A DNA stretch of 64,000 nt from Leisingera sp. M658. Lineage in GTDB: Bacteria; Pseudomonadota; Alphaproteobacteria; Rhodobacterales; Rhodobacteraceae. Shown here one piece after another: positions 1 through 64,000 of the stretch. Positions within the stretch are counted from its first letter, which is position 1. Each line of letters opens with the position of its first letter. The stretch lies in contig NZ_CP083546.1 of the NCBI RefSeq assembly GCF_025144145.1, positions 199,001-263,000 on the forward strand. The letters are read 5' to 3'. The notes under the pieces were generated by a model. The model was not told where the DNA came from and did no database searches. It worked only from the letters and a program-made list of their open reading frames with translations. The translations under genes and the position numbers were made by a program.

Positions 1-2
1 GG

Positions 3-692
3 GCAATGACCGGCCATATTGACCTTGGCCGTGAATTGAAGTTCAAGGATGGCGACGGCCCGCGCTTTGTCTTCCATGCGGAAACCACCGACCGGCTGCT
101 GGTGTTCGGCTCCAACGGCCGTTTCTACACCCTGTCGGCGGCGAATCTCCCCGGCGGCCGCGGCATGGGCGAACCGCTGCGCCTGATGGTCGACCTGCCC
201 AACGAGGCAGAGATCGTCGATCTGCTGATCCACAATCCCGAAGGCCGGCTGCTTGTTGCCTCCGACGCGGGCAACGGCTTTATCTGCGCGGAGAAGGAAA
301 TCGTCGCGCAGACCCGCAGCGGCAAGCAGGTGCTGAACGTCAAGGACGACGACCACGCTAAGATCTGTATCCCGGTCGAAGGCGATCACGTCGCCATTGT
401 CTCGGAAAACGGCAAGTTCCTGGTCTTCGCGGTCGAGGAAATGCCGGAGCTCACCCGCGGCAAGGGCGTGCGCCTGCAGAAATACAACATGGCCCGCGGC
501 AAGCAGGGTTCGCTGGAACTGGACGGCGGTCTCAGCGACATCACGACCTTCAACTGGGATGATGGGCTCAAATGGGAAATGGGCGGTGGCAAGACCCGCC
601 ACGAAACAGACCTTGGCCAGTGGCTGGGCAAGCGGGCCGGCGTTGGCAAACGCCCGCCGCATGGCTTCCCGCGTGACTACAAGTTCAAATAA
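3..692 (+). CDS. parC: DNA topoisomerase IV subunit A, C-terminal part (5' truncated by window)
   Basis: The window opens inside this gene; the first complete codon is at base 3 and about 230 residues remain. The visible part is the C-terminal beta-pinwheel of a type IIA topoisomerase A subunit, with repeated blades (FVFHAETTDRLLVFGSNGRF, then VAIVSENGKFLVFAVEEMPE) and a GKGVRLQKY segment typical of ParC/GyrA tails. The catalytic tyrosine domain lies outside the window. The tail ends in a short basic stretch. I prefer ParC to GyrA because the pinwheel is short and lacks a recognisable GyrA box (QRRGGKG), but this cannot be settled without the rest of the protein. With ParE it decatenates daughter chromosomes. 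Confidence 0.88.
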   Translation, partial: AMTGHIDLGRELKFKDGDGPRFVFHAETTDRLLVFGSNGRFYTLSAANLPGGRGMGEPLRLMVDLPNEAEIVDLLIHNPEGRLLVASDAGNGFICAEKEIVAQTRSGKQVLNVKDDDHAKICIPVEGDHVAIVSENGKFLVFAVEEMPELTRGKGVRLQKYNMARGKQGSLELDGGLSDITTFNWDDGLKWEMGGGKTRHETDLGQWLGKRAGVGKRPPHGFPRDYKFK

Positions 693-717
693 GGCGGCTG
701 AAACCTGCTGCCTGCCT

Positions 718-746
718 GTGCCCCCCGCGCCACCCGCGCGGGGGCA
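718..746 (+). terminator. GC-rich hairpin after parC, possible terminator
   Basis: An inverted repeat (TGCCCCC...GGGGGCA with a CGCG core) follows parC by about 25 bases. There is no clean T-run after it, so it may only be an mRNA 3'-end hairpin. Confidence 0.35.
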
Positions 747-819
747 GCTGTTTCCACCTCTTTACCCGCTGTGCCGTGCCCGGCTATCTGGGCGGTGTCG
801 AATTTCCTTGGGGGGCTCC

Positions 820-1419
820 ATGATCCGCTTTCTTTCCATTCTGGCCACGCTGGCCTTGCTCGCGTCCTGCGGTGAAACCCGGTTGGACGAAGCGCCCGAG
901 GACCTTGGCGCTTTTCAGGCACGGGTAACGCATGTCTACACCGAAAAAGCGCTGCAATGGCCGTTGTCCCGCAATGCGGAACACAGCGAATGGGATGCGG
1001 CGATGAAGAACGCGCTGGAAACCCGCCTGCGCCGCTATCAGGGCGCGCAGGAGTATGATGTGGCGGTTACGCTGGAGGGTTTCATGCTGGCACCGCCCGG
1101 CGTGCCGGTGCTGTTCTCCCCCAAAAGCGCGGTGGTGGTGAATGTCTTTGTCTATGACGTTGCGGCAAAGAAATTCCTGGCCAAGAAGCACCAGATGGAG
1201 ATCTTTGAAAGCACCACCGGCGAAAGCGCATTGCTGGGATCCGGCCATGCCCGCACCAAAGAGCAGCAAATTCAGGGCCTGGCGGTCAATATTGCCGACA
1301 AGGTGGAAGAATGGATGGCTAAACAGCACGAGGACGAAGGCTGGTTTGCACCACGCCCGGCGGCAGGTTCCGAAAGCGGAGCTGCTGCGGATGCCGCCGC
1401 GCCTGCGCCAGCCGGCTGA
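820..1419 (+). CDS. Putative lipoprotein of unknown function, 199 aa
   Basis: An ATG at 820 opens a 199-residue protein with a signal peptide and a lipobox (LASC, Cys17), so it should be lipidated and anchored in the inner or outer membrane facing the periplasm. The mature part is soluble, mixed alpha/beta, with a VVVNVFVYDVAAKKFLAKK segment in the middle and an Ala/Pro-rich tail (roughly residues 180-199). No catalytic motif is visible. A longer reading frame runs upstream to 397, but it overlaps parC and lacks a signal peptide, so 820 is the better start. I cannot name the family; similar small lipoproteins are common next to parC in roseobacters. It stands alone, with tuf following after 124 bases behind its own promoter. 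Confidence 0.75.
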   Translation: MIRFLSILATLALLASCGETRLDEAPEDLGAFQARVTHVYTEKALQWPLSRNAEHSEWDAAMKNALETRLRRYQGAQEYDVAVTLEGFMLAPPGVPVLFSPKSAVVVNVFVYDVAAKKFLAKKHQMEIFESTTGESALLGSGHARTKEQQIQGLAVNIADKVEEWMAKQHEDEGWFAPRPAAGSESGAAADAAAPAPAG

Positions 1420-1455
1420 GCCTTGCGAATTCCGCCTCCGTCAAGCAGGAACGGG

Positions 1456-1484
1456 TTGATTTTTCCGCTCAAACCAAATAATCC
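1456..1484 (+). promoter_or_regulatory. Predicted sigma-70 promoter of the first tuf gene
   Basis: TTGATT, a 17-base spacer, then TAATCC. The -10 ends 60 bases upstream of the tuf start codon. Confidence 0.5.
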
Positions 1485-1543
1485 GCCCGCGCAGAGGTAA
1501 CCGGGTCAATGCATGACCCCTGTTTCAAAAGGGCGCCTAAGGA

Positions 1544-2719
1544 ATGGCTAAGGAAAAGTTTGAGCGTACAAAACCGCACGTCAACATCGGCACCATCGGC
1601 CACGTTGACCACGGCAAAACCACGCTGACCGCAGCAATCACCAAATACTTCGGTGACTTCAAAGCCTACGACCAGATCGACGGCGCACCGGAAGAAAAAG
1701 CCCGCGGCATCACCATCTCGACCGCCCACGTCGAGTATGAGACCGAAGGCCGCCACTACGCCCACGTCGACTGCCCCGGCCACGCTGACTATGTGAAAAA
1801 CATGATCACCGGTGCGGCGCAGATGGACGGCGCGATCCTGGTTGTGAACGCCGCTGACGGCCCGATGCCGCAGACCCGCGAGCACATCCTGCTGGGCCGC
1901 CAGGTCGGCATCCCGCACATGGTTGTCTTCATGAACAAAGTTGACCAGGTCGACGACGAAGAGCTGCTTGAGCTGGTCGAGATGGAAATCCGCGAGCTGC
2001 TGTCCTCCTACGACTACCCGGGCGACGATATCCCGATCATCGCGGGTTCGGCTCTGGCCGCTATGGAAGGCAACAAGCCGGAAATCGGCGAAGAAAAAAT
2101 CCGCGAGCTGATGGCCGCTGTGGATGACTACATCCCGACCCCGGCGCGTGCTGTTGACCAGCCGTTCCTGATGCCGGTTGAAGATGTGTTCTCGATCTCG
2201 GGCCGCGGCACCGTTGTGACCGGCCGGGTTGAGCGCGGCGTGATCAACGTTGGCGACTCGATCGAAATCGTTGGTATCCGCGACACCAAAACCACCACCT
2301 GCACCGGTGTGGAAATGTTCCGCAAGCTGCTGGACCGCGGTGAAGCCGGCGACAACATCGGCGCCCTGCTGCGCGGTATCGACCGTGACGGCGTTGAGCG
2401 CGGCCAGGTTCTGTGCGCACCGAAATCGGTGAACCCGCACACCAAGTTCGAAGCCGAGGCCTACATCCTGACCAAGGAAGAAGGCGGCCGTCACACGCCG
2501 TTCTTTGCGAACTACCGTCCGCAGTTCTACTTCCGCACCACCGACGTGACCGGCACCGTGACCCTGCCTGAGGGTACCGAGATGGTCATGCCCGGCGACA
2601 ACCTGAAGTTCGACGTTGAGCTGATCGCGCCGATCGCGATGGAAAACGGCCTGCGCTTCGCCATCCGCGAAGGCGGCCGCACCGTCGGCGCTGGCGTCGT
2701 TTCCAAAATCACCGAGTAA
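1544..2719 (+). CDS. tufA: Elongation factor Tu, copy 1
   Basis: A 391-residue EF-Tu that brings aminoacyl-tRNA to the ribosomal A site and hydrolyses GTP. The G1 motif GHVDHGKT is at residues 19-26, DCPGH near 81 and NKVD near 136, followed by the two beta-barrel domains ending VVSKITE. The length matches alphaproteobacterial EF-Tu. The protein is identical to the second copy at 24847-26022; I count about eleven synonymous base differences, mostly near the gene ends. This copy stands outside the str operon, with its own predicted promoter and terminator, so the two genes can be expressed independently. The start is preceded by CTAAGG. Confidence 0.99.
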
Positions 2720-2796
2720 GACGGCTTTGCCGTCTGGCGGGCGGCAGGCGGTTTTCGCTAGAAAATCGCCGGGAGCCCGCACCTCTGAGATGATAG

Positions 2797-2826
2797 AAAG
2801 GGCCGCTCAATCGAGCGGCCCTTTTT
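2797..2826 (+). terminator. Intrinsic terminator of tuf copy 1
   Basis: A 9-12 bp stem (GGGCCGCTC / GAGCGGCCC) with an AATC loop, preceded by A's and followed by TTTTT. The same structure with a different loop follows tuf copy 2. Confidence 0.9.
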
Positions 2827-2887
2827 GCGTTGCGGCATCCGGAAACCGGCGCGGTTTCCGGGCCGCTTCCCTTGCAGGGAACTGTGC

Positions 2888-3598
2888 TCAGGTGGTCCGG
2901 GACTGCGGGCGCTTGCTAATCCGTCCAGCGGCGCTGTCTGCCGCAGCGGTGATGGCCTCCAGCGAGGCTTCCAAGCTTAACCGCAAGCTTTCGGCCTCGG
3001 CATCAGTCGGTTTTTTCGGAACTTCATCTGTCCACTCCTGGCACATCAGCACACCCCGCGAAAATGGCAGAGGCAGCATTTGCCGGTCCCAAGTCGGCAG
3101 CTCAACTACTTTTTTCCCGGCGAATGCGACCGTGAACACCCGGCAGCCGGTCATCCGGGCCCAGACAACAGGGACGGTTGAGGATATGCGCGCCGGGCCG
3201 CGCGGCCCGTCGGCGGCAATCCCGATTGAACAGCCGTCCCTGGTGCGGCGCAACACTTCGCGCGACAGCGCCACATGGCGTTTGTGGCTGGACATCGGAA
3301 TGGTCTCAAACCCAAGCCTGACCAGGATTTGCCCGGCCAGCCGCCCGGCGCGGGCCGAGGAAGTCAGGGCGCAGATGCGGCCCAGCGATGTGTCAAACAG
3401 ATAAGGCGCCATAATCAGCCGCTGGTGCCACAGCACAAAGATCACCGGTTCGCCACGGCGCACGCAGGCGTCCATGTCTTCAAAACCGCTGCGGCTCCAG
3501 CGCGAGGTGCGGAAGGCGAATCGCACATAGGCGGCAAGCAGCCCCTCGACGGCGCGGTTGATGCCGGGGCTGTCGGCGATTTTCTTTCTCAGACTCAC
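2888..3598 (-). CDS. DUF374 / lysophospholipid acyltransferase family protein
   Basis: A 236-residue protein of the DUF374 branch of the LPLAT superfamily, which transfers acyl chains to lipid or lipid A-like acceptors at the inner membrane. The N-terminal amphipathic helix (residues 1-30) is followed by LWHQRL (56-61), which takes the place of the usual HX4D acyltransferase motif, SSARAGRLAG (80-89) and IAADGPRGP (127-135), the characteristic DUF374 block. It lies alone on the minus strand between tuf and tRNA-Trp, so the context says nothing about the acceptor. The family assignment is firm; the substrate is unknown. Confidence 0.85.
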   Translation of the reverse strand: MSLRKKIADSPGINRAVEGLLAAYVRFAFRTSRWSRSGFEDMDACVRRGEPVIFVLWHQRLIMAPYLFDTSLGRICALTSSARAGRLAGQILVRLGFETIPMSSHKRHVALSREVLRRTRDGCSIGIAADGPRGPARISSTVPVVWARMTGCRVFTVAFAGKKVVELPTWDRQMLPLPFSRGVLMCQEWTDEVPKKPTDAEAESLRLSLEASLEAITAAADSAAGRISKRPQSRTT

Positions 3599-3733
3599 GG
3601 TAGGCGGCTCGTATTTTCGGGCGTCCCGGCGCAGGGGCGCAGTTATCTGCTCTGTCTAACTGCTTGGCTGCGCCATGGCAAAGCCTGCAGCGGCCAAACC
3701 GCAGGCCTGTGCGCAGAAAGCCCGTTTTTCCTC

Positions 3734-3762
3734 TTGCCAGCGCAACACGTCTGCCTTAGGAA
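3734..3762 (+). promoter_or_regulatory. Predicted promoter of tRNA-Trp
   Basis: TTGCCA, a 17-base spacer, then TAGGAA, ending 12 bases before the mature tRNA 5' end. That is the spacing expected for a short-leader tRNA transcript. Confidence 0.5.
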
Positions 3763-3774
3763 ATGCCGCACCGC

Positions 3775-3850
3775 AGGGGTATAGCTCAGTTGGTAGAGCG
3801 ACGGTCTCCAAAACCGTAGGTCTCGGGTTCGAACCCTGATGCCCCTGCCA
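3775..3850 (+). tRNA. trnW: tRNA-Trp (anticodon CCA)
   Basis: A complete 76-base cloverleaf. The acceptor stem is AGGGGTA / TGCCCCT with an encoded G73 and CCA tail. The D-arm is GCTCAGTTGGTAGAGC, the anticodon stem ACGGT/ACCGT holds loop CTCCAAA (anticodon CCA at 3808-3810), and the T-arm carries GGTTCGAACCC. tRNA-Trp ahead of secE-nusG is a widely conserved arrangement; here a 2.2-kb minus-strand gene has come between them. Confidence 0.97.
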
Positions 3851-3927
3851 GTTCACCGGATCACCAGCAGCACAGTGAAACGCCTTCGGGAAAGCCGCCC
3901 GCTTGGGCTGCGGGCGCCATTGCATGG

Positions 3928-6102
3928 TCAGGCCAGCGGCAGGTGCTCCGGGGCGGCTCCTTGCAAATACCGGTCATAGGCCGCGTCATAGGCCTGTTCG
4001 GCCTGCCGTGCCAGGCGTGCCGGGTCCGGCAAAGCTGCATGCTGGAGGCGGTGTTTCAAGGTCTTGCCGGCCTCCGGATCCTGCGCCAGGCCCGCAGCCT
4101 TCGCCTCGTAGTCTTCTGTACTGGCGGCGATCAGTTCCGGCAGCCCGGCGGCCTGCAGCAGGCTTGCGACAGTGCGGGCGGCGAATTGCTGTCCCGGCAA
4201 GGTGAGCACCGGCAGCCTGGCAGCCAAGGCTGACTGGGCGGCGCTGCGGGAATTCACAGTGAAGGTGTCCAGAAACAAATCTGCCAGCGGCAGGCGGGCC
4301 TGGTGTTCCGCCGGCGGGGCAGGCGGTGCAAAGATGAGCCGGTCCGGATCAATGCCGCGCGCTGCCGCAGCCCGGCGCAGGTTGGACACTGCATGCGCGC
4401 CGTTATCCTGCAGCCACAGAACGCTGTCCTTGGCCCCGGTCAGCAGCCGCATCCAGATGTTGAATTCTGACGGGGTGATCCGGCTGCCTGCGGCAAAGTT
4501 GCAGAAGACAAACCCAGTCTCCGGCAGGCCGCAGCCGGCCCGGTCCGGGCTGCCCGCCGCTGCGGCCGGCGCTGGTGTAACAGCCAGATGGCTTGCCGGC
4601 AGGCGCAGCAGGTGTTCGTTGTGATACCGTTCGCTGCCGGGCGGGCACACGGTGTGATCGCCGATCAGGTAGTCGAAGGCGGCGGTGCCCATAGTGCCGG
4701 GGTAGCCCGGCCATGCAATGTGCAGCGGAGCCAGCCGGCCGGAAAGCAAGTGGTTCAGGCTGCCGTTTGTATAGCCTGAGACATCCACGGCAATGTCCAG
4801 ACAGTCTGCCTTGACTGCGACGGCCGCTTCTTGTCCGGCTGTTCCGCCCAATTGCCTGAAGCAGGAGACGGTTTGGCTCAGTTCGGCAGCGGTCTTTGCC
4901 GACAGCCCGGAGCCGGTGGCATAGGCGTGGATTTCAAACCGGGTGCTATCGTGGGCTGCCAGCATTGCCGCGTGCCGGATTGCAACTGCGTCTCCATCAC
5001 TGCCGGCAAAAAAGTACCCTATCCGCAGCCGGGCGGGACGCTGCCGGACGGGTGGCGCCGTTTGCGGCTCTATCACCGGAAATGCGTCGCCGGCATAAGC
5101 CTGGGCACGGGCCCGCAGCAGATCCGGGTTGTCTTCCATCAGCATCAGCACGCTTGGATCGCAGCCGCTGCCACGCAAGCCCAGCAGGCGCCGGCAGTCC
5201 GCGTATTCCTGCACCCACCGCCAGTCATTGAGCTCCGCCAGAACATGCAGCCGCTGGGTGCGGCTGCGGTCGTCGGATGGGGAAATCTGCAGGATTCTGT
5301 CAAAACAGGGCAGGGCATCCGCAAACCGGCCCTCGGCCTTAAGCTGCAGGCCAAGCTGGAAGTGCGCTTCGGTCAGCTGCGGATCCAGGCTGGCGGCACG
5401 GGTGTAATGTTCCTTGGCTTCAGCCGTGGCGCCCAGCTTCTGCAGCAGGCCGGCCAAAGTGAAATGCAGTGAGGCATCTTCAGGGGCAAGGGAAACCGCC
5501 TGGCGCAGAACGCCGGCGGCCTCGATGCTGCGGCCATCCAGCGGCAGGGCCTCGGCCATGCTGCGCAGGGCGGGCAGGCATTCGGCATCCAGCTTCAGGG
5601 CTTTCTGGTACAGGGCCATGGCGTTGTCATGCTGCCCGCGGGCCATATGGACGCGGCCCATCGCGGCATAGGTGCCCGCTTCTTGGGGGTCCAGCCCGCA
5701 GGCCTTGTTCAGGCAGGTTGCGGCATTGTCCAAATGGCCTGCCGCCAGATGGCAGCGGCCCAGGAAATCCCACAGGAAATGCGAATCGCGGAACGTCTTG
5801 AGCAAGGCGCCGCAGCTGTCAGCCGCATCAAAGTGGCGGCCGGCGGCAAGCGCTGTCTCCAGTTCCGCTTTGGTGTCTGGCGAGGGCTCGCGCTGTTCGC
5901 GCAGGCGGCCGCGCAGGGAGTCCAGCGCTTGCAGGGCGCGGGTGTTCTTCGGGTTGCGTGCCAGGATGCCGGAATAGGCAAGCACGGCATCCTCAAGTTT
6001 GGAATCACGTTCAAGCTGTTCGGCCTGGGATAAGGAATATGCTGGTGTCATGGCATCCAATCTCATCAATAAACGCGGGGTATGCCTGCACGGCGCGCAC
6101 AT
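3928..6102 (-). CDS. TPR-repeat protein with an O-GlcNAc transferase (SPINDLY)-like domain
   Basis: Up to 724 residues. The N-terminal half is a run of tetratricopeptide repeats (for example AAMGRVHMARGQHDNAMALY and AHFQLGLQLKAEGRFADALP). The C-terminal half, from about residue 360, matches family 41 glycosyltransferases: LAPLHIAWPGYPGTMGTAAF, FVFCNFAAGSRITPSEFNIW, DRLIFAPPAP and PVLTLPGQQFAARTVASLL. Such enzymes put sugars on proteins, and bacterial ones often act on flagellin, adhesins or surface proteins. The HTTxxD-type nucleotide-sugar motif is degenerate here (VNSRSAAQS), and the N-terminal HP motif of the catalytic lobe is also changed. The start is uncertain: ATGs at 6102, 6066 and 6051 are in frame, and 6051 (MTPAYS) gives a more usual N-terminus. 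It interrupts the tRNA-Trp/secE linkage. Confidence 0.82.
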   Translation of the reverse strand: MCAPCRHTPRLLMRLDAMTPAYSLSQAEQLERDSKLEDAVLAYSGILARNPKNTRALQALDSLRGRLREQREPSPDTKAELETALAAGRHFDAADSCGALLKTFRDSHFLWDFLGRCHLAAGHLDNAATCLNKACGLDPQEAGTYAAMGRVHMARGQHDNAMALYQKALKLDAECLPALRSMAEALPLDGRSIEAAGVLRQAVSLAPEDASLHFTLAGLLQKLGATAEAKEHYTRAASLDPQLTEAHFQLGLQLKAEGRFADALPCFDRILQISPSDDRSRTQRLHVLAELNDWRWVQEYADCRRLLGLRGSGCDPSVLMLMEDNPDLLRARAQAYAGDAFPVIEPQTAPPVRQRPARLRIGYFFAGSDGDAVAIRHAAMLAAHDSTRFEIHAYATGSGLSAKTAAELSQTVSCFRQLGGTAGQEAAVAVKADCLDIAVDVSGYTNGSLNHLLSGRLAPLHIAWPGYPGTMGTAAFDYLIGDHTVCPPGSERYHNEHLLRLPASHLAVTPAPAAAAGSPDRAGCGLPETGFVFCNFAAGSRITPSEFNIWMRLLTGAKDSVLWLQDNGAHAVSNLRRAAAARGIDPDRLIFAPPAPPAEHQARLPLADLFLDTFTVNSRSAAQSALAARLPVLTLPGQQFAARTVASLLQAAGLPELIAASTEDYEAKAAGLAQDPEAGKTLKHRLQHAALPDPARLARQAEQAYDAAYDRYLQGAAPEHLPLA

Positions 6103-6193
6103 GGCGCCGGGGCTGCTTGGGACAGTTTTGCAGCAAGTGGATTAAAATTGGATTGACTGGGCGGCCCAAGCTGCCCTGCCGCCGGAGCAGGGC

Positions 6194-6222
6194 TTGAATT
6201 TACCGGCAGCAGGCGTTAAATC
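6194..6222 (+). promoter_or_regulatory. Predicted promoter of secE-nusG
   Basis: TTGAAT, a 17-base spacer, then TAAATC. The -10 ends 32 bases before the secE start. Confidence 0.55.
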
Positions 6223-6254
6223 GCGACCACTGCTAGCAGAGAGACACCCCCAGT

Positions 6255-6452
6255 ATGGCGACTATCAATCCAGTTCAGTTCATTCAGCAAGTCCGTGCCG
6301 AAGTGTCCAAGGTCGTTTGGCCGACCCGGCGCGAGGTGCTGCTGACCACGGTCATGGTGTTTATCATGGCGGCGCTTACGGCGGTGTTCTTTGCACTGGT
6401 CGACCTGCTGATCCGCTATGGCCTGCAGGGTCTTCTGGGGATGTTCGGCTAA
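6255..6452 (+). CDS. secE: Preprotein translocase subunit SecE
   Basis: A 65-residue single-span SecE, the short form usual in alphaproteobacteria. A cytoplasmic amphipathic helix carries the conserved VVWPTRREVL segment (residues 20-29), followed by one transmembrane helix (about 31-53). It clamps SecY in the SecYEG channel; secY lies in the same window at 42146. It is followed by nusG, as in nearly all bacteria. Confidence 0.97.
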   Translation: MATINPVQFIQQVRAEVSKVVWPTRREVLLTTVMVFIMAALTAVFFALVDLLIRYGLQGLLGMFG

Positions 6453-6543
6453 GCCTGCGGCAGTTAGATGGCTTCCACGCCCGTGTTGCTGTGCCGCCCT
6501 TGATCTTGGCGGCAATGGACGGTAGTTGAGCCGTAACTATTAA

Positions 6544-6581
6544 GGCGGGCGTGCGGCGATTCGGTTTGCACGCCGCTTTTA
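6544..6581 (+). other. Intercistronic hairpin between secE and nusG
   Basis: An imperfect inverted repeat built on GGCGTGC and GCACGCC is followed by GCTTTTA. It could be a weak terminator or a processing site that sets SecE and NusG levels apart. The rest of the 216-base gap shows nothing else clear. Confidence 0.35.
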
Positions 6582-6668
6582 GTTGGAGAGCGCAGCTTAC
6601 GGGCTGCATCGGGATGATAAAGCGGCGGCGCGGCAATGGCCCGCCTGGCAAAACAAGGACGACGGTTC

Positions 6669-7202
6669 ATGGCGAAACGGTGGTATTCGGTCAGCGTTCT
6701 TTCGAATTTCGAAAAGAAAATCGCAGAGCAAATCCGCACCTCGGTCGCAGAACAGGGCCTTGAGGACGAGATCGACGAAGTGCTGGTCCCCACCGAAGAG
6801 GTGATTGAGATCCGCCGCGGCAAGAAAGTCTCGACCGAGCGCCGGTTCATGCCTGGCTACGTGCTGGTGCATATGGAGATGTCCGACCGCGGCTACCATC
6901 TGATCTCCTCGATCAACCGGGTCACTGGCTTCCTGGGCCCGCAGGGCCGCCCGATGCCGATGCGCGACGCCGAGGTGCAGGGCATCCTGGGCCGCGTCGA
7001 GGAAGGCGTCGAAGCACCGCGCACGCTGATCCATTTCGAGATCGGCGAGAAGGTCAAGGTCAACGACGGCCCGTTCGAAGATTTCGACGGCATGGTCGAA
7101 GAGGTCGACGAGGACAGCCAGAAGCTGAAAGTCACCGTTTCGATCTTTGGCCGGGAAACCCCGGTCGAACTGGATTTCACTCAGGTCACCAAACAGATCT
7201 GA
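6669..7202 (+). CDS. nusG: Transcription termination/antitermination factor NusG
   Basis: A 177-residue NusG. The N-terminal NGN domain binds RNA polymerase ([19 protein letters not shown] at the start; [14 protein letters not shown] near 57-70), and the C-terminal KOW domain ([20 protein letters not shown] onward) contacts Rho or ribosomal protein S10. The start at 6669 (MAKRWYSV) is chosen over an in-frame ATG at 6636 because NusG proteins begin with this block. rpsJ, which encodes its S10 partner, is at 27519. Confidence 0.97.
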
Positions 7203-7330
7203 TGTGACGCCGGCCGTTTTGGCCGGCACCCCGAGCGTGGGAGGCGGCGGCACCGCGGTGCCAAGGCCGGACCACACAGCAAAGAAGCCCGAAGGACGCG
7301 TCCCAAGGGTGTTGGAAAAGGAGAAGGCCA

Positions 7331-7756
7331 ATGGCCAAGAAGCTCGTCGGCACGATGAAGCTGCAAGTTAAAGCCGGTCAGGCAAACCCAAGCCCGCCGG
7401 TTGGTCCGGCGCTGGGTCAGCGCGGCATCAACATCATGGAATTCTGCAAGGCGTTCAACGCCAAGACCGCAGACATGGAGCCCGGCGCGCCGTGCCCGAC
7501 CGTGATCACCTACTATCAGGACAAGTCCTTCACCATGGACATCAAGACGCCGCCCGCGTCTTACTACCTGAAGAAGGCTGCCAAGGTTAAGTCGGGTGCA
7601 AAAACCCCGTCGCGTGAAACCGTCGGCACCGTGACCGCGGCCCAGGTGAAAGAAATCGCCGAAGCCAAGATGAAAGATCTGAACGCCAACGACATCGACG
7701 CGGCAATGCAGATCATCCTGGGCTCTGCCCGCTCCATGGGCATCGAGGTGAAGTAA
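7331..7756 (+). CDS. rplK: 50S ribosomal protein L11 (uL11)
   Basis: 141 residues, full length. The N-terminal [20 protein letters not shown] block is the thiostrepton/stringent-response region, with the conserved prolines that contact 23S rRNA helices 43-44. It forms the GTPase-associated stalk base, acting with L10/L12, and is needed for RelA sensing. The start has a strong AAAAGGAGAAGG ribosome-binding site. rplA follows after one base. The 128-base gap upstream holds a GCCGGCC/GGCCGGC hairpin right after nusG but no clear promoter, so it is probably co-transcribed from secE. Confidence 0.98.
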
Positions 7757-7757
7757 G

Positions 7758-8456
7758 ATGGCAAAGCTCGGTAAACGTACCCGCGCCGCGCGCGAAGCTC
7801 TGGCTGGCAAAGATAACTTGTCGGTCGAAGAAGCTGTGTCCCTGATCAAGGCGAACGCCACTGCGAAATTCGACGAAACCGTCGAAATCGCCATGAGCCT
7901 GGGTGTTGACACCCGCCACGCGGACCAGATGGTCCGCGGTGTTGTCGGCCTGCCGAACGGCACCGGCAAAGCCATGCGCGTTGCAGTGTTCGCCCGCGGC
8001 CCCAAGGCAGAAGAAGCCACCGCGGCTGGTGCAGACATCGTCGGCGCCGAAGACCTGATGGAAGCCATCCAGGGCGGCAGCATCGACTTTGACCGTTGCA
8101 TCGCGACCCCGGACATGATGCCCGTTGTTGGCCGTCTGGGTAAGATCCTCGGCCCGCGCAACCTGATGCCGAACCCGAAGGTCGGCACCGTGACCATGGA
8201 CGTCAAAGCGGCCGTGGAAGCAGCCAAGGGCGGCGAAGTCCAGTTCAAGGCGGAAAAAGGCGGCGTTGTGCACGCAGGCGTCGGCAAAGCCTCGTTTGAC
8301 GAAGCCAAGCTGGTCGAAAACGTCCGTGCCTTCATCTCGGCTGTGGCCAAGGCCCGTCCGTCGGGCGCCAAGGGCGCTTACATGAAAAAGATCAACCTGA
8401 CCTCGACCATGGGTCCGGGCGTCACGGTTGACGTGGACAACGCTGTCACCGAGTAA
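7758..8456 (+). CDS. rplA: 50S ribosomal protein L1 (uL1)
   Basis: 232 residues, normal length. L1 forms the mobile stalk that moves deacylated tRNA out of the E site, and in many bacteria represses its own L11 operon by binding the mRNA. The start [15 protein letters not shown] and the core block [20 protein letters not shown] are diagnostic, as is the later SSTMGPG-type ending ([12 protein letters not shown]). The intergenic distance to rplK is one base, so translation is probably coupled. A strong terminator follows. Confidence 0.98.
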
Positions 8457-8480
8457 TCCGGTCAGCATTGCCAGAATACG

Positions 8481-8514
8481 GGCCCCGGGTGCATCACCCG
8501 GGGCCTTTTCTTTT
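8481..8514 (+). terminator. Intrinsic terminator after rplA
   Basis: A 10-bp perfect stem (GGCCCCGGGT / ACCCGGGGCC), loop GCATC, then TTTTCTTTT. It separates the secE-rplA unit from the Hint gene and the rplJL-rpoBC unit. Confidence 0.92.
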
Positions 8515-8609
8515 GCCGGGCGGCGGTCTGTTGCTCAAATCACCGTGCGGCGCATCTTAACCGGGTATTTACCCTTGTGCCCGCTTGGCTGCGCTCATAA
8601 TTGCAACCT

Positions 8610-9671
8610 ATGGCGCTTCGCAGTTTCTTTGCTCAGGACAGTTCGAGTCTGGTTGTCACATCGAGTTCAAACGGCTCGATTGTCGGTAATGCGGTCATCA
8701 ATAATTCGGACACGCCCAACGGGACTGTTTTCGCCTATTCCGGCGGCGCCGGAACCAATGTCACGCTGAATGATACCGGCGGCGGGCGGAACAGGTTCAA
8801 TGACGACCGGGAATCTGATCACGTCATAACCGATGGCGGCGGCATCGTTGCGGACGGTGCCGAGGTCGAATCCGAGTCGCATATCCTGTTGCGCGAGCTC
8901 GACGGCAACGGAAATCCTGTTGGGCCGGAGATTACGGTCTACGTCTTTTCACAGGGCGGCCAGACCTCAAATGTCTGGGGCTATTCGACGGACCTGCCGC
9001 TTGAAGCGGGTAAATCCTATGTAAAGACCGGTGGCCAGAACACCGGCACGTCGCGCTATTCGGATTATGTCACCTGTTTTGGGGCCGGGACACTGATTGA
9101 TACCGCAGATGGCCAGGTGGCGGTTGAGGATATCACCAAGGGGCAGCGCGTCTGGACCAAAGAGGCCGGCCTGCAGCCGGTGCGCTGGGTCGCGGCCGCA
9201 TCGGTCTGCGGCCACGGCAGCTTTGCGCCTGTGGTCATTGCGCCCGGGGCGATTGGAAATGCGGATGAGCTGGTTCTTTCGCAGCAGCACAGGGTTCATG
9301 TGGCATTGCCGGTTGCCGAGATGCTGTTCGGCCAGTCAGATGTCCTGGTGGCCGCAAAACACCTGTGCGGGCTTCCGGGAGTCGGGATCCGTGAGCAGGC
9401 CAAAATCCGCTATTTCCACTTCATGTTCGACCGGCATCACATCGTGCGCTCCAATGGCGTGCTGACCGAAAGTTTCTTTCTGGCGCCAGGATCTGTGGCT
9501 GCGCTGGATTGGGCGCAGCGCCGTGAACTGCTGTCGCTGTTTCCGTCGCTTGGCCGGGACAGCAGCCGGTTCGGCAAGACTGCGGCGATGACGCTGACCT
9601 CAGGCGAGGCGCGTGTGCTGAAGGGCTGCTTGGAATCCCATCGCGGGCAGGTCTGCCTGGCGGCGCAGTGA
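8610..9671 (+). CDS. Hint-domain-containing protein (Hint_2 type)
   Basis: 353 residues from the ATG at 8610; an upstream in-frame codon at 8601 is TTG and has no ribosome-binding site. The first about 150 residues are Ser/Asn/Gly-rich and resemble secreted beta-sandwich or repeat proteins (SSSNGSIVGNAVINNSD). A Hint domain then starts at Cys156 with CFGAGTLIDTADGQVAVEDI, followed by LVLSQQHRVHVA and HIVRSNGVLTESF. This family (PF13403) is abundant in Rhodobacteraceae and usually sits on secreted or repeat-rich proteins; self-processing has been proposed but the function is not settled. A CATAAT -10-like box only 8 bases ahead of the ATG suggests a nearly leaderless transcript. The gene is inserted between rplA and rplJ. 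Confidence 0.8.
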   Translation: MALRSFFAQDSSSLVVTSSSNGSIVGNAVINNSDTPNGTVFAYSGGAGTNVTLNDTGGGRNRFNDDRESDHVITDGGGIVADGAEVESESHILLRELDGNGNPVGPEITVYVFSQGGQTSNVWGYSTDLPLEAGKSYVKTGGQNTGTSRYSDYVTCFGAGTLIDTADGQVAVEDITKGQRVWTKEAGLQPVRWVAAASVCGHGSFAPVVIAPGAIGNADELVLSQQHRVHVALPVAEMLFGQSDVLVAAKHLCGLPGVGIREQAKIRYFHFMFDRHHIVRSNGVLTESFFLAPGSVAALDWAQRRELLSLFPSLGRDSSRFGKTAAMTLTSGEARVLKGCLESHRGQVCLAAQ

Positions 9672-9698
9672 ATTTGCCTGAGGCGGCCAGTTTCCCCC

Positions 9699-9727
9699 TT
9701 GGAAATCCCGTAAAATACGACTAACTA
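9699..9727 (+). promoter_or_regulatory. Predicted promoter of the rplJL-rpoBC unit
   Basis: TTGGAA, a 17-base spacer, then TAACTA, just downstream of the Hint gene. It would give a leader of about 230 bases before rplJ. Confidence 0.5.
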
Positions 9728-9967
9728 CGGCTACGAGATAAAGCGTGCGATTCGTCGTGCGCTTTATTTCATTTCGTCCAAGATGGTGGGTGGCCTTTCG
9801 ATCGGGCCTTAATCTCCCTCCTGAGACGGGTACAGACCAAGAAGATCGAGGGTTTTCATTCCCTCGGGCGGATTTGGCTCATCCCGTAAAACGGACCTGA
9901 ACGCCGGGCCTTACGGACCGGCAAATATGAGCCGGGGTGCACAAGCATCCCTAACTTGGAGAGAACT
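9728..9967 (+). promoter_or_regulatory. Long 5' leader of rplJ, probable L10-binding region
   Basis: About 240 bases without a reading frame separate the promoter from rplJ. A hairpin near 9738-9771 pairs ATAAAGCG with CGCTTTAT, and a second near 9848-9872 pairs GAGGG with CCCTC. In many bacteria L10 (with L12) binds such a leader and represses rplJL translation. The position and length fit; I could not confirm the conserved L10-leader core by eye. Confidence 0.5.
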
Positions 9968-10486
9968 GTGGATAGAGCCCAGAAAGAGAAAGTGGTCGAG
10001 GAACTCGGCCAGATCTTCGAAAGCTCTGGCGTCGTAGTGGTTGCCCACTACGCCGGTCTGACAGTTGCCGAGATGCAGGATCTGCGCGCGCGTGCAAGCG
10101 ACGCGAACAGCTCTGTGCGTGTTGCCAAAAACAGGCTCGCCAAAATCGCCCTCGAGGGAAAGCCGTGTGAAAACATGTCTGGCCTGCTGACAGGGATGAC
10201 CGTTCTGACCTATTCCGAAGACCCCGTGTCCGCTGCAAAAGTGGCCGAGGGTTTCGCCAAGGATAACAAGAAGTTTGAAATCCTCGGCGGCGCAATGGGT
10301 GAGAATGCTCTGGACCGCGCAGGCGTCGAAGCCGTGTCGAAAATGCCGTCCCGCGACGAGCTTATTGCTCAGATCGCAAGCTGCATTGGCGCACCCGCTT
10401 CCAACATCGCCGGCGCAATTGGCGCACCTGCAAGCAACATCGCAAGCATCCTTTCGACCATCGAAGAGAAGGCGGAAGCTGCGTAA
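9968..10486 (+). CDS. rplJ: 50S ribosomal protein L10 (uL10)
   Basis: 172 residues, starting with GTG at 9968 ([15 protein letters not shown]) behind a TTGGAGAG ribosome-binding site. An in-frame TTG at 9956 lies within that site and is rejected. L10 anchors L7/L12 dimers on the ribosomal stalk; the C-terminal helix ([15 protein letters not shown]) is the L12-binding part, and the repeated [17 protein letters not shown] segment precedes it. It is followed by rplL after 80 bases. Confidence 0.97.
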
Positions 10487-10566
10487 GCGGTTGGCACTGA
10501 ATGACTGGCGTGGGGCAAAGCCTGCACGTTGGAACACACATACTGTAAACGGAAAGAGCTGATACA

Positions 10567-10938
10567 ATGGCTGATCTGAAAGCACTCGCAGAAAGCATCG
10601 TGGGTCTGACCCTGCTGGAAGCACAAGAACTGAAAACCATCCTGAAGGATGAGTACGGCATCGAGCCCGCAGCTGGCGGCGCAGTTGTCATGGCTGCGGC
10701 CGACGGCGGCGCAGCTGCTGAAGAAGAAAAGACCGAATTCGACGTCGTTCTGAAGAACGCCGGCGCTTCCAAGATCAACGTGATCAAAGAAGTCCGCGGT
10801 CTGACCGGTCTGGGCCTGAAAGAAGCCAAAGAACTGGTCGAAGCCGGCGGCAAGATCAAAGAAGGCGTGTCCAAGGACGAAGCCGAAGACGTCAAAGCCA
10901 AGCTGGAAGCAGCTGGCGCCGAAGTCGAGCTGGCCTAA
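10567..10938 (+). CDS. rplL: 50S ribosomal protein L7/L12 (bL12)
   Basis: 123 residues. It has the helical N-terminal dimerisation domain, an Ala-rich hinge (about 35-50: [20 protein letters not shown]) and the C-terminal domain with [20 protein letters not shown] and [12 protein letters not shown], which recruits EF-Tu, EF-G, IF2 and RF3. This is the multi-copy stalk protein; an AAAGAGCTGATACA region supplies the ribosome-binding site. It is more strongly expressed than rpoB in most bacteria, consistent with the attenuator-like hairpin downstream. Confidence 0.98.
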
Positions 10939-10976
10939 GCCCTGCTCCTGGTGCATTTCTGATGCATCGGAAATTT

Positions 10977-11006
10977 GGCTGGGTCCGGAGTTTTCCGGGC
11001 CCAGCC
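10977..11006 (+). other. Strong hairpin downstream of rplL
   Basis: A 12-bp stem (GGCTGGGTCCGG / CCGGGCCCAGCC, one wobble) with loop AGTTTT. No T-run follows; it is probably an mRNA-stabilising or processing hairpin at the rplL 3' end. Confidence 0.6.
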
Positions 11007-11024
11007 GAACCTGTCTTAGAAAGG

Positions 11025-11045
11025 GCCTCTGAGGAGGCGTTTTTT
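11025..11045 (+). terminator. Short terminator/attenuator between rplL and rpoB
   Basis: GCCTC-TGAG-GAGGC followed by G and a run of six T's. The 5-bp stem is weak, so partial read-through is expected. It sits where the rplL-rpoB attenuator lies in E. coli and would lower RNA polymerase subunit output relative to L12. Confidence 0.65.
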
Positions 11046-11184
11046 CAGGCGGAGTTCAAAGGATCGGGAGGCTGCCTTCGGGACGGTGGCCATGAATTGA
11101 TCCGAACGCGCTGTCTCGTATGGGCAAGGTGCCGGGGCCCGGCGGCATCCTTGACCGGTGAGAACTCGAAAGGTGACATCTGAC

Positions 11185-15318
<4,134 letters not shown>

Positions 15319-15370
15319 GGGCTGCGGCCCTTACCCCCTCCTCCCTTCCGCACGAATTTGAGGTATCAAA

Positions 15371-19615
<4,245 letters not shown>

Positions 19616-19636
19616 GCCACGGCACATACCTACAGG

Positions 19637-19670
19637 AAAGCCCCCGCATGATCTCATGCGGGGGCTTTTT
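19637..19670 (+). terminator. Intrinsic terminator after rpoC
   Basis: A stem of about 13 bp (AGCCCCCGCATGA / TCATGCGGGGGCT) followed by TTTTT. It closes the rplJL-rpoBC unit. Confidence 0.95.
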
Positions 19671-19747
19671 CATATCCGCAACCACAGCTATCGTCAGCCG
19701 GGCGCGGGATCACGCCGGGCAACACGGCTGGCAGGCAGGGGACGGTG

Positions 19748-20563
19748 ATGGACATCAGGCTGCGGATGATTGGACTGGTGCGGTTTTCCGTGCTCAGCAC
19801 GAATTACTATTCAGAGCGGTTCAACAGTTTGGAGGAAAAGGCAGCACATCTGTTCTCACCGGAACGGATGGAATTGCGCTTCAGGCTGTTTGAACATTTG
19901 TGCCTGCGGTCGCTGACACAGCAAAGCGACCCGAGTTTCCGGCTGATCGTTCTAACCTCGGAAGACCTGCCTGATCCCTATCTGGAACGGCTGCTGGAAC
20001 TGACAGAACCTTACAGCAACATCTTCTGCCACGGTGCGGCGCCGGACACGCACTACCAGCAGCTGAAGGACGCTTTTGGCCTGGTGAATTTACGGCGTGC
20101 CACCCATCATGTTCTGTTCCGGCTGGATGATGATGATGCTTTGGACCGGAATTTCGTCAAACGCACCAAGGGCTTTGCCCGCGGCATGATCCCGTTGCAG
20201 GGCGAAGGCCAGACTCCGTTTATCATTGCCCATAACCGCGGCCTGTATCTGGAAAAATCAGCCAAAGGCGCCGAACTGTATGACACCTGCGAGCGGTCGC
20301 CGTTGTCCACCGGCCTGTCGCTGGTTGCTCCGGCGGATCACCGCGCCAACCCCTATGCGTTCAACCACCGCAAAATCGCGCAGCACTACAATACGTTTTC
20401 CGACATCTCGGTGCCCGCCTTCCTGCGGACCATTCATGGCGACAATAAATCGGATCCTGCGCAACTGGGTCTGACCCGGAAATGGCCCGCCCGCCAGGTC
20501 GAAGACGCGCTGAACGAGCATTTCGGCTTTACACCGGCGCGACTCAAGGCCTTGCTGCCGTAG
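19748..20563 (+). CDS. Putative rhamnosyltransferase-like glycosyltransferase (first of a convergent pair)
   Basis: 271 residues from the ATG at 19748, just after a GTG that could also start. It has the look of the putative rhamnosyltransferase family (PF11316): MIGLVRFSVLSTNYY at the start, ERMELRFRLFEHLCLRSL, DPSFRLIVLTSEDLP, and an acidic metal/nucleotide-sugar block VLFRLDDDDALD (Asp127-130). No signal peptide or membrane segment is visible, so it is probably cytoplasmic and acts on surface polysaccharide or lipid precursors; the acceptor is unknown. It faces the paralogue at 20587-21393 tail to tail, with 23 bases between the stops. The pair is inserted between rpoC and rpsL. Confidence 0.75.
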   Translation: MDIRLRMIGLVRFSVLSTNYYSERFNSLEEKAAHLFSPERMELRFRLFEHLCLRSLTQQSDPSFRLIVLTSEDLPDPYLERLLELTEPYSNIFCHGAAPDTHYQQLKDAFGLVNLRRATHHVLFRLDDDDALDRNFVKRTKGFARGMIPLQGEGQTPFIIAHNRGLYLEKSAKGAELYDTCERSPLSTGLSLVAPADHRANPYAFNHRKIAQHYNTFSDISVPAFLRTIHGDNKSDPAQLGLTRKWPARQVEDALNEHFGFTPARLKALLP

Positions 20564-20586
20564 CTGCCAGCCTGGCCGCGGCCGGT

Positions 20587-21393
20587 TTAGCGCGGCTTGA
20601 ACGCCGCCCGCACCTTGGCTGCCCGCAGGCCAAAGACCGTTGCAAATTCAGCTTCCTGCTTGCCCGTCAGCGGTGCGACATCGACAGCTGCGGCGCCGTC
20701 TTGCCGGGAGTCATTGAACCGGTTGTGGCTGCGGACCCACATGGGGACGTCGGTAATGGTGACAGATGGCATGTGGTGGTGAATACGGTGATGGGCAAAG
20801 TTCATGATCGTTTTGCGGCTGCCCGCTGCCACATGCATGCCAAGGGCTGCGGTGAAATAGGGCCGGACGGTTGGTGCTGCTGAAATGCCGTCCGGGCCGA
20901 ACTCCGCGACATAGCCCCGGTTGAAATCAATCGCAGCCGAGGCGGATTTGGCAAACAGCTTGGCGCAGTCTTTTGCGGTGTCCCGCAGGCGCTCGACAAA
21001 TTCCGTTGCCACCGCGTCATCATCGTCGAACCTGAATTGCAGGCAGGGCTGGCCGGGTTTCCGCCTTGCACCGTTCAGAAGATCTTTCATCACCTCGCGA
21101 TGCCTGCGCGGCGGCTCTGCGTGAAGCCGGATTTGCGGTATGTCCGCGATCAGATCCTGCAGCCGGTCGCGGTGAACCTGGGGCAGGCTGTCGCCGATCA
21201 CCATGATCAGGTCGAAATCCTGGTCAGTCTGCTCCCGCAGGCAGGGCAGGGCGACGGTTTCCAGCAGCCGGAACCGCTCTTCCATCCGGGCTTCGACATA
21301 GAGATAGGCAATCCGCTCCTCAATCGTTTCATGCTCCACTTGGAACCCGCCGATGGCCGGATAGGAAAACCGGCACAATCCGATGACTTGCAT
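20587..21393 (-). CDS. Putative rhamnosyltransferase-like glycosyltransferase (second of a convergent pair)
   Basis: 268 residues, a diverged paralogue of the 19748 gene. The shared blocks in the same order are MQVIGLCRFSYPAIGGFQ, ARMEERFRLLETVALPCL, DQDFDLIMVIGDSLPQ and FRFDDDDAV (Asp123-126). The C-terminal half differs more and contains a His-rich NFAHHRIHHHMPS stretch. As for its partner, the acidic block suggests a GT-A-type nucleotide-sugar transferase, with an unknown acceptor. The convergent layout means the two are transcribed separately; a GGCCGCGGCC palindrome lies between their stops. Confidence 0.72.
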   Translation of the reverse strand: MQVIGLCRFSYPAIGGFQVEHETIEERIAYLYVEARMEERFRLLETVALPCLREQTDQDFDLIMVIGDSLPQVHRDRLQDLIADIPQIRLHAEPPRRHREVMKDLLNGARRKPGQPCLQFRFDDDDAVATEFVERLRDTAKDCAKLFAKSASAAIDFNRGYVAEFGPDGISAAPTVRPYFTAALGMHVAAGSRKTIMNFAHHRIHHHMPSVTITDVPMWVRSHNRFNDSRQDGAAAVDVAPLTGKQEAEFATVFGLRAAKVRAAFKPR

Positions 21394-21533
21394 TTTGAAA
21401 TCCGTCTTATACTAAAGCACTGCCGCCGCGACTATGCCGCTGTGCGGTGCCGCGGGCAAGGGCGGGCCGGGGCGGGCAGGGGGCACGGACACGCGTGCGG
21501 ACCTGCCGGCGGCAGGGCCGCCTCTGCCCGCTG

Positions 21534-21562
21534 TTGACAACCTTGGCGACTCCCCATATACG
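21534..21562 (+). promoter_or_regulatory. Predicted strong promoter of the str operon (rpsL-rpsG-fusA-tuf)
   Basis: A perfect TTGACA, a 17-base spacer, then TATACG. It would give an rpsL leader of about 220 bases. That leader (to 21789) contains a GCGCTTGT/ACAAGTGC hairpin near 21706-21728 and no credible gene. Confidence 0.75.
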
Positions 21563-21789
21563 CGCGCTTATCCGGCACCCGGAGTGTATTCTTCGAAAGC
21601 CGAATTCAAAATTGCAGTGGCTCAAGGCTTGGGCACTTTTACCACCCGGGCCCTCTGTAACCTCACCGCGTCGTCTCACCTCGGAATGGGAGCGATTGCG
21701 GTTTTTGCGCTTGTGGACGCACAAGTGCAGCGAAATCACCCGCACGCGCCGGCGTGCATGACAGTGTTGCGAAAACGGGGAAAACCTGA

Positions 21790-22161
21790 ATGCCAACGAT
21801 CCAGCAGCTGATCCGCAAGCCGCGTCAGCCGAAACGCAAAGTTTCGAAGTCCCAGCACCTCGAGCAGTGCCCGCAGAAGCGCGGCGTCTGCACCCGCGTG
21901 TACACCACCACACCGAAGAAACCGAACTCCGCTATGCGGAAAGTTGCGAAGGTCCGCCTGACCAACGGTTTCGAAGTGATCTCCTACATCCCCGGTGAAA
22001 GCCACAACCTTCAGGAGCACTCTGTGGTTCTGATCCGTGGCGGCCGGGTAAAAGACCTTCCGGGTGTCCGTTACCACATCCTGCGCGGTGTTCTGGATAC
22101 CCAGGGCGTTAAAGACCGTAAACAACGCCGTTCGAAGTACGGCGCCAAGCGTCCTAAGTAA
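21790..22161 (+). CDS. rpsL: 30S ribosomal protein S12 (uS12)
   Basis: 123 residues. S12 lines the decoding centre and is the classic streptomycin target. [14 protein letters not shown] and [13 protein letters not shown] are present with both lysines at the usual resistance positions, so the allele looks streptomycin sensitive; the aspartate of KDLPG is the residue methylthiolated in many bacteria. It is the first gene of the str operon and is followed by rpsG after 15 bases. Confidence 0.99.
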
Positions 22162-22647
<486 letters not shown>

Positions 22648-22665
22648 GCCGGAGGACCTAGACCT

Positions 22666-24783
22666 ATGGCACGCGACTATCCGCTAGAACTGTACCGTAA
22701 CTTCGGTATCATGGCGCACATCGACGCAGGTAAAACCACCTGCTCCGAGCGCATCCTGTATTACACCGGCAAATCCCACAACATCGGTGAGGTGCACGAC
22801 GGTGCAGCCACCATGGACTGGATGGAGCAGGAACAGGAACGCGGCATCACCATCACTTCGGCTGCGACCACCACATTCTGGGAACGCACCGAGGATGGCG
22901 AAACCGCTGACTCGCCCAAGCACCGCCTGAACATCATCGACACCCCCGGCCACGTTGACTTCACCATCGAAGTTGAACGCTCGCTGGCGGTTCTCGACGG
23001 TGCTGTCTGTGTTCTGGACGCCAACGCCGGTGTTGAACCCCAGACCGAAACCGTGTGGCGTCAGGCTGACCGCTACAAGGTTCCGCGCATGGTGTTCGTC
23101 AACAAGATGGACAAGATCGGCGCTGACTTCTTCAACTGCGTCAACATGATCGAAGACCGCACCGGCGCCCGCGCGGTTCCGGTTGGTGTGCCGATCGGCG
23201 CCGAAACCGAGCTGGAAGGCCTGGTTGACCTGGTCAACATGGAAGAATGGCTGTGGCAGGGCGAAGACCTTGGCGCATCGTGGATCAAAGCACCGATCCG
23301 CGACAGCCTGAAGGACATGGCTGACGAATGGCGCGGTAAGATGATCGAGGCGGCCGTCGAAATGGACGACGACGCCATGGAAGCTTACCTGGAAGGCGAA
23401 GAGCCTGACGTGCCGACCCTGCGCAAACTGCTGCGCAAGGGCACGCTGGAAATGGCCTTTGTGCCGGTTCTGGGCGGCTCCGCGTTCAAAAACAAAGGTG
23501 TTCAGCCGCTGCTGAACGCTGTGATCGACTATCTGCCCAGCCCGCTGGACGTTGTTGATTACATGGGCTTCAAACCCGGTGACGAAGAAGAAGTCCGTGA
23601 CATCGCCCGCCGTGCGGACGACAACATGGCGTTCTCGGGTCTGGCGTTCAAAATCATGAACGACCCCTTCGTCGGCTCGCTGACCTTTACCCGGATCTAT
23701 TCCGGTGTCCTGAACAAGGGCGACACGCTCTTGAACTCGACCAAAGGCAAGAAAGAGCGCGTTGGCCGGATGATGATGATGCACTCGAACAACCGTGAGG
23801 AAATCACGGAAGCGTTCGCGGGCGACATCATCGCGCTGGCAGGTCTGAAAGACACCACCACCGGTGACACCATCTGCGCTGTCAACGACCCGGTCGTGCT
23901 GGAAACCATGACCTTCCCCGATCCGGTGATCGAGATCGCGGTTGAGCCCAAGACCAAGGCCGACCAGGAGAAAATGTCCCAGGGTCTGCAGCGTCTTGCT
24001 GCTGAAGATCCGTCCTTCCGCGTCGAGACCGACATCGAGTCCGGTCAGACCATCATGAAGGGCATGGGCGAACTTCACCTGGATATCCTGGTTGACCGCC
24101 TCAAGCGTGAATTCAAGGTCGAAGCCAACATCGGTGCGCCGCAGGTTGCCTACCGCGAGACCATCTCCAAAGAGGTCGAGCATTCCTACACCCACAAGAA
24201 ACAGTCGGGTGGTTCGGGCCAGTTCGCCGAGGTGAAACTGATCATCTCGCCGACAGAGCCGGGCGAAGGCTACTCCTTCGAATCCCGCATCGTTGGCGGT
24301 GCGGTTCCGAAGGAATACATTCCGGGCGTCGAAAAAGGCATCAAGTCCGTCATGGATAGCGGCCCGCTGGCCGGCTTCCCCGTGATCGACTTCAAAGTTG
24401 CCCTGATCGACGGTAAGTTCCACGATGTGGACTCCTCGGTTCTGGCCTTTGAAATCGCGGCCCGCATGGGCATGCGTGAAGGCATGCGCAAGGCTGGTGC
24501 GAAACTGCTCGAGCCGGTGATGAAAGTCGAAGTGATTACCCCGGAAGACTATACCGGCGGTATCATCGGCGATCTGACCTCGCGCCGGGGCCAGGTGTCC
24601 GGCCAGGAGAACCGCGGCAACGCAATCGCAATCGACGCGTTTGTGCCGCTGGCGAACATGTTCGGCTACATCAACACCCTGCGTTCGATGAGCTCGGGCC
24701 GCGCCCAGTTCACCATGCAGTTCGACCACTACGAACCGGTTCCGCAGAACATCTCGGAAGAGATCCAGGCGAAATTCGCGTAA
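22666..24783 (+). CDS. fusA: Elongation factor G
   Basis: 705 residues. EF-G translocates tRNA-mRNA after peptide bond formation and, with the recycling factor, splits ribosomes. G1 is AHIDAGKT (residues 17-24), then [19 protein letters not shown] and [10 protein letters not shown]. Domain IV is marked by [22 protein letters not shown]-like sequence and the C-terminus by [18 protein letters not shown]. The usual length and gene order point to the translocating EF-G1 type. It is separated from tuf copy 2 by 63 bases carrying the AATAGGAGGCC ribosome-binding site of tuf. Confidence 0.99.
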
Positions 24784-24846
24784 GCGTCAAAAAATTGAGG
24801 GGTTCGCGTCCGCAGCGGCCCCCTCTCGAAACAATAGGAGGCCATC

Positions 24847-26022
24847 ATGGCTAAGGAAAAGTTCGAACGTACAAAACCGCACGTCAACATCGGCACCATC
24901 GGCCACGTTGACCACGGTAAAACCACGCTGACCGCAGCAATCACCAAATACTTCGGTGACTTCAAAGCCTACGACCAGATCGACGGCGCACCGGAAGAAA
25001 AAGCCCGCGGCATCACCATCTCGACCGCCCACGTCGAGTATGAGACCGAAGGCCGCCACTACGCCCACGTCGACTGCCCCGGCCACGCTGACTATGTGAA
25101 AAACATGATCACCGGTGCGGCGCAGATGGACGGCGCGATCCTGGTTGTGAACGCCGCTGACGGCCCGATGCCGCAGACCCGCGAGCACATCCTGCTGGGC
25201 CGCCAGGTCGGCATCCCGCACATGGTTGTCTTCATGAACAAAGTTGACCAGGTCGACGATGAAGAGCTGCTTGAGCTGGTCGAGATGGAAATCCGCGAGC
25301 TGCTGTCCTCCTACGACTACCCGGGCGACGATATCCCGATCATCGCGGGTTCGGCTCTGGCCGCTATGGAAGGCAACAAGCCGGAAATCGGCGAAGAAAA
25401 AATCCGCGAGCTGATGGCCGCTGTGGATGACTACATCCCGACCCCGGCGCGTGCTGTTGACCAGCCGTTCCTGATGCCGGTTGAAGATGTGTTCTCGATC
25501 TCGGGCCGCGGCACCGTTGTGACCGGCCGGGTTGAGCGCGGCGTGATCAACGTTGGCGACTCGATCGAAATCGTTGGTATCCGCGACACCAAAACCACCA
25601 CCTGCACCGGTGTTGAAATGTTCCGCAAGCTGCTGGACCGCGGTGAAGCCGGCGACAACATCGGCGCCCTGCTGCGCGGTATCGACCGTGACGGCGTTGA
25701 GCGCGGCCAGGTTCTGTGCGCACCGAAATCGGTGAACCCGCACACCAAGTTCGAAGCCGAAGCCTACATCCTGACCAAGGAAGAAGGCGGCCGCCACACG
25801 CCGTTCTTTGCGAACTACCGTCCGCAGTTCTACTTCCGCACCACCGACGTGACCGGCACCGTGACCCTGCCTGAGGGTACCGAGATGGTCATGCCCGGCG
25901 ACAACCTGAAGTTCGACGTTGAGCTGATCGCGCCGATCGCGATGGAAAACGGCCTGCGCTTCGCCATCCGCGAAGGCGGCCGCACCGTCGGCGCTGGTGT
26001 TGTGTCGAAAATCACCGAGTAA
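24847..26022 (+). CDS. tufB: Elongation factor Tu, copy 2 (str operon)
   Basis: 391 residues, with the same protein sequence as the copy at 1544-2719. It sits in the canonical place after fusA with a strong AGGAGG ribosome-binding site. Base differences from copy 1 are all synonymous and lie mainly in the first 80 and the last 20 bases, with a few single changes between about 25250 and 25800; the interior is otherwise identical. This points to recent gene conversion. The 3' flank is also shared with copy 1 through the terminator, while the 5' flank is not. Confidence 0.99.
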
Positions 26023-26100
26023 GACGGCTTTGCCGTCTGGCGGGCGGCAGTTGGTTTTGCGCAGCAAAATCAATGAGAGCCCGCACCTCAGAGATGATAG

Positions 26101-26131
26101 AAAGGGCCGCTCGAAAGAGCGGCCCTTTTTC
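26101..26131 (+). terminator. Intrinsic terminator of the str operon
   Basis: AAAGGGCCGCTC, loop GAAA, GAGCGGCCC then TTTTT. It is the same stem as after tuf copy 1 with a different loop. Confidence 0.92.
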
Positions 26132-26186
26132 TATGCGGCATCCTCTGAAAAGGGCAGGGACCGGCCAGGGGACGAAGGCCGTCTTG

Positions 26187-26209
26187 CAAAAGCTCCGGTG
26201 GAGCTTTTG
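26187..26209. other. Perfect hairpin in a GC-rich spacer
   Basis: CAAAAGCTCC-GGT-GGAGCTTTTG, 10 bp and symmetrical, so it could terminate on either strand. Around it (26132-26327) the sequence is GC-rich and full of short palindromes; it marks the edge of the following AT-richer insert. Confidence 0.5.
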
Positions 26210-26327
26210 AGGCCGCAGGGAGCGTCAGCTCCGGGTGCGATGCAATCGCGCCCGCCCTCCGGGCTGGCCGGGCGCGGCCCGAACGCGGGGCGTCCGGGCG
26301 GGTGTTCTTCTGGGAGTCTCGAAAATA

Positions 26328-27197
26328 TTACTTTTGGCGGCTGAGCGATGAAACTAGTTCGCGCGAATGAGAGGCGATCTGTGAACCTCTGCGCGCTGCA
26401 TACTCATTTATCTGGCGCAGGTGCGATGGCTGTAATTGCGTTAACTGAGAAACTTGGTTGTTTGGGTCTCTTAGCCAAACCATGCAATGAGCTGGGGAGA
26501 CGGGCATCCAAAGTTCAAAGCGCGGATTTGATAGCCCGTTCGGACCGCCATTGCCAATCCGGTACGCAATTACATCAGACAGGACAAACGACTTTCGAGG
26601 CGGAGCGCTTACCCATCGCAAACTTAGTTCAGATAGGGCCTCTTCGCACTTTGGGCTAGGAAGGAGGGTGGCGCGCACACGAATGTCTCGCCCGACTGCA
26701 GTAGCGCTTTGTCCCCCAAATCCTGTTCCTATGACCTGTGACTGTTCTTTGTCTCCGTATACTTCTCGGTTTAGTTTGGTCACTTCTTCGATAGCTGTGT
26801 TCCCTAGACTTTCGTCGCCTTCATAGTCTGGAATAAATTGAGGTGTTCTCTTAGCCATCTCGAACACCACATCCCGCAGGTCTTTGAGCGTGTCCGTTGC
26901 GATGTTAGGGACACTCTTGGCTCGAAGGGTGGTATTTAGCTTTGGTAGTGTTCTCCCAAGAAAATTGTCAACTGCACCATAGAAATCACTTTCGATGATA
27001 GAGGATAGCTTGTCGTCCTCCAGAACTGTGTAGTAGTCGCGTATCCAAAATGCTCCTTTCGGGGACCGGCGGTCGGGAGTTGAATATCGGTTAGAGTCGT
27101 TCCTTGCCGAATACCAAATCTTTCCTTCCGCGTCTGTGAACTGGTGTTGCAGTATTTGTGGCACGACATGGTGACGCTTCGCACGTTTGCTAGGCAT
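26328..27197 (-). CDS. DUF4238 domain-containing protein
   Basis: 289 residues. The N-terminus KRHHVVPQILQHQF (residues 5-18) is the hallmark of DUF4238, with paired histidines that recall HNH-like metal sites, although nuclease activity is not established for the family. Downstream blocks are WIRDYYTVLED and FEMAKRTPQFIPDYE, and a C-terminal FELWMPVSPAHCMVWL typical of the family. Base composition (visibly AT-richer, with AGA/TTA-type codons) differs sharply from both neighbours, pointing to horizontal acquisition. It sits on the minus strand between the str terminator and the S10 promoter. The function is unknown; such genes are often found in accessory islands. Confidence 0.8.
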   Translation of the reverse strand: MPSKRAKRHHVVPQILQHQFTDAEGKIWYSARNDSNRYSTPDRRSPKGAFWIRDYYTVLEDDKLSSIIESDFYGAVDNFLGRTLPKLNTTLRAKSVPNIATDTLKDLRDVVFEMAKRTPQFIPDYEGDESLGNTAIEEVTKLNREVYGDKEQSQVIGTGFGGQSATAVGRDIRVRATLLPSPKCEEALSELSLRWVSAPPRKSFVLSDVIAYRIGNGGPNGLSNPRFELWMPVSPAHCMVWLRDPNNQVSQLTQLQPSHLRQINEYAARRGSQIASHSRELVSSLSRQK

Positions 27198-27369
27198 GAT
27201 ACGGTTAACTTATTTTGGTTAAATCATATTGGTAGCGTAACACTGAGAACTCTGCCTTCAATGGTTGAGATGGGTCTTACCATTCACCTTAATGCTCCCT
27301 TTAACACTCCCTAAACAAACCCCAAACCCACCGTCCGCCGCAAACGCAACCGTTTCGCCGCGAAACCCC

Positions 27370-27398
27370 TTGCCACATTGCCCCATCAGGCGTATAGC
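27370..27398 (+). promoter_or_regulatory. Predicted promoter of the S10 operon
   Basis: TTGCCA, a 17-base spacer, then TATAGC. It lies downstream of the DUF4238 insert, so the insert does not separate the operon from its promoter. The gap 27198-27518 otherwise holds only the insert edge and the leader hairpin. Confidence 0.65.
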
Positions 27399-27423
27399 GC
27401 GCAGGTTCGCCATGTGCGGATAG

Positions 27424-27446
27424 AGGCGGGGTGATTCCCGCCTTTT
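27424..27446 (+). terminator. Terminator-like hairpin in the S10 leader
   Basis: AGGCGGG-GTGATT-CCCGCCT followed by TTT, about 20 bases after the predicted transcription start. It may be an attenuator; in E. coli the S10 leader is the site of L4-dependent attenuation, but this hairpin is much simpler. Confidence 0.5.
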
Positions 27447-27518
27447 GGGTTCGACGAGGGTTCCGCGGTGGTCGCAGGCCCTCCTCTCAACCTCAACGCC
27501 TCAATAAAGGCAGATGTA

Positions 27519-27833
27519 ATGCAAAGCCAAAACATTCGCATTCGGCTGAAGGCATTCGATTACCGCGTCCTGGATGCCAGCACGCAGGAAATCGTCAACA
27601 CAGCCAAGCGCACCGGCGCTCAGGTTCGTGGCCCGATCCCGATGCCGAACAAGATCGAGAAATTCACTGTTCTGCGTGGCCCCCACGTTGACAAGAAATC
27701 CCGTGACCAGTTCGAAATCCGGACGCACAAGCGTCTTCTCGACATCGTTGATCCGACCCCCCAGACCGTGGACGCGCTGATGAAGCTCGACCTCGCCGCT
27801 GGTGTGGACGTCGAAATCAAGCTGCAGTCGTAA
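27519..27833 (+). CDS. rpsJ: 30S ribosomal protein S10 / NusE (uS10)
   Basis: 104 residues from the ATG at 27519 ([19 protein letters not shown]), preceded by AAAGG; the frame is open to 27468 but S10 proteins start here. S10 is both a 30S head protein and the NusE antitermination factor that pairs with NusB and Nus[21 protein letters not shown] and the C-terminal VDVEIKLQS are diagnostic. Confidence 0.98.
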
Positions 27834-27851
27834 GATCGGAGGGTAATGAAT

Positions 27852-28577
27852 ATGCGCTCTGGTATTATCGCAAAGAAAGTCGGCATGACCCGGCTGTTCC
27901 TGGAAGACGGCAAGCAGATCCCTGTGACCGTTCTGTCGCTGGACGGCCTGCAGGTTGTTGCGCAGCGCACCGATGACAAAGACGGCTACACCGCCGTTCA
28001 GCTCGGTGCTGGTTCCGCCAAGGCAAAGCGCACGTCGCAAGCCATGCGCGGCCACTTCGCAGCAGCCAAGGTTGCGCCGAAGCGCAAGCTGGTGGAATTC
28101 CGCGTCCCCGCAGACGCGCTGATCGAAGTCGGCGCCGAGATTTCGGCCGAACACTTCCTGGCTGGCCAGAAAGTGGACGTCACCGGCACCTCGATCGGTA
28201 AAGGTTTCGCCGGTGCCATGAAGCGGCACAACTTCGGCGGCCTGCGCGCCACGCACGGTGTGTCGATCTCGCACCGTTCGCATGGTTCGACCGGTCAGTG
28301 TCAGGATCCGGGCAAAGTCTTCAAAGGCAAGAAGATGGCCGGCCACATGGGCGCTGCCCGCGTGACCACCCAGAACCTGGAAGTGGTGAAAACCGACGCC
28401 GATCGCGGCCTGGTCTTCATCAAAGGCGCCGTTCCCGGCCCGAAATCCGGCTGGGTTACCGTCAAGGACGCCGTGAAGAAGAAAGCGCCCGAAGGTCTGC
28501 CGTTCCCGGCCGGTCTGAAAGCGGCTGCAACCGATGCACCGGCTGTTGAAGCCCCCGCGGAAGGTGGTGAAGCATGA
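27852..28577 (+). CDS. rplC: 50S ribosomal protein L3 (uL3)
   Basis: 241 residues from the ATG at 27852 ([16 protein letters not shown]); an ATG two codons earlier (27846) lies too close to the GGAGGG ribosome-binding site. L3 starts 50S assembly and reaches the peptidyl transferase centre with its [33 protein letters not shown] loop, which contains the glutamine methylated by PrmB in other bacteria. The C-terminus has an Ala/Pro-rich extension ([17 protein letters not shown]) common in alphaproteobacteria. It overlaps rplD by ATGA. Confidence 0.97.
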
Positions 28578-29191
28578 AACTTGACGTGATCAAACTCGAC
28601 GGCGGCAAGTCCGGCGACATCGAGCTGTCCGAAGACCTGTTCGGCCTGGAGCCGCGTGCGGACATCCTGCACCGTGTGGTCCGCTGGCAGCGCAACAACG
28701 CGCAGGCCGGCACCCACAAGGTGAAGACCCGCTCCGAGACCTCCTATTCGACCAAGAAGATCTATCGCCAGAAGGGCACCGGCGGCGCACGCCACGGTGA
28801 CCGCAACGCGCCGATCTTCCGCAAGGGCGGTATCTACAAAGGCCCGGTTGTCCGTTCGCACGGCCACGATCTGACCAAGAAGTTCCGCAAGCTGGGTCTG
28901 CGCCACGCGCTGTCCGCTAAGGCAAAAGCGGGTGAGCTGGTCATCATCGAGGATGCAGCCTCCGAAGGCAAAACCGCCGCTCTGGCCAAACAGGTGAAAA
29001 ACCTGGGCTGGAAACGCGCGCTGGTCATCGACGGCTCTTCGGTCAACGAAGACTTCCTGAAAGCGTCGCGCAACATTGAAGGCCTGGATATCCTGCCGAC
29101 AATGGGTGCAAACGTCTATGACATCCTGAAGCGTGACATCCTGGTGATCACCAAGGCAGGTGTCGAAGCACTGGAGGCTCGCCTGAAATGA
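28574..29191 (+). CDS. rplD: 50S ribosomal protein L4 (uL4)
   Basis: 205 residues. L4 lines the exit tunnel through its extended loop ([25 protein letters not shown]) and is the regulator of the S10 operon in enterobacteria. [18 protein letters not shown] at the start and [11 protein letters not shown] at the end fit the family. The start overlaps the rplC stop and the stop overlaps the rplW start (both ATGA), so translation is coupled through the three genes. Confidence 0.98.
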
Positions 29192-29484
29192 GCGCGAAAG
29201 CAGAACACTACGACGTGGTCCGCAAGCCGATCATCACCGAGAAAACCACCATGGCGTCCGAAAACGGCGCGGTAGTTTTCGAAGTGGCAATCGACTCGAA
29301 CAAGCCGATGATCAAAGAAGCTGTCGAAGCTCTCTTTGGCGTCAAGGTGAAGGCGGTCAACACCACCATCACCAAAGGCAAGGTCAAGCGGTTCCGCGGC
29401 CAGATGGGCCGTCGTAAAGACGTCAAAAAAGCCTATGTGACCCTGGAAGAAGGCAACACAATCGACGTGTCCACCGGACTCTGA
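29188..29484 (+). CDS. rplW: 50S ribosomal protein L23 (uL23)
   Basis: 98 residues. L23 sits at the tunnel exit and is the docking site for trigger factor and SRP; the [20 protein letters not shown] start and the conserved [20 protein letters not shown] loop are visible. In most bacteria rplB follows directly; here a terminator, a hypothetical gene and a 630-base spacer intervene. Confidence 0.98.
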
Positions 29485-29507
29485 GATTTGCCTTTTTGAG
29501 ACTTTGG

Positions 29508-29535
29508 AAGGCCCTCGCGATTGCGGGGGCCTTTT
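29508..29535 (+). terminator. Intrinsic terminator after rplW
   Basis: AAGGCCCTCGC-GATT-GCGGGGGCC then TTTT. It ends the rpsJ-rplC-rplD-rplW transcript inside what is normally one S10 operon. The bases just before it (GACTTTGGAA) recur before the rpmD terminator. Confidence 0.88.
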
Positions 29536-29731
29536 GCGTATGTGCGGGGCAGGCATGTCTGCATGGCGGGTTCCTTGGTGATATCTGTCCGCTGATTAAT
29601 AACCGCTGGGGGTTAAGGTCCGCGAAGCCCCGCGTGCGCTGCCTGCGCAACGGGCAGCGTTCAGAAACGACGCCCCGGCACTATCATTCCTGGCGCTATA
29701 GCGTATGGGAGGGGTGCCTTAAGGAGAATGA

Positions 29732-30226
29732 ATGATGGGACCTTCACAGAGTTTACCTGAACTGGTCGCGGCGGCGCGGGCCAATGCCAAGACGCTTGAG
29801 GATCGCATCATGGCGGCGCAAACCCCTGACGGCCAGAGTGAGGAGCTGCGCGCTGCCACGGCCGCGCTGGAAGCGGAAGCGGTCGATATCTTCACTTTGT
29901 TCGAGGCGCGGATGCAGCACCATTTCAGGCGGGGGCCGTTTTCGCGGAAACTGACATCCCTGCTGTCGCAGTCCGGGGAAGCCGGCCTCGCCGAGAGAGT
30001 TCATCAGTATTATCTGGTGATCAACGTTCTGAAGCATGGCAAGGGGGCGAGCTACCGGGAATTGCTGAATGCTCCGGCGTCAAAATTTGCCTTGACCACC
30101 GGCCAGGACACTGCCGCCAATGACGGGGTGGCAACCGTGGGGCTGGTGGATATCAGTTTCCCCGGCTTCTTTGCCGGGCTGACTGAGACCATTCTGGACG
30201 CCAGCCGGTTCCTCGAGGCGCAATAG
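29732..30226 (+). CDS. Hypothetical protein, 164 aa, between rplW and rplB
   Basis: Three closely spaced ATGs (29728, 29732, 29735) follow an AAGGAG ribosome-binding site; 29732 or 29735 is in frame. The protein is largely helical, with LPELVAAARANAKTLEDRIM and AALEAEAVDIFTLFEARM at the N-terminus, a basic HHFRRGPFSRKLTSLLSQ segment, and a YLVINVLKHGKGASYREL stretch. The C-terminal part (VGLVDISFPGFFAGLTETIL) is more hydrophobic but too short of charge-free length for a confident membrane helix. No signal peptide and no family I can name. The GC content is like its neighbours and codon use looks native. It splits the S10 operon. Confidence 0.65.
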   Translation: MMGPSQSLPELVAAARANAKTLEDRIMAAQTPDGQSEELRAATAALEAEAVDIFTLFEARMQHHFRRGPFSRKLTSLLSQSGEAGLAERVHQYYLVINVLKHGKGASYRELLNAPASKFALTTGQDTAANDGVATVGLVDISFPGFFAGLTETILDASRFLEAQ

Positions 30227-30228
30227 GG

Positions 30229-30405
30229 CGCAGCCCGCCGCGCCAGCGTTATGCAGAAGGCATGCCATTGGCAGGAGCAGCCCCCATGACGCCACGGCGA
30301 AGTCTGGTCCCCGGCGCGGAACAAGGCCGCAGGCCGCCGCGCCAGCGCCATGCTGAAAGCATGCCTCCGGCATGTCCCGCCCCCATGGGGCGGCGCTTTG
30401 GCTGG
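30229..30405. repeat. Imperfect direct repeat, two units of about 77 bases
   Basis: Two related units start near 30229 and 30329. Both contain CCGCCGCGCCAGCG, an ATGC-GAA-GCATGCC core and a CCCCCATG block, at roughly 70-75% identity by eye. No reading frame spans them convincingly. They fill the first part of the 629-base gap between the 164-aa gene and rplB. Confidence 0.55.
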
Positions 30406-30499
30406 TGTCCAGCATGTCGGTGAGGTTCTACGGATTTGGCTGGGATAAAGTGCCATACGCGATGTCGGGGCGCCACCTCGCGGGACGGCGCTGGCACGT

Positions 30500-30660
30500 C
30501 TTTCTAATTGAAGCCAGCTAAAAGCTGAATAGGGTCAACCACTGTTGGCGAGGGAGCTAACCGAAGTCGGAAAGCGGGGAATGTTCAATAGAAGAGTTGT
30601 CTCTATGGAATCATAGATACAACCATTGCCACCTTTCCCCGACTCTGCTAAGCCGCACCA
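30500..30660. other. AT-richer non-coding stretch upstream of rplB
   Basis: A patch visibly lower in GC than its surroundings, with an AGCTAAAAGCT palindrome near 30518 and a loosely complementary pair (AAGTCGGAAAGCGGGG near 30567 and CTTTCCCCGACT near 30634). No intact gene. It could be the relic of a mobile element. Confidence 0.35.
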
Positions 30661-30669
30661 ATCCTGCAG

Positions 30670-30694
30670 ACCCCGGATTCGTTCCGGGGTTGTT
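30670..30694 (+). terminator. Hairpin with weak T-run upstream of rplB
   Basis: ACCCCGGA-TTCGT-TCCGGGGT followed by TGTTA. An 8-bp stem; a terminator for upstream transcription or an insulating hairpin. Confidence 0.45.
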
Positions 30695-30710
30695 ACGTTT
30701 GTCAGGATGT

Positions 30711-30741
30711 TTGAACTTTGGGACCTTCGGGGCCCTATACA
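30711..30741 (+). promoter_or_regulatory. Candidate promoter for rplB and the following genes
   Basis: TTGAAC, a 19-base spacer (18 if the -10 is read as CTATAC), then TATACA. The spacing is longer than at the other modules, but a promoter is needed here because of the rplW terminator. Confidence 0.45.
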
Positions 30742-30854
30742 TCGGCCACCCTAGTAGGGCGTCTCCACAGGAGGCAACCGGGCGGGGGGCTTACACATAG
30801 CGGGTCCAAAGACAAAAACCTAAGGGCCTGCACGCTAAACGGAAGACAGAAAGC

Positions 30855-31697
30855 ATGGCACTTAAGTCGTATAAGCCGACGACGCCGGGCCAGCGTGGGC
30901 TGGTTCTGATCGACCGTTCGGAGCTTTGGAAAGGGCGTCCGGTCAAATCTCTCACTGAGGGTCTGACCAAATCGGGCGGCCGGAACAACACCGGACGGAT
31001 TACTTCTCGCCGCCGCGGCGGCGGCGCAAAGCGTCTCTACCGGATCGTTGACTTCAAACGGAACAAATTTGATGTCGCGGCCACCGTTGAACGGATCGAA
31101 TACGACCCGAACCGGACCGCATTCATCGCGCTGATCAAATACGAAGACGGCGAGCAGGCCTATATCCTGGCACCGCAGCGTCTGGCAGTCGGCGACAAGG
31201 TCATCGCTTCGGCGAAGGCTGACATCAAGCCGGGCAACGCAATGCCGTTCTCGGGCATGCCGATCGGTACCATCGTTCACAACATCGAAATGAAGCCCGG
31301 CAAAGGCGGCCAGATCGCCCGTGCAGCCGGTACTTACGCTCAGTTCGTTGGCCGTGACGGCGGTTACGCCCAGATCCGCCTGTCCTCGGGCGAGCTGCGT
31401 CTGGTGCGTCAGGAATGCATGGCCACCATCGGTGCCGTCAGCAACCCCGACAACTCGAACCAGAACTTCGGTAAAGCCGGCCGTATGCGCCACAAGGGCA
31501 AGCGTCCTTCGGTGCGTGGTGTGGTTATGAACCCGATCGACCACCCGCACGGCGGTGGTGAAGGCCGGACCTCCGGTGGCCGCCACCCGGTGACCCCCTG
31601 GGGTAAACCGACCAAGGGCAAACGGACCCGCAACAAAAACAAGGCGTCGCAGAAGCTTATCGTCCGCTCGCGCCACGCCAAGAAGAAAGGCCGCTAA
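30855..31697 (+). CDS. rplB: 50S ribosomal protein L2 (uL2)
   Basis: 280 residues. L2 supports the peptidyl transferase centre and the subunit bridge; the [20 protein letters not shown] block near the C-terminus, with its conserved histidines, is present, as is [20 protein letters not shown]. The 160 bases upstream of the start form a leader after the candidate promoter. rpsS follows after 3 bases, and the cluster to rplP is tightly packed. Confidence 0.98.
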
Positions 31698-31700
31698 TCC

Positions 31701-31979
31701 ATGGCACGTTCCGTATGGAAAGGCCCCTTCGTTGATGCTTATGTCCTGAAAAAGGCCGAAGCAGCGCGTGAGTCGGGCCGCAATGAAGTGATCAAGATCT
31801 GGTCGCGCCGTTCCACCATCCTGCCGCAGTTTGTCGGTCTGACCTTTGGTGTCTACAACGGCAAAAAGCACATCCCAGTCAACGTCTCGGAAGACATGAT
31901 CGGTCAGAAGTTCGGTGAGTACTCGCCGACCCGCACCTATTATGGCCATGCCGCTGACAAAAAAGCGAAGCGGAAGTAA
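31701..31979 (+). CDS. rpsS: 30S ribosomal protein S19 (uS19)
   Basis: 92 residues. S19 binds the 30S head next to S13 and contacts A-site t[23 protein letters not shown] and [20 protein letters not shown] are diagnostic, and the basic C-terminus (ADKKAKRK) is complete. rplV starts 3 bases after the stop. Confidence 0.98.
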
Positions 31980-31982
31980 GTC

Positions 31983-32363
31983 ATGGGTAAGGAAAAGAAT
32001 CCCCGCCGCGTGGCAGACAACGAAGCAATGGCAAAACTGCGCATGCTCCGTACCTCGCCGCAGAAACTGAACCTGGTGGCTCAGATGATCCGTGGCAAGA
32101 AAGTCGAGAAGGCGCTGACCGACCTGACATTCTCCAACAAGCGGATTGCAGCAGACGTGAAGAAATGCCTTCAGTCCGCCATCGCAAACGCCGAAAACAA
32201 CCACAACCTGGACGTCGATGAACTGGTCGTCGCCGAGGCGTGGGTCGGCAAAAACCTGACCATGAAGCGCGGCCGTCCGCGTGCCCGTGGCCGGTTCGGC
32301 AAAATCCTGAAGCCGTTTGCGGAGATCACCATCAAGGTGCGTCAAGTTGAGGAGCAAGCCTAA
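31983..32363 (+). CDS. rplV: 50S ribosomal protein L22 (uL22)
   Basis: 126 residues. Its long beta-hairpin reaches into the exit tunnel at the macrolide constriction; the hairpin ([25 protein letters not shown] region) is intact with no insertion or deletion of the type linked to macrolide resistance. The last stop base is shared with the rpsC start (TAATG). Confidence 0.98.
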
Positions 32364-33073
32364 TGGGTCATAAAGTCAATCCGATCGGCATGCGCCTGCA
32401 GGTGAACCGCACCTGGGACAGCCGCTGGTACGCTGACACCAAAGACTACGGTGATCTGCTGCTCGAGGACCTGAAAATCCGCGAGTTCATCAAAACCGAG
32501 TGCAAGCAGGCGGGCATCGCCCGTGTGATCATCGAGCGCCCCCACAAGAAGTGCCGTGTGACCATTCACACCGCGCGTCCGGGCGTGATCATCGGCAAGA
32601 AAGGCGCGGACATCGAAGTGCTTCGCAAGAAGCTGGCTTCGATGACCGACAGCGAGCTGCACCTGAACATCGTTGAAGTCCGCAAGCCGGAACTCGACGC
32701 TGCTCTGGTCGGCGAGTCCATCGCTCAGCAGCTGGAACGCCGTGTGTCCTTCCGCCGCGCGATGAAACGTGCCGTGCAGAACGCCATGCGCATGGGCGCC
32801 CTGGGTATCCGGGTGAACGTCGCTGGCCGTCTGGGCGGTGCTGAAATCGCCCGTACCGAATGGTACCGCGAAGGCCGCGTGCCGCTGCACACCCTGCGTG
32901 CCGACATCGATTACGCACCCACCGAAGCGGTGACCCCTTATGGGATCATCGGGATCAAGGTCTGGATCTTCAAAGGCGAGATCATGGAGCACGATCCTTC
33001 GGCACGTGACCGTAAAGCACAAGAAATCCAGGACGGCCCAGCACCTCGCGGTGCCGGTGGCGGCCGTCGCTAA
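32363..33073 (+). CDS. rpsC: 30S ribosomal protein S3 (uS3)
   Basis: 236 residues. S3 lines the mRNA entry channel and has helicase-related arginines; the KH domain ([22 protein letters not shown]) carries the GXXG loop. [20 protein letters not shown] at the start is typical. It ends with a short Gly/Arg tail (RGAGGGRR). Translation is coupled to rplV by the overlapping stop/start. Confidence 0.98.
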
Positions 33074-33085
33074 GGAGGATTTGAG

Positions 33086-33499
33086 ATGCTTCAGCCAAAG
33101 CGCACTAAATTCCGCAAAATGCACAAGGGCCGGATTCACGGCCTGGCAAAAGGCGGTTCCGACCTGAACTTCGGCACCTATGGCCTGAAGGCAACCACTC
33201 CTGAGCGTGTGACTGCACGCCAGATTGAGGCTGCCCGCCGCGCCATGACCCGGCACATGAAACGCCAGGGCCGTGTCTGGATCCGTATCTTCCCGGACAC
33301 TCCGGTGACCTCGAAGCCGACCGAAGTCCGTATGGGTAAAGGTAAAGGTTCCGTGGACTACTGGGCAGCCAAGGTTAAGCCTGGCCGCGTGATGTTCGAG
33401 ATCGACGGCGTCACCGACGAAGTCGCCCGCGAGGCCCTGCGCCTGGCAGCGATGAAACTGCCGGTCAAGACCCGCGTCGTGGTTCGCGAAGACTGGTAA
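33086..33499 (+). CDS. rplP: 50S ribosomal protein L16 (uL16)
   Basis: 137 residues. L16 is a late-assembly protein by the A-site tRNA elbow. [19 protein letters not shown] at the start, the [20 protein letters not shown] loop and the C-terminal [13 protein letters not shown] are present. The arginine in EVRMGKGKG corresponds to the residue hydroxylated in E. coli L16 by the 2OG-oxygenase YcfD. An AAGGAGGATTTGAG ribosome-binding site precedes it. Normally rpmC follows at once; here a terminator and two accessory genes intervene. Confidence 0.98.
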
Positions 33500-33578
33500 A
33501 CGGCGGCCTTGCCGCCGCCTGCGCGGCCGTTGCTTTTGCCTGCAAGAGCGATGAAAGCGCAGCCGGTTTCTAAAATCA

Positions 33579-33612
33579 AAGGACCCCCGCTGAGCAATCA
33601 GCGGGGGTCCTT
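33579..33612. terminator. Strong symmetric hairpin after rplP
   Basis: A 15-bp perfect stem (AAGGACCCCCGCTGA / TCAGCGGGGGTCCTT) with loop GCAA. T's after it are few, but the stem is very stable. It marks the end of the rplB-rplP unit. Confidence 0.8.
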
Positions 33613-33661
33613 CCGTTGTGTCCGCCAGCCGGGGCGCTGCCCCCGCCGCCTTTGGCGGCTC

Positions 33662-33694
33662 CCCCGGGGTATTTGCACCCAGAAAGAAGCTGCA
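33662..33694 (+). repeat. Dispersed intergenic repeat, copy 1
   Basis: CCCCGGGGTATTT, six variable bases, then AGAAAGAAGCTGC. A second copy lies inverted at 50951-50981. Motifs of this kind are scattered between genes in many Rhodobacteraceae. Confidence 0.6.
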
Positions 33695-33738
33695 GGAAGC
33701 ATCTCGCCAAGGCAGGGGCACTGCGCTAAGACGGCGCT

Positions 33739-34359
33739 ATGGCCCAGATTGAATCGCTTTTTGTGACCCGCCTCTACCGCGCACAATTGTCCGAACACGG
33801 ACCATCGATTGACGCGCAGGAAATGGAAAACTCCTGTCTTGTCATCGCCGGTGATGACGATGCCGGGCAGGACTGGTGCGAGGAGAACGGCTATCCCGGC
33901 TATACCTCCTATGCCTCGCTCACCGATCTGCCCTGGCGGTTCCCGGTCTTTGCCGATCTGGTGAAATCGCTGGATCTGCATGTTGCGGCATTTGCCAGGG
34001 ATCTGGAGCTGGATCTGGACGGGCGCGCGCTGGTGCTGGAGGATCTGTGGATCAATATCCTGCCCGAGGGTGGCACCCATGCCAGCCACATTCACCCGCA
34101 TTCGGTGATTTCCGGCACCACCTATGTGTCGATGCCCGAGGGCGCCTCGGCGCTGAAGCTGGAGGACCCGCGGCATGCGATGATGATGGCGCATCCGCCG
34201 CGCGTGAAGGATTGCCGCCAGGAACTGAAAACCTTTGTCTATCAGGCGCCCGGCGTGGGGGATGTGCTGCTATGGGAAAGCTTCATCCGTCATGAGGTGC
34301 CATTGAACATGGCCGAAGAAGAGCGGATCTCGGTCAGCTTCAACTATAAGTGGGAGTAA
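33739..34359 (+). CDS. TIGR02466-type 2-oxoglutarate/Fe(II) oxygenase family protein
   Basis: 206 residues. The double-stranded beta-helix fold is indicated by HASHIHPHSVISGTTYVS (His114, 117, 119 and 121), the distal His185 in LLWESFIRHEVPLN and Arg196 in ERISVSFNY, which fit the metal-binding facial triad and the 2OG-binding arginine. The family (putative 2OG-Fe(II) oxygenase, PF13759) is recognisable from W-N-LPEGGTHASHIHPHS; its substrate is unknown. No signal peptide, so it is cytoplasmic. It lies right after rplP, which invites a link with ribosomal protein hydroxylation, but that is inference. Confidence 0.8.
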   Translation: MAQIESLFVTRLYRAQLSEHGPSIDAQEMENSCLVIAGDDDAGQDWCEENGYPGYTSYASLTDLPWRFPVFADLVKSLDLHVAAFARDLELDLDGRALVLEDLWINILPEGGTHASHIHPHSVISGTTYVSMPEGASALKLEDPRHAMMMAHPPRVKDCRQELKTFVYQAPGVGDVLLWESFIRHEVPLNMAEEERISVSFNYKWE

Positions 34360-34491
34360 GCAGGCTTCCCTGAAACGCTCCGGGGCGTGTTTCGCCTGCG
34401 AACGGGCGGAGCGCTGGCCTGGACCGGCGCGATTGCGTAATGCGGAAAACTTGCTAAGCCTGTTGAGAGCATCTCTTTGAAAGGCTTTGCC

Positions 34492-35535
34492 ATGGCTCCC
34501 CGTCCTGACTTTGAAATCGGCGGCTTCCGCATTGCGCCCGGCACCCGCCGCACGGTGGACCTGCCGGTGAGCGTGCTGTCGGACCACACGCCGGTCACCA
34601 TGTCCGCCCATGTGATCCACGGGGCCGCGGACGGGCCGGCGCTGTTTGTTTCGGCTGCCATTCACGGCGATGAGGTGATCGGGGTGGAAATCGCCCGCCG
34701 CCTGCTGCGCAGCCGCAAGTTCTCACGTCTTAAGGGCACCCTGATCGTGGTGCCGATTGTCAACACCTTCGGGTTTTTGAACCATTCCCGTTACCTGCCG
34801 GACCGGCGCGACCTGAACCGCTGTTTTCCCGGCAGCGAGGGCGGTTCGCTGGCCAGCCGCCTGGCGCATCTGTTCATGACCGAAGTGGTGGACCGCTGCG
34901 ATCTGGGCATCGACCTGCATTCTGCCGCCATCCACCGCACCAATATGCCGCAGATCCGGGTGTCGCCGAAGGCCCAGGAGACGCTGGCCTATGCCGATGC
35001 CTTTGGCGCGCCGGTGGTGATCCGCTCCGGGTTGCGCGACGGTTCCCTGCGCAAGGAGGCGCAGGCGCGCGGGGTCGATGTCCTGCTGTATGAGGCCGGC
35101 GAGGGGTTGCGGTTCGACGAGCAGTCTGCGCGTGTGGGGGTTGCCGGCATCCTGCGGGTGATGCACGCGCTGGACATGATCCCCGAGGATGGCGTGCCGC
35201 TCGCCGAAGTGGTGCCGGTCCGGGCGGGCAGCAGCAGCTGGGAGCGCGCGCCCGCCGGCGGGTTGCTGCGGACCTACAAGACCACCGGTGAAATGGTCGA
35301 GGAGGGCGATGTGCTGGGGGTTGTTTCCGATCCCTTTGGCGAACACGAAGAAGAGCTGCAGGCAGGCCAGGCGGGCCTCATCATCGGCCGTGCCAACATG
35401 CCGATCGTGAATGAGGGTGACGCCCTGTTCCACATTGCCAGGGTGGCGACGCCGGTGGAGGCTGAAAGCCGCATCGAGAGCCTGCATGCGCAGCTAGAGG
35501 ACGCGGCAATGTTCGACGAGGATGAGATCATCTGA
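34492..35535 (+). CDS. Succinylglutamate desuccinylase/aspartoacylase family protein
   Basis: 347 residues from the ATG at 34492, behind GAAAGGCTTTGCC; an upstream in-frame TTG at 34477 is not needed. This is an M14-like zinc deacylase: HGDEVIGVE (His58, Glu61) and DLHSA (His143) supply the metal ligands, with the RDLNRCFPG arginine block for the substrate carboxylate. The C-terminal part has a barrel-sandwich-like domain (EEGDVLGVVSDPFGEHEEEL). Members cleave N-acyl amino acids such as N-acetylaspartate or N-succinylglutamate; the exact substrate cannot be read from the sequence. It follows the oxygenase after 132 bases and may be transcribed with it. Confidence 0.82.
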   Translation: MAPRPDFEIGGFRIAPGTRRTVDLPVSVLSDHTPVTMSAHVIHGAADGPALFVSAAIHGDEVIGVEIARRLLRSRKFSRLKGTLIVVPIVNTFGFLNHSRYLPDRRDLNRCFPGSEGGSLASRLAHLFMTEVVDRCDLGIDLHSAAIHRTNMPQIRVSPKAQETLAYADAFGAPVVIRSGLRDGSLRKEAQARGVDVLLYEAGEGLRFDEQSARVGVAGILRVMHALDMIPEDGVPLAEVVPVRAGSSSWERAPAGGLLRTYKTTGEMVEEGDVLGVVSDPFGEHEEELQAGQAGLIIGRANMPIVNEGDALFHIARVATPVEAESRIESLHAQLEDAAMFDEDEII

Positions 35536-35587
35536 ACCGGCTCCGCTGCAGGGCGGGCGGGCTTGCGGCGGAGCCGGGATCTTTCCC

Positions 35588-35616
35588 TTGCCCCTGCACC
35601 CGGTCTCCTCTATAGG
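35588..35616 (+). promoter_or_regulatory. Predicted promoter of the rpmC-rpmD (spc) unit
   Basis: TTGCCC, a 17-base spacer, then TATAGG. A second possible -35 (TTGACA at 35689-35694) lies closer to rpmC but lacks a good -10. The leader would be about 135 bases. Confidence 0.6.
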
Positions 35617-35758
35617 GACCCATCGCCTGTCCCTTATCCGCGTTGGATTTGGGCCGGGTGATTCTTTTTTGCCGCGTCTTTGGCGCGGTTGACATAACCC
35701 ACCAGGTCAAAGGTTACCCATCGGGGCCTTCTGGTGCTTTGGACAAGGAACAAAGGCG

Positions 35759-35959
35759 ATGAACGCCAATGATCTGCGCGACAAAACCGTGGATGAACTC
35801 CGCGATGCCCTCGCATCCCTGAAAAAAGAGAGCTTCAACCTGCGCTTTCAGCAGGCGACCGGTCAGCTGGAAAACACTGCAGGCATCAAAGCGGCCCGCC
35901 GCAATGCTGCCAAAGTGAAGACCATCCTGAACGAAAAAGCTGCTGCAGCAGCTGAATAA
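35759..35959 (+). CDS. rpmC: 50S ribosomal protein L29 (uL29)
   Basis: 66 residues, two antiparallel helices. L29 sits beside L23 at the tunnel exit. [20 protein letters not shown] and [18 protein letters not shown] are diagnostic. A GGAACAAAGGCG ribosome-binding site precedes the start. It is the first gene after the break in the S10 operon; rpsQ follows after 11 bases. Confidence 0.98.
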
Positions 35960-35970
35960 GGAGCGACACG

Positions 35971-36201
35971 ATGCCCAAACGTATTCTCACTGGCACCGTG
36001 ACCAGCGATGCCAACGCCCAGACCGTAACTGTCTCGGTTGAACGCCGCTTCACGCATCCGGTTCTGAAGAAAACCATCCGTAAGTCCAAGAAATACCGGG
36101 CTCACGATGAAAAGAACGCTTTCAAGGTCGGCGACTCTGTACGCATCATCGAATGCGCGCCGAAATCGAAAACGAAACGCTGGGAAGTTCTGGAAGCCTA
36201 A
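35971..36201 (+). CDS. rpsQ: 30S ribosomal protein S17 (uS17)
   Basis: 76 residues, OB fold. S17 is a primary 16S rRNA binder (5' domain). [20 protein letters not shown] and the basic loop [16 protein letters not shown] are typical. A short GAGTCTC/GAGACTC hairpin follows the stop, within the 99-base gap to rplN. Confidence 0.98.
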
Positions 36202-36300
36202 GAGTCTCATCCGAGACTCCTGGCGGCTAGACTTAACAGTCAGTCGAAACCCTGGGGGATCACGCCACGCATCGGCGCCCCATAGGTCGGGAGAAACCAC

Positions 36301-36669
36301 ATGATCCAGATGCAAACAAATCTGGATGTTGCTGACAACTCCGGCGCCCGCCGAGTTCAGTGCATCAAGGTTCTGGGTGGCTCCAAGCGTAAATACGCAT
36401 CCGTAGGCGACATCATTGTCGTTTCGGTCAAGGAAGCCATCCCGCGCGGCCGCGTGAAAAAAGGCGACGTCCGTAAGGCCGTTGTCGTACGCACCGCCAA
36501 AGAAGTCCGCCGCGAAGACGGCACTGCAATCCGGTTCGACCGGAACGCAGCCGTTATCCTGAACACCAACAATGAGCCGGTCGGTACCCGGATCTTTGGC
36601 CCGGTTGTTCGTGAACTGCGCGCGAAAAACTTCATGAAGATCATCTCGCTTGCTCCGGAGGTGCTGTAA
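36301..36669 (+). CDS. rplN: 50S ribosomal protein L14 (uL14)
   Basis: 122 residues. L14 forms an intersubunit bridge and is the binding site of RsfS silencing factor. [20 protein letters not shown] and [20 protein letters not shown] are diagnostic; the C-terminus [15 protein letters not shown] is complete. The 99 bases upstream carry the rpsQ hairpin and a GGGAGAAACC ribosome-binding site. rplX starts 2 bases after the stop. Confidence 0.98.
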
Positions 36670-36671
36670 TC

Positions 36672-36977
36672 ATGGCTGCTAAACTCCGCAAAGGCGACAA
36701 GGTCGTCGTGCTGTCCGGCAAAGACAAAGGCAAAGAAGGCGCAATCGCCTCCGTTGACCCGAAAGCCGGCAAAGCCATCGTCGACGGCGTGAACATGGCC
36801 ATCCGCCATACCCGCCAGTCGCAAAACGAACAGGGCGGCCGTCTGCCCAAAGCACTGCCGATCGACCTGTCGAACCTGGCGCTGCTGGACAGCAACGGCA
36901 AAGCAACCCGTGTCGGCTTCCGCGAGGAAGACGGCAAGAAGGTGCGCTTCGCCAAGACCACCGGGGAGACTGTCTGA
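36672..36977 (+). CDS. rplX: 50S ribosomal protein L24 (uL24)
   Basis: 101 residues with an N-terminal KOW motif ([20 protein letters not shown]). L24 is one of the two initiators of 50S assembly and lies near the tunnel exit. The stop shares a base with the rplE start (TGATG), so translation is coupled. Confidence 0.98.
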
Positions 36978-37540
36978 TGCTTGACGCTGCAACCTACACC
37001 CCGCGCCTGAAAGCTCTGTACAAGGACACCATCCGTGGCGCCCTGAAAGAAGAGTTCGGCTACAAGAACGACATGATGCTCCCGAAGCTGGAGAAAATCG
37101 TTCTGAACATCGGCTGCGGCCGCGCTGCTGTCAAAGACAGCAAGAAAGCCAAATCCGCCCAGGCCGATCTGACCCTCATCGCGGGCCAGAAAGCTCTGAC
37201 CACCGTGGCAAAGAACTCCATCGCCGGCTTCCGCGTTCGCGAAGGCATGCCGATGGGCGCCAAGGTGACCCTGCGCGGTGACCGGATGTACGAATTCCTC
37301 GACCGTCTGATCACCATTGCGATGCCCCGTATCCGCGACTTCCGCGGTGTTTCGGGCACCTCTTTCGACGGCCGTGGCAACTATGCCATGGGCTTGAAAG
37401 AGCATCTCGTGTTCCCGGAAATCGATTTTGATAAGATCGATGAAAACTGGGGCATGGACATCGTGATCGCCACCACCGCGAACACCGACGCGGAAGCAAA
37501 GGCGCTGTTGAAAGCTTTCAACATGCCCTTCAACAGCTAA
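36977..37540 (+). CDS. rplE: 50S ribosomal protein L5 (uL5)
   Basis: 187 residues. L5 binds 5S rRNA and contacts P-site t[43 protein letters not shown] and the C-terminal [19 protein letters not shown] are diagnostic. It is slightly longer than the E. coli protein (179), the usual alphaproteobacterial form. rpsN follows after 20 bases. Confidence 0.98.
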
Positions 37541-37560
37541 GCGGGGGAAGGATAGAGACC

Positions 37561-37866
37561 ATGGCTAAGAAAAGCATGATCGAACGCGAGAAGAAGCGCG
37601 AGCGCCTGGTGGCAAAATACGCCGCAAAGCGCGCCGAGCTGAAAGAAATCGCGACTGACGAAAGCCGCCCGATGGAAGAGCGTTTCACAGCGCGTCTGAA
37701 ACTGGCGAAACTGCCGCGCAACTCGTCGGCAACCCGTCTTCACAACCGCTGCCAGCTCACCGGCCGTCCCCACGCTTACTACCGTAAGCTGAAGGTCAGC
37801 CGTATTGCGCTGCGCGAGCTGGGTTCTGCTGGTCAGATCCCCGGCATGGTGAAATCGAGCTGGTAA
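37561..37866 (+). CDS. rpsN: 30S ribosomal protein S14 (uS14), zinc-free type
   Basis: 101 residues. The longer C-minus form: the C-terminal [20 protein letters not shown] carries a single cysteine, not the CXXC-CXXC zinc finger. [20 protein letters not shown] at the start is typical. S14 stabilises the 30S head with S3 and S10. rpsH follows after 13 bases. Confidence 0.98.
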
Positions 37867-37879
37867 GGGAGAGACAGAT

Positions 37880-38272
37880 ATGAACGATCCTATCGGCGAT
37901 ATGCTCACCCGTATCCGTAACTCTCAGATGCGCGGCAAATCCACCGTCCTGACCCCGGCTTCCAAGCTGCGGGCCTGGGTGCTGGACGTGCTGGCAGACG
38001 AGGGCTACATCCGCGGTTATGAGAAGATGACTGGTGCCAATGGCCACCCGGCCATCGAAATCAGCCTGAAGTACTTCGACGGCGAACCTGTTATTCGCGA
38101 GCTTAAGCGGGTCTCCAAGCCCGGCCGCCGCGTTTACATGGGCGTCAATGACATCCCGTCGGTCCGTCAGGGCCTGGGCGTGTCGATTGTCTCCACCCCC
38201 CAGGGTGTGATGTCGGACGCAAGCGCACGCGCAGCCAACGTTGGCGGCGAAGTGCTCTGCACCGTCTTCTAA
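37880..38272 (+). CDS. rpsH: 30S ribosomal protein S8 (uS8)
   Basis: 130 residues. S8 binds the central domain of 16S rRNA and in E. coli represses the spc operon at the rplE start. [20 protein letters not shown] and [20 protein letters not shown] are diagnostic. A ribosome-binding site GGGAGAGACAG precedes it; rplF follows after 12 bases. Confidence 0.98.
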
Positions 38273-38284
38273 GGAGGCTCGCAG

Positions 38285-38818
38285 ATGTCCCGTATTGGTA
38301 AAAAACCGGTCGAACTGCCCAGCGGCGTGTCCGCTGCCGTGTCCGGCCAGACCATCGAAGTGAAAGGCCCGAAAGGCGCCCGCACCTTCACTGCCACCGA
38401 CGATGTCACCCTGTCGGTCAACGACAATGTTGTCACCATCGAGCCGCGCGGCAAGTCCAAGCGTGCCCGTCAGCAGTGGGGCATGTCCCGCACTCAGGTG
38501 GCCAACCTTGTGACCGGCGTGACCCAGGGCTTCAAGAAAGAACTGGAGATCCAGGGTGTGGGTTACCGGGCTCAGATGCAGGGCAATACCCTGAAGCTGA
38601 ACCTGGGCTACAGCCACGATGTCGACTTCACTGCACCTGATGGCGTCACCATCACCGCACCGAAGCAGACCGAAATCGTTGTGGAAGGTATCGACCAGCA
38701 GCAGGTGGGCGAAGTCGCGGCGAAAATCCGCGAATGGCGCCGTCCCGAGCCCTACAAAGGCAAAGGCATCCGCTACAAGGGCGAATTCATCTTCCGCAAG
38801 GAAGGCAAGAAGAAGTAA
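38285..38818 (+). CDS. rplF: 50S ribosomal protein L6 (uL6)
   Basis: 177 residues, two similar domains. L6 lies at the base of the stalk next to the sarcin-ricin loop. [20 protein letters not shown] at the start, the central [20 protein letters not shown] and the C-terminal [20 protein letters not shown] are diagnostic. rplR follows after 11 bases. Confidence 0.98.
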
Positions 38819-38829
38819 GGACCAGCAAA

Positions 38830-39189
38830 ATGGCAAACAGCAAACGTACCCTGTTTCTGAAGCGCCGGCTGCGCGTCCGGAACAAGCTTCGCAAAGTGAA
38901 CGCAGGCCGTCCGCGTCTTTCTGTGCACCGTTCGAACAAGAACATCTCTGTTCAATTGATCGACGACCTGCGCGGCGTGACCGTGGCCTCCGCTTCGACC
39001 CTGGAAAAAGATCTCGGCGTAGTTGGCAAAAACAACGTCGAAGCAGCGACCAAAGTTGGTGCTCTGATCGCCGAACGCGCAAAAGCGGCCGGAGTCAGCG
39101 AAGCCTACTTCGATCGCGGCGGCTTCCTGTTTCACGGCAAGGTGAAGGCTCTGGCCGACGCTGCGCGTGAAGGCGGCCTGAAGATCTAA
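38830..39189 (+). CDS. rplR: 50S ribosomal protein L18 (uL18)
   Basis: 119 residues from the ATG at 38830 ([20 protein letters not shown]); the frame is open further upstream inside rplF, but that part is a shadow. L18 brings 5S rRNA to the 50[21 protein letters not shown] and the terminal [20 protein letters not shown] are diagnostic. Confidence 0.97.
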
Positions 39190-39318
39190 TCTATTGCGGG
39201 CGGTCTTTCGGGACCGCCCCGATGATCCGGGACCCCGGGCTTTGCCCGGGTGTCACCAGGATTGGAACAACAGGCGCCCGTGCTTTGTGCAGTGCGCCTC
39301 TCTTAAAAGGAATGCCTG

Positions 39319-39888
39319 ATGGCAGAACGTGATAACCGCCGTGGCAACCGCCGCGACCGTGACGAGACACCGGAATTCGCAGATCGCCTGGTCGCGATCA
39401 ACCGCGTGTCCAAAACCGTAAAAGGCGGTAAGCGCTTTGGCTTCGCTGCCCTGGTTGTTGTTGGCGACCAGAAAGGCCGCGTCGGCTTTGGCAAGGGTAA
39501 AGCAAAAGAAGTGCCCGAAGCGATCCGCAAGGCGACCGAACAGGCCAAGCGCCAGATGGTCCGTGTGCCGCTGAAAGAGGGCCGCACCCTGCACCACGAC
39601 ATGGCCGGCCGTCACGGCGCAGGCAAAGTTGTGATGCGTACCGCGCCTGAAGGTACCGGTATCATCGCAGGTGGTCCGATGCGTGCTGTCTTCGAAATGC
39701 TTGGCGTCAAAGACGTTGTTTCGAAGTCGATCGGTTCGCAGAACCCCTACAACATGATCCGCGCCACCCTGAACGGCCTGTCCAAAGAGCAGAGCCCGCG
39801 TTCGGTGGCTCAGCGCCGCGGCAAAAAGGTCGCTGACATCCTGCCCAAGCGGGATGAAGCACCGGCAGCTGCCGAAGCTGAAGCGTAA
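39319..39888 (+). CDS. rpsE: 30S ribosomal protein S5 (uS5)
   Basis: 189 residues. S5 sits at the mRNA entry site and affects fidelity; the spectinomycin loop ([20 protein letters not shown]) has no deletion, so sensitivity is expected. [20 protein letters not shown] and the C-terminal Ala/Glu-rich extension (APAAAEAEA) follow. The 129-base gap upstream has two hairpins (GGGCGGTC/GGACCGCCC at 39198-39219 and CCCGGG...CCCGGG), but no terminator T-run, so rplR and rpsE are probably one transcript with an internal stability element. Confidence 0.98.
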
Positions 39889-39901
39889 GGAGTAGAGAAA
39901 C

Positions 39902-40090
39902 ATGGCAAAAACCATCGTGATCAAGCAGATCGGCTCGCCGATCCGCCGTCCTGCCAAACAGCGCGCAACCCTGATTGGCCTGGGCCTGAACAAGATGCAC
40001 AAAACCCGTGAGCTGGAGGATACCCCTTCGGTCCGCGGCATGGTCAACTCGATCTCGCATATGGTTCAGATCATCGAAGAGCGCGGCTAA
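39902..40090 (+). CDS. rpmD: 50S ribosomal protein L30 (uL30)
   Basis: 62 residues, complete. [20 protein letters not shown] and [20 protein letters not shown] are diagnostic. It is the last gene before the break in the spc operon; rplO, normally next, lies 1.5 kb away behind the two DUF1127/sRNA units. Confidence 0.98.
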
Positions 40091-40115
40091 GCCCCTTTTC
40101 GGTTTCAGACTTTGG

Positions 40116-40146
40116 AAAACGCCTCCGGGAAACCGGGGGCGTTTTT
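40116..40146 (+). terminator. Intrinsic terminator after rpmD
   Basis: AAACGCCTCCGG-GAAA-CCGGGGGCGTTTTT, a strong stem with T-run. It ends the rpmC-rpmD unit. Confidence 0.92.
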
Positions 40147-40236
40147 CGTTTTGGGACAGAGCAGGGCCGGGGCAGGGCGTTAACCTGCGGGAAAGGCCCC
40201 TTGCAATGCTTGCATAGCGGCTTGCCGGTTGTGTCA

Positions 40237-40268
40237 GTTGTTGGAATCGCGTGGCACTCCTATCTCGG
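40237..40268 (+). promoter_or_regulatory. Candidate RpoH-type promoter of DUF1127 unit 1
   Basis: GTTG, 18 bases, then CCTATCTCGG. The -10 fits the alphaproteobacterial heat-shock sigma consensus CYTATMTNNG at every position, and the -35 differs from CTTG by one base. It would give a 5' UTR of about 65 bases. Confidence 0.55.
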
Positions 40269-40336
40269 GGTCACAGCAAATGACCAAACACAGACCATCG
40301 GGAATATGCCCGGTATCAGAGATAAGGATTGTTAAG

Positions 40337-40549
40337 ATGGCACATGTTATCAGCACCGCACACGGCACCCACAGCCTCACCGCCCGCATCCGTTCCGCCG
40401 TGGAAGGCCTGGCCGATTCCTGGGTCAAAGCCCGCGAATTCCAGCGCACCTACAATGAACTGGACGCGTTGAGCGATCATGAGCTTTCGGACATCGGTGT
40501 GCGCCGCGACGATATCGCCGACCTGGCGCGCCAGCACGTCTACGGCTAA
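40337..40549 (+). CDS. DUF1127 mini-protein 1 (CcaF1-like)
   Basis: 70 residues from the ATG at 40337; the frame is open further upstream but the DUF1127 size is about 70. The C-terminal half (TYNELDALSDHELSDIGVRRD, then IADLARQHVYG) is the DUF1127 domain. In Rhodobacter sphaeroides a DUF1127 protein, CcaF1, binds RNA and is encoded just upstream of the CcsR stress RNAs. Here too a CU-rich hairpin RNA follows the stop directly. The protein is rich in His/Arg and has no signal peptide. The gene and its twin at 40815 are inserted between rpmD and rplO, each with its own promoter and terminator. Confidence 0.87.
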   Translation: MAHVISTAHGTHSLTARIRSAVEGLADSWVKAREFQRTYNELDALSDHELSDIGVRRDDIADLARQHVYG

Positions 40550-40562
40550 GAATTCCCGCCTT

Positions 40563-40637
40563 CCCGGACGCTTCTCTCCTCCTCCTTCGTGTCCGGGCCA
40601 AAGCGCTCCTGCCCTGTCCGGGCGGGAGCGTTTTCTT
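40563..40637 (+). ncRNA. CcsR/cuckoo-like small RNA 1 (3' UTR-derived)
   Basis: Thirteen bases after the DUF1127 stop, CCCGGAC (40563-40569) pairs with GTCCGGG (40591-40597), exposing a 21-base loop containing CTCCTCCTCC (40576-40585). A second hairpin (CGCTCCTGCCC / GGGCGGGAGCG) with TTTTCTTTT is the terminator. Two hairpins, the first with a CCUCCUCC-type anti-Shine-Dalgarno loop, define the CcsR (cuckoo) RNAs of Rhodobacteraceae, which are cut from DUF1127 mRNA 3' ends. Confidence 0.72.
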
Positions 40638-40709
40638 TTGGCAAGGCTTCAAGAGACCTCACGCGATCGTGCTATGCGGGCGCTGCATAGCTGCCAGACC
40701 AAAGCGTCC

Positions 40710-40741
40710 GTTGTTCCCGGTCCTGGCCGTCCTTATGTCCC
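40710..40741 (+). promoter_or_regulatory. Candidate promoter of DUF1127 unit 2
   Basis: GTTG, 18 bases, then CTTATGTCCC. The layout (GTTGTT and the same spacing) parallels the promoter of unit 1, though the -10 match to CYTATMTNNG is poorer. Confidence 0.4.
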
Positions 40742-40814
40742 GTTCACTTCAGACGAACAGATCAAGCAACGCGCCGGAGGCACGCTCCGGCAGCGCAGCG
40801 AAGGAACAAGAACA

Positions 40815-41027
40815 ATGGCATATTCAACTCTTTCCGCACCCTCCGCCGGGATCTCGGCCCGTTTCGCAGGCTTTGCCGCCGGGCTGCTGCAGAACTGGAA
40901 GCTGCGCCGCGATTACAAGGCAACCGTCAACGCCCTGCGCGCGATGTCCGCCCGCGACCTGGCTGACATCGGCCTGACCCGTTGCGCCATCCCCGGCGTC
41001 GCGCGCGAACACGTTTACGGCAAGTAA
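40815..41027 (+). CDS. DUF1127 mini-protein 2 (CcaF1-like)
   Basis: 70 residues, a paralogue of the 40337 protein. The C-terminal DUF1127 block is YKATVNALRAMSARDLADIG followed by LTRCAIPGVAREHVYGK; both proteins end in HVYG. The N-terminal half differs (SAGISARFAGFAAGLLQNWK) and is more hydrophobic. AAGGAACAAGAACA precedes the start. It is followed directly by the second CU-rich hairpin RNA. The repeat of the whole unit suggests an old tandem duplication with later divergence. Confidence 0.87.
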   Translation: MAYSTLSAPSAGISARFAGFAAGLLQNWKLRRDYKATVNALRAMSARDLADIGLTRCAIPGVAREHVYGK

Positions 41028-41033
41028 CCTCCC

Positions 41034-41110
41034 CGGCCGGCTCCGGATCCTCCTCCCTCTCCGAAGGACCGGCCCGAAAGCGCCCCTGCCATCCCGGCGG
41101 GGGCGTTTTT
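41034..41110 (+). ncRNA. CcsR/cuckoo-like small RNA 2 (3' UTR-derived)
   Basis: GGCCGG (41035-41040) plus TCC pairs with GGA plus CCGGCC (41066-41074), leaving a loop with an exact CCTCCTCCC (41049-41057), the motif that names the CcsR family. A GC-rich terminator hairpin (CGCCCC...GGGGGCG, TTTTTGTTT) follows. The architecture equals small RNA 1, while the stem sequence is different, which supports structure over chance. Confidence 0.75.
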
Positions 41111-41438
41111 GTTTGCCGGGGTGTTGCGTCGGCAACATACGCCTCGCCCACGCGGATTTAACTACGCTCTGAGAGGATCGCACCCGTTCATGATCACCCG
41201 CCGGGCCTGACACGCCCGGCACCTGGAACAGGGCTCCGGTCTGGCACCCGGAGCGGGCGATACGCGTATTCGCATGGGGGAAACCCCATCCCATCTCCAC
41301 CCCGGCGGCGCCGCCACCCTTTAACGGAGGGGCCTAGACGGACCGGACAGCACCAGAGGCAGCAAGAGAGGAACCGGCAGGGCAGGGGCCTTGGCGGCGG
41401 GACCTGCGTGCTCCGCATGTTTGGCGGGGCTGCGGGGC

Positions 41439-41467
41439 TTGATCCCGTCCCGCATCGGGTCTATAGG
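41439..41467 (+). promoter_or_regulatory. Predicted promoter of the rplO-secY-adk unit
   Basis: TTGATC, a 17-base spacer, then TATAGG, about 97 bases ahead of rplO. The region 41111-41438 upstream has several hairpins (for example ATGGGG-GAAA-CCCCAT near 41275) but no gene. Confidence 0.65.
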
Positions 41468-41563
41468 CACCCGGTGGCGTTCTGCGCCATGGAATCACCA
41501 ATCAAGAAACGCCGCGGTTGGCCCGTCTCGCTTCGGGGGCCACATCCGGCAAGGAGAAGCGAC

Positions 41564-42034
41564 ATGAAACTTCACGAACTCAGCGACAATCCTGGCGCAA
41601 CCAAAAAACGCATGCGCGTTGCCCGTGGCCCCGGCTCTGGCAAGGGTAAAATGGGCGGCCGTGGTATCAAAGGCCAGAAATCCCGTTCGGGTGTGTCGAT
41701 CAACGGTTACGAAGGCGGTCAGATGCCCTTGTACCAGCGTCTGCCCAAGCGCGGCTTCAACAAGCCGAACCGCAAGGCATACGCCGTTGTGAACCTGGGT
41801 CTGATCCAGAAATTCATCGACCTGGGCAAGCTGGACGCCGCGGATATCACCGAAGATTCGATGATCGCATCGGGTCTGGTACGCCGCAAGCTGGATGGCG
41901 TCCGTGTCCTGGCCAAAGGTGAAATCACCGCCAAAGCCACCATCACTGTGACCGGTGCATCGGCAGCTGCCGTTGACGCTGTTGCAAAAGCTGGCGGCGC
42001 TCTGACTGTGGCAACTGCAGCCGCCGCAGAGTAA
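41564..42034 (+). CDS. rplO: 50S ribosomal protein L15 (uL15)
   Basis: 156 residues from the ATG at 41564 ([20 protein letters not shown]), behind GGCAAGGAGAAGCGAC; the frame is open to 41408 without a ribosome-binding site. L15 is a late 50S assembly protein. [20 protein letters not shown] and [19 protein letters not shown] are diagnostic. It now starts its own unit, followed by secY after 111 bases. Confidence 0.97.
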
Positions 42035-42085
42035 CGGCTTGTGAGCGGCGCCAATGCCGCTTACATAGTCTTCGAGTTTTCCTAG

Positions 42086-42124
42086 AACGCCGCCCGAGCC
42101 GGAAAACGGTTCCGGGCGGCGTTT
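42086..42124 (+). other. Hairpin between rplO and secY
   Basis: AACGCCGCCCG / CGGGCGGCGTTT stem over about 14 bases, followed by only three T's. It may partly attenuate transcription into secY or protect the rplO mRNA end. Confidence 0.5.
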
Positions 42125-42145
42125 CGCTAAAGAAGAGACCTTTTC

Positions 42146-43506
<1,361 letters not shown>

Positions 43507-43510
<4 letters not shown>

Positions 43511-44154
43511 GCAACATTATCCTTCTTGGCCCGCCGGGGGCGGGCAAAGGTACGCAGGCGCGTTACCTGGTTGAATCCCGCGGCATGGTGCAACTCAGCA
43601 CCGGCGACATGCTGCGCGAGGCCCAGACCTCCGGAACCGAAATGGGCAAGAAGGTTGCTGCCATCATGGCCGAGGGCAAGCTGGTCACCGACCAGATTGT
43701 CATTGGCCTGATCCGCGAGAAGCTGCGCGAGGGCGCCGAGGGCGGTTTCATCTTCGATGGCTTCCCGCGCACCCTGGCCCAGGCCGATGCGCTGGCCAAG
43801 CTGCTGGACGAAATGGGCCTGAAGCTTGACGCTGTGATCGAGATGCAGGTCGATGACGACGCGCTGGTCGCGCGCATCACCGGCCGCTCCACCTGCGGCG
43901 GCTGCGGCGAGGTCTATCATGACCAGACCAAGCCCTGGCCGGCGGACGGCAAATGCGCCAACTGCGGCAGCACGGATGCGACCCGCCGGGCGGACGACAA
44001 TGAGGATAGCCTCAAGACCCGCCTGATGGAGTATTACAAGAAGACCTCGCCGCTGATCGGCTACTTCTACGCCAAGGGCAATCTCCAACGTCTGGACGGT
44101 CTCGCCTCGATTGCAGAAGTCCGCAAGAACATGGCCTGGATCATGGGCGCATAA
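43507..44154 (+). CDS. adk: Adenylate kinase, zinc-lid type
   Basis: 215 residues. It converts ATP and AMP to two ADP in the cytoplasm. The P-loop [10 protein letters not shown] is at residues 8-17, [14 protein letters not shown] in the core, and a long lid with a four-cysteine zinc site ([20 protein letters not shown] followed by CANCG). Coupled to secY by overlapping ATGA, the usual arrangement. A terminator follows, separating it from the alpha operon. Confidence 0.98.
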
Positions 44155-44204
44155 CGCCTGCCGAAGGGCGCGCGGCGGCAGCTCGGCTGCTGGCCGGAAT
44201 AGCC

Positions 44205-44237
44205 AAGCCCTGCCGGTCCGGCGGGGCTTATTCTTTA
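44205..44237 (+). terminator. Terminator after adk
   Basis: AAGCCCTGCCGG-TC-CGGCGGGGCTT then TATTCTTT. The stem has one mismatch; the T-run is broken. Confidence 0.65.
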
Positions 44238-44241
44238 GGGC

Positions 44242-44270
44242 TTGACGGCCCATATCCCAGCCCCTAGTTA
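44242..44270 (+). promoter_or_regulatory. Predicted promoter of the alpha operon (rpsM-rpsK-rpoA-rplQ)
   Basis: TTGACG, a 17-base spacer, then TAGTTA, just past the adk terminator. It implies a leader of about 150 bases before rpsM. Confidence 0.6.
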
Positions 44271-44424
44271 CCCACATCCCTTCTGGGAATGATTCCCGGC
44301 GGGCAGATTCGTTTGCCTGCTTTATCACCTCGAAATGCTGGACCCTCTGGCCACACTGCCACGGTCAAGTGTTGTGAAAAAAGGTTCCGGCGCTACGGAA
44401 CCGCAACGAAAAGGAAAGTGACAC

Positions 44425-44793
44425 GTGGCACGTATTGCCGGCGTTAACATCCCGACTGCAAAGCGGGTTCCCATCGCCCTCACCTATATCACCGGTATCG
44501 GTAACACCTCGGCCAAAGCGATCTGCGAAGCCGTAGGCATCGACGCGACCCGCCGTGTGAACGAACTCAGCGACGCAGAAGTCCTGGCCGTGCGCGAGCA
44601 CATCGACGCCAACTTCACCGTCGAAGGCGACCTGCGCCGTGAAACTCAGATGAACATCAAACGTCTGATGGATCTTGGCTGCTACCGTGGCCTGCGCCAC
44701 CGCCGCAACCTGCCGGTCCGCGGTCAGCGTACCCACACCAACGCTCGCACCCGCAAAGGCCCCGCAAAGGCCATCGCTGGTAAGAAGAAGTAA
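44425..44793 (+). CDS. rpsM: 30S ribosomal protein S13 (uS13)
   Basis: 122 residues, starting with GTG behind an AAAAGGAAAGTGACAC ribosome-binding site. S13 forms bridges to the 50S and contacts P-site t[23 protein letters not shown] at the start and [20 protein letters not shown] near the end are diagnostic. rpsK follows after 15 bases. Confidence 0.98.
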
Positions 44794-44808
44794 GGGAGGG
44801 TTTGACCA

Positions 44809-45198
44809 ATGGCACGTGAGAAGACACGCGTTAAGAAGAAAGAGCGCAAGAACATCGCAACTGGTGTTGCGCATGTGAACTCGTCGTTCAACAACACCAA
44901 AATCCTGATCTCCGACGTGCAGGGCAATGCGATCGCTTGGTCGTCGGCCGGCACCATGGGCTTCAAAGGCTCGCGGAAATCCACGCCTTACGCGGCCCAG
45001 ATGGCTGCCGAGGATGCGGGCAAGAAAGCCCAGGATCACGGTGTGAAGACGCTGGAAGTCGAAGTTCAGGGCCCCGGCTCTGGCCGTGAATCGGCTCTGC
45101 GCGCACTGGCTGCCGTCGGTTTCAACATCACTTCGATCCGTGATGTGACCCCGATCGCGCACAACGGCTGCCGCCCGCCGAAGCGCCGTCGCGTCTAA
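44809..45198 (+). CDS. rpsK: 30S ribosomal protein S11 (uS11)
   Basis: 129 residues. S11 lies on the platform near the Shine-Dalgarno helix. [20 protein letters not shown] and the C-terminal [20 protein letters not shown], with the conserved [12 protein letters not shown] ending, are diagnostic; its asparagine is the isoaspartate site known in E. coli. Confidence 0.98.
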
Positions 45199-45210
45199 TT
45201 CGAATTTTTG

Positions 45211-45241
45211 CTGGGGCCCCGCTTGATTCGCAGGGCCCCAG
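45211..45241 (+). other. Strong hairpin between rpsK and rpoA
   Basis: CTGGGGCCC / GGGCCCCAG, 9 bp, with a 13-base loop and no T-run. Probably an RNA processing or stability element separating ribosomal protein and polymerase output. Confidence 0.6.
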
Positions 45242-45310
45242 TGCGTCATTTAAACCTCGGGCGTCCTTGGCCTTTCGGACATGGGGCAAGGACAGGAATG
45301 GAGGGAACGC

Positions 45311-46327
45311 ATGATCCATAAGAACTGGGCAGAGCTGATCAAGCCGGCACAGCTGGAAGTGAAGCCGGGTAACGATCCTGCACGCCAGGCAACTGTCGTC
45401 GCAGAGCCGCTGGAACGCGGTTTCGGCCTGACCCTGGGCAACGCGCTGCGCCGCGTCCTGATGAGCTCGCTGCAAGGCGCGGCCATCACCAGCGTGCAGA
45501 TCGACAACGTGCTGCACGAGTTTTCGTCGGTTGCCGGTGTGCGCGAAGACGTCACCGACATCATCCTGAACCTCAAGGGCGTGTCCCTGCGCATGGAAGT
45601 CGAAGGCCCCAAGCGCCTTTCGGTCAATGCCAAGGGCCCGGCCGTTGTCACCGCTGGCGACATCGCTGAGACCGCCGGTATTGAGGTTCTGAACCGCGAT
45701 CACGTCATCTGCCACTTGGACGACGGCGCCGACCTGTTCATGGAACTGACCGTGAACACCGGCAAAGGCTATGTTTCGGCAGAGAAAAACAAGCCGGAAG
45801 ACGCACCGATCGGCCTGATCCCGATCGACGCGATCTATTCGCCGGTCAAGAAGGTCTCCTATGACGTTCAGCCGACCCGTGAGGGCCAAGTGCTGGACTA
45901 TGACAAGCTGACCATGAAGGTGGAAACCGACGGCTCCATCACGCCTGACGATGCCGTCGCCTATGCCGCCCGCATTCTGCAGGACCAGCTGTCGATCTTC
46001 GTCAACTTCGACGAGCCGGAATCGGCAAACCGTCAGGACGAGGACGATGGTCTCGAGTTCAACCCGCTTCTGCTCAAGAAAGTGGACGAGCTGGAACTGT
46101 CTGTGCGGTCTGCAAACTGCCTGAAGAACGACAACATCGTCTATATCGGCGATCTCATCCAGAAGACCGAAGCAGAAATGCTGCGCACGCCGAACTTCGG
46201 CCGCAAGTCGCTGAACGAGATCAAAGAAGTGCTGTCGGGCATGGGCCTGCACCTTGGCATGGACGTCGAGGACTGGCCGCCGGACAACATCGAAGATCTG
46301 GCCAAGAAATTCGAAGACAGCTTCTAA
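45311..46327 (+). CDS. rpoA: DNA-directed RNA polymerase subunit alpha
   Basis: 338 residues from the ATG at 45311 ([20 protein letters not shown]), behind GGAGGG; an in-frame ATG at 45281 is less likely. The N-terminal domain dimerises and seeds core assembly ([20 protein letters not shown]). After a flexible linker, the C-terminal domain ([20 protein letters not shown], then [16 protein letters not shown]) binds UP elements and activators. The length is typical of alphaproteobacteria. Confidence 0.98.
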
Positions 46328-46472
46328 AGCGCGTCTTTGAGGGGAGGGCACTGGCCCTCCCCAAACCATTCCCGGGTTTGGCCGGGGAAGACACGGGCAT
46401 CCGCCCCAAGGTGAGCAGCTGACACGCATCAGCCGCCTGACAAAGCAAAAACGCAAGATAAGGAATTGAATA

Positions 46473-46901
46473 ATGCGTCACGCACGTGGTTACCGCCGCC
46501 TGAACCGTACTCATGAGCACCGCAAAGCGCTGTTTTCGAACATGTGCGGCTCGCTGATCGAGCACGAGCAGATCAAGACAACCCTGCCCAAAGCAAAAGA
46601 ACTGCGCCCGATCATCGAAAAGATGATCACCCTGGCAAAGCGCGGCGACCTGCACGCCCGCCGTCAGGCCGCGTCCAAGCTGAAGCAGGACAAGGACGTC
46701 GCGAAACTGTTCGAGGTTCTGGGCCCGCGCTACAAGGACCGTCAGGGCGGCTATGTCCGTATCCTGAAGGCCGGCTTCCGTTACGGCGACATGGCTCCGA
46801 TGGCGATCATCGAGTTTGTTGACCGCGACACTGCCGCCAAGGGTGCCGCCGACAAGGCCCGCCTGGAAGCAGCAGAAGCAGCTGCAGAAGCTGACGAATA
46901 A
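46473..46901 (+). CDS. rplQ: 50S ribosomal protein L17 (bL17)
   Basis: 142 residues. [20 protein letters not shown] at the start and [20 protein letters not shown] in the core are diagnostic. The C-terminus is Ala/Glu-rich (about 20 residues), as in related genera. The gap from rpoA has a stem GGGGAGGGC / GCCCTCCCC (46341-46362). It is the last ribosomal gene of the cluster. Confidence 0.98.
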
Positions 46902-46932
46902 ATCACGCTGAATTATCAGGTTCAGCTATCTG

Positions 46933-46962
46933 GCCCCCGCTCCGTCCGGAGCGGGGGTTTTT
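46933..46962 (+). terminator. Intrinsic terminator of the alpha operon
   Basis: CCCCCGCTCC-GTCC-GGAGCGGGGG followed by TTTTT. Confidence 0.95.
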
Positions 46963-47074
46963 CGTTGCCTGACGGCATCCGGACAATGTTTAGAATGCAT
47001 TTTTTGCGCGAAAGGGAATCGTAATTTTCTTCTGATTTTACTGTCGCAAACAAGCAAGTTCCGGGACGGATGTG

Positions 47075-49498
47075 ATGGCAGTAAAGAAGACACCCGCGGC
47101 CAGGCGGTTCTCACTGGCGAACCTCAGCACCAAGACAAAGATCGTTTCGGTGGCGGTGTTCCCGCTGCTGCTGGTTCTGGGGGTCGGCGTGCTGGCGGTG
47201 GTGAATCTGGGCCGTATGGACAAGACCGCGCAGGCTGTTGACCACACCCAGAAGATTTTGACCGAAGCGCAGGCGCTGGCCGAAGCCGCCTCGGGAATGG
47301 AGGCCGGGCTGCGGGGGTACCTGCTGGCCGGGCAGGATGAATATCTGGTGCCGTTTGAGGACGGCAGCGCCAAAGTTGCCGGCTCCCTGAACCGTTTGCG
47401 CAGCCTGGCCGCGGGCAATCCGGACTTGCTGGCTGACCTTGATACGGCAGAGCAGACATTGGCCGGCTGGCAGGAGGATGTTGCGGCCGGCGCCATCGCG
47501 TTGCGGCGCGATATCGGCGATTCCCTGACCATGAACGACATGGCGGCAGAGGTGAAACAGTCCAAGGGCCGGGTCTACTTCGAGAACTTCCGTGCGGAGA
47601 TGGCTAAGGTCATTGAGGAAGAGGAAGTCGAGCTGAACAACCGGCGCAACACCTTTTCTTCCCTGGTGAACGCCGGGATTGCCGATCCGGATTACCTGAA
47701 CACCTCGCTGCAGGCGGTGGAGCGGACCCACAAGGTCATCAGCAGCGCCAAGGATCTGCTGTCGGCGGCGGTCGACATGGAGACGGGCATGCGCGGCTTT
47801 CTTCTGGCGGGCGACCGGGAATTTCTCGAACCGTATATGGAGGGCAACGGGCGCTTTAACGAGGTGCTGGCCGACCTCCACCTGGCGCTGGCCGACAATC
47901 TGATGCAGGCAAACCGCCTGGATAACGTCGCCAAAATCGTTGACGAATGGCGCAGCAGCGTGGTGGTTCCGATGCTGCAGCTGCGCCGGGTGATCGGCAG
48001 CGCGGCGACCATGGATGACATGGCCGATCTTGTCGCCCAGGGTCAGGGCAAGGCGTATTTCGACAGCTTCCGTGCCACTATGGAGACGATTGAGGCGAAA
48101 GGGGCCGAGGCAATGGCCGTGCGCCGCGCCGCCAATGAAGCACTTGCCGCCCAGACCCGTATCATGATCCCCGGCGCAATTGCTGCGGCGATCCTGATCG
48201 GCGCGGTGATGGCGCTGGTCACCGGCTCTGGCATTGCTTCCGGCCTGCGGCGCATCGTGGTGTCGATGCGCGGGCTGGCCGAAGGTAACAACGCGGTCGA
48301 GATCCAAGGCCAGACCCGCGGCGACGAGGTGGGCGATATGGCCCGCGCGCTGGATAAATTCCGCGCTGAACTGCTGCGGATGCAGGAGGCCGAGCAGCAG
48401 AAAGCAGAAAGCAAGGACGCCGAGCTGGGCAATGTGGTGAAGCAGCTGAGCGAACGTCTGGCCCGGCTGTCGCATGGCGATCTGACCATCCGCATCGCCG
48501 AGGAATTCCCGGAGGAATACGAACAGCTGCGCGCTGATTTCAACGGCTCCATCGACAATCTCAACGCTACGGTGCAGCAGGTGATCGAAGCCGCCTCCAG
48601 CATCCGCAGCGGTTCTGCAGAGATCAGCCAGGCCTCCGACGATCTGTCCCACCGGACCGAAAGCCAGGCCGCCACGCTCGAAGAGACCGCCGCCGCGATT
48701 GATGAGCTGACAGCCTCGGTGAAATCTGCCGCCGAAGGAGCCCGTAATGTCGAGGCAACCGTGCGCGAAGCCCGCCAGGAGGCCGAAAGCAGCGGCGAGG
48801 TTGTGCAAAGCGCCGTGGCCGCCATGAGCGGGATCGAGGCCAGCTCGAAGAAGATTTCCCAGATCATCTCGGTGATTGACGACATTGCGTTTCAAACCAA
48901 CCTCTTGGCGCTGAACGCCGGGGTCGAGGCTGCCCGCGCGGGCGAGGCCGGCCGCGGCTTTGCGGTGGTGGCGTCCGAGGTGCGGGCGCTGGCGCAGCGG
49001 TCTTCGGATGCGGCGATGGAGATCAAGACCCTGATTGGCGACAGTTCACGTCAGGTCGGGGAGGGGGTGGATCTGGTCGGCCGCGCCGGTGATGCACTGC
49101 AGTCGATTGTCGGTCAGGTCAGCCATATCTCGCAACTGGTGTCCGAGATCGCTGAGGGCGCCGAGGAGCAATCCACCGGCCTGCTGGAGATCAACACCGG
49201 CGTCACCCAGCTGGATCAAGTGACCCAGCAGAACGCGGCCATGGTCGAGGAAGCCACGGCAGCAGGCCATCTGCTGAACAGCGATGCGGGCAAGCTGTCG
49301 GATCTGGTCGCCCGCTTCCAGGTGGCCGGCGGCGGCACGCTTGCAGCCGCATCCGCCCCGGTATCCGCGGCGCCGGCTGCCATGGCGCCCTCAGCCCATG
49401 GCAGCGATGACTGGGATCTGGAGGCCAGCCCGGCCCCGGCTGCGGCAGCGCCGGCGGCAGACGGCAATGCGGCCCGCGATCTTTGGCAGGATTTCTGA
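47075..49498 (+). CDS. Methyl-accepting chemotaxis protein with tandem CHASE3-like sensor domains
   Basis: 807 residues from the ATG at 47075; the preceding in-frame GTG at 47072 is an alternative. Transmembrane helix 1 (about 23-45) is followed by two similar CHASE3-like helical modules (about 46-200 and 214-365). Each contains a [19 protein letters not shown]-type line (second copy [20 protein letters not shown]). TM2 is near 370-390, then a HAMP domain and a second HAMP-like stretch ([20 protein letters not shown]), and a signalling domain with the hairpin tip [20 protein letters not shown]. The last residues, LWQDF, match the xWxxF tether for CheR/CheB. No che genes are visible here. The ligand is unknown. 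Confidence 0.92.
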
Positions 49499-49519
49499 GC
49501 CGCAGTGGAAACCGCCGCA

Positions 49520-49553
49520 CAGGCCCTCCCCGGCGGAGGGCCTGTTGCCTTTT
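49520..49553 (+). terminator. Terminator after the chemoreceptor gene
   Basis: CAGGCCCTCC / GGAGGGCCTG, 10 bp, followed by TTGCCTTTT. Confidence 0.7.
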
Positions 49554-49571
49554 CAAGGTTGATTTTCCGGG

Positions 49572-49600
49572 GTGACAGCTGGCCGAATCTCCGCTAGCGT
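49572..49600 (+). promoter_or_regulatory. Candidate promoter of the aroG leader transcript
   Basis: GTGACA, a 17-base spacer, then TAGCGT. The expected start point falls at or within two bases of the leader-peptide ATG at 49608, so the transcript may be leaderless. Confidence 0.5.
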
Positions 49601-49607
49601 CCGGCTC

Positions 49608-49685
49608 ATGACCCGTAGCTATGCCGCATTCTGGTATTTCTTTTATCCGCGCCACATGGCGGACGGAGGGGTCAGCGCATTCTGA
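49608..49685 (+). CDS. Aromatic-rich leader peptide of aroG (attenuation peptide)
   Basis: A 25-codon frame encoding MTRSYAAFWYFFYPRHM and eight further residues, ending in TGA at 49685. Seven of the first 13 residues are aromatic, with FWYFFY at positions 8-13. No ribosome-binding site precedes the ATG, but the candidate promoter places transcription start at the ATG, so translation may be leaderless, as for the trpL peptide of Sinorhizobium. An intrinsic terminator follows 33 bases after the stop, and then aroG. This is the classic layout of ribosome-mediated attenuation: ribosomes stalling at Phe/Trp/Tyr codons would favour an antiterminator. Confidence 0.75.
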   Translation: MTRSYAAFWYFFYPRHMADGGVSAF

Positions 49686-49717
49686 GCTAAGATATCGGAA
49701 CGCACCAGGATACCACC

Positions 49718-49746
49718 AACCGCCCGCAGCAGCCGGCGGTTTTTTT
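49718..49746 (+). terminator. Attenuator terminator upstream of aroG
   Basis: AACCGCC...GGCGGTT with a 10-base loop, followed by an uninterrupted run of T's. It lies between the leader peptide and aroG, so transcription of aroG must read through it. Confidence 0.8.
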
Positions 49747-49792
49747 CGTATCCGCCGCAGCGCCAAGGGCCACCCGCCAAGGAAGCTGAAAC

Positions 49793-50872
49793 ATGACACC
49801 CCAGACCGAAAACCTCCGCATCACCGGCATGCAGGAACTGATCTCGCCCGAAGACCTCGCATCCCAGCTGCCCAGTACGGCGGCGGCCACAGATACCGTG
49901 CTGGCCAGCCGCACAGCGATCCAGGATGTGCTGCATGATCGCGATGACCGTGTTGTCGCTGTGGTCGGCCCCTGTTCGATTCACGACCCCAAAGCGGCGA
50001 TGGAGTATGCCGAACGGCTGGCGCCTCTGCGCGACAGGCTGGCGGGCGAGCTGGAGGTTGTGATGCGGGTCTATTTCGAGAAACCCCGCACCATCTCGGG
50101 CTGGAAAGGGCTGATCAATGATCCCGGCCTCGACGGCTCGTTCCGCATCAACGAAGGCCTGGGTGCGGCGCGCCGACTGTGCCTGGACATCAACAGCCTG
50201 GGCCTGCCGGTCGGAACTGAGTTTCTGGACACTGCGGTGCCGCAATATATCTCGGATCTGGTGGCCTGGGCGGCCATCGGCGCCCGCACCACCGAAAGCC
50301 AGATTCACCGCGAGATGGCCTCAGGCCTCAGCTGCCCGGTGGGGTTCAAGAACGGCACACGCGGCAATCTGCAGATCGCAGTGGACGCAGTGCGCTCGGC
50401 GGCGCATCCGCATCATTTCATGGCATTGGCCAAATCAGGCCGCGCGGCAATTGCTGCAACCAGCGGCAACCCGGACTGCCACTTGATCCTGCGCGGCGGC
50501 GGCGGCACCAATTATGACGCGGCCTCGGTCGATGCGGCCTGCAGGCTGGCGGAAAAGGACGGCATTCGCGGCCATGTGATGATCGACGCCAGCCATGCCA
50601 ACAGCGGCAAGGATCCCATGAAGCAGCCCGCCGTGCTGCGCGATGTAGCGGGCCAGATCGCCGGCGGCGACAGCCGCATCACCGGGGTGATGGTGGAAAG
50701 CCATCTGGTGGCGGGCCGTCAGGACCTGGGCAAAGGGGACCTCACTTACGGGCAGTCGGTTACCGACGGCTGCTTAGGCTGGGAGGATACAGTTCATGAG
50801 CTGGAGCATCTGGCCGCAGCGGTTGCCAAGCGCCGTTCAAAGGCAAGGCAACCGGATCTGGCGGAGGCCTGA
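49793..50872 (+). CDS. aroG: 3-deoxy-7-phosphoheptulonate (DAHP) synthase, class I
   Basis: 359 residues. It condenses phosphoenolpyruvate and erythrose 4-phosphate in the first step of the shikimate pathway to Phe, Tyr and Trp. VVGPCSIHD (residues 57-65, metal-binding Cys61), KPRTISGWKG (97-106), PVGFKNGTRG and MIDASHANSGKDP are all present, so the AroF/G/H-type (AroI-alpha) active site is intact. The N-terminal extension typical of feedback-regulated enzymes is present; which amino acid inhibits it is not clear. CAAGGAAGCTGAAAC is the ribosome-binding site. Expression is probably set by the upstream attenuator. Confidence 0.96.
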   Translation: MTPQTENLRITGMQELISPEDLASQLPSTAAATDTVLASRTAIQDVLHDRDDRVVAVVGPCSIHDPKAAMEYAERLAPLRDRLAGELEVVMRVYFEKPRTISGWKGLINDPGLDGSFRINEGLGAARRLCLDINSLGLPVGTEFLDTAVPQYISDLVAWAAIGARTTESQIHREMASGLSCPVGFKNGTRGNLQIAVDAVRSAAHPHHFMALAKSGRAAIAATSGNPDCHLILRGGGGTNYDAASVDAACRLAEKDGIRGHVMIDASHANSGKDPMKQPAVLRDVAGQIAGGDSRITGVMVESHLVAGRQDLGKGDLTYGQSVTDGCLGWEDTVHELEHLAAAVAKRRSKARQPDLAEA

Positions 50873-50950
50873 GGTTTACCCAGGGGATGCGCCTTGCGGC
50901 GCGTGCCTTCGGCAGAGAATATGCGCAAAGAAGAAGGGCCTGATTGGGGG

Positions 50951-50981
50951 CAGCTTCTTTCTGGTCCGAAATACCCCGGGG
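50951..50981 (-). repeat. Dispersed intergenic repeat, copy 2 (inverted)
   Basis: On the minus strand this reads CCCCGGGGTATTT, six variable bases, AGAAAGAAGCTG, matching 33662-33694. A looser relative (CCGGGATATTTTTGGCAAGA) follows rarA at 53880. Confidence 0.6.
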
Positions 50982-51000
50982 TGAATTGGCCGTAAGGCCA

Positions 51001-51024
51001 AGAGGGGCAGCGCCCCTCTCTTTT
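51001..51024 (+). terminator. Terminator after aroG
   Basis: AGAGGGGC-AGC-GCCCCTCT then CTTTT. The same GGGGCAGCGCCCCTCT palindrome recurs without T's at 51033-51048. Confidence 0.75.
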
Positions 51025-51068
51025 CATCCCTTGGGGCAGCGCCCCTCTGCTGCCGGCCTGCTGATGCC

Positions 51069-51097
51069 TTGCAATCCGGGCGCGCGCTCCGCATATC
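51069..51097 (+). promoter_or_regulatory. Candidate promoter of the Deg protease gene
   Basis: TTGCAA, a 17-base spacer, then CATATC, 28 bases before the start codon. Confidence 0.45.
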
Positions 51098-51124
51098 CTT
51101 CGGGCAGTAACAAACGGAGCGCCC

Positions 51125-52531
51125 ATGATCCGCCCAGCCCTGACCGCCCTTGCCCTGTGTCTTGCTTTGCCTGCGCTGGCCCTGCCAGCCGCCGCCGAAA
51201 CCCGTGTGCCGCAGAACCAGGCGGAAATAACCCTCGGCTTCGCTCCGCTGGTCAAAGAAGCCTCGCCTGCAGTAGTCAACATCTACGCTAAAGTGGTGCG
51301 CCAGGTGCAGCAGCGCCGCCGATCGCCGTTCATGAATGATCCCTTCTTTGACGATTTCTTCCGGGGCTTTGCCAAGCCGCAGCCGCGGGTGGAGAACTCG
51401 CTGGGTTCGGGCGTGATCCTGTCGGCGGATGGCATCGTTGTGTCCAACTACCATGTTGTCGGCAGCGCCACCGAAATCCGCGTGGTGACCTCTGACCGGC
51501 GCGAATACAATGCGCGGGTGATCCTGGGTGACAAGGCCAGCGACTTGGCAATCCTGCAGCTGGAAGAGGCCGAAGGCCTGCCGCATCTGGACCTGCGCGA
51601 CAGCGACCAGGTCGAGGTGGGTGAGCTGGCGCTGGCCATCGGCAACCCCTTTGGGGTTGGACAGACCGTCAGCAGCGGCATCATTTCAGGGCTTGCCCGT
51701 ACCGGCATGGGGGCAGGCGACGGCTTTGGCTATTATATCCAGACCGACGCGCCGATCAATCCGGGCAATTCGGGCGGGGCGCTGATCGACGTGAACGGCG
51801 ACCTTATCGGCATCAACACCCGCATCCTGTCCCGTTCCGGCGGTTCCAACGGCATCGGCTTTGCGATCCCTGCAAACCTGGTGACGGAGTTCGTCAATCA
51901 GGCCCGCAAAGGCGCGGAAGAGTTCCAGCGCCCTTGGGCCGGCATGGCCGGGCAGCCAGTGGATGCCGATCTGGCAGCCTCGCTGGAGATGGACGTGCCC
52001 GAGGGCATGGTGATTTCCGACCTGCATGCTGAAAGCCCTTTTGCCAAGGCGGGATTCAAGGTGGGCGATGTGATCACTCATGTGGATGGCGAAGTGGTGA
52101 ATTCACCGTCCGAGATGGTGTTCCGCATGTCTGTCGCGGGACTGGACGGCATGTCCGCGATCACCCGGCTGCGCGGTGCTGAGCGGGAAGAGATTGCGGT
52201 GCCGATGATCGTGGCACCTGATCAGCCGCCCGCAAATCCGGTGCAGCTGGATGAAGACACGGCATTGCCCGGCCTGACCGTGGCGCGGATCAATCCGCAG
52301 GTGATTGCGCGCCTCGGCCTGCCCCTGTCGGCCGAAGGCGTGGTGGTGACGGACCCCGGCCCCTATGCCGGACGCGGCGGGGTGCAGCCCGGCGACGCAC
52401 TTTTGGCGGTGAATGGCCAGCCTGTTGCCAGCACCGATGACGTCTATGCAATTCTGGCAAACAGCGGCCGCTGGATTCAGCTGGACCTGAACCGGCGCGG
52501 CCAGCGTGTCACCCTGCGGTTCCGGACCTGA
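51125..52531 (+). CDS. degP: Deg/HtrA-family periplasmic serine protease
   Basis: 468 residues. A signal peptide (about 1-24, ending LPAAAE) sends it to the periplasm. The catalytic triad is His110 (SNYHVVG), Asp140 (SDLAIL) and Ser216 (NPGNSGGAL). Two PDZ domains follow (about 265-350, with GMVISDLHAESPFAKAGFKV, and 375-465, with GVVVTDPGPYAGRGGVQPGD). The protein degrades or refolds misfolded envelope proteins; whether it is the DegP- or DegQ-like paralogue cannot be decided here, so the symbol is tentative. The stop shares its A with the rarA start (TGATGG), so the two are translationally coupled. Confidence 0.93.
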   Translation: MIRPALTALALCLALPALALPAAAETRVPQNQAEITLGFAPLVKEASPAVVNIYAKVVRQVQQRRRSPFMNDPFFDDFFRGFAKPQPRVENSLGSGVILSADGIVVSNYHVVGSATEIRVVTSDRREYNARVILGDKASDLAILQLEEAEGLPHLDLRDSDQVEVGELALAIGNPFGVGQTVSSGIISGLARTGMGAGDGFGYYIQTDAPINPGNSGGALIDVNGDLIGINTRILSRSGGSNGIGFAIPANLVTEFVNQARKGAEEFQRPWAGMAGQPVDADLAASLEMDVPEGMVISDLHAESPFAKAGFKVGDVITHVDGEVVNSPSEMVFRMSVAGLDGMSAITRLRGAEREEIAVPMIVAPDQPPANPVQLDEDTALPGLTVARINPQVIARLGLPLSAEGVVVTDPGPYAGRGGVQPGDALLAVNGQPVASTDDVYAILANSGRWIQLDLNRRGQRVTLRFRT

Positions 52532-53847
52532 TGGCGGATCTGTTCGGCAGCCCTGCGACTGCAGACAGCGATGCGCCGCAGCCAAACCGGCCGCTTGCCG
52601 ACCGGCTGCGGCCGCAGTCGCTGGCGGAGGTGATCGGCCAGCAGCAGGTGCTGGGGCCGGAGGCGCCGCTGGGGGTGATGCTGGCGTCCGGCTCGCTGTC
52701 GTCGTTGATCTTCTGGGGGCCGCCGGGGGTCGGCAAGACCACCATCGCGCGGCTGCTGGCGCAGGAGACCGACCTGCATTTTGTGCAGATCTCGGCGATC
52801 TTCACCGGGGTTCCGGAGCTGCGCAAGGTCTTCGAGGCCGCAAAGATCCGCCGCCAGAACGGTCAGGGCACACTGCTGTTCGTTGATGAGATACACCGCT
52901 TCAACAAGGCCCAGCAGGACGGCTTCCTGCCGCATATGGAGGATGGCACTATCCTGCTGGTGGGGGCGACAACCGAGAACCCCTCGTTTGAGCTGAACGC
53001 GGCTGTACTGTCGCGCAGCCAGGTTTTGGTGCTGGAACGGCTTTCGCTTGCCGATCTCGAACGCCTGACCCAGCGCGCGGAAAAGGAGCTGGGCCGGGCT
53101 TTGCCGTTGTCAGGCGATGCCCGAGACGCGCTGCATGAGATGGCTGATGGCGACGGCCGCGCGCTGTTGAACCTGATTGAGCAAGTTGCCGCTTGGAAGG
53201 TGGAGGCCTCACTGGGGCGCGAGGCGCTGGCCACACGGCTGATGCGCCGAGCGGCCAAGTTCGACAAATCCGGGGATGAGCATTACAACCTGATTTCTGC
53301 CCTGCATAAATCAATCCGCGGTTCGGACCCGGATGCCGCACTGTACTGGCTGGCGCGGATGCTGGAGGGCGGCGAGGATCCCCGCTTCCTGGCCCGGCGC
53401 CTCACGATGATGTCGACCGAGGACATCGGCATGGCCGACCCGCAGGCCAATACTGTCTGCCTGAATGCCTGGCAGACCTACGAGCGCCTCGGCAGCCCGG
53501 AGGGCGAGCTGGCGCTGGCCAATGCCGCCGTTTACCTGGCGCTGGCGCCGAAATCCAACGCGGTCTATGTCGGTATCAAGGCGGCGCGTCGGCTGGCCAA
53601 GCAGACCGGCAGCGCGCCGCCGCCCAAGCATATTCTGAATGCGCCGACCAAATTGATGTCAGAGCAGGGCTATGGCGACGGCTATGCCTATGACCACGAT
53701 GCGGAGGACGGTTTTTCCGGCCAGAATTACTTCCCCGACGGGGTGAAGCGCCCGGTTCTGTACCAGCCGGTGGAGCGCGGGTTTGAGCGCGAGCTGAAGC
53801 GGCGCACGGACTATTTTGCGAACCTCAGGCTGAAGCGGAACAAGTAA
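52531..53847 (+). CDS. rarA: Replication-associated recombination protein A (RarA/MgsA-type AAA+ ATPase)
   Basis: 438 residues. Walker A GPPGVGKTT (residues 63-71), Walker B with DEIHRF (119-124), sensor region GATTENPSFELNAAVLSR and the C-terminal tetramerisation part (KRPVLYQPVERGFERELKRR). RarA acts at stalled replication forks with SSB. The gene starts inside the stop of the protease gene. The GCGGCTTTG/CAAAGCCGC palindrome right after it (53849-53870) may be a terminator with no T-run. Confidence 0.96.
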   Translation: MADLFGSPATADSDAPQPNRPLADRLRPQSLAEVIGQQQVLGPEAPLGVMLASGSLSSLIFWGPPGVGKTTIARLLAQETDLHFVQISAIFTGVPELRKVFEAAKIRRQNGQGTLLFVDEIHRFNKAQQDGFLPHMEDGTILLVGATTENPSFELNAAVLSRSQVLVLERLSLADLERLTQRAEKELGRALPLSGDARDALHEMADGDGRALLNLIEQVAAWKVEASLGREALATRLMRRAAKFDKSGDEHYNLISALHKSIRGSDPDAALYWLARMLEGGEDPRFLARRLTMMSTEDIGMADPQANTVCLNAWQTYERLGSPEGELALANAAVYLALAPKSNAVYVGIKAARRLAKQTGSAPPPKHILNAPTKLMSEQGYGDGYAYDHDAEDGFSGQNYFPDGVKRPVLYQPVERGFERELKRRTDYFANLRLKRNK

Positions 53848-53984
53848 AGCGGCTTTGCTTGCAAAGCCGCTGCCTCCGGCCGGGATATTTTTGGCAAGAG
53901 GAAGGGGCGGACAGCGTCAGCTCTGCGCGCCGTGCAATACGGGCAAAACTTGACATCCCTGCCTGTGCCGGCGACAGGACGGGG

Positions 53985-54365
53985 ATGATTTCTTCGGTTT
54001 CCATGGTGGCCCTTGGCGGCGCAATCGGGGCGGTGTGCCGCTATCTGGCCGGGCTGGGCATCATCCGGGTTCTGGGGCACCATGACTTTCCGGTGGCGGT
54101 GATCACCGTGAATGTGATCGGTTCCTTCCTGATGGGGATGTTTGTGGTTGCTGCGGCGATGCGCGGGCTGACCCACCTCAGCCCCTTGGTGATGACCGGG
54201 CTTCTGGGCGGGTTCACCACCTTCTCGGCGTTCTCCTTGGAGACCGCCAACCTGATCGAGCGCGGCGCCTTCGGGCAGGCCGCACTTTATGTTGTTCTGT
54301 CCGTTGGATTGTCCGTGGGCGGTTTGTTTCTGGGCCTGATGGCCGCAAGAGGAGTGTTCGCATGA
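53985..54365 (+). CDS. crcB: Fluoride efflux channel CrcB/Fluc
   Basis: 126 residues from the ATG at 53985; the longer frame to 53859 is rejected because CrcB begins near MISSVSMVALGGAIGAVCRY. Four transmembrane helices; TVNVIGSFLMG (with the pore-lining Asn) and GLLGGFTTFSAFSLET are the signature segments. It dimerises to export fluoride. No fluoride riboswitch was recognised upstream; a TTGACA at 53950 has only a poor -10. It overlaps the next gene by ATGA. Confidence 0.95.
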   Translation: MISSVSMVALGGAIGAVCRYLAGLGIIRVLGHHDFPVAVITVNVIGSFLMGMFVVAAAMRGLTHLSPLVMTGLLGGFTTFSAFSLETANLIERGAFGQAALYVVLSVGLSVGGLFLGLMAARGVFA

Positions 54366-55408
54366 GCGGCGTTCAGATGATTACCGTCAGCGAAGACGAT
54401 GGCGGCCAGCGCATTGACCGCTGGCTGCGGCGGCTGTTTCCGCATGTGAACCAGGGCCGCATCGAAAAGATGTGCCGCAAGGGCGAGCTGCGGCTGGACG
54501 GCGGGCGCGTCAAGGCCAATACACGGGTTGAGACCGGGCAGGTGGTGCGGGTGCCGCCGCTGGCGGACAGCGATCTGAAACCTGCCGCGCCGCGCGAGAT
54601 GAAGATCTCGGATGCTGATGCCAGGATGATCCAGGATTGCGTGATTTACCGGGACGACGATGTGATCGTGCTGAACAAGCCTGCGGGCCTGGCGGTGCAG
54701 GGCGGCTCTGGCACCACTAAACATGTGGACGGGCTGGCGGAAGCGCTGAAGTTCGGGCTGGAGGACAAGCCAAAGCTGGTGCACCGGATCGACAAGGATA
54801 CCTCCGGCATTCTGGTGCTGGCGCGCAACCGCAAGGCAGCACAGGGGCTGACCGCCGCCTTCCGCCACAAGAACACCCGCAAGATCTATTGGGCCTTGGT
54901 GGCCGGCGTGCCGACGCCGTACCTGGGCGAGATCAAGAACGGGCTGGTGAAGGCGCCGGGCCACGGCAAGAGCGGTGAAGGCGAGAAGATGATCAACGTG
55001 CATCCGCAGGACATCGACGAGACATATGGCGCCAAGCGGGCGCATACGCTTTATGCCACGCTCTACCGTGTCGCCAGCCGCGCGGCCTGGGTGGCGATGG
55101 AGCCCATTACGGGGCGCACCCATCAGCTGCGGGCGCATATGTCGGGCATGGGCCATCCGATTGCCGGGGATGGCAAATACGGCGGCTCGGGGCAGGAGAA
55201 CCTGGGCGACGGCTGGGGCGCGCAGTTTGGCGGCGTGATCTCGAAGAAACTGCATCTGCACGCCCGCCGCATGGTGTTCGAACATCCGGTGACCCACAAG
55301 AATGTCTCGGTTGTGGCGCCTTTGCCTGATCACATGAAAGAGAGCTGGGACACCTTCGGCTGGAGCGAGGATCTGGCGGCGGATGACCCGTTTGAGGATC
55401 TGAAGTGA
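54362..55408 (+). CDS. rluC: RluA-family pseudouridine synthase (RluC-like)
   Basis: 348 residues. An N-terminal S4 RNA-binding domain (QRIDRWLRRLFPHVNQGRIE, then KMCRKGELRLDGGRVKANTR) precedes the catalytic domain with HRIDKDTSGILVLARN (Asp144 is the catalytic residue) and GRTHQLRAHMSGMGHPIAGD. Such enzymes modify 23S rRNA uridines; RluC (positions 955/2504/2580) is the best guess, from the S4 domain and length, but RluD cannot be ruled out. Coupled to crcB and to the next gene by overlaps. Confidence 0.9.
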   Translation: MSGVQMITVSEDDGGQRIDRWLRRLFPHVNQGRIEKMCRKGELRLDGGRVKANTRVETGQVVRVPPLADSDLKPAAPREMKISDADARMIQDCVIYRDDDVIVLNKPAGLAVQGGSGTTKHVDGLAEALKFGLEDKPKLVHRIDKDTSGILVLARNRKAAQGLTAAFRHKNTRKIYWALVAGVPTPYLGEIKNGLVKAPGHGKSGEGEKMINVHPQDIDETYGAKRAHTLYATLYRVASRAAWVAMEPITGRTHQLRAHMSGMGHPIAGDGKYGGSGQENLGDGWGAQFGGVISKKLHLHARRMVFEHPVTHKNVSVVAPLPDHMKESWDTFGWSEDLAADDPFEDLK

Positions 55409-56073
55409 GTTCACCGCTGCGGCTGATCCTGTTTGATGTGGATGGCACCCTGGCGGACAGCCAAGGCGCGATCACCGGTGCGATGGCCGAAGCCTTTGAC
55501 GGTGTTGGCCTGCCAGTGCCGCCGCGCGCGGCAATCCTGTCGATTGTCGGCCTGTCGCTGCCCTTGGCGATGAAGGAGCTGGCGCCGGACCAGGATACCG
55601 TAACGGTTGACGCGCTGGTGGAGGGGTACAAATCCTCTTACATGCTGGCGCGGCAAGCTGCCGGGGCTGCGCATTCGCCGCTTTATCCCGGTGCGCGCGA
55701 AGCGCTGGCGGAGTTGAACGCAATTCCGGAATACCTGCTGGGGGTCGCCACTGGTAAATCCCAGCGTGGGGTGGACGCCTTGATCGCAGCGCATGGGCTG
55801 GAGTGTTTCGTGACCCGGCAAGTGGCTGACCATCACCCGTCCAAGCCGCACCCGTCGATGGTACTGACGGCGATGGCGGAGACCGGGGTGGACCGTGCCA
55901 GCACCGTGATGATCGGCGACACGCGGTTCGACATTGAAATGGGGCGCGCAGCGGGGGTCACCACCATCGCCGTGCCTTGGGGATACCACCCGGCAGAGAC
56001 ATTGGGCGCCGACTACCTGATCCGCGATTTCGCGGAGCTGCGCCCGCTGCTGGCAGAGATTTGGAAGGTGTAA
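55405..56073 (+). CDS. HAD-superfamily hydrolase (phosphoglycolate phosphatase-like)
   Basis: 222 residues with a GTG start overlapping the rluC stop. Motif I FDVDGTLADS (nucleophile Asp11, Asp13), a helical cap, VATGKSQRGV (motif II), KPHPSMV (motif III Lys) and VMIGDTRFDIEMGRAAGV (motif IV) make a complete class IA HAD phosphatase. Related proteins remove phosphoglycolate or other small phosphates; the substrate is unknown. atp12 follows after 3 bases. Confidence 0.9.
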   Translation: MSSPLRLILFDVDGTLADSQGAITGAMAEAFDGVGLPVPPRAAILSIVGLSLPLAMKELAPDQDTVTVDALVEGYKSSYMLARQAAGAAHSPLYPGAREALAELNAIPEYLLGVATGKSQRGVDALIAAHGLECFVTRQVADHHPSKPHPSMVLTAMAETGVDRASTVMIGDTRFDIEMGRAAGVTTIAVPWGYHPAETLGADYLIRDFAELRPLLAEIWKV

Positions 56074-56076
56074 GAG

Positions 56077-56781
56077 ATGAGCGGCTGGGCACAGAAACGG
56101 TTCTGGAAAGACGTCTCGGTTATGCAGACCGAAAACGGGTTTGCGGTGGAGCTTGACGGGCGCCGGGTGAAAACGCCGGCCAAGGCGCCGCTGGCGGTGC
56201 CGACCCGGGCCATGGGAAACGCCATCGCCGCGGAATGGGACGCGCAGACCGAATCAGTAGACCCCGGAACCATGCCTTGTACCCGGTCTGCCAATGCCGC
56301 GATTGACAAGGTGACACATCAGCACAGCGAAGTTGCGGCGATGCTGGCTGAATATGGCGATTCCGACCTGCTGTGCTACCGCGCCGACGCGCCGGTTGAG
56401 TTGACGTTGCGTCAGGCGCAGGAATGGGACCCGGCGCTGGACTGGGCAGCAGGGGCACTGGGCGTGCAGCTGCAGCCGCGCACCGGCATTCTGCACCAGC
56501 CGCAGGAGACCGCGGCGCTGGCGGTGCTGGCGGAAAAGGTGCATGCGATGACACCGTTCCAGCTGGCGGCTTTCCATGATTTGGTAGGGATTTCCGGCTC
56601 TTTGATCCTTGGCTTTGCTGCTGCGCAGGGCTGGCGGAGTGCTGATGAGATCTGGCAACTGTCGCGTCTGGATGAGCGCTGGCAGGCAGAGCAATGGGGT
56701 GTCGACGAGGACGCCCAGGCTGCGGCGGAGGTGAAGCGGCAGGAATTTCTGCACGCCAAACGGTTTTACGATTTCTCCTGA
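56077..56781 (+). CDS. ATP12-family F1-ATPase assembly chaperone
   Basis: 234 residues. FAVELDGRRVKTPAKAPLAV, IAAEWDAQTESVDPGTMPCT, DLLCYRADAPVELTLRQAQE and WDPALDWAAG are the ATP12 signature, a chaperone for the F1 alpha subunit known from mitochondria and alphaproteobacteria. Probably soluble and cytoplasmic. It is the last gene of the htrA-rarA-crcB-rluC-HAD-atp12 string; the atp operon itself is not in the window. Confidence 0.93.
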   Translation: MSGWAQKRFWKDVSVMQTENGFAVELDGRRVKTPAKAPLAVPTRAMGNAIAAEWDAQTESVDPGTMPCTRSANAAIDKVTHQHSEVAAMLAEYGDSDLLCYRADAPVELTLRQAQEWDPALDWAAGALGVQLQPRTGILHQPQETAALAVLAEKVHAMTPFQLAAFHDLVGISGSLILGFAAAQGWRSADEIWQLSRLDERWQAEQWGVDEDAQAAAEVKRQEFLHAKRFYDFS

Positions 56782-56982
56782 GAGAACAGAAAATTACCGA
56801 ATGACCCCGTGCGGCGTAGATAAATTTACTCATGGGCAATCTGTGCGTATGCCGCGCATCGAATTTCCTGATCCCACCCTTGACGTTTGTTGATGAATGC
56901 GCCCACACTTGGGCGCGAAAAAGGGGTAAACCCTTCTTCAGTCTCAATTCCGGCGGGGGATCGCCGGTTAATAAGAACCGCT

Positions 56983-57016
56983 GAATGGCGGGCTATTCCG
57001 CCGAATGGCGGGCTAT
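56983..57016. repeat. Short tandem repeat before aapJ
   Basis: GAATGGCGGGCTAT occurs twice, 20 bases apart, directly ahead of the aapJ ribosome-binding site. It may be a recent slip duplication in the leader. Confidence 0.7.
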
Positions 57017-57031
57017 CAGGAAGAGGTAAAA

Positions 57032-58048
57032 ATGAAAAAATCCGTACTTTTGGGCGCAATGGCTTTTGCCGGTCTTGCGGCTGGCGCCGCTTCTGCCGGA
57101 ACGCTGGACGATGTTAAGGCGCGCGGCAAGCTGAACTGCGGCGTCACCGTCGGCCTGGTCGGCTTTGCGGCTCCGAATGCAAACGGGGAATGGGAAGGTT
57201 TCGACGTTGCCGTGTGCCGGGCTGTGGCTGCAGCTGTGCTGGGCGACTCGACTGCTGTTGAATTCGTGCCGACCACCGGCAAGACCCGCTTTACCGCGCT
57301 GGCGTCCGGCGAGATTGACGTGCTGGCCCGCAACACAACCTGGACCTTCAGCCGCGATGTCGACCTGAAGTTCGAATTCACCGGCGTCAACTATTATGAC
57401 GGCCAGGGCTTCATGGTCCCGAAAGAGCTGGGCGTGTCCTCGGCCAAGGAACTGGACGGCGCCACCGTCTGCATCCAGACCGGCACCACCACCGAGCTGA
57501 ACCTGGCGGACTTCTTCCGCTCCAACAACATCTCTTACGAGCCGGTTCCGATCGAAACCAACGCCGAAGCGCAGCAGCAGTATCTGGCTGGCGCCTGCGA
57601 CGTATACACCACCGACGCCTCCGGTCTGGCTGCAACCCGTGCCACCTTTGATGATCCGGGCGCGCATGTGCTGCTGCCGGAAATCATCTCCAAGGAGCCG
57701 CTGGGCCCGCTGGTCCGCCACGGCGACCACGAGTGGGGCGACGTTGTCCGCTGGACCCTGAACTCGCTGATCGCAGCTGAAGAGCTGGGCATCACATCGG
57801 CCAACCTGAGCGAAATGTCCGCCGGCACCGAGAACCCGGAAATCAACCGCCTGCTGGGCAGCGAAGGCACCCTGGGCGAGATGCTCGGCCTGGACGCCGC
57901 CTGGGCCCAGAAGGCAATCGCCTCGCAGGGGAACTACGGTGAAATCTTTGCCAAGAACATCGGTGAAGACACCCCGGTCGGCCTGGCCCGCGGCCTGAAC
58001 GCACAGTGGACCGAAGGCGGCCTGCTGTACGCACCGCCGTTCCGCTAA
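57032..58048 (+). CDS. aapJ: General L-amino acid ABC transporter, substrate-binding protein
   Basis: 338 residues from the ATG at 57032, behind AGGAAGAGG. A signal peptide (MKKSVLLGAMAFAGLAAGAA, cut near SA/GT at residue 22) sends it to the periplasm. The mature protein is a family 3 solute-binding protein: LDDVKARGKLNCGVTVGLVG, GFDVAVCRAVAAAVLGD and RNTTWTFSRDVDLKFEFTG are characteristic of AapJ/BztA, which bind Glu, Gln, Asp and other L-amino acids. The upstream gap (56782-57031) has an AT-richer leader with a TTGACG at 56880 but no clear -10. Confidence 0.95.
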   Translation: MKKSVLLGAMAFAGLAAGAASAGTLDDVKARGKLNCGVTVGLVGFAAPNANGEWEGFDVAVCRAVAAAVLGDSTAVEFVPTTGKTRFTALASGEIDVLARNTTWTFSRDVDLKFEFTGVNYYDGQGFMVPKELGVSSAKELDGATVCIQTGTTTELNLADFFRSNNISYEPVPIETNAEAQQQYLAGACDVYTTDASGLAATRATFDDPGAHVLLPEIISKEPLGPLVRHGDHEWGDVVRWTLNSLIAAEELGITSANLSEMSAGTENPEINRLLGSEGTLGEMLGLDAAWAQKAIASQGNYGEIFAKNIGEDTPVGLARGLNAQWTEGGLLYAPPFR

Positions 58049-58060
58049 ACAGACCATCGG

Positions 58061-58091
58061 AAAGGGCGCGGGAGTTTCCTGCGCCCTTTTC
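58061..58091 (+). terminator. Partial terminator between aapJ and aapQ
   Basis: AAAGGGCGC...GCGCCCTTTT with a short loop. A hairpin after the binding-protein gene is common in ABC operons and keeps the periplasmic protein in excess of the membrane subunits. Confidence 0.7.
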
Positions 58092-58175
58092 CTATCAGAA
58101 AATAAGCTCCGGAGCGCTGCGGAGCGGGGACAACCCCGCCAGGACAGACTGCCGGAGCCCAGGGGATCACACTAT

Positions 58176-59444
58176 ATGTCAACGTTAACTGACCCTCCAA
58201 AGGAGCAGTTCCGGCTGTCTATGCTCCTTTATGACACCCGTTACCGGTCGGGGACCATCCAGGTCATCGCCATGTTCGGGTTCATGCTTTTGGCAGCCTG
58301 GCTTATCAACAACACAATGAGCAACCTGGCGGCGCAGGATAAGGCTTTCGACTTCGGTTTCTTCACCGAACCGGCCGGCTATGATATCAACCAGCGCCTG
58401 CTGGAGTACACTTCGCGCGACAGCCATTTGCGGGCCGCGCTGATGGGGCTTCTGAATACGCTGGTTGTTGCGTTTCTGGGCTGTGTCACGGCCACCATCC
58501 TGGGTGTGATCATCGGCGTTCTGCGGCTGTCGTCGAACTGGCTGGTGGCGCGTCTGATGACGATCTACGTCGAGCTGTTCCGCAACGTGCCGGTGCTGTT
58601 GTGGATCGTTTTTGTGATGGCGATCCTGATCGAAACCCTGCCGGCGCCACGGGCGTTCCGGGGTGAAAATCCCGAAGCCACGCTCAGCCTGATGGACAGC
58701 GTTGCCGTGACCAACCGGGGTGTCTATATCCCCGAGCCGTTGTTCTCGCGTTCGCTGGGCGATGCGCATCTGTTTGGCGATGCCTCGCTGCGGTTTGACG
58801 TCAGCCTGGACCTGATTGCCATTCTGGCTGTGCTGGGCCTCAGCCTGTTTGCGTCGATCAAGATCCGCCGGCGTGCGGACCGCATCCAGGAAGCCACCGG
58901 CGACCGCCCGGTGACCTGGCATGTGCGCACCGCCGTGGTGGTGGTGCCGATGGTGATCCTGCTGGCTGTGCTGGGTTTTCACCTGGGATACCCTGAGCTG
59001 AAGGGCTTTAACTTTCAGGGCGGCACCCACATGCGCAACTCGCTGATCGCGTTGTGGCTGGCGCTGTCGCTGTACACTGCCGCCTTCATCGCGGAAATCG
59101 TGCGCGCCGGGATCATGGCGATCTCCAAGGGCCAGACCGAAGCCGCCGAGGCCCTGGGCCTGCGCTCCAACAAGATCATGTCGCTGGTGGTTCTGCCGCA
59201 AGCGCTGCGGGTGATCATCCCGCCGCTGATCTCCAACTATCTGAACCTGACCAAGAACTCGTCGCTGGCGATTGCCGTGGGTTACATGGACATCACCGGC
59301 ACCCTGGGCGGCATCACCATGAACCAGACAGGGCGCGAGCTGGAATGCGTTCTGTTGCTGATGGTGGTGTATCTGGCGATCTCGCTGACCATTTCCGGGG
59401 TCATGAACTGGTACAACGAAGCCGTGAAGCTGAAGGAGCGCTGA
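58176..59444 (+). CDS. aapQ: General L-amino acid ABC transporter, permease 1
   Basis: 422 residues; a long N-terminal part with a first TM helix (about 27-47) and a large loop, then the HisM-type permease core. The EAA loop is AEIVRAGIMAISKGQTEAAE followed by ALGLRSNKIM, which docks onto AapP. The long extra segment between TM helices (about 150-270) is typical of AapQ/BztB. Equivalent to bztB in Rhodobacter capsulatus. aapM starts 1 base after the stop. Confidence 0.95.
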   Translation: MSTLTDPPKEQFRLSMLLYDTRYRSGTIQVIAMFGFMLLAAWLINNTMSNLAAQDKAFDFGFFTEPAGYDINQRLLEYTSRDSHLRAALMGLLNTLVVAFLGCVTATILGVIIGVLRLSSNWLVARLMTIYVELFRNVPVLLWIVFVMAILIETLPAPRAFRGENPEATLSLMDSVAVTNRGVYIPEPLFSRSLGDAHLFGDASLRFDVSLDLIAILAVLGLSLFASIKIRRRADRIQEATGDRPVTWHVRTAVVVVPMVILLAVLGFHLGYPELKGFNFQGGTHMRNSLIALWLALSLYTAAFIAEIVRAGIMAISKGQTEAAEALGLRSNKIMSLVVLPQALRVIIPPLISNYLNLTKNSSLAIAVGYMDITGTLGGITMNQTGRELECVLLLMVVYLAISLTISGVMNWYNEAVKLKER

Positions 59445-59445
59445 G

Positions 59446-60750
59446 ATGTCTGATATCGGATTTGTCCGCACCGAAATGCTTCCCGAGCAGGATCCGCCCG
59501 CCTCTGAGGTCGGGGTGATCGGCTGGGCGCGGCATAACCTGTTTTCCAACTGGTTCAACTCGATCCTGACCATCGCGTCCCTTGCTGCGGTCTATTTCGT
59601 GCTGGCCGCCATTGTTCCCTGGATCCTGTCGCCCACCTGGGATGGCACCTCGCTGTCCAATTGCCGTGAAACGCTGGCCGCAGCGGGCCATGGCGATGCC
59701 CATGGCGCCTGCTGGGGCGTGATCAAGGAACGCTGGGTCCAGCTGATCTTCGGCTTCTACCCAAGCCATCTGTACTGGCGCCCGGTTGCAGCATTTGTCC
59801 TGCTGGGCGCGGCGCTGGCGCCGGTGCTGTTCTCGGACCGGGTGCCGTCGAAACTGCTGATTTTTTCGGCGCTTTACCCGTTCATCTTCCCCTGGCTTTT
59901 GTGGGGCGGCACCATCTGGATGCCGATTGCCGCGCTGGCAGGTTTTGTCATCGGCGGGCTGGTCTACAAATTCGCAGCAGAAGCGCTGAGCACACTTTTG
60001 GGCGTGATCCTGGGCGTTGCCGCGGCTGTTATCTGGTGGACGCTGCTGGTGGCGCCGGTCACGGGGGCGCTGGATTCGATCCTGCCCGTCGGCATCGAAG
60101 CGGTGGAAAGCCGCAAGTTCGGCGGCTTCATGCTGTCGGTGACCATCGGTGTTGTGGCCATCGCCTGCTCCTTGCCGATCGGCATCGTTCTGGCGCTGGG
60201 CCGCCAGTCGGATCTGCTGATCGTCAAATACATCTGCGTGGGCTTTATCGAGTTCATCCGGGGTGTGCCGCTGATCACGCTGTTGTTTGTGGCTTCGACC
60301 CTGCTGAACATCTTCATGCCGCCGGGAACCAATTTCGACATCATCCTGCGGGTGCTGATCATGGTCACGCTGTTTGCTGCGGCCTATATGGCCGAAGTGA
60401 TCCGCGGCGGCCTGGCAGCCTTGCCCCGCGGCCAGTATGAGGGCGCCGATTCACTCGGCCTCAACTACTGGCAGGCGCAGCGGCTGATCATTATGCCGCA
60501 AGCGCTGAAGATCTCGATCCCCGGCATTGTTTCGACCTTCATCGGGGTGTTCAAGGACACCACGCTGGTCTCGATCATCGGGCTTCTGGACCCTCTGGGC
60601 CTGTCGAACGCCATTCGCGCGGACTCCAACTGGAACGGCATCGTCTGGGAACTTTACGGCTTTATCGCCCTGTTGTTCTTCGTCTTCTGCTTCTCCATGT
60701 CCCGCTATTCCATGTATCTGGAGCGCAAGCTTCAGACTGGCCACCGTTAA
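59446..60750 (+). CDS. aapM: General L-amino acid ABC transporter, permease 2
   Basis: 434 residues. An N-terminal membrane region (several helices between about 35 and 215) precedes the permease core with AEVIRGGLAALPRGQYEGAD and SLGLNYWQAQRLIIMPQALK (EAA loop). It matches AapM/BztC in length and order. It forms the membrane heterodimer with AapQ. aapP follows after 12 bases with its own AAGGAG ribosome-binding site. Confidence 0.95.
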   Translation: MSDIGFVRTEMLPEQDPPASEVGVIGWARHNLFSNWFNSILTIASLAAVYFVLAAIVPWILSPTWDGTSLSNCRETLAAAGHGDAHGACWGVIKERWVQLIFGFYPSHLYWRPVAAFVLLGAALAPVLFSDRVPSKLLIFSALYPFIFPWLLWGGTIWMPIAALAGFVIGGLVYKFAAEALSTLLGVILGVAAAVIWWTLLVAPVTGALDSILPVGIEAVESRKFGGFMLSVTIGVVAIACSLPIGIVLALGRQSDLLIVKYICVGFIEFIRGVPLITLLFVASTLLNIFMPPGTNFDIILRVLIMVTLFAAAYMAEVIRGGLAALPRGQYEGADSLGLNYWQAQRLIIMPQALKISIPGIVSTFIGVFKDTTLVSIIGLLDPLGLSNAIRADSNWNGIVWELYGFIALLFFVFCFSMSRYSMYLERKLQTGHR

Positions 60751-60762
60751 GGAGTTCAACAT

Positions 60763-61554
60763 ATGTCTGAACTTATGACCGACCGTCAAATCGACCGTTC
60801 CAAGATGCAGGTGAGCGATGAGGTCGCCATCGAAATCTCCAACATGAACAAGTGGTACGGGTCTTTTCACGTGCTGCGCGACATCAACCTGACGGTGAAC
60901 CAGGGCGAGCGTATTGTCATTGCCGGCCCGTCCGGCTCGGGTAAATCCACCCTGATCCGCTGTTTGAACGCCCTGGAAGAGCATCAGCAGGGCAGGATCG
61001 AGGTGGATGGCACCGTCTTGTCAAATGACCTTAAGAACATCGACAAGATCCGTTCCGAGGTTGGCATGGTGTTCCAGCACTTCAACCTGTTCCCGCATCT
61101 GACCATTCTGGAAAATTGCACCCTGGCGCCGATCTGGGTCCGCAAGACGCCCAAGAAAGAGGCTGAAGAGCGGGCGATGCATTTCCTGGAGAAGGTGAAG
61201 ATCCCGGAGCAGGCCGACAAATACCCCGGTCAGCTGTCGGGCGGCCAGCAGCAGCGTGTGGCGATTGCGCGCTCGCTTTGCATGATGCCGCGCATCATGC
61301 TGTTCGATGAGCCGACCTCGGCGCTGGACCCGGAGATGATCAAGGAGGTGCTCGACACCATGATCGAGCTGGCCGAAGAAGGCATGACCATGCTCTGCGT
61401 GACCCATGAGATGGGCTTTGCCCGTCAGGTGGCGAACCGGGTGATCTTTATGGACGCAGGTCAGATTGTGGAGCAGAACGAGCCGGAAGAATTCTTCAAC
61501 AACCCGAAGAGCGAACGCACCAAACTGTTCCTCAGCCAGATCCTGGGCCACTAA
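60763..61554 (+). CDS. aapP: General L-amino acid ABC transporter, ATP-binding protein
   Basis: 263 residues. Walker [10 protein letters not shown] (55-63), Q-loop Gln105, signature LSGGQQQR (158-165), Walker [15 protein letters not shown] (178-191) and the switch His in [11 protein letters not shown]. The N-terminus has an extra about 20 residues common in AapP/BztD. It powers AapJQM-mediated uptake of L-amino acids. A terminator closes the operon 21 bases after the stop. Confidence 0.97.
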
Positions 61555-61575
61555 GGCGCCAGTACCGTGACACAG

Positions 61576-61603
61576 AAAGGCCGGGCGTTTGCCCGGCCTT
61601 TTT
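61576..61603 (+). terminator. Terminator of the aap operon
   Basis: AAAGGCCGGGC-GTTT-GCCCGGCC then TTTTT. Confidence 0.93.
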
Positions 61604-61622
61604 CTCGTTCAGGGTTCCATTG

Positions 61623-62075
61623 TCAGGAGTGGCTTGCGAACACCTCTGTTGTGCCATCACCCAGGATCAGCAGGGTATCGAATGCCTCCCGCTCTCCGTC
61701 CATTTCCATCCCCGGCGAGCCGATCGGCATCCCCGGCACGGTCAGCCCCAGCGCCGCAGGCTGTTCTGCCAGCAGCCGCTGGATGTCGCTGGCCGGCACA
61801 TGGCCTTCGATCACATAAGGCCCGGCCATCGCGGTGTGGCAGGAGGCCAGATCGCCGGTGACGCCGAGCCGTTCTTTCATCGCCCACAGGTTCTCGTCCG
61901 CTACATTGCGCACCTCGGTCGTGAAACCGGCAGCGGCCAGGTGATCGGCCCAGGCTGTGCAGCACCCGCAGGAGGGCGACTTCATGATGCGTATGGTCTC
62001 CGCTGCGATGGCAAATCCCGGCAGGGCGGTGAGAGGGAGGGCGGCTGCGGCCAGCAGCAGGGTACGGCGGTGCAT
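61623..62075 (-). CDS. DUF411 family protein, probable periplasmic metal-binding protein
   Basis: 150 residues with a signal peptide (MHRRTLLLAAAALPLTALPG, then FAIA). The mature part has IRIMKSPSCGCCTAWADHLA (Cys36, 38, 39) and ASCHTAMAGPYVIEGHVPAS, the DUF411 signature; members are linked to copper handling, and Cys/His/Met residues (GMPIGSPGMEMDG) could bind the metal. No copper genes adjoin it here. It ends close to the aap terminator, which it meets tail to tail. Confidence 0.88.
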   Translation of the reverse strand: MHRRTLLLAAAALPLTALPGFAIAAETIRIMKSPSCGCCTAWADHLAAAGFTTEVRNVADENLWAMKERLGVTGDLASCHTAMAGPYVIEGHVPASDIQRLLAEQPAALGLTVPGMPIGSPGMEMDGEREAFDTLLILGDGTTEVFASHS

Positions 62076-62174
62076 GACGGTCTCCAGTCCGGTAATTGTC
62101 GTTTGGCAGCCTAGGCGCCGGGCCGCTGGGCGGCCAGAGGACTCCCGCGCGGGATGCGCTGCCTTGCCGCAGGG

Positions 62175-62672
62175 TTATTCGCCCAGCAGTTCGCGCGGAA
62201 CGGCGAAATCGACCGCCTTACCGCTGCTCCAGCTTAGATCCTTCCAGCTGCTGATGTCGAATTCCGCCACCAGCGTTGCGCCGGTTGGGTAATCGTCGAA
62301 CCGCGAATGATCCGGCGGGCTGGAGACGATCGAATGTGCAAAGGCGGCGATGCCGGGATTGTGCCCGATCAGCATGACCCGCGGCTGTTCCGCCTCAATC
62401 AGCACCTTGAACATCATTTCCGAATTGGCGTGATACAGACGTTCGGTGAACCGCGCAGGCACGCCCAGCTCCATCAGTTCGCAGGTTTCGCGGGTGCGTT
62501 GCGCAGACGATGAGATCACTTGATCCGGCACATATCCTTTGTCCCGCAACCAGGCGGCGATGGCCGGGGCAGACCGGCGTCCTCGTTTGTTCAGCGTTCG
62601 GGCGTGGTCGCTGGGGACATTGGCGTCCCAGGCGGATTTTGCATGGCGGGTCAGGATCAGGGTGCAGGTCAT
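62175..62672 (-). CDS. Histidine phosphatase family protein (SixA-like)
   Basis: 165 residues. LTRHAKSAWD (Arg9, His10, the phosphorylated residue), the second-half VMLIGHNPGIAAFAH and SSAQRTRETCEL give the histidine phosphatase fold of the short, SixA type. In E. coli SixA dephosphorylates phosphohistidine of the nitrogen phosphotransferase system; here only the family is certain. The start overlaps the stop of the Fe-S protein gene by ATGA, so the two are coupled. Confidence 0.88.
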   Translation of the reverse strand: MTCTLILTRHAKSAWDANVPSDHARTLNKRGRRSAPAIAAWLRDKGYVPDQVISSSAQRTRETCELMELGVPARFTERLYHANSEMMFKVLIEAEQPRVMLIGHNPGIAAFAHSIVSSPPDHSRFDDYPTGATLVAEFDISSWKDLSWSSGKAVDFAVPRELLGE

Positions 62673-63388
62673 TGGGGGTGAAAATGCCTCATGTGATGTG
62701 CGGTTTGTTCCGGGTCGCGGCCGGCGTTGCGGCTTAGCGGGCAGGCGCGGCGGGCCAGACAGCCGCCTGCCAAGCAGCCGGTGCCGGCGGGAGTGTCGAG
62801 ATAGTCATGGCAGGCTGCCAGATCGTAGGGGCCGCCATCTGCCAATGCGCTGACGGGACAGGCGCTGAGACAGGGGCGGGAGTGGCAGCTGCGGCAGGGA
62901 GACTCTGCCAAAGGCGGAGGGGGAATGTCAATTTCCTGTTTGAAATGAAGGCTCCCCCGCAAGGATATCAGCATGCCGGCGCGATCATGCACCATCATCT
63001 GTGACGGGGATGTGAAAAACCGGCCCGACGCCAGCGCCCAATTGATGAAAGGCGTGTAGGGCGGCCCGCCAAAGGGGAAATAGGCGCTGCCGCGCAAGTC
63101 CTGGGCCAGGGCGCTGACCACCCGCTCGGACCAGCGGTCCACCGGGTGCGGGGCACCGTCGCGGTACTCAGGACTGATCTTGAAGGCGGGCCAGAAAGCG
63201 GCAGCGGTTCCCAGCAGGATCAATGTGCCATCTTCCAGCGCTTTGACGGGCTGCCGCGCGGGATGCAGGGCACCGCAGACCGCAAGCCCGGCCTGCGCGG
63301 CGGCAGCTTCGATTTCAGGATAAGACAGCACCCCTTGGGCACCTTGGGCGCGGTGGTCTGGCAGGTCGGTCTGGGTCATATGCGGCAT
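62669..63388 (-). CDS. Fe-S cluster protein with C-terminal ferredoxin-like cysteines
   Basis: 239 residues from the ATG at 63388; an ATG three codons in (63379) is an alternative. The C-terminal part has CRSCHSRPCLSACPVSAL, then DLAACHDYL and GCLAGGCLARRACPLSR. The first block resembles a 4Fe-4S ferredoxin site like that of the epoxyqueuosine reductase C-terminus, although the CXXCXXCXXXCP spacing is altered (an extra residue between the second and third cysteines). The N-terminal 150 residues have no motif I can name (FGGPPYTPFINWALASGRFF is a distinctive stretch). No signal peptide; cytoplasmic. The function is unknown. Confidence 0.75.
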   Translation of the reverse strand: MPHMTQTDLPDHRAQGAQGVLSYPEIEAAAAQAGLAVCGALHPARQPVKALEDGTLILLGTAAAFWPAFKISPEYRDGAPHPVDRWSERVVSALAQDLRGSAYFPFGGPPYTPFINWALASGRFFTSPSQMMVHDRAGMLISLRGSLHFKQEIDIPPPPLAESPCRSCHSRPCLSACPVSALADGGPYDLAACHDYLDTPAGTGCLAGGCLARRACPLSRNAGRDPEQTAHHMRHFHPQ

Positions 63389-63692
63389 CCGTTCAGGGGC
63401 TTGGCGCGAGCCTAACAGCGCAAGCCTGCTTGCCAGAGTGCAAAAACGTCCCGCTCTGTTCTGCCGGCGTCTTCCCGCCGGCGCGGTCAGAAGCGGCGGA
63501 ACGGCAGCCGCTGGCTCCAGCCCAGCCCAGCCTTGCCGGGCGCCCGTCCTGCCAGTGCAGCCCTGCTGCCGGCCGCTCTCATATGCCGGAACGCCTGAAT
63601 GTGGTATGATCCGGCCACGGGGGAATGCGGGCCGGACTGTGCGGCATCGGGCCTATGGGCGGCTGGCAGGTTTCTCCCCAGGGAGAGTCAGA
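63389..63692. other. Divergent intergenic region
   Basis: 304 bases between the minus-strand Fe-S gene and the plus-strand GYD gene. It must hold two promoters. A TATGAT at 63605-63610 is a possible -10 for the GYD gene, but its -35 (TATGCC, 17 bases upstream) is poor. Several GC-rich palindromes (GCCGGCG...CGCCGGC near 63465) are present. Confidence 0.4.
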
Positions 63693-64000
63693 ATGCCAAG
63701 ATTTATCGTAACCGGCTGCTATACGTTCTCTGCCATGAAAGCGATGGTTGAAAGCCCCAGTGACCGCGAGGCGGCAGCCCGCGCCCTTGTCGAAGCGGCA
63801 GGCGGGACTTTGGAGAGCTACTACGTGACCACCGGCGAAAGCGATTTTGCGATCCAAGTGACAATTGACGACGCATCGGGCCTGCTTGCGGGGCTGATGG
63901 CAACGGGCGCCAGCGGCGCCGTCAGCAACCTGAAAACCGTGCGGGCCTTCACCTCGGACGAGTTTACCGCCATTCAGAAGAAGGCCGGCGGCATCGCCAA
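63693..64000 (+). CDS. GYD domain-containing protein (3' truncated by window)
   Basis: About 102 residues are visible before the window ends. The ATG at 63693 follows GGGAGAGTCAG. MPRFIVTGCYTFSAMKAMVE, AARALVEAAGGTLESYYVTT and GESDFAIQVTIDDASGLLAG match the GYD domain (PF08734), a small ferredoxin-like fold of unknown function widespread in Proteobacteria. GYD proteins are usually about 95-105 residues, so only a few codons should be missing. No partner gene can be seen. Confidence 0.8.
   Translation, partial: MPRFIVTGCYTFSAMKAMVESPSDREAAARALVEAAGGTLESYYVTTGESDFAIQVTIDDASGLLAGLMATGASGAVSNLKTVRAFTSDEFTAIQKKAGGIA

Follow-up and report, generated by a model that had tools for sequence, protein, structure and literature searches.

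Tandem DUF1127 units with anti-Shine-Dalgarno hairpins between rpmD and rplO of Leisingera, and their predicted control by an LsrB/VtlR-type regulator

The stretch of Leisingera sp. M658 DNA analyzed here (64,000 nucleotides, referred to as the window) carries, between the two halves of the spc ribosomal cluster, two short genes for DUF1127 proteins, each followed by a hairpin whose loop is complementary to Shine-Dalgarno sequences (anti-SD). The locus raises the question of what kind of units these are, which regulator would switch them on, and whether their position beside ribosomal genes matters. CcsR RNAs and the CcaF1 protein are well-studied stress regulators of Rhodobacter, and their control is explained by RpoH.

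Two DUF1127 units and their relatives

Both units turned out to be complete in the design outlined by a first-pass annotation of the window: each has a promoter, a gene for a 70-aa DUF1127 protein, a 3' hairpin with a CUCCUCC loop, and a GC-rich terminator (Table 1), and, as stated there, each hairpin has a DUF1127 gene of its own, with one anti-SD hairpin per window unit. The promoter elements GTTG-18-CYTATNT named in that annotation were found at both units, the gap between -35 and -10 being 18 nt in GTTG-18-CCTATCT (unit 1) as well as in GTTG-18-CTTATGT (unit 2); its account of the promoters was right in these elements and overlooked the LsrB-type box upstream of them. The C terminus HVYG that it gave holds for the unit 1 protein and not for the unit 2 protein, which ends in HVYGK. 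Both proteins scored above the curated cut-off of PF06568 (DUF1127), 23.3 bits, and they share 40% identity over 57 aa; an NCBIfam search with them matched no family. The 5'-UTR hairpin of unit 2 showed paired changes (GGAGG..CTCC, GGGAG..TCCC, and GGAAG..TTCC) when 20 loci of the genus were compared by eye.

Table 1. Features of the rpmD-rplO stretch, in window coordinates
Feature	Position	Strand	Basis
rpmD, closing the upstream half of the spc cluster	39902..40090	+	ORF; name from reading the translation, used as tblastn query
Intrinsic terminator 3' of rpmD	40116..40147	+	Hairpin and T run in fold; strong
Unit 1 LsrB/VtlR-type box TGCA-N6-GCAT (putative)	40202..40215	+	Motif search; kept in genus loci
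Unit 1 promoter: GTTG 40237-40240, CTATCT 40260-40265	40237..40265	+	Sequence; alignment of 20 genus loci
Unit 1 small 5'-UTR hairpin CGGG/CCCG	40299..40312	+	Conserved block in 20-locus alignment; pairing by eye
Unit 1 DUF1127 protein, 70 aa	40337..40549	+	ORF; PF06568, 47.6 bits
Unit 1 anti-SD hairpin, CTCTCCTCCTCC within loop	40563..40597	+	Fold; covariance model 17.2 bits, top match in the window
Unit 1 terminator (hairpin with T run)	40600..40640	+	Fold
Unit 2 LsrB/VtlR-type box TGCG-N6-GCAT (putative; one letter off TGCA)	40675..40688	+	Motif search; genus loci
Unit 2 promoter: GTTG 40710-40713, CTTATGT 40732-40738	40710..40738	+	Sequence; genus alignment
Unit 2 5'-UTR hairpin GCCGGAG/CTCCGGC	40773..40791	+	20-locus alignment, by eye
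Unit 2 DUF1127 protein, 70 aa	40815..41027	+	ORF; PF06568, 42.6 bits
Unit 2 anti-SD hairpin, CCTCCTCCC within loop	41035..41074	+	Fold; low score with the covariance model, 12.6 bits
Unit 2 terminator (hairpin with T run)	41075..41112	+	Fold
rplO promoter CTTGATCCC-N13-TCTATA	41438..41465	+	Only such match in the window; aligned in genus loci
rplO, opening the downstream half of the spc cluster	41564..42034	+	Name from reading the translation; product 98% identical to RplO of Leisingera aquimarina

Unit 1 was found in 20 of the 21 genomes of the genus and was not found in the 21st, a 90% complete assembly in 410 contigs; in all 20 loci a second DUF1127 gene lies 260 to 271 bases past the end of the first. 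For a wider view, 80 named rplO loci of relatives were sampled, in 59 of which rpmD was in reach. In 35 of these 59 the two ribosomal genes flank a DUF1127 gene; among the 21 loci with rpmD out of reach, five have one in the 4 kb preceding rplO, which makes 53 such genes in 40 loci. Of the 53 genes, 14 carry the anti-SD motif no more than 150 nt downstream; they lie in 11 loci (L011, L012, L015, L019, L021, L032, L034, L037, L042, L048, and L067), which belong to Leisingera, Phaeobacter, Zongyanglinia, or unclassified Rhodobacteraceae; the remaining 39 lack it, and it was absent within that distance from all DUF1127 genes found before rplO in Ruegeria, Shimia, and Celeribacter. The repeated arrangement of DUF1127 gene and hairpin between rpmD and rplO, whose conservation across roseobacters the first-pass annotation wanted checked, is kept within the genus; only 11 of the 80 rplO loci carry the motif.

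The genome itself holds seven DUF1127 genes above the cut-off. One of the other loci, L002, consists of a DUF1127 gene and four hairpins with CTCCTCCTCCC loops, and it matched the Rfam CcsR1 model (RF02791) twice, at E 4e-9 (45.0 bits) and E 6e-9 (44.5 bits), both scores under the gathering threshold of 65.3; another, L001, combines a DUF1127 gene with one CCTCCTCCC hairpin. The window units, the hairpin regions of which the first-pass annotation had marked out for a covariance-model search, gave no match to CcsR1 at E<=1; with ar14 (RF02344) they scored 27.6 bits (E 0.008) and 20.7 bits (E 0.28), short of the gathering score of 58.8. Across the family, CcsR1 matches occurred in 246 of 295 genomes and exceeded the cut-off in nine; the Leisingera sp. 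M658 genome has two matches. Two to eight anti-SD sites lie within 330 nt in 29 of 30 ccaF1-like loci, against one hairpin in each window unit. The general kind suggested at first, a DUF1127 gene with an anti-SD hairpin 3' of it as in ccaF1-CcsR, was borne out, a CCUCCUCCC-type loop being present on the hairpin directly 3' of the DUF1127 gene in the window units, with its core in 20 of 20 genus loci. The further step of calling the units the roseobacter counterpart of ccaF1-CcsR found no support: their orthology to that locus was rejected, since the four-hairpin array of L002, with its CcsR1 matches, fits better.

The upstream box and its candidate regulator

Each of the 40 promoters compared (both units in 20 genus loci) has TGCR-N6-GCAT exactly 21 nt before NTTG; the center of the box lies about 51 nt before the -10 element in the window. 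The unit 1 box reads TGCA-N6-GCAT in 18 of the 20 loci and TGCG in two, and that of unit 2 reads TGCG-N6-GCAT in 17 and TGCA-N6-GCAT in three. Among the seven DUF1127 promoters of the genome, five carry the box, 21 to 22 nt before NTTG: it is exact in unit 1 and L002, has TGCG in unit 2 and L001, and has GCAA for GCAT in L004. Taken alone, the box is no rarer in the window than expected by chance (5 observed, 4.7 expected). The composite pattern occurs at 23 places in the genome, five of them DUF1127 promoters, and at none when read backwards. Sixteen of the other 18 places overlap ORFs of at least 120 aa, a mechanical label that proves little because three of the five DUF1127 promoters receive it too.

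Since this pattern was first derived from the DUF1127 promoters of the same genome, loci of other genera provide an independent test, though one made on homologous loci. Of 120 family genomes searched, 95 contained a ccaF1-like DUF1127 gene, and 30 loci were taken, 29 of them from other genera. The strict pattern [TA]TGC[AG]-N5-[TC]GCAT[AG]-N20-22-TTG was present upstream in 29 of the 30, compared with a mean of 0.005 of 30 in shuffled sequences and 1 of 472 flanking windows, and 24 of these 29 have the exact TGCA-N6-GCAT. The single miss, L193, which also failed in the count of anti-SD sites, has its match at a contig edge (475-630), so the wrong place was scanned. In each of the nine loci above the CcsR1 cut-off, which come from other genomes than the 30 ccaF1-like loci, a DUF1127 ORF lies immediately upstream, and the strict box is present in eight (two with TGCA, six with TGCG). 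When 800 nt upstream of all 30 CcsR1 loci, these nine included, were scanned, the box was found in 23 and not in seven; like the eight of nine, these counts have no shuffle control of their own. Among the DUF1127 genes before rplO, the box accompanies 11 of the 14 with the anti-SD motif versus 9 of the 39 without it (Fisher p 0.0008).

A site of this form is known from rhizobia. The anti-SD RNA NfeR1 of S. meliloti is activated by LsrB at TGCA-N6-GCAT, located at -72 to -57, according to pull-down, gel shift, and mutation experiments (PMC10746234). Set against this site rule, TGCA-N6-GCAT (T-N11-A), the unit 1 box is exact, while that of unit 2 keeps T-N11-A and is one letter off; with TGCG, it lacks the TGCA half of the proven LsrB site, as do six of the eight boxes of CcsR1 loci above the cut-off. 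VtlR of Agrobacterium, the same protein as LsrB, is described as activating small RNAs and a small-protein gene (PMC7486931), and Brucella VtlR as regulating three DUF1127 genes and the RNA AbcR2 (PMC12595884). The VtlR motif CAATGCAGCCATGCA (PMC12595884), when reverse-complemented, is one letter from TGCATGGCAGCATTG, the tail in four of the eight boxes of CcsR1 loci above the cut-off. The common box points to a redox-linked regulator, one known from plant-symbiotic bacteria, as the probable activator of both units.

A candidate for this regulator is encoded in the genome. The presence of a LysR gene beside trxB has been called a well-conserved order in the class (PMC7486931), and a LysR gene of one kind lies directly downstream in 14 of 30 trxB loci of the class. 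This trxB-linked LysR protein served as the query, the name LsrB/VtlR being taken from its translation and gene order and not from annotated records. An ortholog was found in 41 of 41 family genomes (E<=1e-82, 47 to 54% identity), with a second, weaker match in one. That of Leisingera sp. M658 (G000:C1:1845367-1846230) has 50% identity to the query and is the only match in the genome at E<=1e-40; no LysR-like ORF of at least 120 aa was seen within 1.5 kb of trxB in this genome when the translations were read, which counts against the predicted control. In the literature searched, no paper dealt with CcsR together with either LsrB or VtlR, and none linked DUF1127 to rplO; Rhodobacter and LsrB do co-occur in publications.

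The ccaF1 promoter of R. sphaeroides is attributed to RpoHI/RpoHII (PMC10253847), so LsrB may be merely a co-regulator, or none at all. By this account, which is that of the first-pass annotation, the window units would be RpoH-driven stress units that need RpoHI/RpoHII, and the upstream palindrome would be the site of another factor or of a secondary modulator, a reading to which we assign a real but minor chance. The -10 element of unit 1, CCTATYT, fits the S. meliloti RpoH1 consensus CTTGAA-N16-CCTATAT but fits the RpoD consensus CTTGAC-N17-CTATAT equally well (PMC8844928); judged by these S. meliloti consensus sequences, the -10 elements of the units are compatible with RpoH and RpoD alike. 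Both -35 elements in the window are GTTG, 18 nt from CYTATNT, and the box is conserved at least as well as the promoter block, which speaks against the RpoH-driven reading. A contribution of RpoH to the units, analogous to that at R. sphaeroides ccaF1, may exist alongside the predicted activation by LsrB/VtlR.

Anti-Shine-Dalgarno hairpins and their place between rpmD and rplO

The loop of hairpin 1 holds CTCCTCCTCC and that of hairpin 2 holds CCTCCTCCC, and a GC-rich hairpin with a T run follows each. The 3' regions fold more stably than dinucleotide shuffles, with z = -5.4 for unit 1 and -4.8 for unit 2, values in which the terminators are counted. CTCCTCC occurs four times in the window versus 9.2 expected, and CTCCTCCYYC three times (two overlapping) versus 0.6 expected, a number reached in 5 of 100 shuffles. 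The signal above chance is the arrangement and its conservation, the letters of the motif alone being unremarkable in the window. In the genus, the core TCTCCTCCTC was present in 20 of 20 hairpin 1 regions and the core CTCCTCCC in 20 of 20 hairpin 2 regions, with the full CCTCCTCCC in 19; the flanks and parts of the stems vary among these loci, and the loop cores are invariant. Under a strict rule, the motif lay in an enclosed loop at 35 of 40 genus sites, compared with a fraction of 0.37 of arm-shuffled versions.

Covariation, on which the earlier case for the hairpins was to depend, was present in part. In hairpin 1 one stem pair is A-U and not G-C in four genus sequences, a compensatory change reached by 1 of 500 shuffles; three of the four come from close relatives of the window, which may reduce the change to two events. 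Pair counts in hairpin 2 were not above shuffles (309 of 500), and the MAFFT alignment misplaces its stems of unequal length; each genus hairpin 2 sequence, folded singly, forms a hairpin. The anti-SD hairpins 3' of ccaF1-like genes showed strong covariation, with 129 cells changed on both sides and 0 of 500 shuffles as high, in a set selected for folding.

We then built a covariance model (R1) from 44 CcsR-like hairpins of other genera. Its sequences descend from 161 cores, 152 of which folded with the motif in an enclosed loop; 140 were kept by motif and length, with the hairpins of the Leisingera sp. M658 genome excluded, 60 were drawn at random, and 16 of these were removed by eye for atypical loops. 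The covariation in R1 leans towards a hairpin because the sequences were chosen as folding ones with typical loops. In the window, R1 ranked unit 1 first (17.2 bits, E 0.0075) and unit 2 fourth (12.6 bits), among chance matches. In the whole genome unit 1 came seventh (E 0.58), unit 2 and L001 were not among the best 12 matches listed, and the L002 hairpins ranked first, second, third, and fifth among the matches listed. The 80 rplO loci gave eight matches at E<0.1, in L011, L012, L015, L019, L021, L042, and L048 (two), all of them 3' of DUF1127 genes.

These results bear on whether the RNA or the protein is the product that matters. Were it the protein, the hairpin would be a 3' stabilizer or part of a double terminator, and its C-rich loop would not pair with mRNAs. 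The 39 of 53 DUF1127 ORFs before rplO that lack a nearby motif, including those of Ruegeria, Shimia, and Celeribacter, agree with this, as does the frequency with which arm-shuffled sequences already enclose the motif in a loop; DUF1127 proteins elsewhere are reported to act via proteins such as PhoR, with their RNA binding disputed (PMC12501420). We nevertheless consider this explanation unlikely, given loop cores that are invariant in 20 of 20 genomes while the stems change, the same loop on different, covarying stems at ccaF1-like loci of 28 other genera, and the action on mRNAs described for CcsR and NfeR1, which have this loop (PMC8307010, PMC10746234).

The description of the units as embedded in the spc ribosomal operon fails at the level of the transcript. 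With a terminator after rpmD and a conserved promoter ahead of rplO, they lie outside the spc transcript, and one transcript shared with the operon was rejected on these two features. Of 20 genus loci, 12 have a terminator-like site upstream of unit 1, and none was found in the other eight; the rplO promoter, CTTGATCC with TCTATA, aligned in all 14 genus loci that extend to rplO. That the neighborhood is functional, the anti-SD RNAs titrating ribosomal protein mRNAs or free ribosomes or being titrated by them, is very improbable even with the position kept in the genus and DUF1127 genes so frequent at this site in the 59 named loci, for the units have separate promoters and terminators, the rpmD-rplO interval ranges from 105 to 3,712 bases in those loci, often without DUF1127, and the loops pair with 11 ribosomal genes of the window over only 4 to 7 bases (a comparison made without a control), on which a special pairing with these neighbors was also rejected. 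We infer that the site between rpmD and rplO is an insertion-tolerant gap and not a tie to ribosome synthesis.

Proposed circuit and comparison with known systems

Built on the observed genes, hairpins, terminators, and box, on their conservation, and on the presence of an LsrB/VtlR ortholog, the reading that we prefer and regard as likely is that the units are LsrB/VtlR-activated DUF1127 transcripts predicted to yield small anti-SD RNAs. Each unit would be expressed as an independent transcript of about 365 nt (with the start assumed about 7 nt after the -10 element), when an inducing signal leads an LsrB/VtlR-type LysR regulator, bound at TGCR-N6-GCAT, to activate its promoter. After a short DUF1127 coding region, the transcript would end in a 3' UTR with a single CUCCUCC-displaying hairpin and the terminator, and this 3' UTR, either cut free or working in place, would serve as a small RNA. 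Its loop would pair with Shine-Dalgarno regions and lower the translation of particular target mRNAs, an action known for NfeR1 and presumed for CcsR, while the DUF1127 protein from the same transcript may help to mature or dose such RNAs in the manner of CcaF1. On this view the two units and the genome's real ccaF1-CcsR-type locus would be paralogs under shared regulation, the units occupying the gap that the rpmD terminator and the rplO promoter delimit.

With somewhat less assurance, but still on balance in favor, we propose that LsrB/VtlR control of anti-SD RNAs is an ancestral alphaproteobacterial circuit rather than one peculiar to rhizobia, that the DUF1127 and anti-SD set of Rhodobacteraceae, including the ccaF1-CcsR-type operons, forms one LsrB/VtlR regulon, and that this regulon has expanded in Leisingera and its relatives through single-hairpin units between the spc halves. 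If the LsrB-type box common to loci of the CcsR kind and the rpmD-rplO units is what it appears to be, it would link both to the rhizobial LsrB-NfeR1 circuit and to the VtlR-controlled DUF1127 genes of Rhizobiales. With one hairpin each, the window units would also offer a simpler system than a four-hairpin array for the effect of a DUF1127 protein on its own RNA.

The closest known arrangement is ccaF1-CcsR1-4 of R. sphaeroides, where, as in the window units, a short DUF1127 gene precedes hairpins with CCUCCUCCC loops on the same transcript; the CcsR1 loci above the cut-off also share the same kind of upstream box (eight of nine). The window units differ from ccaF1-CcsR1-4 in having one hairpin per gene versus four, in lacking an RF02791 match at E<=1, and in forming two tandem gene-hairpin units with a promoter and a terminator each, the CcsR-type array of the genome being located elsewhere. 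The VtlR/LsrB-controlled DUF1127 genes of Rhizobiales resemble them in that DUF1127 genes are placed under a LysR regulator (PMC12595884), a control that is predicted for the window units; no mention of an anti-SD hairpin was met for those genes, and in the window boxes TGCR-N6-GCAT is retained whereas the GCATTG tail is absent. NfeR1/alpha-r14 of rhizobia (RF02344) differs in its three anti-SD hairpins, its nature as a trans-acting sRNA with a promoter of its own, and the ar14 score, which in the window units remains below 58.8 bits. It has in common with them the ultraconserved anti-SD loops on variable stems and, with unit 1, the TGCA-N6-GCAT LsrB box upstream of the core promoter (PMC10746234), from which unit 2 departs by one letter. 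In the combination of a DUF1127 gene with an anti-Shine-Dalgarno hairpin, the window units are of the kind already known from the CIN1 locus and the cuckoo RNA family.

Hairpins of the DUF1127 units and their relatives

Both DUF1127 genes carry a conserved hairpin in the 5'-UTR, and in that of unit 2 we noted by eye paired changes across the genus. In two relatives with DUF1127 genes before rplO, L048 and L012, CTCCTCCC is present also in a second, terminator-like hairpin, so that each gene there has two anti-SD loops.

Coordinates of the RNA elements
Element	Location	Rfam match
5'-UTR hairpin, unit 1	window 40299-40312	
5'-UTR hairpin, unit 2	window 40773-40791	
CTCCTCCC hairpins, L048	3412-3488	
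CTCCTCCC hairpins, L012	3210-3288	
rplO leader	window 41466-41563	none at gathering score or E<=1
Rhodo-rpoB leader (known)	window 11061-11153	84.5 bits
L2-Alphaproteobacteria leader (known)	window 30773-30852	41.1 bits
Hairpin pair	window 26098-26131 and 2794-2827	

The rplO leader and other elements of the window

The rplO leader was conserved in the alignment of 14 genus loci, in which self-complementary stretches (GGCCC..GGGGCC and GCTT..AAGC) were recognised by eye; it is possibly a ribosomal-protein leader absent from Rfam. The covariance-model search matched, on both strands, a pair of hairpins with near-identical arms, which may be repeated terminators.

A second near-palindrome at ccaF1-like promoters

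Among the ccaF1-like DUF1127 loci (L179-L208), 24 of the 29 bearing the upstream TGCR-N6-GCAT box, a candidate LsrB/VtlR site, also have a near-palindrome, TTGTGC-N3-5-GCAGCA, that overlaps the -35; none was seen in units 1 and 2 of the window. The near-palindrome could be an additional site for the regulator of the upstream box.
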